33,248 nt of DNA from Candidatus Eiseniibacteriota bacterium (GTDB taxonomy: Bacteria; Eisenbacteria; RBG-16-71-46; SZUA-252): the NCBI GenBank assembly GCA_005893165.1, contig VBOR01000027.1:1-33248 (forward strand). The letters run 5' to 3'. Every line of letters begins with the position of its first letter. Within the stretch, counting starts at the first letter, position 1. Positions 1 to 33,248 of this stretch are shown here, piece by piece. The notes beneath the pieces were generated by a model, which saw only the letters and a list, made by a program, of their open reading frames with translations, made no database searches and was not told the DNA's origin. Both the position numbers and the translations under genes were made by a program.

Positions 1-491
1 GAGGCTCCGATCTGAACGTCGATGCGCGGGGCTCCGGTCACAGGCGTTACGGTGATCGATCCCAGGGTTGCGAGCCCCGGGGGCGTGAACGTTCCTGGGG
101 GTCGCGTCCTGTTGATCTCGACTTCGGTGTTGCTCTGTAGCGGAGGGCTGGTTTCCGTGTAGCTCGCGTCCGTTGGCGTGAAGGACCCCCACGTGACCGT
201 TCCGCCGACAGCCTTCAGGGCCAAGGTGTAGCTGAACATGTCCAGCGGCTGCGGCGTGGTGCCTGTACCGCCGCAATAGGCCGACGTGTGCGAGTTACAG
301 CTCTGGAGCGTGCCGTTTCGGTCGTGATCGGTGTCGAGGAAGATGGTGACGATCGTCGTCCCGCTCGCCCGGAGCCGCGTGGGGTCCGTGGGATTGTCCG
401 TTGTCATGCGCATGTACTGCGCGGCCGCCGGAGCCGCGAGAGCGAGGAGCAGCAGGGAACCCAGGGCGAGGCATCGTAGGGTAGGTCTCAT
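1..491 (-). CDS. Secreted protein of unknown function (3' end outside the window)
   Basis: The reading frame opens at ATG (489-491, complement) and stays open to the window edge, giving at least 163 residues. A strong AGGAGG lies 7 bases upstream, which fixes the start. The N terminus is a typical Sec signal peptide: basic MRPTLR, a Leu/Ala-rich core to about residue 20, then a PAAAQ junction with likely cleavage after Ala24. The mature part is rich in Thr, Pro, Gly and Ser with alternating hydrophobics, as in extracellular beta-sandwich proteins. It holds a DTDHDRNGT stretch that resembles a calcium-binding loop, and two Cys flanking a short Ser/His segment that could form a disulphide. I do not recognise the family. 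It is the only gene on this strand and faces away from the tRNA cluster. Signal peptide is near certain; function is unknown. Confidence 0.8.
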   Translation of the reverse strand, partial: MRPTLRCLALGSLLLLALAAPAAAQYMRMTTDNPTDPTRLRASGTTIVTIFLDTDHDRNGTLQSCNSHTSAYCGGTGTTPQPLDMFSYTLALKAVGGTVTWGSFTPTDASYTETSPPLQSNTEVEINRTRPPGTFTPPGLATLGSITVTPVTGAPRIDVQIGA

Positions 492-619
492 GGGGAACCT
501 CCTCTAGGCGCGGGACTGCCGCGCACGTTCAGATGGCGTTTGGGAAATCGAAGGACAGGTCCGAGTGGGGAAGGGCTTTCGGAACATGGGATCCTTCCTG
601 TTAGGTGGGAATCGGCAAG

Positions 620-648
620 AGCGTACTCCTCCGCTGCCCCAAAGTCAA
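620..648 (-). promoter_or_regulatory. Sigma70-type promoter for the secreted-protein gene
   Basis: On the complement strand TTGACT (643-648) is followed after exactly 17 bases by TACGCT (620-625). Hexamers and spacing are close to the sigma70 consensus. Transcription would begin near 612 and leave a leader of about 120 bases before the ATG at 491. No other good promoter was seen in the 215-base gap between this gene and the first tRNA. Confidence 0.5.
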
Positions 649-706
649 GGCTGAGCAGCGACTTCCGGGCTGGAAATGCCGCCGCCGATCGCGTATTCTC
701 CTCCGC

Positions 707-796
<90 letters not shown>

Positions 797-843
797 TCCT
801 AAGAGACGGCGCGTGAGGGAGCGCGCGAACATCGAAGCTTCCC

Positions 844-933
844 GGAGAGATGTCCGAGTGGCTGAAGGAGCACGCTTGGAAAGCGTGTAAGCATGAAAGT
901 GCTTCGTGGGTTCGAATCCCACTCTCTCCGCCA
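844..933 (+). tRNA. tRNA-Ser (anticodon GGA)
   Basis: A second 90-base class II tRNA, 47 bases after the first. It has the same GGAGAGA/TCTCTCC acceptor stem, discriminator G and encoded CCA. The anticodon stem CACGC/GCGTG encloses TTGGAAA, giving anticodon GGA (reads UCC and UCU). The long variable arm differs from the first copy, so these are two isoacceptors rather than a recent duplication. Confidence 0.95.
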
Positions 934-958
934 GTTGTGAAGCAATCCGGAATCAGGT

Positions 959-1034
959 GGGGATGTAGCTCAGTTGGGAGAGCGCCTCGTTCGCAACGAG
1001 GAGGTCACCGGTTCGATCCCGGTCATCTCCACCA
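959..1034 (+). tRNA. tRNA-Ala (anticodon CGC)
   Basis: A 76-base tRNA with encoded CCA. The anticodon stem CCTCG/CGAGG encloses TTCGCAA, giving anticodon CGC (reads GCG). The acceptor stem GGGGATG/CATCTCC has one wobble at the third pair, G961 with T at tRNA position 70. This is the G3:U70 pair that alanyl-tRNA synthetase recognises, and the discriminator is A. The cognate enzyme, alaS, lies in the same window. Confidence 0.95.
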
Positions 1035-1070
1035 TAAGCAGCCACCGTGGTGACTGGCGTAAAGTTCGGT

Positions 1071-1235
1071 GGGTCGGGCATGGCCCTCTCGTGCCTCGGC
1101 GTTGACGGCCAGTTCCCGCGCAATCGAGAATCGCGAACCCCGTCAGGACCGGAAGGTAGCAGCGGTCAGCGGTAACCTCGATGTGCCGCGGACTCGACTG
1201 GCTCGAGCCGGGAATCGGGGGGGCTTTGCCCGCAG
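1071..1235 (+). ncRNA. ffs: Signal recognition particle RNA (4.5S type)
   Basis: The core CGTCAGGACCGGAAGGTAGC (1141-1160), continuing into AGCGGTC, is the conserved apical domain that binds Ffh, with its GGAA-type tetraloop and asymmetric internal loop. The flanks fold back as a long hairpin: ATCGAG pairs with CTCGAT, GGCCAGT with ACTGGCT, CTCGGC (1095-1100) with GCCGGG (1207-1212), and CGGGCA (1075-1080) with TGCCCG (1227-1232). The core is certain; the ends are estimated from the outermost pairing. A TAAAGT hexamer at 1060-1065 would place a transcript start near 1072, but no matching -35 box is seen. An SRP RNA directly upstream of dnaX-ybaB-recR is a common bacterial order. Confidence 0.88.
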
Positions 1236-1268
1236 CGCGCCGGGATGCGCGCCACGTTAGGAGCTCTC

Positions 1269-3053
1269 TTGGCCCACCTTGCCCTCGCCCGGAAGTACCG
1301 TCCTCAGCGGTTCGCCGACCTGGTCGGACAGGACCCCATCCGCACCACCCTGGAGCAGGCGGTCGCCAAGAACCGGGTCGCCCACGCCTACCTCTTCGCC
1401 GGACCCCGGGGCAGCGGCAAGACCACGACCGCCCGCCTCATCGCCAAGGCGCTGAACTGCGAGCGCAGAAAGCCGGGGGAGTCGGAGCCCTGCAACGAGT
1501 GCGGGAGCTGCGTCGCGATCACGAACGGCACCTCGCTCGACGTGCTCGAGATCGACGGCGCCAGCAATCGCGGGATCGAGGAGATACGGAATCTCCGCGA
1601 GAACGTGAAGTACGCCGCCTCGGGCGGAAAGTTCAAGGTGTACATCATCGACGAGGCGCACCAGCTCACCGACTTCGCCTGGAACGCGCTCCTGAAAACC
1701 CTGGAGGAGCCGCCGGCCCACGTCCGCTTCGTCTTCTGCACCACGGAGCCGCTCGAGGTGCCCGACACCATCGCGTCGCGCTGCCAGGTGTTCGAGTTTC
1801 GCAGGCTCCGGAGCGAGGAGCTGGTGAAGCACCTGCTCGACGTGGCCGCGAGGGAAAGGGTCTCTCTACATGAAGATGCCGCGGGCCTGATCGCGCGGGC
1901 CTCGGAAGGAAGCGTGCGCGATGCGCTGGGGCGCCTGGATCAGTCGCTCGCGCTCTCGCCAGAGGGTGTGACCGCCGCGACGGTCGCGCAGGCGCTCGGG
2001 CTCGCGGGGCTCGACGCCTACTTCGATCTGGGGGAGGCGCTCGCGAAGCGCGATCCCAAGCTGGCGTTACAAGTACTGGACCGGCTCCACGACCGGGGCA
2101 TGGACGTCGAGGAGATCGCGGACGGGCTCGCACACCATCTCCGCCAGCTTCTTCTGATCGCCGTGGATTCCTCCCTCGAGAAGCTCGTGGACGCGGCCCC
2201 CAGCGACCGGGAGCGGTACGTCGCGCAGGCGAAGGAATTCCGGCCCACCGATCTCAACGCGATGCTGAATCTTCTCCTCGAGACGCGCCCCCTGCTGCGC
2301 CGCGCCGAGGCGCCGCGCATCCTGCTCGAGGTCGCGCTGGTCGAGATGTGCACGCTCCCCACGGCGGCGAGGATCGAGGATCTGATCCGCCGCCTCGGCG
2401 AGCTGGAATCGAAGCTCGGGGGGGGCGGTCCAGGCACGCCGTCGCCGGCTCCGCGCCCGGCAAAGCAGGATGAGGCTTCCGCTCCGGCGGCGCCCGCGCC
2501 GCGCCGCGGCTCCTCCACACCTCGCGCGATCGCCGACACGGAGCCCAGGCATTCCGCGCTCACTGCCGTCACGGCCGTCCCCGGGAATGAGCCCTTGCCC
2601 CCGAGCGCCGGCAGTCCCGCCGACCTCCGGCTCGTGGAATCACCCGTCGGTGTGGAGGCCGCCGATCCCAGCGATCCGGTCGTGCGCTGGCGGCACGCGG
2701 TGGACCGGGTGAAGGAGCGAAAACTCCTTCTGGGCACGTGTCTCGAGGAGGGGTCGTTCCTGGGAATCGCGGGGGGCAACGTGAGGATCGCGCTCTCGGT
2801 GGAGCACGCCTTCCACCGCGCGATGCTGGAAATGAAGGAGAATCGTGAGATTCTGAACGAGGAGCTGGAAAAATGTTACGGCCGGGGCGTCCGGCTTCTC
2901 TGCGAGTCCTTGGCACCTCCCGCCCAGGCGGGGGAGCGCGTCCCGGGTGCCGGCGAGACGCCGGGCGGTCCCGAGGCCTCCCTGGTGGACCGCATCGTCG
3001 AGCTCTTCGACGGAGAGGTCCTGGGGCCGGATCCGGAGAAGGGGAACGTATGA
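1269..3053 (+). CDS. dnaX: DNA polymerase III subunit tau/gamma (clamp loader ATPase)
   Basis: DnaX is the ATPase of the clamp-loader complex that opens the sliding clamp and links polymerase cores at the replication fork. I chose the TTG at 1269: AGGAG lies 5 bases upstream, and the product then starts MAHLALARKYRPQ, matching the usual N terminus. An ATG at 1245 would add eight atypical residues. Visible motifs are the P-loop GPRGSGKT (45-52), four zinc Cys (64, 75, 78, 81), the DEAH box (128-131) and sensor 1 around CTTEP. A Pro/Ala-rich linker begins near residue 385 and leads to a tau-type C-terminal region; the length is 594 residues. A run of eight G (2418-2425) sits at the start of the linker and may allow slippage to a gamma-like product. 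The stop overlaps the ybaB start as ATGA. Confidence 0.97.
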   Translation: MAHLALARKYRPQRFADLVGQDPIRTTLEQAVAKNRVAHAYLFAGPRGSGKTTTARLIAKALNCERRKPGESEPCNECGSCVAITNGTSLDVLEIDGASNRGIEEIRNLRENVKYAASGGKFKVYIIDEAHQLTDFAWNALLKTLEEPPAHVRFVFCTTEPLEVPDTIASRCQVFEFRRLRSEELVKHLLDVAARERVSLHEDAAGLIARASEGSVRDALGRLDQSLALSPEGVTAATVAQALGLAGLDAYFDLGEALAKRDPKLALQVLDRLHDRGMDVEEIADGLAHHLRQLLLIAVDSSLEKLVDAAPSDRERYVAQAKEFRPTDLNAMLNLLLETRPLLRRAEAPRILLEVALVEMCTLPTAARIEDLIRRLGELESKLGGGGPGTPSPAPRPAKQDEASAPAAPAPRRGSSTPRAIADTEPRHSALTAVTAVPGNEPLPPSAGSPADLRLVESPVGVEAADPSDPVVRWRHAVDRVKERKLLLGTCLEEGSFLGIAGGNVRIALSVEHAFHRAMLEMKENREILNEELEKCYGRGVRLLCESLAPPAQAGERVPGAGETPGGPEASLVDRIVELFDGEVLGPDPEKGNV

Positions 3054-3364
3054 AGAACATCGCGGGCATGCTCCAGAAGGCGCAGGCCCTTCAAGCCAAG
3101 ATGTCGGAAATGCAGGCGGAGCTGAAAACGCGCGAGATCGTCGGGTCCTCGGGGCAGGGGAAGGTGAAGGTCACCATGAACGGGGCCCAGGACGTGGTCA
3201 AAATCTCGATCGACCCCGAAGTCGTGAACCCGGACGAGGCGGATCTTCTGGAAGATCTGGTGCTCGCCGCGTTCAACGACGCCCGTGCGAAGGTCACGCG
3301 CATGGTCGAGGAGGAAATGGGCAAGCTCACCGGCGGCATGGGGCTTCCGAAGGGGCTCTTCTAG
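3050..3364 (+). CDS. ybaB: YbaB/EbfC nucleoid-associated protein
   Basis: This is a 104-residue member of the YbaB/EbfC family, small dimeric DNA-binding proteins linked to nucleoid organisation and to RecR-dependent repair. It opens MKNIAGMLQKAQ, runs through an amphipathic helix with MSEMQAEL, and has the central GQGKVKVTMNG strand and a DLVLAAFNDA helix. It ends with the Gly/Met-rich GGMGLPKGLF typical of the family. The ATG overlaps the dnaX stop by four bases (ATGA), so translation is probably coupled. The dnaX-ybaB-recR order is widely conserved. Confidence 0.95.
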   Translation: MKNIAGMLQKAQALQAKMSEMQAELKTREIVGSSGQGKVKVTMNGAQDVVKISIDPEVVNPDEADLLEDLVLAAFNDARAKVTRMVEEEMGKLTGGMGLPKGLF

Positions 3365-3369
3365 GCTCC

Positions 3370-3972
3370 ATGCAGTATTCGAGCGCCTTGCTGGAAGCGG
3401 TCATCACGGAGCTGACCCGCCTTCCGGGACTGGGCCGGAAATCGGCCCAGCGGATCGCCTTCCACCTGCTCCGTTCCCCCGAGGGAGACGCCAAGCGGCT
3501 CGCGCAGGCGGTCCTGGAGCTCAGGGCGAAGGTCGAGGACTGCCGCATTTGCGGCAACGTCACCGAGACCCAGCCCTGCGCCATCTGCGCGGATTCCCGC
3601 CGCGACACGGCGGTGATCTGCGTCGTCGAGCAGCCCATGGACGTTCTGGCCATCGAGCGGACCGGCGAATACCGCGGTGCCTACCACGTCCTCAAGGGAG
3701 CCCTTTCTCCCATCGACGGCATCGGTCCCGAGCAGCTCAAGCTGGGAGAGCTGATCGAGCGCGTGAAGGGCGGGAAGGTGAGCGAGGTGATCCTCGCCAC
3801 GAACCCCACGGCCCAGGGAGAGGCGACCGCGCTCTACATCGCCCGCCTGCTGCAGGCGATCCCCGGTGTGCGCGTCACGCGCATCGCCCGCGGCGTGCCC
3901 ATGGGCTCCGACCTCGAGTTCTCGGATCAGGTCACGCTCGCCCGCGCCATGAGCGGGCGCAAGGAGATCTGA
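3370..3972 (+). CDS. recR: Recombination mediator protein RecR
   Basis: RecR works with RecF/RecO to load RecA at single-stranded gaps. The 200-residue length is normal. Domains in order: a helix-hairpin-helix DNA-binding segment near RLPGLGRKSAQR (18-29), a four-Cys zinc finger (Cys58, 61, 70, 73), then a Toprim domain from about residue 80 with VEQPMD, the GALSPIDGIGP stretch, and a C-terminal Walker-like element. The start ATG lies 5 bases after the ybaB stop. It is probably the last gene of the dnaX operon, since a 269-base gap with its own regulatory features follows. Confidence 0.97.
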   Translation: MQYSSALLEAVITELTRLPGLGRKSAQRIAFHLLRSPEGDAKRLAQAVLELRAKVEDCRICGNVTETQPCAICADSRRDTAVICVVEQPMDVLAIERTGEYRGAYHVLKGALSPIDGIGPEQLKLGELIERVKGGKVSEVILATNPTAQGEATALYIARLLQAIPGVRVTRIARGVPMGSDLEFSDQVTLARAMSGRKEI

Positions 3973-3973
3973 G

Positions 3974-4006
3974 CCCGGTCGATCCTGTGTGATTCCCCGG
4001 TCGATC
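3974..4006 (+). repeat. Two 11-bp direct repeats downstream of recR
   Basis: CCCGGTCGATC occurs at 3974-3984 and again at 3996-4006, so the copies are 22 bases apart, about two helical turns. They lie just after the recR stop and upstream of the candidate mglB promoter. The spacing would suit a dimeric DNA-binding protein, but chance cannot be excluded. Confidence 0.35.
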
Positions 4007-4034
4007 TAAGCCGCCCAATTCGAGCACATTATCC

Positions 4035-4062
4035 TTGACCGCCCACCCGGACGTGTTAGCGT
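4035..4062 (+). promoter_or_regulatory. Candidate promoter for mglBA
   Basis: TTGACC (4035-4040) is followed after 16 bases by TAGCGT (4057-4062). The -35 hexamer is good and the -10 is poor. It lies in the only sizeable gap ahead of mglB and would give a leader of about 170 bases. The short sequence GCCCAATTC occurs on both sides of it (4013-4021 and 4066-4074). Confidence 0.3.
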
Positions 4063-4164
4063 TCGGCCCAATTCCTGGTAGAGCGTCTTTGCTGTGTGGT
4101 TGCATGACGCGTGGGGTGGTGGGGTGGGGATCTCGGCGCCGGCTGATACGGAGAGGCTAGGGCA

Positions 4165-4228
4165 GGACACACCTCTTTCTGAAAACAGCCGGTCGGCGTC
4201 ACACATGCCGCAGGGCCCAGGTGTGTCC
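4165..4228 (+). promoter_or_regulatory. Inverted repeat in the mglB leader abutting the ribosome binding site
   Basis: GGACACACCT (4165-4174) and AGGTGTGTCC (4219-4228) are perfect reverse complements separated by 44 bases. The right arm ends one base before the AAGGAG Shine-Dalgarno (4229-4234) of mglB. A small GCCG/CGGC hairpin lies inside the loop. The fold could affect ribosome access, or the arms could bind a protein. No function is proven. Confidence 0.4.
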
Positions 4229-4241
4229 AAGGAGTTGGACC

Positions 4242-4745
4242 ATGGTGAAGGGGAATTGGGCGCTCTTCGAGGAAGACTTCTGGTCGCTCAACACCATCTT
4301 GCAGAACCTCATCCAGTCCTCGAGCGCCAAGAGTGTGATGCTGATCGACAAGACCGGTCAGCTCATCAGCTCCATCGGCGAACCTCCCGGTTTCGATGTC
4401 ACCTCGTTCTCCTCGCTCGCGGCCGCGGATTTCGCGGCCAATCAGCAGCTCGCCGAGATGGTCGGCGAGATGGATTTCGCCACGCTCGTCCATCAGGGCC
4501 AGAACGAGAGCATGTACCTCTCGTTGATCGCGAACCGCGTCATCCTGGTCGTGCTCTTCGATCGGAAGACCTCCCTCGGGCTGGTGCGCCTGAAGGCGCG
4601 TCGCGGCGGAGAAGAGCTCCTGGCGGTGCTGAACAAGCTGTTCGACAAGCTCCAGTACAAGAATGAAGATCTGAGTGCGACGACGCTGGGGGCCGAGTTC
4701 ACCGCCGAAGCGGAAAGCGAGATCGACAGCCTATTCAAGGAATAG
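4242..4745 (+). CDS. mglB: MglB-like roadblock/LC7 protein (GTPase regulator)
   Basis: This 167-residue roadblock/LC7 protein is the expected partner of the GTPase encoded next. In Myxococcus, MglB is a homodimer that stimulates GTP hydrolysis by MglA, and its C-terminal helix promotes nucleotide exchange. The start at 4242 is supported by AAGGAG 7 bases upstream. The central segment MLIDKTGQLIS, FSSLAAADFAA and HQGQNESMYLSLI follows the roadblock alpha/beta pattern. Residues from about 135 on form a charged tail rich in Glu, as in MglB proteins. It sits 15 bases before mglA with nothing between. The assignment rests on family pattern plus neighbour and is strong. Confidence 0.9.
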   Translation: MVKGNWALFEEDFWSLNTILQNLIQSSSAKSVMLIDKTGQLISSIGEPPGFDVTSFSSLAAADFAANQQLAEMVGEMDFATLVHQGQNESMYLSLIANRVILVVLFDRKTSLGLVRLKARRGGEELLAVLNKLFDKLQYKNEDLSATTLGAEFTAEAESEIDSLFKE

Positions 4746-4760
4746 GAGAGCCATAGCGAC

Positions 4761-5339
4761 GTGTCGCTGATCAATTACTCGTCTCGCGAGATCAACTGCA
4801 AAATCGTCTATTACGGTCCCGGCCTCTGCGGCAAAACCACCAATCTCCAGCACATTTATTCGCGCGTCCCCCAGGAAACCCGCGGCAAGATGATCTCCCT
4901 GGCCACGGAGATGGACCGCACGCTGTTCTTCGACTTCCTTCCGCTGGAGCTGGGGCAGATCCGGGGGTTTCGCACCCGGTTTCACCTCTATACGGTTCCC
5001 GGGCAGGTCTACTACAATGCGAGCCGCAAGCTGATCCTGAAAGGGGTCGATGGAATCGTATTCGTGGCGGATTCGCAGATCGATCGATTCGAAGCGAACG
5101 TGGAAAGCTACATGAACATGCTCGACAACCTCACGGAGCACGATCTCACGATCGAGAAGATTCCGTTTGTGATGCAGTACAACAAGCGGGATCTTCCCCG
5201 CGTGGTGCCGATCGACGATCTGGAACGGGAGCTGAATCCTCGCAAGGCGCCGTACTTCGAAGCGGTCGCGCTCCGAGGCACCGGGGTGTTCGATACGCTC
5301 AAGGTGGCCTGCAAGCTCGTCCTGAAGACGCTCGGGTAG
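4761..5339 (+). CDS. mglA: MglA-like Ras-family GTPase (cell polarity switch)
   Basis: A 192-residue small GTPase closely resembling Myxococcus MglA, which marks the leading cell pole and controls gliding and type IV pili. It starts at GTG with AGGAG 12 bases upstream and the family-typical N terminus [14 protein letters not shown]. The P-loop is GPGLCGKT (19-26). The G3 motif is TVPGQ rather than DxxG, a hallmark of the MglA group. The base-specificity motif is NKRD (141-144). Arg53 and Gln82, the residues used in MglB-stimulated hydrolysis in MglA, are both present. The gene is complete and looks active. Close homologues also occur in non-gliding bacteria, so motility itself is not proven. 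Confidence 0.95.
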
Positions 5340-5346
5340 CCCGGAC

Positions 5347-5823
5347 GTGCGGCGCGTTGCCGTCCTGCTCGCGACGGGATTCGGCCTGGGCTATCTCCCC
5401 ATCGCGCCCGCGACCTGGGCCTCCGCGGCCACCTGCATGGCGCTGGTCTTCGTTCTTCCCCGGCTCGAGCTTCCCGCCTTCGCCGCCCTGACCCTGGTCG
5501 TCACCGTCCTGGCGGTGATCGTGTGCGGTCCCGCCGAGAAGGTGCTCGGGCACGACGCCCATCCGATCGTCCTGGACGAGGTGGCTGGCATGATGATCAC
5601 CGTGTGCGGCGTGCCCGCGATCGGCTTCGCCGACCCGCCGCATGTCATCACGCTGATCGTGGGGTTCGTGCTGTTCCGCATCTTCGACGTGTGGAAGCCG
5701 CCGCCGGTCGGGCGGGCGCAGGAGCTTCCGGGCGGGTTCGGAGTCGTGACGGACGACGTGCTCGCGGGACTCTACTCGAACCTCGTGCTGCAGATCCTCG
5801 CGCGCGTCTGGCCGGGCACATGA
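5347..5823 (+). CDS. pgpA: Phosphatidylglycerophosphatase A
   Basis: PgpA removes the phosphate from phosphatidylglycerol phosphate, the last step of phosphatidylglycerol synthesis, at the inner membrane. The 158-residue protein has several hydrophobic segments and three PgpA signatures: LDEVAGMM around residue 80, FRIFDVWKP near 115, and a VTDDVLAG acidic motif near 138. The Asp/Glu residues are the probable magnesium-binding and catalytic site. It starts at GTG 8 bases after mglA and is probably co-transcribed with it. It ends 43 bases before cinA. Confidence 0.93.
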   Translation: MRRVAVLLATGFGLGYLPIAPATWASAATCMALVFVLPRLELPAFAALTLVVTVLAVIVCGPAEKVLGHDAHPIVLDEVAGMMITVCGVPAIGFADPPHVITLIVGFVLFRIFDVWKPPPVGRAQELPGGFGVVTDDVLAGLYSNLVLQILARVWPGT

Positions 5824-5866
5824 CCGCGCGCGCGGGCGGAACGGGTGGAGCGGGCGGAACGGATCG

Positions 5867-7147
5867 ATGGCCGACCTGATCGTCGAAGTCATCACGGTGG
5901 GGAGCGAGCTTCTCCACGGGCTCGTCCCGAACACGAACCTGGACCTGGTCGGGGGCCTCCTCGCGGAGGCGGGGCTCTGGCCCTCGTATCACGCCACCGT
6001 GGGGGACGACCCGGAGCACCTGGGGGAGGCGTTCCGCACCGCGGTCCATCGCGCCGACCTCGTGATCGTGACCGGCGGACTGGGGCCGACGCAGGACGAC
6101 ATCACGCGAAAGGTGATCGCCACGGTCTTCCGCCGCCGGCTCATCCTGGACCGCGCGGTGCTGGATCAGATCCGGGGGCGCTTCCGGGAGCGCGGCATGG
6201 ACATGCCCCCCATGAACGAGAGCCAGGCCCTGATTCCTCGCGGCGCGAACGTGATCGAGAACCCGCGCGGCTCGGCGCCCGGGCTCCATTTCGCGCATCT
6301 GGAAACGGAGATCTTCGCCCTGCCGGGCGTTCCCTCCGAGGCGGAGGCGATGGTCCGCGCCTACGTGGTCCCGTTCCTCAAGAATCGAAACCCGGGACTC
6401 GTCTCGGGGCTCCGGGTGGTGAGGACGATCGGCATCGGGGAGTCGGCGCTGGCGGAGCGACTGCAGGGGTTCGAGCTGGAGGAGCCGGAGCTCCGCCTGG
6501 GGACGATCGCGCGCGCGTCCGGCGTGGACCTCCACGTGAGCGCCTCCTCCGTGGACGCGATGTGGCTACAGGGAGCGCTGGACCGGGGGGAGCGTAAGCT
6601 CCTCGAGCGCGCCGGATCCCACGCCTACGCGCTCGGGAGCCAGACGCTCGCCGAGGTGGTCGCGGAGGCGCTCCTGAATCGCAAGCTCACGCTCGCGACC
6701 GCGGAGTCTTTCACCGGAGGCCAGGTTGGTGCCGCGGTGGTCGCGACCCCGGGCAGCTCCCGGTACTATCAAGGAGGCGTGATCGCCTATTCGAATGAAT
6801 CGAAGGAGACCCTCCTCGGCGTCTCGAAGGAGACCTTGCGCCGCCACGGCGCGGTGAGCGCGGAGGTGGCGAAGGAGATGGCGCGGGGAGCGCGGGAGCG
6901 CCTGGGCGCCTCCTGCTCCGTTTCCACCACGGGAATCGCGGGTCCCGATGGCGGGACCCCGGAGAAGCCCGTGGGCCTCTGCTTCCTGGGGTTCTCCTCC
7001 GCGGGGGAAGGGGAGGCCGCCGAGCGCTTCCTCTTCGGGGGCTCGCGCGGCGACATCATCGCGCGCGCAACCTTCTTCGCGCTCGACCTGGTGCGCCGGA
7101 GCCTCGGCGCGGGAGTGGCATGGTCCGAACCTTCATCGCGCTCGTGA
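5867..7147 (+). CDS. cinA: CinA family protein (NMN amidohydrolase / ADP-ribose pyrophosphatase)
   Basis: A full-length two-domain CinA of 426 residues. The N-terminal MoCF/MoaB-like domain (about 1-170) starts VEVITVGSELLHG and contains VTGGLGPTQDD; in characterised CinA it hydrolyses ADP-ribose. The C-terminal domain (about 258-425) carries LATAESFTGG and TTGIAGPDGG, the signature of nicotinamide mononucleotide deamidases that recycle NMN. CinA is often linked to recA and competence, and here recA follows two genes later. The last 28 bases overlap thpR. Confidence 0.95.
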   Translation: MADLIVEVITVGSELLHGLVPNTNLDLVGGLLAEAGLWPSYHATVGDDPEHLGEAFRTAVHRADLVIVTGGLGPTQDDITRKVIATVFRRRLILDRAVLDQIRGRFRERGMDMPPMNESQALIPRGANVIENPRGSAPGLHFAHLETEIFALPGVPSEAEAMVRAYVVPFLKNRNPGLVSGLRVVRTIGIGESALAERLQGFELEEPELRLGTIARASGVDLHVSASSVDAMWLQGALDRGERKLLERAGSHAYALGSQTLAEVVAEALLNRKLTLATAESFTGGQVGAAVVATPGSSRYYQGGVIAYSNESKETLLGVSKETLRRHGAVSAEVAKEMARGARERLGASCSVSTTGIAGPDGGTPEKPVGLCFLGFSSAGEGEAAERFLFGGSRGDIIARATFFALDLVRRSLGAGVAWSEPSSRS

Positions 7148-7686
7148 TCCCGGACGAATGGAAAGAATATCTGGGCAAAATCGAGGGTGATCTCATGAGG
7201 CTCATGACCGGGCTCTCCTGGGTCAAGGCCGAGAACCTGCACGTCACGCTGCGGTTTCTCGGAGACCTCGGGGATTCGGGGGTGCGGCGTGCGGGGGAAG
7301 CGGCCGGCCGCGGAGCCAAGGGGCACGCCGCGTTCACGGCGAGGCTGGGTGCCCCCGGAGCCTTCCCCTCGATGAACCGGCCCCGCGTCCTCTGGACCGG
7401 GCTTACGGAGGGCCGGGACGAGGCGATCGCGCTGGCGAAGTCGGTCAACCAGAGTCTCGACCATGGCGGATTCGGACCGGCCGACAAGCCCTTCAAGCCT
7501 CACATCACGCTGGCGCGCGTGCGCGAGCGGGCCGAGGGGGTCGAGGCCTTCGGCCGCTACACGCCTCCTCCCCCGCCCGGGGCCGCGCTCCTCGACCGGA
7601 TCGTGGTGATGAAAAGTGACCTACACCCGACCGGAGCCCGCTATACTGCGCTCGAGGAGATTCGTCTTCGCCAGCAGGGAGCCTAG
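7120..7686 (+). CDS. thpR: RNA 2',3'-cyclic phosphodiesterase
   Basis: ThpR (formerly called 2'-5' RNA ligase) opens 2',3'-cyclic phosphates at RNA ends. The 188-residue protein shows both HxTx motifs of the 2H phosphoesterase superfamily, HVTL (41-44) followed by RFLGDLG, and HITL (128-131) in a PHITLAR context. GGGAG lies 4 bases before the ATG. The start lies inside the end of cinA, giving a 28-base overlap; the cinA-thpR-recA order is common in bacteria. Confidence 0.94.
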   Translation: MVRTFIALVIPDEWKEYLGKIEGDLMRLMTGLSWVKAENLHVTLRFLGDLGDSGVRRAGEAAGRGAKGHAAFTARLGAPGAFPSMNRPRVLWTGLTEGRDEAIALAKSVNQSLDHGGFGPADKPFKPHITLARVRERAEGVEAFGRYTPPPPPGAALLDRIVVMKSDLHPTGARYTALEEIRLRQQGA

Positions 7687-7758
7687 TTGACCCCGAGTTT
7701 CCGTCTCGGCGCCCATCCGAGCGTAAGAATCGAATCCACATTTCGCCCCGAACCGTAC

Positions 7759-7777
7759 GGCGTCCCGGCGTGACGCC
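7759..7777 (+). promoter_or_regulatory. Short inverted repeat in the recA leader
   Basis: GGCGTC (7759-7764) and GACGCC (7772-7777) form a perfect 6-bp stem with a 7-base loop. It lies in the 119-base gap between thpR and recA, upstream of the GGGGGAG ribosome binding site. A second weak stem CCGAG/CTCGG lies near 7692-7708. Neither matches the E. coli or Bacillus LexA box, and no clear -10/-35 pair was found. Confidence 0.25.
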
Positions 7778-7805
7778 TCACAACTCGTAAGGGGGAGAAT
7801 CGGAG

Positions 7806-8900
7806 ATGGTCACGAATCCGGGTGGTGTGAGGGAGATGTCCAAGGAGCGCGCCAAGGCACTCGATCTGGCGGTGCAGCAAATCGAGCGTCAGTTCGGCAA
7901 AGGCGCGATCATGAAGCTGGGGGAGGAGTCGGCCCGGGTCCAGGTGGATTCAATTCCCACAGGCTCGATCGCGCTCGACGCGGCGCTCGGGATCGGCGGC
8001 GTGCCGCGCGGCCGCGTGATCGAGATCTACGGTCCGGAGAGCTCCGGAAAGACGACGCTGACCTTGAGCATCATCGCGCACGCGCAGAAGGCGGGCGGGA
8101 ACGCGGTCTTCATCGACGCGGAGCACGCGCTGGACGCGGCGTACGCGAAGAAGCTCGGCGTCGATATCGAGAACCTGCACGTGGCCCAGCCCGACACCGG
8201 CGAGGAAGCGCTCGAGATCGCCGAGCACCTGGTGCGGAGCGGCGCGATCGACGTGATCGTGATCGACTCGGTGGCGGCGCTGGTGCCGAAGGCCGAGATC
8301 GAGGGGGAGATGGGGGACTCGCACATGGGGCTGCAAGCGCGCCTCATGTCGCAGGCCCTGCGCAAGCTCACCGGCACCATCTCCAAGTCGCGCACGACGG
8401 TCATCTTCATCAACCAGATCCGCATGCAGATCGGCGTGATGTTCGGAAACCCCGAGACCACGACCGGCGGCCGCGCGCTCAAGTTCTACGCCTCGGTGCG
8501 CATGGACATTCGCCGCATCGGCGCGATCAAGGACGGCGAGAGCGTCATCGGAAGTCACGTCAAGGTGAAGGTCGTGAAGAACAAGGTGGCCGCTCCCTTC
8601 AAGGAGGCGGAATTCGACATCCTCTACAATGAAGGAATCTCGCGCGAAGGGGAGTTTCTGGACCTCGCGATCGAGCGGAATCTGGTCCAGAAGAGCGGCA
8701 CCTGGTTCTCCTTCGGTGAGGAGCGTATCGGGCAGGGGCGCGAGAACGCCAGGCTCTGGCTCAAGGAGCATCCCGACGCCGTGGTCGAGCTGGAAACGAA
8801 GCTGCGCGAAGCGCTGGGATTGACGAAGGCCGGGTTAGCACTTCCGGAGCCGGTCGCGGCGGCGACCGACGGCAAGGGAGAGCGCCGGGTCCGCATCTGA
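7806..8900 (+). CDS. recA: Recombinase RecA
   Basis: RecA forms filaments on single-stranded DNA, drives strand exchange and triggers the SOS response. The 364-residue protein has the P-loop GPESSGKT (76-83), the Walker B strand [11 protein letters not shown], the loop 2 region [14 protein letters not shown] and the C-terminal regulatory domain. A GGGGGAG element 8 bases upstream supports the ATG at 7806. A second ATG at 7836 would give the more usual short N terminus ([10 protein letters not shown]), but its purine-rich stretch touches the start codon. The recX gene follows after 3 bases. Confidence 0.98.
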
Positions 8901-8903
8901 TCC

Positions 8904-9410
8904 ATGGCGCTGAATCCTACGCGCGCGGGTTCGGAGGAGGCGGCGAAGGAGGCGGCCCTCCGGATTCTCACCCGCGGGCCGCGCACGGAGCGGGAAGTTC
9001 AGGGCCGGCTCCGCGAGCGCGGATACCATGACGATGCGGTGGAGCGCGCGATCGAGCGGCTCCGCCGTGTCTCGCTTCTGGACGACCGCGCGTTCGTGCG
9101 GTCGTTTTTGCGCACGGAGCTCTTCAAGGCGCCGCAGGGAAAGCGGCTTCTCGTGATGAAGCTCAGGCGCCGCGGCGTTCCGGACGCGCTGATCACGGAG
9201 CTGGACGCGCTTCTCGATGAGGATCCCGATCTTGCCGGCCGCTCGCTCGCGAGCGAGGAGGGCCGTGCCGCGCAGGGATTCGCCCAGCTCCGCCGACGGT
9301 ACGCGCGGCTCGAGCCACAGGCGTACCGGCGGCGCATGCAGCAGGCGATGGCAAGGCGCGGCTTCGGGTGGGAGACCATCCGGGATCTCCTGGGAGAGGA
9401 GACGGATTAG
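8904..9410 (+). CDS. recX: Regulatory protein RecX
   Basis: RecX binds RecA filaments and restrains their ATPase and strand-exchange activity. The 168-residue protein is all-helical and built from repeated three-helix units. Typical features are EAALRILTRGPRTEREV at the N terminus, the LRERGYHDDAVERAIERL unit, and LLDDRAFVRSFL. It follows recA by 3 bases and is almost certainly in the same transcript, the standard arrangement in many phyla. Confidence 0.94.
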   Translation: MALNPTRAGSEEAAKEAALRILTRGPRTEREVQGRLRERGYHDDAVERAIERLRRVSLLDDRAFVRSFLRTELFKAPQGKRLLVMKLRRRGVPDALITELDALLDEDPDLAGRSLASEEGRAAQGFAQLRRRYARLEPQAYRRRMQQAMARRGFGWETIRDLLGEETD

Positions 9411-9416
9411 GCCCCG

Positions 9417-12104
9417 ATGAAAAACTCAGGCAGCGACGAGCTGCGGAGCACCTTCCTCGATTTCTTCCAGGAGCGCGGGCATCCCCACCTCCCCCAGGCT
9501 CCGCTCGTGCCGCTCGACGACCCAACGCTTCTCTTCACGTCGGCGGGCATGGTGCAGTTCAAGCCTTACTTCTCCTCGCCCCTTCCGCCGCCGCACCGCC
9601 GCGCCGTGACGGTGCAGCGGTGCCTCCGGCTCACGGACGTCGAGAACGTGGGACTGACGGTGCGGCACGCCACGTTCTTCGAGATGCTCGGAAATTTCTC
9701 CTTCGGGGATTACTTCAAGAAGGAGGCGATCGAGTGGGCGTGGGAGTTCACGACCCAGGTGCTCGGGATGCCCAAGGAGCGGCTCTACCCCTCCGTCTAC
9801 AAGGAGGATCAGGAGGCGTTCGATCTCTGGGCCAAGCACATCGGACTGGGACCGGACCGCGTCACGCGTCTCGGCGAGAAGGACAATTTCTGGGGACCGG
9901 CCGGCGGCTCGGGTGCCTGCGGACCCTGCTCCGAGATCTACTGGGGCCAGGGCCCCGGCGTGGGTTGCGGCCGCAAGGAGTGCGGGCCCGGCTGCGATTG
10001 CGAGCGCTACCTCGAGTTCTGGAACCTCGTCTTTCCGCAATTCGACCAGCTGCCCAGCGGAGAGCGGCGGCCTCTTCCGAACCGAGGCATCGACACGGGC
10101 ATGGGGCTGGAGCGGCTCGCGATGATCTTGCAGGGAACGACCTCGGTCTTCGAGATCGATCTCCTGAAGCCCATCGGGGATGCCGCGCGCCGGCTCGGAT
10201 CTCCGAAGGCGGCCGCGACCGATCGGGGCAAGCGCGCCGCGCGCGTCATCACCGATCACGTGCGGGCCCTGGTCTTCACGTACGCCGAAGGCGTGCGCCC
10301 TTCCAATGAAGGGCGCGGGTACGTGGTTCGCCGCCTCCTGCGACGGGCGGCCCGCTTCGGGCGGGACCTCGGGATCGAGGGCGCATTCCTCTCACGTCTC
10401 GTGCCCACGGTCGTCTCGCAGATGAGCCACTACGAGGAATACAAGTATCTGCGTCAGGAGGAGTCCAACGTCGCCGCCGCGATTCTCGAGGAGGAAAACC
10501 GGTTCGCGCAGACGTTGGAGCAGGGAATGGGGCGGTTCGAGGAGACGGCGGCAGGGCTGGAACAGAAGAAACGGATCCTCTTCCCGGGCGAGGTGGCGTT
10601 TCAGCTCTACGACACCTACGGGTTCCCGATCGATCTCACCGTCGAGATGGCAGCCGAGCGCGGGCTCAAGGTGGACCTGCCCGGGTACGAAGCCGCCATG
10701 GAGGAGCAGCGGGAGCGCGCGCGGAGGGCGGCCCGCTTCGGGGTGCGCCGCGCGGGCGGAGCGTGGCGCACGCTGTCGCAAGGCGCGCATTCGGAATTCG
10801 TGGGCTACGACCGCTGGGAGGTGGACGGCGTGTTCGTTCGCGACGTGCGTGAAGACGAGGCGGCGGCCGGAAGCCACGGGGCCGCCGAGGGCGCGATCGA
10901 GTTCACGCTGGATGTGACGCCTTTCTACGCCGAATCGGGGGGGCAGGTCGCGGACGTGGGGATCCTCGAATCGATGCCGGGTGCTGAGAACGTGAAGCTC
11001 CGCGTCGTGGACGTGTACAGGGACGGCAACCGCATCATTCATCGCGGCGAGATGGTGGAGGGTGCCGCCGCCTCGCTCGGTCCCGGCCCCTATCGCGCGA
11101 TCGTGGACGGAGCGAAGCGCGCCCCCACCCAGAGGAACCATACGGCCACGCACCTCCTTCACGCCGCGCTTCGGAAGCGCTTCGGCACCCAGCTCAAGCA
11201 GGCGGGGTCCCTGGTCGCTCCCGACCGGCTGCGATTCGATTTCACGCATCCGAAGGCACTCACCCCCGAGGACCTCCACGCGATCGAGACGATGGTGAAC
11301 GAGAAGATCCTGGAGGACCTTCCGGTCCAGACCGAGTGGACGTCGCTGAAGGAGGCCCAGGAGCAGGGCGCCATGGCGCTCTTCGGAGAGAAGTACGGGG
11401 ATCGGGTGCGCCAGGTGATCGTCGACGGCTTCAGCCGCGAGCTCTGCGGCGGATGCCACGTGAAACGCACGGGGGAGATCGGTTATCTCAGGATCGAGTC
11501 GGAGGCCGCCATCGCTTCCGGCACGAGGCGCATCGACGCGGTCACGGGCGCCCTCGCCTATCGGCGTGCCGAGGAGGACCGCTCGCTCCTGCACGAGCTG
11601 GCTTCGCGAATGGGCGCGGCACGCGAGCACTTGCGGGAGCGCCTGGCGGCGTTACAGGACCATGTGCATCAGCTCCAGGCGGAGCATGCGAAGCAGAGCC
11701 GCGAGGGATTGAGGAACACGATCGAGCGCCTGATCGAGGCGGCCCTCCGCGAAGAGCCGCCGCTGGTCGTGGCCGAGGTCACGGCGCACCGTGTCGAGGA
11801 GCTGCGCGAAGCGGGGGATCTGATCCGGAGAAAACTCCCGAACGGAGGCGGGCTCCTTGCCGCGGCCATCGAGGGCAAGCTCTCGGTGGTGGCCTCCGTC
11901 GGGACCGGGCTCCAGGGCGCGCTCTCGGCCACGGATTGGGCCAAGGACGCGGTCTCGGTCGCCGAAGGCAAAGGGGGCGGCAAGCCCGAGCAGGCGGTGG
12001 CCGGAGCGAAGGACGCCACCCGCATCCAGGAGGTGCTGGAACGGGGGCGCGCGTTCGCGCGCGAGCGGCTCAAGGGCGCTGCGTCGGAGAAGCGCTCGCG
12101 GTGA
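9417..12104 (+). CDS. alaS: Alanine--tRNA ligase
   Basis: AlaRS charges tRNA-Ala and edits mischarged Ser and Gly. The 895-residue protein contains all domains. The aminoacylation core includes FTSAGMVQFKP, RHATFFEMLGNFSFGDYF and GIDTGMGLERL. The editing domain carries the zinc ligands HTATH (575-579) and CGGCH (677-681). A coiled-coil stretch and a DHHA1-type C-Ala domain with a GGGKPEQA loop follow. A Cys-rich insert (Cys184, 189, 193, 195) lies in the catalytic domain, as in many bacterial AlaRS outside the gammaproteobacteria. It follows recX by 6 bases. The G3:U70 tRNA-Ala at 959-1034 is one of its substrates. Confidence 0.98.
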   Translation: MKNSGSDELRSTFLDFFQERGHPHLPQAPLVPLDDPTLLFTSAGMVQFKPYFSSPLPPPHRRAVTVQRCLRLTDVENVGLTVRHATFFEMLGNFSFGDYFKKEAIEWAWEFTTQVLGMPKERLYPSVYKEDQEAFDLWAKHIGLGPDRVTRLGEKDNFWGPAGGSGACGPCSEIYWGQGPGVGCGRKECGPGCDCERYLEFWNLVFPQFDQLPSGERRPLPNRGIDTGMGLERLAMILQGTTSVFEIDLLKPIGDAARRLGSPKAAATDRGKRAARVITDHVRALVFTYAEGVRPSNEGRGYVVRRLLRRAARFGRDLGIEGAFLSRLVPTVVSQMSHYEEYKYLRQEESNVAAAILEEENRFAQTLEQGMGRFEETAAGLEQKKRILFPGEVAFQLYDTYGFPIDLTVEMAAERGLKVDLPGYEAAMEEQRERARRAARFGVRRAGGAWRTLSQGAHSEFVGYDRWEVDGVFVRDVREDEAAAGSHGAAEGAIEFTLDVTPFYAESGGQVADVGILESMPGAENVKLRVVDVYRDGNRIIHRGEMVEGAAASLGPGPYRAIVDGAKRAPTQRNHTATHLLHAALRKRFGTQLKQAGSLVAPDRLRFDFTHPKALTPEDLHAIETMVNEKILEDLPVQTEWTSLKEAQEQGAMALFGEKYGDRVRQVIVDGFSRELCGGCHVKRTGEIGYLRIESEAAIASGTRRIDAVTGALAYRRAEEDRSLLHELASRMGAAREHLRERLAALQDHVHQLQAEHAKQSREGLRNTIERLIEAALREEPPLVVAEVTAHRVEELREAGDLIRRKLPNGGGLLAAAIEGKLSVVASVGTGLQGALSATDWAKDAVSVAEGKGGGKPEQAVAGAKDATRIQEVLERGRAFARERLKGAASEKRSR

Positions 12105-12138
12105 GCGTGGCCCGCGGCGGGTCGCCGGAGGGCGGCGC

Positions 12139-13203
12139 ATGAAGGCCCTCATCCTGAGCGGCGGCAAGGGAACGCGGCTTCGCCCCATCACCCACACGGG
12201 CGCCAAGCAGCTGGTCCCGGTCGCGAACAAGCCCATTCTCTTCTACGGCGTCGAGGCCATCCGCGACGCGGGCATCACCGACGTCGGGATCATCGTCGGA
12301 GACACCGAGCACGAGATCCGCGCCGCGCTCGGGGACGGATCCGCTTTCGGCGTCAAGACGACCTACATCCGCCAGGAGGCGCCGCTGGGTCTGGCGCACG
12401 CGGTCAAGATCGCGCGCGACTTCATGCGCGACGACTCCTTCGTGATGTACCTCGGGGACAACCTGATCCTGGACGGAATCACGCCGCTGGTCCGGGAATT
12501 CGAGCGCGACCGCCCGAACAGCCAGATCCTCCTCGCGCACGTTCCCAATCCCCAGGAATTCGGCGTGGCCGAGCTGGACGGGACGAAGGTGAAGCGGCTG
12601 ACCGAGAAACCCAAGGAGCCGCGCTCGGATCTGGCGCTCGTGGGCGTCTACATGTTCGATTCGAGCATCTTCGACGCGGTGAACGCGATCCAGCCCTCTT
12701 TCCGGAACGAGCTCGAGATCACCGATGCCATCCAGCGCCTCATCGACACGGGGAAGGTGGTGCATTGCCACGTCATCTCCGGATGGTGGAAGGACACGGG
12801 GAAGCTCGAGGACATGCTGGAGGCCAACCGCATGGTGCTCTCGCGCGCGAAGCGGCGCCTGTCCGGGAAGATGGACGGGGCGTCCCGCACCGAAGGGGAA
12901 GTGATCGTGGGGGCCGGGACGGTCGTGGAGCACTCCATCCTGCGCGGCCCGCTCATCATCGGCGAGAACTGCGTCATCAAGAATTCCTACATCGGCCCCT
13001 TCACCTCGATTTACGACGGCGTGACGATCCGGAACAGCGAGATCGAGCATTCCATCGTCCTGGAGCGCTGCACCATCGAGGACATCCCGGTGCGGATCGA
13101 GGCCTCGCTCATCGGCAAGGAAGTGCGGATCCAGCGTTCCCAGGCCAAGCCCACCGCCTACCGCTTCATGGTGGGCGACTCCAGCCTGGTGGACGTGCTA
13201 TAG
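12139..13203 (+). CDS. rmlA: Glucose-1-phosphate thymidylyltransferase, long form
   Basis: This enzyme joins glucose 1-phosphate and dTTP to give dTDP-glucose, the entry to dTDP-rhamnose and other deoxysugars. The nucleotidyltransferase domain begins with the signature LSGGKGTRLRP (6-16) and contains YLGDNLI and SGWWKDTGK. The last 110 residues show hexapeptide-type repeats (GEVIVGAGTVVEHSIL and similar), a left-handed beta helix that distinguishes the 350-residue long form from the 290-residue RmlA. The length is 354. The ATG at 12139 has GGAGG 7 bases upstream. It is followed by rmlD; rmlB and rmlC are not in the window. Another NDP-sugar product cannot be excluded. Confidence 0.9.
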   Translation: MKALILSGGKGTRLRPITHTGAKQLVPVANKPILFYGVEAIRDAGITDVGIIVGDTEHEIRAALGDGSAFGVKTTYIRQEAPLGLAHAVKIARDFMRDDSFVMYLGDNLILDGITPLVREFERDRPNSQILLAHVPNPQEFGVAELDGTKVKRLTEKPKEPRSDLALVGVYMFDSSIFDAVNAIQPSFRNELEITDAIQRLIDTGKVVHCHVISGWWKDTGKLEDMLEANRMVLSRAKRRLSGKMDGASRTEGEVIVGAGTVVEHSILRGPLIIGENCVIKNSYIGPFTSIYDGVTIRNSEIEHSIVLERCTIEDIPVRIEASLIGKEVRIQRSQAKPTAYRFMVGDSSLVDVL

Positions 13204-13221
13204 GGAACGGGATCGGATACG

Positions 13222-14082
13222 TTGCGCATCCTCGTGACCGGCGCGCAGGGCATCCTCGGACAGGCGATCCGGGAATCGCTCGCCTCGAGGAACACGCTCT
13301 ATCTCTGGGGGCGGGACGAGGGGGACGTGCGCGACCTGGAGCGGATCCGGACCTCCGCGAAGGGAATCGAATTCGACGCGGTGATCCATGCGGCCGCCAT
13401 GACCGCCGTGGACCGCTGCGAGACGGAGCTCGACCTGGCGATGGCCACGAACCGGGACGGCACGCGAAACGTCGCGGCGCTCGCCAGGGAGCGCGGGGCG
13501 ACCCTGGTCTACGTGAGCACCGACTACGTCTTCGACGGATCGAAGCAGGGCCCCTACGTGGAGGACGACCCGCCGCGGCCCATCAACGCGTATGGGCGCT
13601 CGAAGCTCGCGGGCGAGGAGGCCACGCGCGAGGCCGGCGGGAAGTTCCTCATCGCCCGCACGTCGTGGGTGTTCGGGGAGGGGGGGAAGAACTTCGTGGA
13701 CGCGATTGCGGAGAAGCTCCAGCGGAGAGAGGCGCCCGAAGTGGTGACCGACCAGCAGGGCTCACCCACCTACGCGCGCGACCTCGCGCGCGGGATCGAG
13801 AAGCTTCTCCGGATCGGCGCCACCGGGACGGTCCACGTGACGAACTCGGGTGTCACCAGCTGGCATGGGTTCGCCGTGGAGATCGCGCGATATCTGGGCT
13901 CTCCCCTGACCGTGCGCGAGACCACCTCGGACCGCTTCCCGCGTCCCGCCCCAAGGCCCAAGAACTCCGTCCTCTCCGGGGAGCGCTACCGCGCGCTCAC
14001 GGGAGAGTCGCTGCCCTCCTGGCAGGAGGCGCTGCACGATTACCTGGGCCGGCGTTCCGTGCGGAAGGGCGCGGCCGCGTGA
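13222..14082 (+). CDS. rmlD: dTDP-4-dehydrorhamnose reductase
   Basis: RmlD catalyses the last step of dTDP-L-rhamnose synthesis, the NAD(P)H-dependent reduction of the 4-keto group. The 286-residue protein is an extended short-chain dehydrogenase: nucleotide-binding GAQGILGQ (7-14), the STDYVFDG motif (99-106) and the catalytic pair Tyr124/Lys128 in YGRSK. RTSWVFG and the QGSPTYARDLA stretch are typical of RmlD. It starts at TTG; no nearby ATG fits the beta strand MRILVTG. It lies 18 bases after rmlA, so both are probably one operon. Confidence 0.93.
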   Translation: MRILVTGAQGILGQAIRESLASRNTLYLWGRDEGDVRDLERIRTSAKGIEFDAVIHAAAMTAVDRCETELDLAMATNRDGTRNVAALARERGATLVYVSTDYVFDGSKQGPYVEDDPPRPINAYGRSKLAGEEATREAGGKFLIARTSWVFGEGGKNFVDAIAEKLQRREAPEVVTDQQGSPTYARDLARGIEKLLRIGATGTVHVTNSGVTSWHGFAVEIARYLGSPLTVRETTSDRFPRPAPRPKNSVLSGERYRALTGESLPSWQEALHDYLGRRSVRKGAAA

Positions 14083-14107
14083 GCGGATCCAGACGAGGGC
14101 GTACCGC

Positions 14108-14611
14108 GTGAGCCCGCGCCGCGCGCGCGCCGTGCGTATCTCGCCCGCCACGAGGAGCATCCGCCGCGTCTTCGCCGAGAGCGCCGCCACGCTCCTCGCG
14201 GTCTTCGCGCGCGAGATCGATTCCCTCGAGCGCATGTCCCGCCTTCTCGTCTCCACGCTCGCACGAGGGCGCACCGTGTTCTTCTGCGGCAACGGCGGAA
14301 GCGCGGCCGAGGCGCAGCATCTTGCCACGGAGCTCGTCGTGCGGTTCGTCCGGAACCGGGGCGCGCTCCCCGCGATGGCGCTGGGCGCGGACGGATCCAT
14401 GCTCACCGCGGCGGGAAACGATCTTGGATTCGATCGCGTGTTCGCCCGGCAGATCGAGGCGCTGGGGCATCCCGGAGATCTTCTCGTCGCGATGACCACG
14501 AGCGGCCGCTCCCCGAACATGATCCAGGCGGTGCGGGCCGCCCGCGCGCGCGGCGTGCAGGTGATCGGAATGACCGGCGAGGCGGGGAAGGCGTTCCGAG
14601 GCCGCCGGTGA
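14108..14611 (+). CDS. gmhA: GmhA-like SIS-domain phosphosugar isomerase, C-terminally shortened
   Basis: The product resembles sedoheptulose-7-phosphate isomerase, first enzyme of ADP-heptose synthesis for LPS core. The SIS domain shows FCGNGGSAAEAQHLATEL (59-76) with His71 and Glu75 in place of the metal ligands, the GNDLGF segment, and the phosphate-binding TTSGRSPN (130-137). The protein stops at residue 167 after MTGEAGKAFRGRR. Family members continue about 25-30 residues with an IQEIHI-type helix that supplies the Gln and His zinc ligands. Neither of the other two forward frames past the stop resembles this segment. The stop overlaps the next start as GTGA, so the short end is probably native. 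Activity is doubtful; it could be a repurposed SIS protein or a decaying gene. Confidence 0.8.
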   Translation: MSPRRARAVRISPATRSIRRVFAESAATLLAVFAREIDSLERMSRLLVSTLARGRTVFFCGNGGSAAEAQHLATELVVRFVRNRGALPAMALGADGSMLTAAGNDLGFDRVFARQIEALGHPGDLLVAMTTSGRSPNMIQAVRAARARGVQVIGMTGEAGKAFRGRR

Positions 14612-15513
14612 TCCGCTACGTATTCGAGTCGATGCGTGTCTACCAGTGGACGAAGAATCTGATTCTCTTCGCCGGGGTGATCTTCACCTTGAAGTTCCTC
14701 GATCCTCCCTACGTGCGCGACGCGGTGCTGGGATTTCTCCTCTTCTCGCTCGCGGTCTCGGGCATGTACATCCTGAACGACATCCTGGACGTGGAGCGCG
14801 ACCGTCATCACGCGGTGAAACGCGACCGTCCGATCGCGGCGGGGAAGCTCCCGGTCGGAGCGGCGGCGGTCTGGAGCGCGATCTTCCTCGCGATCGGAGC
14901 CGGGGGAGCGTTCCTCCTGGGAACACGGTTCGGCTGGACGGTGGCCGCGTACGTGGCGCTGACGCTGCTCTACTCGATCGCCTTGAAGAAGGTCGTGCTC
15001 CTCGACGTGGGAATGATCGCGCTGGGATTCGTGCTTCGCGCCACGGCGGGCGTGGAGCTGATCCGCGACCGTGCGGTCCGGATCGGCGAGGAGGTGGTCC
15101 TCTCCCCCTGGCTCCTCGTGTGCGCCTTCTTCCTCGCGCTCTTCCTGGCGATCGGAAAGCGCCGGCACGAGCTCGCCCTGCTCGAAGGGGACGCGGCGCG
15201 CCACCGAGCGGCGCTGGGGGCCTACACGCCGCGTCTGCTCGACCAGCTGGTGGCCGTGGTGACCAGCGCGACCGTGCTGGCGTACTCCGTCTACACGATC
15301 TCCCCCGAGACGCTCGAGAAATTCGGCGGCCGGCCCCTCTACCTCACGATCCCCTTCGTCCTCTACGGAATCTTCCGGTACCTCTACCTCATGTATGCCG
15401 AGGAAAAGGGCGGGAATCCCTCGGAGCACTTCTACCGCGACCGGCCGACGCTCGTGAACGTGATCCTCTGGGGCTTGGCCTTGCTCGCGATCCTCTACTG
15501 GCCCGCGGGCTGA
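14608..15513 (+). CDS. UbiA-family prenyltransferase, decaprenyl-phosphate phosphoribosyltransferase-like
   Basis: An integral membrane protein of 301 residues with about eight hydrophobic segments. The prenyl-diphosphate/magnesium motif NDILDVERD (57-65) followed by HHAVKRDRP is intact. The second conserved region LLDVGMIALGFVLRATAG and the SMRVYQWTKN N terminus match the group that includes mycobacterial DPPR synthase. That enzyme moves phosphoribose from PRPP to polyprenyl phosphate, the source of lipid-linked arabinose. The exact acceptor is inference. It follows gmhA with a GTGA overlap and precedes ispE by 3 bases. PRPP synthase (prs) is also nearby, though that link may be accidental. 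Confidence 0.85.
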   Translation: MIRYVFESMRVYQWTKNLILFAGVIFTLKFLDPPYVRDAVLGFLLFSLAVSGMYILNDILDVERDRHHAVKRDRPIAAGKLPVGAAAVWSAIFLAIGAGGAFLLGTRFGWTVAAYVALTLLYSIALKKVVLLDVGMIALGFVLRATAGVELIRDRAVRIGEEVVLSPWLLVCAFFLALFLAIGKRRHELALLEGDAARHRAALGAYTPRLLDQLVAVVTSATVLAYSVYTISPETLEKFGGRPLYLTIPFVLYGIFRYLYLMYAEEKGGNPSEHFYRDRPTLVNVILWGLALLAILYWPAG

Positions 15514-15516
15514 TCC

Positions 15517-16407
15517 GTGGCGCTTTCGCGCGCGCTCCGGGTCCGCTGCCCCGCGAAGATCAATCTCGGGCTCTGGATCCTGGGCCGCCGGCCGGACGGC
15601 TATCACGAGATCGACACCATCATGCAATCCGTGGCCCTGGAGGATGAGCTCTTGCTCACGGAATCCTCCGGAGGGCTGACGCTCACCACGCGCGGCCTTC
15701 CCATTCCGAAAGACGCTCCCAACATTCTCGAGCGCGCCTGGGCGCTCCTCGCCCAGGAGGGAAAGACCTCGCGCGGCGTGCGCGTTCTTCTCACGAAGCG
15801 GATCCCGATCGGCGGAGGTCTCGGCGGAGGAAGCAGCGACGCCGCCGGATTCCTTCTCGGCGTGAATCGGCTCCTCGGCCTGGGGCTCGAAGACCGGGCC
15901 ATCCACTCCATCGCGGCCCGAATCGGATCGGACGTTCCTTTCTTCTTGAACGGAGGTACGGCGCGCGCAACGGGGCGTGGAGAGCAGGTGAGACATCTTT
16001 GTCCCGCGCCTCCGGCCTGGGTTGTGCTCGCGACGCCACCTCTTGCAATTTCAACGACTTGGGCCTATGGGCGGACCAAAATTCGGTTGACACCCGGAAG
16101 AGGCGGCGCTAGTATCCTGGCCGCAGCGATCGGGCGTCGCGACATGCACGCGATCGCGTCGCATCTTCACAACGATTTCGAGGACGTGGTTCTTCCTGAG
16201 TTCGGTGTCGTTGCAAGACTCAGGCGTGCGCTCGAAGAGAGCGACGTTCTGGGTTCGCTTCTGTCCGGTAGTGGTTCCACGGTTTTCGGGCTCGCACGGA
16301 CGCAGGAGGAAGCGCAAGCAGCTGCTCGCACAGCAGCCACGCTCGGCGCGACCCTCCACGTCGTGCGTACCACCGAACGAGGCGTTGCGCTGGCAGGGCT
16401 CAAATAG
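15517..16407 (+). CDS. ispE: 4-diphosphocytidyl-2-C-methyl-D-erythritol kinase
   Basis: IspE phosphorylates CDP-methylerythritol in the non-mevalonate pathway to isoprenoid precursors. The 296-residue GHMP kinase has the substrate-side CPAKINLGL (11-19), PDGYHEI, the ATP loop PIGGGLGGGSSDAA (97-110), GSDVPFF and the C-terminal SGSGSTVFG motif. The start is GTG, 3 bases after the UbiA-family gene. From about 15990 to the end third positions look less GC-rich than in the first half, but the protein motifs run through without a break. It is followed by spoVG, as in several other phyla. Confidence 0.95.
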   Translation: MALSRALRVRCPAKINLGLWILGRRPDGYHEIDTIMQSVALEDELLLTESSGGLTLTTRGLPIPKDAPNILERAWALLAQEGKTSRGVRVLLTKRIPIGGGLGGGSSDAAGFLLGVNRLLGLGLEDRAIHSIAARIGSDVPFFLNGGTARATGRGEQVRHLCPAPPAWVVLATPPLAISTTWAYGRTKIRLTPGRGGASILAAAIGRRDMHAIASHLHNDFEDVVLPEFGVVARLRRALEESDVLGSLLSGSGSTVFGLARTQEEAQAAARTAATLGATLHVVRTTERGVALAGLK

Positions 16408-16520
16408 CAGGGATGGTTGCAAGCGCCGGGGTCGACGTTCGGGGGGTGCATGGGCCGGGTCCAGCGATGGATCCGAAGGACTTCGAAGGAACGGGGTCCG
16501 GAACTCGAGGCGGTGAGGGT

Positions 16521-16811
16521 ATGACGCTCGAAATCACCGAGGTGCGTATTTCGCTGCGGGACGACGACAAGCTGAAGGCCTTCGCGAGCATGACCTTCAA
16601 CGATTCCTTCGTCATCCGAGGGCTGAAGATCATCGAAGGGACGAACGGCATGTTCGTGGCGATGCCCAGTCGAAAGCGTCCCGACGGGACCTACCAGGAC
16701 GTGGCTCATCCGATCAACAACGAGACGCGCAAGTTCATCGAAGATCGGATTCTCGCGGAGTACGAAAAGGAACGGCTCAAACAACCGTCCCTCGCCGTCA
16801 CCGGCACGTAG
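16521..16811 (+). CDS. spoVG: SpoVG family RNA/DNA-binding regulator
   Basis: SpoVG is a small nucleic-acid-binding regulator named for its sporulation role in Bacillus but found in many non-sporeformers. The 96-residue product beginning at 16521 has the whole conserved region: MTLEITEVRIS, KLKAFASMTFNDSFVIRGLKI, GMFVAMPSRK and the DVAHPIN signature followed by RKFIEDRIL. Starts further upstream would add a Gly/Pro-rich segment unlike the family. A purine-rich GGTGAGGG touches the ATG, so the ribosome site is poor. About 110 bases separate it from ispE. It is followed within 9 bases by tRNA-Gln. Confidence 0.93.
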   Translation: MTLEITEVRISLRDDDKLKAFASMTFNDSFVIRGLKIIEGTNGMFVAMPSRKRPDGTYQDVAHPINNETRKFIEDRILAEYEKERLKQPSLAVTGT

Positions 16812-16819
16812 GGAGGTTT

Positions 16820-16894
16820 TGGGGCGTCGGCAAGTGGTAAGCCAGGAGACTTTGGATCTCCCATCCGGAGGTTCGAATCCTCCCGCCCCAACCA
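16820..16894 (+). tRNA. tRNA-Gln (anticodon TTG)
   Basis: A 75-base tRNA with encoded CCA. Acceptor stem TGGGGCG pairs with CGCCCCA and the discriminator is A. The anticodon stem GGAGA/TCTCC encloses CTTTGGA, giving anticodon TTG (reads CAA and probably CAG). The U1:A72 end pair is characteristic of tRNA-Gln. It begins 8 bases after the spoVG stop and is probably cut from the same transcript. An ispE / tRNA-Gln / prs order is also common in deltaproteobacteria. Confidence 0.95.
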
Positions 16895-16937
16895 CCTTTT
16901 TGGACCCGCTCCGCGTCCGGATGCAGTAGACTCGGTT

Positions 16938-17118
16938 CCCGCCGCGAAGCAGGCGGCGCGATCGCCGCGAATCTGTGGCGCTGATGTTCGCAGGACCCAA
17001 GACAATTGACCTCGATCGCCGGGCCCCGGAGGCATTCGACCTCCGGCCCATCGAGCGCCTCCGGGCGCATCGGGCCCGATTGACGAAGTCGTCAATCGGC
17101 CTTGGGTTTTTCGTTTTT
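16938..17118 (+). promoter_or_regulatory. Structured leader upstream of prs, possible attenuator
   Basis: The 247 bases between tRNA-Gln and prs hold several perfect inverted repeats. CGCCGC (16940-16945) and CGCCGC (16963-16968) can each pair with GCGGCG (16953-16958). CCGGAGG (17026-17032) can pair with CCTCCGG at 17040-17046 or at 17058-17064. GCGCC-TCCG-GGCGC (17055-17068) is a hairpin with a UNCG-type tetraloop. ATCGGGCCCGAT (17069-17080) is a 12-base palindrome. Competing pairings followed by a terminator-like stem suggest transcription attenuation. No known riboswitch consensus was recognised. Confidence 0.45.
17076..17118 (+). terminator. Terminator-like hairpin and T tracts before prs
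   Basis: CCGATTGACGA (17076-17086) and TCGTCAATCGG (17089-17099) form a perfect 11-bp stem. T5 tracts follow at 17107-17111 and 17114-17118. The first T tract begins 7 bases after the stem, farther than in a strong intrinsic terminator, so read-through or regulated termination is likely. It would separate the spoVG/tRNA-Gln transcript from prs. Confidence 0.5.
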
Positions 17119-17141
17119 GTGGGGATTCCCGGGAGGAAACG

Positions 17142-18155
17142 ATGACGGTGAAACTTGCAACGGATCGGCGGCTCGCCGCGGCCCCGGGACACGAATCGGA
17201 GTCGATACGGAAGCGCGACTCGCAGACGAGGCTCCGGCTCTTCACGGGGAACGCCAACCGGCCGCTCGCCGAGAAGATCTGCGAGTACCTCGGGACCGAG
17301 CTCGGGGACGCGACGGTGAGTCAGTTCGCGGACGGCGAGACGTTCGTGAAGATCAACGAGAACGTCCGCGGCGCGGACCTCTTCGTGTTCCAGCCGACGT
17401 TCGCCCCGGCGACGAATCTCATGGAGCTTCTCGTGATGGTCGATGCCGCGCGGAGGGCCTCGGCCGGAAGGGTGACGGCGGTCGTTCCGTACTTCGGCTA
17501 TCAGCGGCAGGACCGGAAGGACCAGCCGCGCGTGCCGATCACGGCGAAGCTGGTGGCGAACATGATCACCACCGCGGGCACCGACCGGGTGATGACGATG
17601 GATCTGCATTCGGCGCAGATCCAGGGGTTCTTCGACATCCCCTTCGACCATCTGTACGCGGCGCCGGTGCTCGTCGATTACTGGATGCATCTCAAGATTC
17701 CGAATCTGATCGCGGTGGCGCCCGACATCGGGAGCGTGAAGATGGCGCGCGCCTACGCGAAGCGGCTCAGTGTCGGGCTGGCGATCGTGGACAAGCGCCG
17801 CCCGCGCCCCGACGCCGTGGAGATGATGAACGTGATCGGCGAGGTGGATGGAAAGAACGTGGTGATCTTCGACGACGTCGTGAGCACGGGATCCACCCTG
17901 GTCGAGGCGGCCGAGGCCCTGAAGCGGGCCGGCGCGCGCGACATCTACGCGGCCTGCACGCACGCCGTGCTGTGCGGGGACGCGGTCGAGCGCATCGGCC
18001 GCTCCGCGGTGCGCGAGCTGATCGTGACGGACAGCATCCCGCACGATCCCAAGAGGCTGGGTCCCAGCATCAAAGTGCTCTCTGTCGCGGGGCTTCTGGG
18101 TGAAGCGATCCGCCGCATCCACGACGAGGAGTCACTCAGCTCGCTGTTCATTTAA
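17142..18155 (+). CDS. prs: Ribose-phosphate pyrophosphokinase (PRPP synthase)
   Basis: Prs transfers pyrophosphate from ATP to ribose 5-phosphate, making PRPP for purines, pyrimidines, NAD, His and Trp. The 337-residue protein has the FADGE element, the PYFGYQRQDRK flexible loop, the MDLHSAQIQGFF motif, and the PRPP-binding DDVVSTGST (244-252). About 27 residues precede the usual N terminus (LRLFTGNANRPLA); a GGGAGGAAA site just before the ATG supports the longer start. It is preceded by a structured leader and followed by rplY, a frequent pairing. Confidence 0.97.
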   Translation: MTVKLATDRRLAAAPGHESESIRKRDSQTRLRLFTGNANRPLAEKICEYLGTELGDATVSQFADGETFVKINENVRGADLFVFQPTFAPATNLMELLVMVDAARRASAGRVTAVVPYFGYQRQDRKDQPRVPITAKLVANMITTAGTDRVMTMDLHSAQIQGFFDIPFDHLYAAPVLVDYWMHLKIPNLIAVAPDIGSVKMARAYAKRLSVGLAIVDKRRPRPDAVEMMNVIGEVDGKNVVIFDDVVSTGSTLVEAAEALKRAGARDIYAACTHAVLCGDAVERIGRSAVRELIVTDSIPHDPKRLGPSIKVLSVAGLLGEAIRRIHDEESLSSLFI

Positions 18156-18188
18156 CGGGAATCCTCGAGAGAAGGAAGGAGTCGCACG

Positions 18189-18926
18189 ATGGCCATCGTT
18201 TCCCTGGAAGCCGCCGCCCGCCAGGACGCAGGTAAAGGGGTAGCCCGAAGACTGCGCGCCCAGGGGCGCGTCCCCGGCGTCTATTACGGACGCGGCGAGG
18301 ACTCGATCCCGCTCACGGTGGGGCTGAAGGACTTGATGTCGGTGCTGGAGAGCGCCGACGGAAGCAACGTGATCGTGGATCTGAAGCTGGGAGGGGAGGC
18401 GGCCAAGGACCGGAAGGCCCTCATCCGCGAGATCCAGCGCGATCCGGTGGCGGGCTCGATCCTGCATCTCGATCTCCAGCACATCTCCCTCACCGAGCGG
18501 ATCACGGTCGAGGTCCCGATCGTCCTGATCGGCGTCCCGCTCGGCGTGAAGGACGCGGGGGGAATTCTCGAGCATCTGCTGCGCGAGGTGGAGGTGGAGT
18601 GCCTTCCGACCGACATCCCTTCCAAGCTCGAGGTGGACGTGAGCGCCCTCCAGATCGGCGATTCGCTCCACGTGAGCGACATCAAGGCGGAGCGGGCGAC
18701 GATCCTGACCGAAGCCGACCGCGCCATCGCGGCGGTCGTCCCGCCGACGATCCTCGAGGAAGTGAAGCCGGCAGAGGAAGCGGTCGCGGCGGAGCCCGAG
18801 GTGATCGGCGCGAAGAAGGAGGAAGGCGAGACGGAGGAGGGAGGCAAGGAAGGAAAGGAAGGCGGCAAGCCGTCTGCCAAGGAAGGCGGCAAGCCCAAAG
18901 GCTCGGAGGGAGGCAAGCAAGGTTAA
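18189..18926 (+). CDS. rplY: Large ribosomal subunit protein bL25 (CTC/TL5 form)
   Basis: bL25 binds 5S rRNA. This is the long two-domain CTC form of 245 residues: an N-terminal 5S-binding domain (about 1-95, with RLRAQGRVPGVYYG), a second beta domain to about residue 190, and an acidic/Lys-Gly-rich tail (EKGG-type units). The tail gene sequence contains a 17-base direct repeat at 18855-18871 and 18879-18895, period 24 bases. AAGGAG 7 bases upstream supports the start. prs-rplY-pth is a conserved order; here pth begins within about 17 bases of the stop. Confidence 0.95.
   Translation: MAIVSLEAAARQDAGKGVARRLRAQGRVPGVYYGRGEDSIPLTVGLKDLMSVLESADGSNVIVDLKLGGEAAKDRKALIREIQRDPVAGSILHLDLQHISLTERITVEVPIVLIGVPLGVKDAGGILEHLLREVEVECLPTDIPSKLEVDVSALQIGDSLHVSDIKAERATILTEADRAIAAVVPPTILEEVKPAEEAVAAEPEVIGAKKEEGETEEGGKEGKEGGKPSAKEGGKPKGSEGGKQG
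18855..18895 (+). repeat. Tandem 24-base repeat in the rplY tail
   Basis: AAGGAAGGCGGCAAGCC occurs at 18855-18871 and 18879-18895, with a 24-base period that keeps frame and encodes repeated KEGGKP-type residues. Degenerate copies flank both sides. It lies in the disordered tail, where expansion or contraction should be tolerated. Confidence 0.7.
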
Positions 18927-18942
18927 CGAGCCCAAGGTCGTC

Positions 18943-19515
18943 GTGGGTCTCGGCAATCCGGGCCAGGAATACGAGGGGACGCGTCACAACGCCGGGTTCA
19001 TGGCGGTGGAGCTTCTCTCGACAAAGCTCCGGCGCTTCACCGGATGGCGGCGCGAGGGCGCCCTGCTCCGCGGGGAAGGACGCGCCGGCAGGCACGGGAT
19101 CACGGTGGCGAAGCCGCAGACCTACATGAATCGCAGCGGGCAGGCGCTGCGCGACCTGATCCGGGAAGGATGGACGCCTTCGGAGATCCTGGTCGTGCTC
19201 GACGACGTGTACCTGCCGCTCGGCACCCTCCGCCTTCGCGCGGCGGGAGGCACGGGGGGGCATCAAGGGCTGGAGTCGATCCTCGCGGAAGTGGGGACCG
19301 CCGAGTTTCCGAGACTTCGGATCGGTGTCGGACCCGCTCCGCGCTCGTCGGACCTTCCCGAGTACGTGCTGGAACGCTTTCTGGAGGAGGAGCGCGCGAA
19401 GCTCCCGGAGGCGCTCGAGGGGGCCGCGAGCGCGGCCTTCGACGCGGCTGCGTCCGGCCTTACGCAGGCGATGAACCGTTGGAACCGATTCGGACTCGAC
19501 CCGGTTGAGGAGTGA
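18943..19515 (+). CDS. pth: Peptidyl-tRNA hydrolase
   Basis: Pth frees tRNA from prematurely released peptidyl-tRNAs. The motifs are complete: GLGNPGQEYEGTRHNAGF with the catalytic Asn and His, KPQTYMNRSGQA, and LDDVYLPLGTLRLR with GGTGGHQGLESI. The start is uncertain. The only ATG, GTG or TTG in the frame between the upstream stop at 18802 and the GLGNPG motif is GTG 18943, directly before GLGNPG. That start would remove the first beta strand that the family has there. The in-frame codons before it read KVNEPKVVV, which look like the true N terminus. A rare start such as GTT at 18922, about 8 bases after a GGAGGGAGG site, is possible. The end overlaps upstream sequence of rpsF. Confidence 0.9.
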   Translation: MGLGNPGQEYEGTRHNAGFMAVELLSTKLRRFTGWRREGALLRGEGRAGRHGITVAKPQTYMNRSGQALRDLIREGWTPSEILVVLDDVYLPLGTLRLRAAGGTGGHQGLESILAEVGTAEFPRLRIGVGPAPRSSDLPEYVLERFLEEERAKLPEALEGAASAAFDAAASGLTQAMNRWNRFGLDPVEE

Positions 19516-19522
19516 GACCTTC

Positions 19523-19906
19523 ATGAAGACTTACGAGACGACGATCATTTTCGACCCCGGCCTCGAGGAGGCCCGCATCAACGAAGAGGTGGACCGCGTG
19601 TCCCAGAGCATCTCGCAGGCGGGCGGCGAGGTGGTGGAAGTGCAGCGCTGGGGCAAGCGCAAGCTCGCGTACAACATCCGGAAGCGCCGGGACGGCACGT
19701 ACATCCACATCAAGCACAAGAGCCCGCCCGAGCTCATCGGGGAGATGGACCGGCGATTCCGGCTGAACGAGGGCGTCCTACGGCACCTGACCGTGCTCGC
19801 GGTGAAAGAGTCCCCGCGCGCCGAGGAGCCGGGGCGCGCCGCGGAACCTGCCGCGGCCGCCGCGGCCGGCGCGGCACACGCAACGCAATCCGAGGAGAAG
19901 GTTTGA
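19523..19906 (+). CDS. rpsF: Small ribosomal subunit protein bS6
   Basis: bS6 pairs with bS18 on the platform of the 30S subunit. The 127-residue product starts at ATG 19523 with GAGGAG 10 bases upstream. It opens [14 protein letters not shown] and has the [11 protein letters not shown] and [11 protein letters not shown] strands of the ferredoxin-like fold. Residues from about 96 on form an Ala/Glu-rich tail that is longer than in E. coli but common in high-GC genomes. The stop overlaps the rpsR start (TGATG). Confidence 0.96.
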
Positions 19907-20148
19907 TGGCCCGCGAAGGCGAATCGAGATCGTTTCGCAGAAAGTTCTGCAAGCTCTGCTTCGACAAGGTGGAGCGGATCGACTACAAGGACGACCGGAG
20001 ACTCACGCGGTTCATCACGGACCGCGGCAAGATCGTGCCGCGGCGGATCTCCGGCACGTGCGCGCGTCACCAGTCCCAGATCACCGAAGCCGTGAAGCGC
20101 GCGCGCATCCTGGCCCTACTGCCGTTCACCAGTGAGCAGTATCGCTGA
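19906..20148 (+). CDS. rpsR: Small ribosomal subunit protein bS18, zinc-ligand form
   Basis: bS18 binds bS6 and 16S rRNA in the 30S platform. The 80-residue protein keeps the putative zinc ligands CKLC (15-18) and CARH (52-55), so it is the Cys-containing version that many bacteria lack. The core [17 protein letters not shown] is typical. The ATG overlaps the rpsF stop and has GAGGAG 8 bases upstream. No ssb gene lies between rpsF and rpsR, unlike in Bacillus. Confidence 0.96.
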
Positions 20149-21124
20149 GCCCGGCCGGACGCTCTCGCTCGGGAATTCCGTCCGGGCGCTCGGAGCGATC
20201 CTGGTCGGGGCGCTGCTGATCGCGGCGGCCAATACCGACATTCCCTCGCCGCTGCCCTGGGCGTTCGGGCTTCTGCCCGTCGCGCTCCTCTGGCTGGCCC
20301 GCAAGGTGGGGCTGCTCCTCGGAGCGCTCGCGGCCGCCTCGACGCTGGGCGCCCTGTACGCGTCCGGGATCCACGAGCCGCATCAGCTCGTATTCATCGG
20401 CGTGCTCGCCGCCGCGGGGCTGCTTCTCGCGGCCTGCGCGCGCCGGGGGCTGCCCGCCTCCGTGACCGCGAACCTCGCTGCCGCGCTGGTCCTGGCGGTC
20501 GCGGGCGGATACCTGCTCGCCGGCGGGATGGACGAGCTGACGCGCATGCTGGCGGCGCGGATCGACGAGCTGAAGCGGCTGGAGACCGAGCACCGTCTGT
20601 CGCAATCGCTGGGTCTCTCCTCGACCGAGTTCAACCACGCGCTCGAGCAGACGGGACGCCTCTGGGCGCTTCTCCTTCCCTCGCTCTTCGCGCTCAAGTG
20701 GATCGTCGTGATCGCGACGAACTGCTGGCTGGCGTCGGTACTCTTCCAGGAGGAGGAGGGAGGGTTCCCCGCGTTCTCGGAGTTTTCGGTCTGGCGCGTG
20801 CATCCCGTGGGGGCCTGGGTGCTGGCGCTGGCGCTCGTGCTCATGGTCACTCGCTGGAAACCCGCCTTCGACGCGGGAGTCAATCTCGCGTTCCCGCTCG
20901 CGCTCGCCTACACGGTGCAGGGCTTCGCGGTCGCGCGCTACGTGGCGCAGGCATTCCACATTCGCGGCCTCGTTCAGGCCGCGGTGCTCGTGCTGCTCAT
21001 CCTCATGCCGATCCTCGTCACCACGGTGATGGCGGTCGGATTGCTGGATGTCTGGTACGACTTTCGGCTCCGGGCGACGCCCGATCCGCGCTCGCCGCAG
21101 GGCGGGCGCGGCCACGACGACTAG
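20132..21124 (+). CDS. DUF2232 (YybS-like) multi-pass membrane protein
   Basis: A 330-residue protein with about eight hydrophobic segments. The first third has tightly spaced helices, then a charged stretch ([20 protein letters not shown]) and further helices. The position between rpsR and rplI is the usual place of the DUF2232/YybS family in Bacillota, deltaproteobacteria and others, and the topology fits. The family is related to S-component-like membrane proteins, but its role is not established. The GTG start lies 17 bases inside the rpsR end, and the stop is 8 bases before rplI, so it is translated as part of the ribosomal operon. Function is not known. Confidence 0.75.
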
Positions 21125-21132
21125 GAGGTTCC

Positions 21133-21576
21133 ATGGAGATCATTCTTCTGGAGGACATCGGCGGGCTGGGGAAACGAGGAACGGCCGTTCGCGTCGCCGA
21201 CGGCTACGCTCGCAACTTTCTGATCCCGCGCAAGAAAGCGATCGAGGCCGTGGGGAATGCGCGCGCCGTGTTCAAGGACCGGGAGCGGGCCCGCGTGGCC
21301 CTGGAGGCAAAGCAGCGTCAGGCGGCGGAGCGGCTTCGCGAGGATCTGGGCAAGCTCTCGCTTCAGTTCAGCGTGGAGGCCGGGGAGGAGGATCAGCTCT
21401 ACGGTTCCGTCAGCTCCCACGAAATCCAGGACGCCCTCGCCGCCAAGGGGTATACCGTGGAGCGGAAGAGCGTGCGTCTCGCGGAACCGATCAAGTCGCT
21501 CGGTGTGTTCGAAGTGCCCATCCATCTGTACGAGGAGATCGAAGCCCCCGTGAAGGTGTGGGTCGTTCGTAAATGA
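21133..21576 (+). CDS. rplI: Large ribosomal subunit protein bL9
   Basis: bL9 is an elongated protein at the base of the L1 stalk that helps limit frameshifting. The 147-residue product has the N-terminal domain (MEIILLEDIGGLGKRG, then VADGYARNFLIPRKKA), a long connecting helix rich in Arg, Glu and Ala, and a C-terminal domain with LYGSVSSHEI and IKSLGVFEVPIHLY. TAGGAGG 4 bases before the ATG is a strong ribosome site. It closes the rpsF-rpsR-DUF2232-rplI block. Confidence 0.97.
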   Translation: MEIILLEDIGGLGKRGTAVRVADGYARNFLIPRKKAIEAVGNARAVFKDRERARVALEAKQRQAAERLREDLGKLSLQFSVEAGEEDQLYGSVSSHEIQDALAAKGYTVERKSVRLAEPIKSLGVFEVPIHLYEEIEAPVKVWVVRK

Positions 21577-21595
21577 GAGGAAGGTCCAGGGTTCC

Positions 21596-22897
21596 ATGAT
21601 TCGAATTCGCTCGTTCCTGCTTGGGTTTGCATCGCTCCTCATCGTCTCGGGCCTCATGAGCTGCGCCGGCTCCTCCGGGGGCAGGCGGCCCTCGTCCTCC
21701 GAAGCGCCTGCCGGGGGACCTCAGGAGTGGCGGCCCGCACCGCCGGGTCCCCATAACCCCGCGGTCGGGATCGTGAACGGACGTTACATCACGCGGCACG
21801 ACGTGGACTCGGTGCTGGCGACCGCCCCTCCGTCGATCCGCGAGGACTACCAGAAGGATCCCGAGCAGTACAAACAGCTCGTGGAGCGGATCGCGAACCA
21901 GGAAGCGATGTACCAGGCCGCGATGAAAGCGGGCACCGACCGGAGCCCCGGCTACGTCTCGGACGTCCGTGCGCAAGAGCGCCAGCTCCTCCTGCGGCAT
22001 TACTACCAGAATGCCATGAGCGCGCTCCCCGCGATTCCCGACTCGGCGGTCCGGACCTACTACGACCGGCATCCCGCCGAATTCAACCTGCCGGGACGCG
22101 CGCGCGTCCGCCACATCCAGGTCGCCACGCAGGCCCGCGCGAAGGAAGTCCTCCGGAAGCTCGGCACGTCGACGTGGGAAGAGGTCGCCGCGCGCTATTC
22201 CACGGACAAGCTCACGGCGAAGAACGGGGGCGTCCTGGGATACGTGACCAACGACACGCCCGTCGTGCCCGGGATCGGGTCCGCCCCCGCTCTCGTGGCG
22301 GCGGCGTTCAAGCTGAAGGAAGGGGAGACGAGCGAGCCTCTGAAGAGCCCCAAGGGATGGCACGTGATCCGGGCGGACGAGAGAACCGAAACCGGCCCGC
22401 AGAAGTTCGAGGTCGTGGCGAAGCAGATCCGGACCAATCTGGAGAACCAGCGGACGGAGCACTTCCAGGAAGATCTCGTGAATTCGCTCAAGAAAGAGTA
22501 CGGAGTGACCGTCTTCGAGGATTCGCTGCAGAAAGCGATGGCCCCGGTGCTCAAGCCCGCGGACCTGTTCGCGCGCGCGCAGGCCACCGACAATCCGCGC
22601 GAGCGAGTCGCCCTCTTCCAGAAGGTGGTCCGCGATTATCCCGAGGACAAATCCGCGGTGCAGGCGGCGTTCATGATCGGATTCACGTACGCCGAGGAGC
22701 TGAAGGATTATCCGGCGGCGCGCGCCGCGTTCCAGAGCTTCATCGCGAAGTATCCCCAGTCCGACCTGGTCGCGTCGGCGAAATGGATGATGGAGAACAT
22801 GGAGCACGGCGTCCCGCCGCCCTCCGTCGGCATTCCGGATACGCTCCTTCTCAAGCAATCCGGCTCCCCGCCCGGAGGGTCGGATTCACGGCCATGA
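21596..22897 (+). CDS. Parvulin-type peptidyl-prolyl isomerase lipoprotein with TPR-like C terminus
   Basis: A 433-residue exported folding factor of the SurA/PrsA type. The N terminus is a lipoprotein signal with lipobox LMSC and lipidated Cys23, followed by a Ser/Pro/Gly-rich spacer. A SurA-like helical chaperone region (about 60-160, VNGRYITRHDVDS) precedes a PpiC rotamase domain (about 165-265) with RVRHIQVAT, NGGVLGYV and GWHVIRADE. The last 110 residues resemble tetratricopeptide repeats (FQKVVRDYPEDKSAVQAAFM, YPAARAAFQSFIAKYPQSD). It probably helps fold envelope or outer-membrane proteins. The isomerase-TPR combination is less usual than the plain forms. The stop overlaps the next start as ATGA. 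Confidence 0.88.
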   Translation: MIRIRSFLLGFASLLIVSGLMSCAGSSGGRRPSSSEAPAGGPQEWRPAPPGPHNPAVGIVNGRYITRHDVDSVLATAPPSIREDYQKDPEQYKQLVERIANQEAMYQAAMKAGTDRSPGYVSDVRAQERQLLLRHYYQNAMSALPAIPDSAVRTYYDRHPAEFNLPGRARVRHIQVATQARAKEVLRKLGTSTWEEVAARYSTDKLTAKNGGVLGYVTNDTPVVPGIGSAPALVAAAFKLKEGETSEPLKSPKGWHVIRADERTETGPQKFEVVAKQIRTNLENQRTEHFQEDLVNSLKKEYGVTVFEDSLQKAMAPVLKPADLFARAQATDNPRERVALFQKVVRDYPEDKSAVQAAFMIGFTYAEELKDYPAARAAFQSFIAKYPQSDLVASAKWMMENMEHGVPPPSVGIPDTLLLKQSGSPPGGSDSRP

Positions 22898-23409
22898 GCA
22901 TGATCCCCGTCCGCGTGGGCGGCCTTGCCATCGATGAGCGAACCAAGAGCCCCGTGGTCCTCCTGCACGAGATCGAAGGAAACCGCGTGCTTCCCATCTG
23001 GATCGGACCGATGGAAGCGAGCGCCATCCACATGGAGATCCTGGGCAAGAAATACCCGCGGCCCCTCACGCACGATCTCATGATCCACATGCTCGAGAGC
23101 CTGAACGCGAAGGTCTCCCGGGTGGTCATCACGGACCTCAAGGACAGCACCTTCTTCGCGAACATCTACGTGGATGGGGGATCCGGTGCGGTTCCCGTGG
23201 ACGCGCGGCCCAGCGATTCCATCGCCATCGCGCTGCGCGCGCGTGCCCCGATTTTCATCATGGACAAGCTCTTCGAGAAGTCCGCCGCCGAGAACATCAC
23301 CCCTCCCAAGCTGGAGCGCACCGCCGAGGAGAAGGCGGAGGAGCTGAGACGGTACCTCGAGGGGCTCAACCCGGAAGACTTCGGCAAGTTCAACCCCGAG
23401 GAGCTCTAG
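22894..23409 (+). CDS. Bifunctional nuclease family protein (DUF151)
   Basis: A 171-residue member of the BFN/DUF151 family, some of which have DNase and RNase activity. The domain covers most of the protein: LAIDERTKSPVVLL, LPIWIGPMEASAIHM, PRPLTHDLMIHML and VDARPSDSIAIALR, the last being the family signature. A charged C-terminal helix follows, with LERTAEEKAEELRRYLEGL, where some homologues carry a UVR-like motif. The ATG overlaps the previous stop (ATGA). Its substrate here is unknown. Confidence 0.92.
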   Translation: MSMIPVRVGGLAIDERTKSPVVLLHEIEGNRVLPIWIGPMEASAIHMEILGKKYPRPLTHDLMIHMLESLNAKVSRVVITDLKDSTFFANIYVDGGSGAVPVDARPSDSIAIALRARAPIFIMDKLFEKSAAENITPPKLERTAEEKAEELRRYLEGLNPEDFGKFNPEEL

Positions 23410-23423
23410 CCCGCGCGCGGCCC

Positions 23424-23957
23424 ATGACCCGAGCGCTCCTGCTGCCGTTTCAGGGCCGGGCTCCCCGGATCCCCGCATCCGCCTTCGTCGCGCCCACCGC
23501 CACCGTGGTGGGCGACGTCCAGCTGGGCGAAGAGGCGAGTGTGTGGTACGGCACCGTGCTCCGCGGGGACGTCGGATCGATCCGGATCGGGAACAGGACC
23601 AACATACAGGACCTGTGCGTCCTCCATCTGACGGCGGGCGGACCGCCGATCGTGGTGGGAGACGAGGTCACCGTGGGGCACCGCGCGATCCTCCACGGAG
23701 CGACGGTCGAGGACCGCTGTCTCATCGGAATGGGCTCCATCCTCCTCGACGGCTGCGTGATCGGCGAAGAGTCGCTCGTGGGCGCGGGAAGCGTCGTGCT
23801 GGAAGGCACGCGTGTGCCGCCGCGCTCCTTCCTGGCGGGCATCCCCGCGAAGGTGAAGGGGCCCATCCCCGCCGCGGTGCACGCGCGGCTCAAGGAGTCT
23901 GCGGACGGCTACGTCCGCCTCGCGCTCTCGCACGCGGCCGGACGCGATGCGGACTGA
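23424..23957 (+). CDS. Gamma-class carbonic anhydrase family protein
   Basis: A 177-residue left-handed beta-helix protein of hexapeptide repeats (for example VGDVQLGEEASVWYG, then VLRGDV and IGNRTNIQD). The three zinc-binding His of gamma carbonic anhydrases are present as His68 (VLHLT), His86 (VGHRA) and His91 (ILHG). The protein lacks the acidic loop of archaeal Cam, so it belongs to the short YrdA/CaiE-like group, whose carbonic anhydrase activity varies. The C terminus closes with a helix. It overlaps the next gene by 11 bases. Confidence 0.9.
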   Translation: MTRALLLPFQGRAPRIPASAFVAPTATVVGDVQLGEEASVWYGTVLRGDVGSIRIGNRTNIQDLCVLHLTAGGPPIVVGDEVTVGHRAILHGATVEDRCLIGMGSILLDGCVIGEESLVGAGSVVLEGTRVPPRSFLAGIPAKVKGPIPAAVHARLKESADGYVRLALSHAAGRDAD

Positions 23958-25392
23958 GCCGGCCGCCTCCCGCCGCCGCGACGCGCGGGCGCGCGTCCGC
24001 GCCGGAACCCTGGTCCTGGCGCTCCTTGGCGCGGGGGCCCTGAATGCCGGCGAAGCGCCCGGCGCGGATCTCTCCGCGAAACGGTATCCGCCGGGCAAGG
24101 CCGCCGAGCTCAAGGCGCGCCTCCTGGACCGGCCCTCGGCGCCCGAAGCGCCCTCCTGGGCGGTGCAGTACGTGACCCAGCCGGAGCTGGACCGCCTCGA
24201 GCCGCCCGCGCGCGTCGCGGAGCGGATCTGGGCCGCGCGCCTCGGGCTCGCCGCGAGAGCAGGCGGCGACGAACAGAAGAAGCTCCGGCAGATCCTCGCC
24301 TCCTACGAATCCTGCGCCCTGGATTCGCTCGCGCTCCGGCGCGCCGCCACGGGACTGGTCCGCATCGGGGTCGTCATCCCGCTCACGGGGCGGTTCGACC
24401 GGTACGGAAAGACCTTCGTCCAGGGGCTTCGCCTTTCGGTGGAGGACCACAACCGCGACTGGGCGCCGAACGTCACGCTGGTCCTCTACGACTCCGAGGG
24501 GGACCCGCTCGTGGGAGCGAGGAAGGCGCGCTGGCTCCTCCGCGATCACGGCGTCTCCATCCTCATCGGCGAGCTCTTCAGCGCGAACACGGCGCCGCTC
24601 GCCGCGGCGAGCCAGGTCGTGGGAGCGGTGCTGATCTCCCCGTCGGCGACGAACGAGCGCCTCGCGATCCTGGGGGACGGGGTCTTCCAGCTCCACCTCG
24701 GCAACTCCATTCTCGCGGAGTCGCTCCTGCGTGGCTTTGCGTCCCAGAGCCCCAAGGGTTCCGTGGGGCTCCTCGTCGCGACCACGCCCGAAGATTCCGC
24801 GCGGGCGGAAGCCGTGGTGGGCGCGTGCAAGGCGCTGGAGATCGGCGTGGCGGGAAAAGAGGTCGTGCCTCCCGACGCGGTGGATCTCACGCGCGCCCTG
24901 ACGTCGCTTCGTGAGAAGCGTCCCCAGGCCCTCGTGCTGGCAGCGCCGGCACGGCTTTCGGGGATCGCCGCGGCACAGCTCGCGGGTGTCTGGCCGAAGG
25001 CGCGCGTCTACGGATTCGAGTCGCTCGATCCCTCGGGGATGAACGCGGAGGTCAGGGCCGCCCTCGAGGGGGCCACCTACGTGACCTCGGACTATGTGCT
25101 CGCCGGGGCCGTGCGCGATTCCTTCGAGACCCGCTATCAGCGCGCGTACCGGGAGCCGCCCACGCGGATGTCGGTGCGCGGCTACCTCGTCGGGCTCGCG
25201 GTGGCCCAGGGCATCGAGCGCGGCAGCCTGAACGCCTCCATGCTCCGGGAGGCGTTGCGCGCTCAGGTGTACGACTCGGAGGACGGGCGGAAGCTCCGGG
25301 CGCTGCGTCCCGCCGTGACCGCGGAGCCGGAGCGGTTCGTGATCCGGTCCGGAAAGGCGTCCCCGGCGGATCCGGTCCCGGTATCCCCTTGA
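23947..25392 (+). CDS. ABC transporter substrate-binding protein (periplasmic-binding family 6), divergent
   Basis: A 481-residue exported protein. A basic N terminus and the hydrophobic stretch AGTLVLALLGAGALNAGEA form a signal sequence without a lipobox. Residues about 40-135 make an unassigned helical region, with LRQILASYESCALDSLALRR. A type I periplasmic binding domain follows from VRIGVVIPLTGRFDRYGK to about residue 450, including SPSATNERLA and an ILIGELFSANTAPLA stretch that mirrors LivJ proteins. The N-terminal add-on recalls LpoA-like proteins, which join helical repeats to this fold. It lies directly upstream of the liv operon. Ligand unknown; it may be a sensor or an activator instead of a transporter subunit. 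Confidence 0.82.
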   Translation: MRTEPAASRRRDARARVRAGTLVLALLGAGALNAGEAPGADLSAKRYPPGKAAELKARLLDRPSAPEAPSWAVQYVTQPELDRLEPPARVAERIWAARLGLAARAGGDEQKKLRQILASYESCALDSLALRRAATGLVRIGVVIPLTGRFDRYGKTFVQGLRLSVEDHNRDWAPNVTLVLYDSEGDPLVGARKARWLLRDHGVSILIGELFSANTAPLAAASQVVGAVLISPSATNERLAILGDGVFQLHLGNSILAESLLRGFASQSPKGSVGLLVATTPEDSARAEAVVGACKALEIGVAGKEVVPPDAVDLTRALTSLREKRPQALVLAAPARLSGIAAAQLAGVWPKARVYGFESLDPSGMNAEVRAALEGATYVTSDYVLAGAVRDSFETRYQRAYREPPTRMSVRGYLVGLAVAQGIERGSLNASMLREALRAQVYDSEDGRKLRALRPAVTAEPERFVIRSGKASPADPVPVSP

Positions 25393-25481
25393 AAGCCAGG
25401 GACGGCTGGGCTAGGGTGGCCCGCGGTCCCGGCATGGAACTCTCTTTCAATTCAGACACTTACGCCACGGAGGCTCGCCCC

Positions 25482-26675
25482 ATGGTCCGGATCGGCAGGA
25501 TCCTCAGCCCGGCCGTCTTCACCCTCGCGGTGTTTCTCCTCTTCACGGGCTGCGCGAAGCGCGAAGCGGAGATCAAAGTCGGGGAATACGGCTCGCTCAC
25601 CGGAAGCACCGCCACCTTCGGCATCTCGTCCAAGAACGGGATCGAGCTCTTCGTGGACAATCTGAACGCCTCGGGAGGCATCGGGGGGAAGAAGGTCCAC
25701 GTCCTCGTGGAGGACGACCAGAGCCGGCCCGAGGAGGCGGCCACTGCGGTGAACAAGCTGATCGCGCAGGACGGAGTCGTCGCGGTCCTCGGCGAGGTGG
25801 CCAGCAGCCGCAGCCTCGCCGCGGCGCCCATCTGCCAGAACGCCGGCGTCCCGATGATCAGCCCCTCCTCCACGAACCCGAAAGTGACCGAGATCGGGGA
25901 CCATATCTTCCGCGTCTGCTACATCGATCCCTTCCAGGGCATGGTCATCGCGAAGTTCGCCCGGAACACCCTCCACTTCTCGAAGGGCGCCGTCTTCCGC
26001 GACAACAAGAACGACTACAGCGTCGGGCTGGCGAACTACTTCACGGAATCCTTCAAGGGCATGGGCGGGACGATCGTGGCGGACGAGTCCTACAGCGAGG
26101 GGGACCAGGACTTCAAGGCCCAGTTGACCAACATCAAGGGCAAGAAGCCGGAGTTCATCTTCGTGCCGGGCTACTACACGGAGGTCGGGCTCATCGCGCG
26201 TCAGGCGCGTGAGCTCGGGCTCACGGTGCCGATGCTCGGAGGGGACGGGTGGGTGTCCGACCGCCTGCTCGAGATCGCGCAGGACGCCTTGAACGGCTCC
26301 TACTTCGTGAACCACTATTACGAGGGCGATCCCAATCCCATCGTGCAGAGCTTCGTCCAGAGCTATCGCAAGCGCTACAACGCCACGCCCGACGGACTGG
26401 CCGCACTGGCCTACGATGCCGCCGGCGTGCTCACGAACGCGATGCGGCAGCTGTCCACACAGGATGCCAACGCCTTCGAGGCGCTTTCCGGACCTCCCAA
26501 CGCGGACCAGAAGGCCGCGCGCACCAGGCTCACCACGCTGATCGCGGCGACGAAGGACTTTCCCGGCGTGACCGGCAGGATCTCGCTCGACGAGCACCGG
26601 AACGCGGTCAAGCCCGCCGTGTTCCTCGGAATCGAGAAGCGAAGCTACAAGTTCGTCGCGACGGTCGAGCCGTAA
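25482..26675 (+). CDS. livJ: Branched-chain amino-acid ABC transporter, substrate-binding lipoprotein
   Basis: The 397-residue LivJ/LivK-type receptor delivers ligand to the LivHM permease. The start at 25482 has GGAGG 8 bases upstream and gives a clean lipoprotein signal ending FTGC (Cys24). The binding domain contains VGEYGSLTGSTATFG, VEDDQSRPEEA, SPSSTNPKVTE and the YSEGDQDFKAQLTNIK segment typical of the family. Ligands for close families include Leu, Ile, Val, other amino acids, amides and urea, so the exact substrate is not settled. The 89 bases upstream show no clear promoter. The permease genes follow 27 bases later. Confidence 0.92.
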   Translation: MVRIGRILSPAVFTLAVFLLFTGCAKREAEIKVGEYGSLTGSTATFGISSKNGIELFVDNLNASGGIGGKKVHVLVEDDQSRPEEAATAVNKLIAQDGVVAVLGEVASSRSLAAAPICQNAGVPMISPSSTNPKVTEIGDHIFRVCYIDPFQGMVIAKFARNTLHFSKGAVFRDNKNDYSVGLANYFTESFKGMGGTIVADESYSEGDQDFKAQLTNIKGKKPEFIFVPGYYTEVGLIARQARELGLTVPMLGGDGWVSDRLLEIAQDALNGSYFVNHYYEGDPNPIVQSFVQSYRKRYNATPDGLAALAYDAAGVLTNAMRQLSTQDANAFEALSGPPNADQKAARTRLTTLIAATKDFPGVTGRISLDEHRNAVKPAVFLGIEKRSYKFVATVEP

Positions 26676-26702
26676 GCGCGGGGCAGAGACCTCCGGCCGC
26701 CC

Positions 26703-27611
26703 GTGCAGGAGTTCTTTCAGCAGCTCGCGAACGGCGTCGCCTGGGGCAGCATCTATGCCCTGATCGCGCTGGGGTACACCATGGTGTACGGCACCCTGCG
26801 CCTCATCAACTTCGCGCACGGTGACGTGTACATGGTGGGGGCCTTCGCGGCGTACTTCCTGGCGCGGGCCCTGGGCGTCGGCACGGTCACGGAAGCCTCG
26901 CCGCTCTTGGCGGCCGTGGTGCTGCTGGGCTCCATGGCGATCTGCGCCCTCCTCGGCATCCTCATCGAGCTCCTCGCGTACCGCCCCGTGCGCCGCTCCT
27001 CGCGACTCACCGCCCTCATCACCGCGATCGGGGTATCCCTCTTTCTCGAGAACTTTGGAATCCGGGTCTTCGGGGCGGACCCCAAATTCTTTCCGCAAGT
27101 CATCGCGCCGCGCACGATCACCCTCGCCGAAGGCGTGCTGGTCACGAACCACCAGATCACCGTGGTGGTGGTCTCCATCGTGCTCATGGTGGCCCTCACC
27201 CTCTTCATCAAGCGAACGCGCACCGGGAAAGCGATGCGTGCGGTCGCCTTTCACCGGGACGCGGCCAGCCTCATGGGGATCCCGGTGGATCGCATCATCA
27301 CCATCACGTTCGCCATCGGGTCGGCGCTCGCCGCGGCGGCGGGATTTCTCGTGGGGCTCACGAATCCCAAGATCGAGCCTCTGATGGGGATCATGCCCGG
27401 CATCAAGGCGTTCGTCGCCGCGGTCCTGGGCGGGATCGGGAGCGTTCCGGGAGCCATGATCGGCGGGCTCCTCATGGGCATCTCCGAGTATCTCGTGGTC
27501 GGATACATCTCCTCCACCTACCGCGACGCGATCGCGTTCGTGATCCTGATCGCGGTGCTCCTGATCCGGCCCGCGGGGCTCCTGGGCCGGAACGTGGCCG
27601 AGAAGGTCTGA
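26703..27611 (+). CDS. livH: Branched-chain amino-acid ABC transporter permease LivH
   Basis: The first of two permease subunits, 302 residues with about eight hydrophobic segments. Family landmarks are GYTMVYGTLRLINFAHGD near the N terminus, YRPVRRSSRLT, TGKAMRAVAFHRDAASLMG and the C-terminal ATP-binding-subunit contact GGIGSVPGAMIGG. It starts at GTG, since no nearby ATG fits. The stop overlaps the livM start (TGATG), as in most liv operons. Confidence 0.94.
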   Translation: MQEFFQQLANGVAWGSIYALIALGYTMVYGTLRLINFAHGDVYMVGAFAAYFLARALGVGTVTEASPLLAAVVLLGSMAICALLGILIELLAYRPVRRSSRLTALITAIGVSLFLENFGIRVFGADPKFFPQVIAPRTITLAEGVLVTNHQITVVVVSIVLMVALTLFIKRTRTGKAMRAVAFHRDAASLMGIPVDRIITITFAIGSALAAAAGFLVGLTNPKIEPLMGIMPGIKAFVAAVLGGIGSVPGAMIGGLLMGISEYLVVGYISSTYRDAIAFVILIAVLLIRPAGLLGRNVAEKV

Positions 27612-28594
27612 TGCTCTGGCGGAGAGTCGCCGGCGGCGTGATCGCGATCGCCATCGTCTGGGCGGTGGAGTGGGCGGCGTCCAGCGTCCTGAACCCCTAC
27701 ATCTACCGCGTCCTCGTCCTGTGCTCGATCAACGTGATCCTGGCCCTGAGCCTGAACCTCGTGAACGGCATCACGGGTCAGTTCTCGATCGGACACGCGG
27801 GATTCATGGCGGTCGGCGCCTACGCTTCGGCCGCGTACACCGTCTACGCGGTCCCGGTCTGGTTCGGGGCCTCGGCGGGAGCGGGGTGGCTCGCGGCGGG
27901 CGCGTTCCTGATCGCGATCCTGGTCGGAGGTCTGGTCTCAGCGCTGGCGGGATTCCTGGTCGGGCTCCCCTCGATGCGCCTCCGCGGCGACTATCTCGCC
28001 ATCGTCACGCTGGGGTTCGGCGAGATCATCCGCGTGATCATCCTGAACATCGACGCGGTCGGAGGCGCCCGCGGCTTCGCGGGCGTGCCGACGCGGACCA
28101 ATCTGGCGTGGGTCCTGGGAGGGGCCTGGCTCACGTTCGCGGTGATCCGGAATCTCATGAAGTCCTACCACGGGCGGGCACTCCTCGCGATCCGCGAGGA
28201 CGAGATCGCGGCGGAAGCGCTGGGGGTCCCGACCACGCGCTACAAGGTCACCGCGTTCGTGATCGGGGCCTTCTTCGCCGGCGTCGCGGGAGCGCTCTTC
28301 TCCCACTACACCTACCTCCACACGAACAGCTTCACCTTCATGAAATCGATCGAGGTCGTCATCATGGTGGTCCTGGGCGGGATGGGAAGCCTGACCGGGT
28401 CGATCCTGGGGGCGACGCTCCTGACGGCCCTGCCCGAGCTCCTCCGCTTCGCGAGCTCCGAGCGGCTCATCATCTATTCCCTGCTCCTGATCGCGCTGAT
28501 GATCGCCCGCCCTCAAGGCATCCTCGGCCAGCGCGAGCTCACGCTGCCCTTCCGGCGCCGGCGAAGCGAATCGCGACCCACCCTGGCCGCATGA
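27611..28594 (+). CDS. livM: Branched-chain amino-acid ABC transporter permease LivM
   Basis: The second permease subunit, 327 residues. It has the NLVNGITGQFSIGHAGFMAVGAY signature in two parts (NGITGQFSIG, GHAGFMAVGAY), LRGDYLAIVTLGFGEIIR, the DEIAAEALGV helix and the contact loop GGMGSLTGSILGA. About nine hydrophobic segments are visible. The ATG shares bases with the livH stop, and its own stop overlaps the livG start (ATGA). The tail is short and basic (RRRRSESR), likely cytoplasmic. Confidence 0.94.
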   Translation: MLWRRVAGGVIAIAIVWAVEWAASSVLNPYIYRVLVLCSINVILALSLNLVNGITGQFSIGHAGFMAVGAYASAAYTVYAVPVWFGASAGAGWLAAGAFLIAILVGGLVSALAGFLVGLPSMRLRGDYLAIVTLGFGEIIRVIILNIDAVGGARGFAGVPTRTNLAWVLGGAWLTFAVIRNLMKSYHGRALLAIREDEIAAEALGVPTTRYKVTAFVIGAFFAGVAGALFSHYTYLHTNSFTFMKSIEVVIMVVLGGMGSLTGSILGATLLTALPELLRFASSERLIIYSLLLIALMIARPQGILGQRELTLPFRRRRSESRPTLAA

Positions 28595-29361
28595 ACGAGC
28601 CGCTCCTCGAGCTGCGCGGGCTCTCCATTACATTTGGAGGCCTCAAAGCCGTTTCGGGACTCGACTACGAGCTGCCGCGCGGGATGCTCGGCGGCCTCAT
28701 CGGCCCGAACGGAGCGGGGAAGACCACCGTCTTCAACGCGATCACCGGCGTGTACCGCCCCTCGAGCGGGTCCATCCTCCTGGAGGGGAGGCCCATCCAG
28801 GGGCGGCCCACGAACGTGATCGCGGCCCGGGGGGTCGCGCGCACGTTTCAGAATCCGCGGCTCTTCGCCACGTTGAGCTGTCTCGACAACGTGCGCATCG
28901 CCTGCCATCTGCACGGCGGGGTCGGCCTGGCCGACAGCATCTTCGCCACGCCCCGCTCCTTGTCCGAGGAGCGGCACATCCTCGAGCGCTCGGAGGCGCT
29001 CCTCGAGGCCTTCGGCCTGGTGAAATACCGTGCGAGCGAAGCACGCGCGCTGCCTTACGGGGAGCAGCGCCGCCTCGAGATCGCGCGCACGCTCGCCACG
29101 GAGCCCAAGCTCCTCCTTCTCGACGAGCCCGCCGCCGGCATGAACGCTTCGGAGTCCGAAGCGCTCATGAAGCTGATCCAGCAGATCCGCGAGCGTCACA
29201 AGCTCACGGTCCTCCTGATCGAGCACGATATGAAGGTCGTCATGGGCATCTGCGAGAAAGTCGCGGTGCTGGACTACGGGGTGAAGATCGCCGAGGGCAC
29301 GCCCGAGGAGATCCGGCGCGATCCCAAGGTGATCGAAGCCTACCTGGGGGAGGAGCCTTGA
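28591..29361 (+). CDS. livG: Branched-chain amino-acid ABC transporter ATP-binding protein LivG
   Basis: A 256-residue ATPase subunit. Walker A is GPNGAGKTT, the Q-loop lies in ARTFQNPRLF, and the signature is LPYGEQRRLEIARTL, the variant with YGEQ typical of LivG rather than LSGGQ. Walker B is LLLLDEPAAGMN and the switch His is in LLIEHDMKVV. The start ATG lies in the livM stop (ATGA) and its own end gives TTGA with livF. It is complete and appears active. Confidence 0.95.
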   Translation: MNEPLLELRGLSITFGGLKAVSGLDYELPRGMLGGLIGPNGAGKTTVFNAITGVYRPSSGSILLEGRPIQGRPTNVIAARGVARTFQNPRLFATLSCLDNVRIACHLHGGVGLADSIFATPRSLSEERHILERSEALLEAFGLVKYRASEARALPYGEQRRLEIARTLATEPKLLLLDEPAAGMNASESEALMKLIQQIRERHKLTVLLIEHDMKVVMGICEKVAVLDYGVKIAEGTPEEIRRDPKVIEAYLGEEP

Positions 29362-30074
29362 GCCTTCTCTCGCTCGCGGACCTCCACGTCCACTACGGAG
29401 CGATCCACGCCTTGAAGGGGGTCTCGATCGCGGTGGACGAGGGCACGATCGTGACGCTGGTGGGGGCCAACGGCGCGGGGAAGAGCACCACGCTTCGCGC
29501 CATCTCGGGTCTGATCCCGGCGAGCGGCGGGGACATTCGCTTTCGCGGGAAGTCGCTCCTGGGCATGAAGGCGCACGAGATCGTCCGCGCCGGCATCTCG
29601 CACGTCCCCGAGGGGAGGATCGTGTTCGCGAACCTCACCGTGCTCGAGAATCTGGACCTGGGGGCCTATCTGAGGCGCGACCGGGCGGGGATCGCCGAGG
29701 ACATGAAGAAGATCTTCCGTCTCTTCCCGAGGCTCGAGGAGCGCCGCCGCCAGGCCGCGGGCACCCTGAGCGGAGGGGAGCAGCAAATGCTCGCCATCGG
29801 CCGCGCGCTCATGGCGCGGCCCACGGTGCTTCTCATGGACGAGCCATCGCTCGGGCTCGCGCCCATCCTCGTGCGCGAGATCTTCTCGGTGATCCGGGAG
29901 ATCCGCGCGGCGGGCACGACGATCGTCCTGGTGGAGCAGAACGCCCGCATGGCGCTCGCCACGGCGGACCAGGGCTACGTGCTCGAGACGGGATCGGTCC
30001 GTATGTCCGACCGCGCGAGCGTGCTGCTGGAGAGCCCGTTCGTGCAGGCGGCGTATCTGGGAGGCGCGGGATGA
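29358..30074 (+). CDS. livF: Branched-chain amino-acid ABC transporter ATP-binding protein LivF
   Basis: The partner ATPase, 238 residues. Walker A is GANGAGKST, the signature LSGGEQQMLAIGRAL, Walker B VLLMDEPSLGLAP, and a typical ISHVPEGRIVFANLTV stretch precedes them. It starts at TTG inside the livG stop (TTGA) with GGGGGAGGAG 3 bases upstream, so it depends on coupled translation. The stop overlaps the selA start (ATGA), which puts selA in the same transcript. Confidence 0.95.
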   Translation: MSLLSLADLHVHYGAIHALKGVSIAVDEGTIVTLVGANGAGKSTTLRAISGLIPASGGDIRFRGKSLLGMKAHEIVRAGISHVPEGRIVFANLTVLENLDLGAYLRRDRAGIAEDMKKIFRLFPRLEERRRQAAGTLSGGEQQMLAIGRALMARPTVLLMDEPSLGLAPILVREIFSVIREIRAAGTTIVLVEQNARMALATADQGYVLETGSVRMSDRASVLLESPFVQAAYLGGAG

Positions 30075-31498
30075 GCCCGGCGAAGCGACTCAAGAGGCTC
30101 CCCCCATGGCGGGATCTACCCTCGGTTGGCTCCTTGCTCGAATCGGCGGAGCTCTCCTCTTATAGGGAGCGCGCGCCCCACGAGGTCCTCGCGGAGGCGG
30201 CACGGCAGGCCATCGCCGCCGCGCGCGTTTCGCTCCGCGCGCGGGGCGGATCGCGGAAGGAGGCCCCCTCGCGCGAGGCGATCGTGCGGGACGCGGCCCG
30301 GCGGGTGGAATCGGAGCTCCTTCCTTCTCCCCGGCCCGTGATCAACGCCACCGGCATCGTGATCCACACCAACCTGGGGCGGTCCGTGCTCTCGGAGGAG
30401 GCGATCGCCGCGGTCGTCGAGACCGCGCGCCGCTACACGAATCTGGAGCTGGACCTGGAGCGGGGAGCGCGCGGGTCGAGGATGACGCACGTGGAGCCGA
30501 TCCTGACCGGGCTCCTGGGCGCCGAGGCGGCGCTGGTCGTGAACAACAACGCGGCCGCGATGCTCCTCGCCCTGAACACCTTCGCCCTCGGGAAGGAGGC
30601 GGTCGTCTCGAGGGGGCAGCTGGTGGAGATCGGGGGGAGCTTCCGTATCCCTGAGATCCTGGAACGCGCGGGCGCGGTGCTGCGCGAGGTCGGGACCACG
30701 AACAAGACGCGCCTGCGCGACTACGAGCGCGCGATCGGGCCCAGGACGGGGCTCCTCCTCCGCGTGCACCCCAGCAATTTCGCGATGGTGGGTTTCACCG
30801 AGGAGGTGACCCGCGAAGCGCTCGTATCGCTCGCGCGGAAGAAGAGGGTTCCCCTTCTCGAGGACATCGGAAGCGGCGCCTTGATCGATTTCTCGCGCTG
30901 GGGGCTGCCGGCCGAGCCGGTGGCGCGCGAGGCGATCGAGCAGGGGGTCTCGGTGGTCTGCTTCAGCGGGGACAAGCTGCTCGGAGGGCCCCAGGCGGGG
31001 ATCCTCGCCGGGAAGCGGGGCCTCATCGCCTCCCTCAGGAAGAATCCCATGGCGCGCGCCCTGCGTGCCGACAAGCTCACCCTGGCCGCGCTCGTCGCGA
31101 CGCTCCGCCTCTACCGCGATCCCGCGAAGCTTTCGGCCGCCGTTCCGACGCTGCGCATGCTCGGCGAGCCCCAGGCGGCAGTCCGCGAGCGCGCGAACCG
31201 TCTGCTTCACTCCCTTCCCGCGGATCGCGCTTCTCAGAGCCGCGCGGAGGTGGTAGCCTGCACCACGGAGGTGGGTGGAGGGGCGATGCCGCTGGCCCGT
31301 GTTCCCTCGTATGCCCTCGCGTTACGACCCGCGCGGGGGAAACTCGAAGATCTCGCCCGCTCGCTTCGTACCGGTCCCGATCCGGTGATCGGCAGGATCG
31401 AGTCGGGCCGGCTCCTTTTGGATCTCCGTACTGTGGACCGTGACGAGCTCGAGAAGCTCGCCCGGGCGATCGTGCGCGCGCTCGAGGAGGAACCCTGA
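30071..31498 (+). CDS. selA: L-seryl-tRNA(Sec) selenium transferase
   Basis: SelA is the PLP enzyme that converts Ser-tRNA(Sec) to Sec-tRNA(Sec) using selenophosphate. The 475-residue length is normal. The N-terminal tRNA-binding helical domain begins RLPPWRDLPSVGSLL; the catalytic domain has INATGIVIHTNLGR, VNNNAAAMLL, EVGTTNKT and the PLP lysine Lys302 in FSGDKLLGGPQAG. It predicts that this organism makes selenoproteins; selB, selD and tRNA-Sec are not in the window. It overlaps livF (ATGA), an uncommon partner. The stop TGA is part of a CTGA shared with the probable start of the next gene. Confidence 0.95.
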   Translation: MSPAKRLKRLPPWRDLPSVGSLLESAELSSYRERAPHEVLAEAARQAIAAARVSLRARGGSRKEAPSREAIVRDAARRVESELLPSPRPVINATGIVIHTNLGRSVLSEEAIAAVVETARRYTNLELDLERGARGSRMTHVEPILTGLLGAEAALVVNNNAAAMLLALNTFALGKEAVVSRGQLVEIGGSFRIPEILERAGAVLREVGTTNKTRLRDYERAIGPRTGLLLRVHPSNFAMVGFTEEVTREALVSLARKKRVPLLEDIGSGALIDFSRWGLPAEPVAREAIEQGVSVVCFSGDKLLGGPQAGILAGKRGLIASLRKNPMARALRADKLTLAALVATLRLYRDPAKLSAAVPTLRMLGEPQAAVRERANRLLHSLPADRASQSRAEVVACTTEVGGGAMPLARVPSYALALRPARGKLEDLARSLRTGPDPVIGRIESGRLLLDLRTVDRDELEKLARAIVRALEEEP

Positions 31499-33105
31499 CG
31501 CCGTCCAGCGATCTGGAAGTCGAGCGATATTCCGATCCTCAGAGCTTTGCGCGAGAGGTGAATCTCCCGCTCGTCGGCGTCGTCAACGTCACGCCCATTC
31601 CGGCAGCCGCTCCTTCCGCCACCCTCCTGGCCGCGGACCATCCGGACGAGATGAAGCCGGTCGTCGATCTCCTGACGCAGACCCGAAAATCCCTCACCCT
31701 GCGCTCCCTGTTCGTGACCGGCTTTCCCTACGATCCCGAATTCTTCGCCGCGGGCGTCGCCCTCGCGCGCGAGTGGAGCCGCCAGGGTCTCAAGATCGCC
31801 CTCGTGGATCTCGATTTCCGGAACCCCACGATCCTTCGCCCGAAGCCCGATCCGAACGAGGGGTACGTGGATGCTCTCGAGTACGGGTCCTCGTTCCAGC
31901 GGATCGCGTGGGAGCTGGTGAATGACGCGCTCTGGCTGGTCGGTCCCGGGAGCCACCCGCCGGACGAGCGCCGGTTCGCGGAGCACCCCGATTGGCCCCG
32001 CGTGATGCGGATCTTCTCCTCCCGCGTGAACGTCGTCCTGTACCTCGCTCCGTTCCTCGATCGCAAGGGATTCTCGGGGGCGCTTTCGAAGCGGATGGAC
32101 GGCGTTCTCATCGCGACCTCGGTGCGCCGCTCCAGCCGCGCGGCGCTCCGGGACGCATTTCTCGAATTGTGGGGATCCGACGCGCCCATGATCGGATACC
32201 TCGGACTCGACGTGCCCTACGTCCTCGCTCCTCGCGGTGAGGTGGAGCTTTCCCCTGCGGACGCGTGGTCCTCGGCCACCCCCGGCTCGGCATCCTCGTG
32301 GCCCGCTCCCGCGCCCCCGTCGATGCCGCCGCCCGCGGCCTCCCACGAGGGCTGGGAGGCGCCGCGGACCGGGCAGGGAGGCGCGGGCCACCCAGGAGGC
32401 AGGAGGATCACCGATCCCAAGCTCGAGCCCCCTCCAGGCATCACGCGCGCGGACAGCACGGCCCCATCGCAACGGCCGCCCCAGGCGCTGGTCGAGAGAC
32501 TTTCCGACGAGGTGCGCCGTGGGTACGTGCCGCGCTCGGCCCAACCGCGCTCCGCTCAGGGGGGCTCGTACGGGCTCCTCTGGGTGGCGCTACTCTTGAT
32601 CTCCCTCGCCGGGGCGGGGGCCTGGTTCGCCTATCGCGCGGCGCACCGCGACGCCCATCGCGCCGCTGCGCCCGAAACGCTCCCCGCGGGGACGGAGCGT
32701 GTGCTGCCGGCCGGTCTCGGGGCGCAGAACCAGGGCGCGCCGGGCGCTTCGGAGCCCTCCCAAGCTCCTCCCGGCGACGAAGCTTCGGGTAGCGGCTCCG
32801 CCGGAGGGTCGGCCGCGGCGCGGGAAGCCGCGCCCGCGAGCGGTGCGGACGTGGGGCCGGAGGTTCTGCCCTACCGGGTCCACGTGGCTTCGTTCCGCTC
32901 CGAGAAGACCGTGCGCGATCTCGTGAAGCGCCTTCGCGAGAAAGGGCTCGACGCCTGGTACGCGAAGGCCACCGATCAACCCGACTGGTACCGTGTGTTC
33001 GTCGGTCACTACGCCACCCGCCAGGAAGCCGCGCAGAAGGCCGCGTGGCTCTTGAATCACGGATGGGTGGATCACGCCATGGCGTACCCCGACAACCCGA
33101 GGTAA
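31495..33105 (+). CDS. Membrane protein: degenerate BY-kinase/ParA-like domain, TM helix, SPOR domain
   Basis: I prefer a CTG start at 31495: GAGGAGG lies 4 bases upstream, it overlaps the selA stop as CTGA, and the added residues [20 protein letters not shown] resemble the link before BY-kinase domains. The first standard start, GTG 31558, has no good ribosome site. Product: 536 residues. Residues 60-240 look like a CpsD/Wzc-type Rossmann domain, with [10 protein letters not shown] (103-112) as in Walker A', but the P-loop reads [10 protein letters not shown] (74-83) with no GK[ST], so ATP binding is probably lost. A Pro-rich linker (about 262-357), one TM helix (about 361-381), an Ala/Ser/Gly-rich stretch and a C-terminal SPOR domain (460-530) follow. 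SPOR binds denuded peptidoglycan at division sites. Role unknown; smc is next. Confidence 0.82.
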
Positions 33106-33108
33106 ACC

Positions 33109-33248
33109 GTGTTCCTGAAGCGACTCGACATCCAAGGGTTCAAGTCCTTCCCGCAGCGCATCCGCGTCGATTTCGGGCCGGGGATCACCTCCGTCGTGGG
33201 CCCGAACGGGAGCGGCAAGACCAACATCGTGGAGGCCATCCGCTGGGT
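33109..33248 (+). CDS. smc: Chromosome segregation ATPase SMC (5' part; 3' end outside the window)
   Basis: Only the first 46 residues are present. They are diagnostic: [14 protein letters not shown], then the Walker A loop GPNGSGKTN and IVEAIRW, as in the head domain of bacterial Smc. Smc forms the condensin complex with ScpA/ScpB. The GTG start lies 3 bases after the preceding stop, so the SPOR gene and smc are probably co-transcribed. Confidence 0.93.

Follow-up and report, generated by a model that had tools for sequence, protein, structure and literature searches.

The 33,248-nt stretch of DNA analyzed here (hereafter, the window), a single contig of the draft genome of Candidatus Eiseniibacteriota bacterium, encompasses the prs gene, which encodes phosphoribosyl pyrophosphate (PRPP) synthase and is preceded by ispE, spoVG and a tRNA-Gln gene (Table 1). 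The next genes after prs are rplY and pth, and rpsF follows close downstream of pth on the same strand as prs. The tRNA-Gln gene is located ahead of prs in the whole family to which this genome belongs and in most of the class (41 of the 43 class leaders, the exceptions within the stretch examined being L108 and L109). The 43 leaders come from a set of 47 class genomes, in three of which (G011, G015 and G018) there was no prs match at the cut-off; a fourth genome, G027, which gave only a partial prs match, was left out. The prs product of the family contains an N-terminal extension of approximately 24 residues that starts with MTVKLATDRR (positions 17142-17220 of the window) and is retained among the members, and most of the PRPP synthase matches in the other families of the class start at residues 16 to 31 of the query. 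Elsewhere in the window, positions 1107-1206 encode an ordinary bacterial small SRP RNA beside two tRNA-Ser genes and one tRNA-Ala gene. In one family member (G007), a weak tRNA-like match on the reverse strand (L040:313-379, 26.5 bits, below the Rfam cut-off) lies directly upstream of the tRNA-Gln gene.

Table 1. Features of the tRNA-Gln–prs region of the window
Feature	Start	End	Strand	Basis or remark
tRNA-Gln (TTG)	16820	16894	+	adjoins the prs leader on its 5' side
TAGACT, -10-like hexamer of a putative prs promoter	16927	16932	+	inferred; no convincing -35 element
5' hairpin of the leader	16941	16957	+	counterparts in relatives by position, not by sequence; weak against shuffles
Conserved structured RNA core	16991	17111	+	covariance-model match 16993-17113, 129 bits
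P1, 5' strand of closing stem, GACCCAAG	16994	17001	+	outer P1, 36/36 cells paired
Small hairpin GAY-NUCG-RUC in joining strand	17008	17017	+	recurs in minimum-energy folds; weak reading
P2 hairpin, GGGCC-cc-GGAGG / CCUCC-GGYCC	17021	17049	+	90/90 cells paired
Alternative helix, 17021-17025 (GGGCC) with 17073-17077 (GGCCC)	17021	17077	+	invariant in 9/9
P3 hairpin, UCGAGCGCC / GGCGY-n-UCG	17051	17072	+	98.6% of cells paired; one bulge
P4 hairpin, GGCCCGAUUGACG / CGUCAAUCGGYC	17073	17101	+	72/72 upper cells paired
P1, 3' strand (UUGGGUU)	17102	17108	+	T tract immediately after
T tract, TTTTTCGTTTTT	17107	17118	+	6-10 T in the 12 nt after P1 in 9/9 genomes
GGAGG, prs ribosome-binding site	17132	17136	+	sequence
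prs, ribose-phosphate diphosphokinase (PRPP synthase)	17142	18155	+	NCBIfam
rplY/ctc, ribosomal protein L25	18189	18926	+	next after prs
pth, aminoacyl-tRNA hydrolase	18943	19515	+	3' of rplY

The first-pass annotation of the window marked the stretch 16938-17141 as a prs leader with mutually exclusive hairpins and a terminator-like stem. The repeats on which this reading was based are present in the window, namely GCGGCG (16953-16958) with CGCCGC at 16940-16945 and 16963-16968, CCGGAGG (17026-17032) with CCTCCGG at 17040-17046 and 17058-17064, and the 12-base palindrome ATCGGGCCCGAT at 17069-17080. The second CGCCGC and the second CCTCCGG, that is, the competing partners, are private to this genome and absent in all eight relatives. 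The former falls within about 25 extra nt unique to this genome, and the latter is built from a TCCG hairpin loop, the corresponding loops of the eight relatives being GAAA, GGAA, CAT, GCGC or CCAC. The terminator-like stem exists (17076-17099, with a 4-nt loop), although it consists of 10 bp rather than the claimed 11 and, taken alone, ends several nucleotides short of the T-rich stretch. As a whole, the stretch 16938-17141 shows only a modest gain in folding stability over dinucleotide shuffles (z = -2.07; 6 of 200 equally good) and contains a single terminator-like pattern compared with a shuffle mean of 1.2, so the caution that G+C-rich sequence makes chance pairing more likely was justified at this scale. 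The retention of the 5' hairpin at the start of the stretch among the relatives is suggestive only; in one family member (G005), the 5' hairpin of that genome was the best-scoring site in a terminator-site scan, ahead of the element described below.

The conserved feature is narrower than the stretch originally marked and spans approximately positions 16991-17118, the T tract included. A DNA search of the family located the portion between approximately 16994 and the T tract directly upstream of prs in all nine genomes, the source genome among them, with a nearly fixed gap of 29 to 44 nt between the end of the element and the prs ATG. The nine loci were aligned using MAFFT and then by hand, with each row checked against its locus. 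The mean identity over the 36 sequence pairs is 77% within the element, compared with 54% at the fourfold-degenerate sites of prs, 52% in the flank extending back to tRNA-Gln and 61% in the short flank that leads to the ATG. The core of the window (16991-17111) has a folding z-score of -4.59, with none of 300 shuffles as good, and the cores of the nine members range from -3.58 to -5.38, with no score as low in any of the 300 shuffles per genome. The possibility that these are functionless chance hairpins in G+C-rich DNA, which would be in keeping with the modest folding signal of the wider stretch and the unconserved competing partners, is hardly credible for the core in the face of its conservation, folding z-scores and covariation in nine of nine genomes, and we consider the element to be almost certainly a functional RNA.

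The consensus structure consists of a closing stem P1 (GACCCAA/UUGGGU) that encloses three hairpins, P2, P3 and P4. In alignment A3, 98.7% of the 306 cells pair, a fraction attained by none of 500 shuffles, and in the slid controls only 24-51% of the cells do so. Double changes occur at 4 of the 34 pairs, which was reached by 2 of 500 shuffles; the covariation test is based on nine sequences from a single family and accordingly has low power, most pairs of P2 and P3 being invariant. Three of the pairs with double changes belong to P4, the helix that includes the terminator stem of the first-pass annotation, and the outermost pair of P1 varies on both sides (GC, AU or GU). Thus, compensatory change among relatives, the test by which the original proposal was to be judged, came out in favor of a structured leader with a terminator-like stem ahead of prs, in line with the conservation in the nine family genomes and the folding scores. 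One-sided changes in the helices, such as GC to GU and AU to GU in P2, nearly all yield G-U or U-G on the plus strand, which identifies this strand as the RNA.

Departures from pairing are few: a C-C in P3 of G008, a G-G in P4 in two genomes (G001 and G002), for which the neighboring register pairs without a bulge, and a P1 cell that reflects a single column misplaced in A3 for the genus of the window and corrected in the hand alignment. In P3, for which the consensus is CGAGCGCC/GGCGY-n-UCG, the outer pairs are invariant when the bulge is placed as in the folds. The inner extension of P1 pairs in 42 of 48 cells, with an A-C mismatch in the genus of the window, and an extension of CUCGAU with AUCGAG (50 of 54 cells), which excludes the outer P3 pairs, is a possible real pairing. 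A candidate antiterminator formed by AUUGAC (17005-17010) and GUCAAU of the P4 3' strand was rejected, as it pairs in only 46 of 54 cells and is broken in several genomes; pairing of the P2 CCUCC with the prs ribosome-binding site was dismissed as well, with no pair above an average probability of 0.3 in the full leader. The hairpin loops are free to vary, and the sequence of the stems and the junction is near-fixed, beyond what simple pairing would require.

The nine family sequences were used to build a covariance model (R1), which recovered, at E ≤ 0.001, nine of the 47 class genomes, all of them family members, and none of the 38 others; the phylum search covered the same 47 genomes. At E ≤ 1, a further 18 genomes gave weaker matches, with scores of 23.2 bits or less, compared with at least 103.8 bits for family members. 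With the filters off, R1 scores for 34 class loci did not exceed 19.6 bits, and several such matches were outside the leader. A second R1 match in the source genome itself (28.6 bits, G000:C40) reads as coding sequence and was taken as chance. A strict pattern scan of 84,980 species, with one genome per species, identified four places, all in family members; one match in a viral contig does not fit the covariance model. Given that the tRNA-Gln-prs arrangement is class-wide and that simple hairpins occur between these genes in some other families, the gene order appears to be old, and the element would be either a family-level addition or a counterpart that has diverged elsewhere past recognition.

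Searches against known RNA families did not produce an assignment. For the window leader and the nine leader loci, Rfam at E ≤ 10 yielded nothing except tRNA and unrelated weak matches, and the comparison with known riboswitch models that had been suggested at the outset came out negative, as no Rfam riboswitch family matched at this threshold. The comparison with the ykkC type rests on that scan and on a search with the Guanidine-I model (RF00442), which detected no match in any of the nine genomes and was positive in the B. subtilis control. Among open PMC papers, titles and abstract openings contained no description of a structured RNA ahead of prs, and no riboswitch literature on Eisenbacteria was found. 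The 6S RNA was considered as well, given that the distance from the promoter-like to the terminator-like end of the leader is close to that expected of such an RNA. Unlike 6S RNA, the prs element is branched; the RF00013 match is located elsewhere in eight of the nine genomes, and there is none at the prs leader. A leader-peptide attenuator was likewise rejected: there is no conserved open reading frame, start codons and frames differ among the nine leaders, and loop lengths differ by amounts not divisible by 3.

The competing pairings named in the first-pass annotation are not conserved, but the notion of mutually exclusive pairing survives in another form. The GGGCC strand at 17021-17025 can pair either with GGCCC at 17045-17049, as in P2, or with GGCCC at 17073-17077, at the base of P4, so that the alternative helix is mutually exclusive with the bases of both hairpins. 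In the second arrangement, GGGCC and GGCCC pair in 45 of 45 cells, and the CC bulge of P2 becomes paired too, which extends the helix to CCGGAGG/CCUCCGG (63 of 63 cells). A strand with two partners would account for the lack of variation in the bulge and in each partner strand. This invariance means that the pairs of the alternative helix do not count as evidence of covariation, and GGGCCC being self-complementary, two copies of this motif pair by default. In transcripts cut before the 3' strand of P4, the second arrangement is favored in all nine genomes, with an average pair probability of 0.73. Over the whole element, forced folds of the two arrangements are 0.4 to 0.7 kcal/mol apart in five of the nine genomes (the four of the genus of the window and G001); in G006, G007 and G008 the second arrangement has an advantage of 3.4 to 6.6 kcal/mol, and in G002 a disadvantage of 2.9 kcal/mol. 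Forcing the second fold rearranges P4 in G006 and G001. On these modeled energies, a conformational switch in the prs leader is plausible. Because P1 can still form in either arrangement, a conserved fold for read-through was not identified.

The features expected of an attenuator are observed in all nine genomes: a conserved structured leader directly upstream of a single gene, and a terminator-like stem, P1, followed by a U tract, which is poorest in G008 (6 T in 12). The distance from the end of the T tract to the prs start codon is 23 nt in the window. Hexamers of the TAG type similar to that listed in Table 1 are located 36 to 40 nt upstream of the element in six of the nine genomes and 64 nt upstream in the window; two of the nine genomes have no hexamer at the shared place, and no match to a consensus sigma-70 promoter was found in the leader. 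The position of these hexamers is suggestive of a promoter located after tRNA-Gln and ahead of the element. We judged the gap between the T tract and prs to be too short for a promoter together with a ribosome-binding site, and hence prs is probably expressed by read-through of the element. It is likely that the element acts via transcription termination.

These considerations bear on the possibility that the element is an independent gene for a trans-acting small RNA that merely adjoins prs. Such a gene, transcribed from a promoter of its own up to its own terminator, would account for the promoter-like and terminator-like ends approximately 180 nt apart, and the synteny of a single-copy locus could equally hold its position. 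Nevertheless, with no promoter space downstream of the terminator, prs must be reached by read-through, and the near-constant gap of 29 to 44 nt to the prs ATG is at odds with mere adjacency, which makes a separate small RNA quite improbable. Somewhat less remote, but unlikely all the same, is a constitutive terminator of tRNA-Gln that lets a fixed share of transcripts continue into prs and has become more elaborate in this family without being regulated. Terminator-like hairpins between tRNA-Gln and prs are indeed present in families such as f7, f9 and f3, and 10 of 32 non-family leaders contain a terminator-like match, one of which overlaps the prs start. A simple hairpin would suffice for this purpose, whereas the element is an RNA of approximately 120 nt with 77% identity and an invariant junction and stem sequence; furthermore, a promoter-like hexamer of the TAG type lies downstream of the tRNA in most family members.

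The reading that we favor on balance, with moderate confidence, is an undescribed cis-acting RNA that attenuates the prs operon and does so conditionally. In the model that we propose, a TAG-type promoter in the tRNA-Gln–prs interval would initiate transcription, probably at about position 16939. The nascent leader would fold with P1, the last helix to form, closing around P2, P3 and P4, and the closed P1 running into the T tract would constitute an intrinsic terminator about 23 nt ahead of the prs start codon; prs would be made only when the polymerase reads through. The GGGCC strand (17021-17025) would be shared by two arrangements, pairing within P2 in one and with the P4 base in the other, and the signal that chooses between them, or that stabilizes P1, would set the expression of prs. 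The controlled operon is predicted to comprise prs, rplY and pth and probably extends to rpsF. The signal might be a metabolite or a protein; feedback by nucleotides or PRPP is the guess that suggests itself.

The protein alternative is an autoregulatory site for a product of the operon itself (L25, S6 or PRPP synthase), with the bound protein stabilizing P1 and thereby stopping the transcript. The gene content, with rplY and pth after prs and rpsF close behind on the same strand, is compatible with such a site, and the higher conservation of stems over loops suits an aptamer no better than a protein or alternative pairing. The presence of rplY in the operon is also reminiscent of ribosomal protein leaders, such as that of L25; unlike in those systems, the first gene is prs rather than rplY, and no Rfam ribosomal protein leader matches at E ≤ 10. 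Protein L25 binds the loop E site of 5S rRNA, and we noticed no resemblance to that site in the leader. Altogether, we regard an operon-protein site as a minority possibility, slightly more credible than an unregulated terminator.

Conditional attenuation as proposed here shares with general attenuators and OFF riboswitches the location in a leader, the multi-helix junction, the U tract and the short gap to the start codon; it differs in that the closing stem abuts the U tract, in place of a separate downstream terminator, and no antiterminator was identified in the prs leader. A close parallel is the PRPP riboswitch (ykkC subtype 2b), the published examples of which are located ahead of purine genes in Firmicutes and switch expression on; the word prs is absent from the main text of the paper that describes it (PMC5912903). 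In the crystal structure, a closing helix P0 is described as creating a four-way junction (PMC6031431). The two RNAs share the connection with PRPP metabolism, the four-way junction formed by a closing helix and, for the prs leader as proposed, the use of an intrinsic terminator (PMC5912903, PMC6031431). In the prs leader, the closing stem itself seems to be the terminator. The resemblance is one of layout only.

A small-molecule ligand for the prs leader is possible but is not what we would expect, and the case for PRPP or a purine in that role is based on the identity of the gene alone. Only tentatively can we put forward a new riboswitch class, so far confined to one family of Eisenbacteria, that would sense PRPP or a purine nucleotide and shut off prs, with the closing stem acting as the terminator and the GGGCC strand swapping partners. 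PRPP feeds the synthesis of purines, pyrimidines, NAD, histidine and tryptophan. If the proposal holds, the PRPP synthase gene would be preceded by an RNA of its own, a direct feedback point at the entry to nucleotide synthesis. The conserved model is a compact RNA of approximately 120 nt that could be synthesized and assayed with a small set of ligands and operon proteins.

In family f11 of the class, the space between a TAGTCT-type promoter and tRNA-Gln is occupied by a different leader (L047:1220-1345, L055:1224-1349, L058:1214-1339 and similar loci). It consists, in order, of GGCCAGTAGCCATCACCCCGG, a variable hairpin and CGGACCGTGACGGAAAYCCCGTTCTGTTGG, and is almost invariant in the f11 leaders aligned. 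This leader matched no Rfam family at the gathering score, and a search of five more f11 loci at E ≤ 10 gave no meaningful match; possibly, the tRNA-Gln/prs unit has here a further undescribed leader RNA. In L048 and L049 (f7), L105 (f9) and L107 (f3), the interval from tRNA-Gln to prs contains simple terminator-like hairpins, the one in L105 only approximately 12 nt from the apparent start of prs, so that read-through into this gene may occur widely in the class. In f7, the stems (in L049, GTGACCC/GGGTCAC followed by TTTTTTGTTTG) resemble a bare P1.
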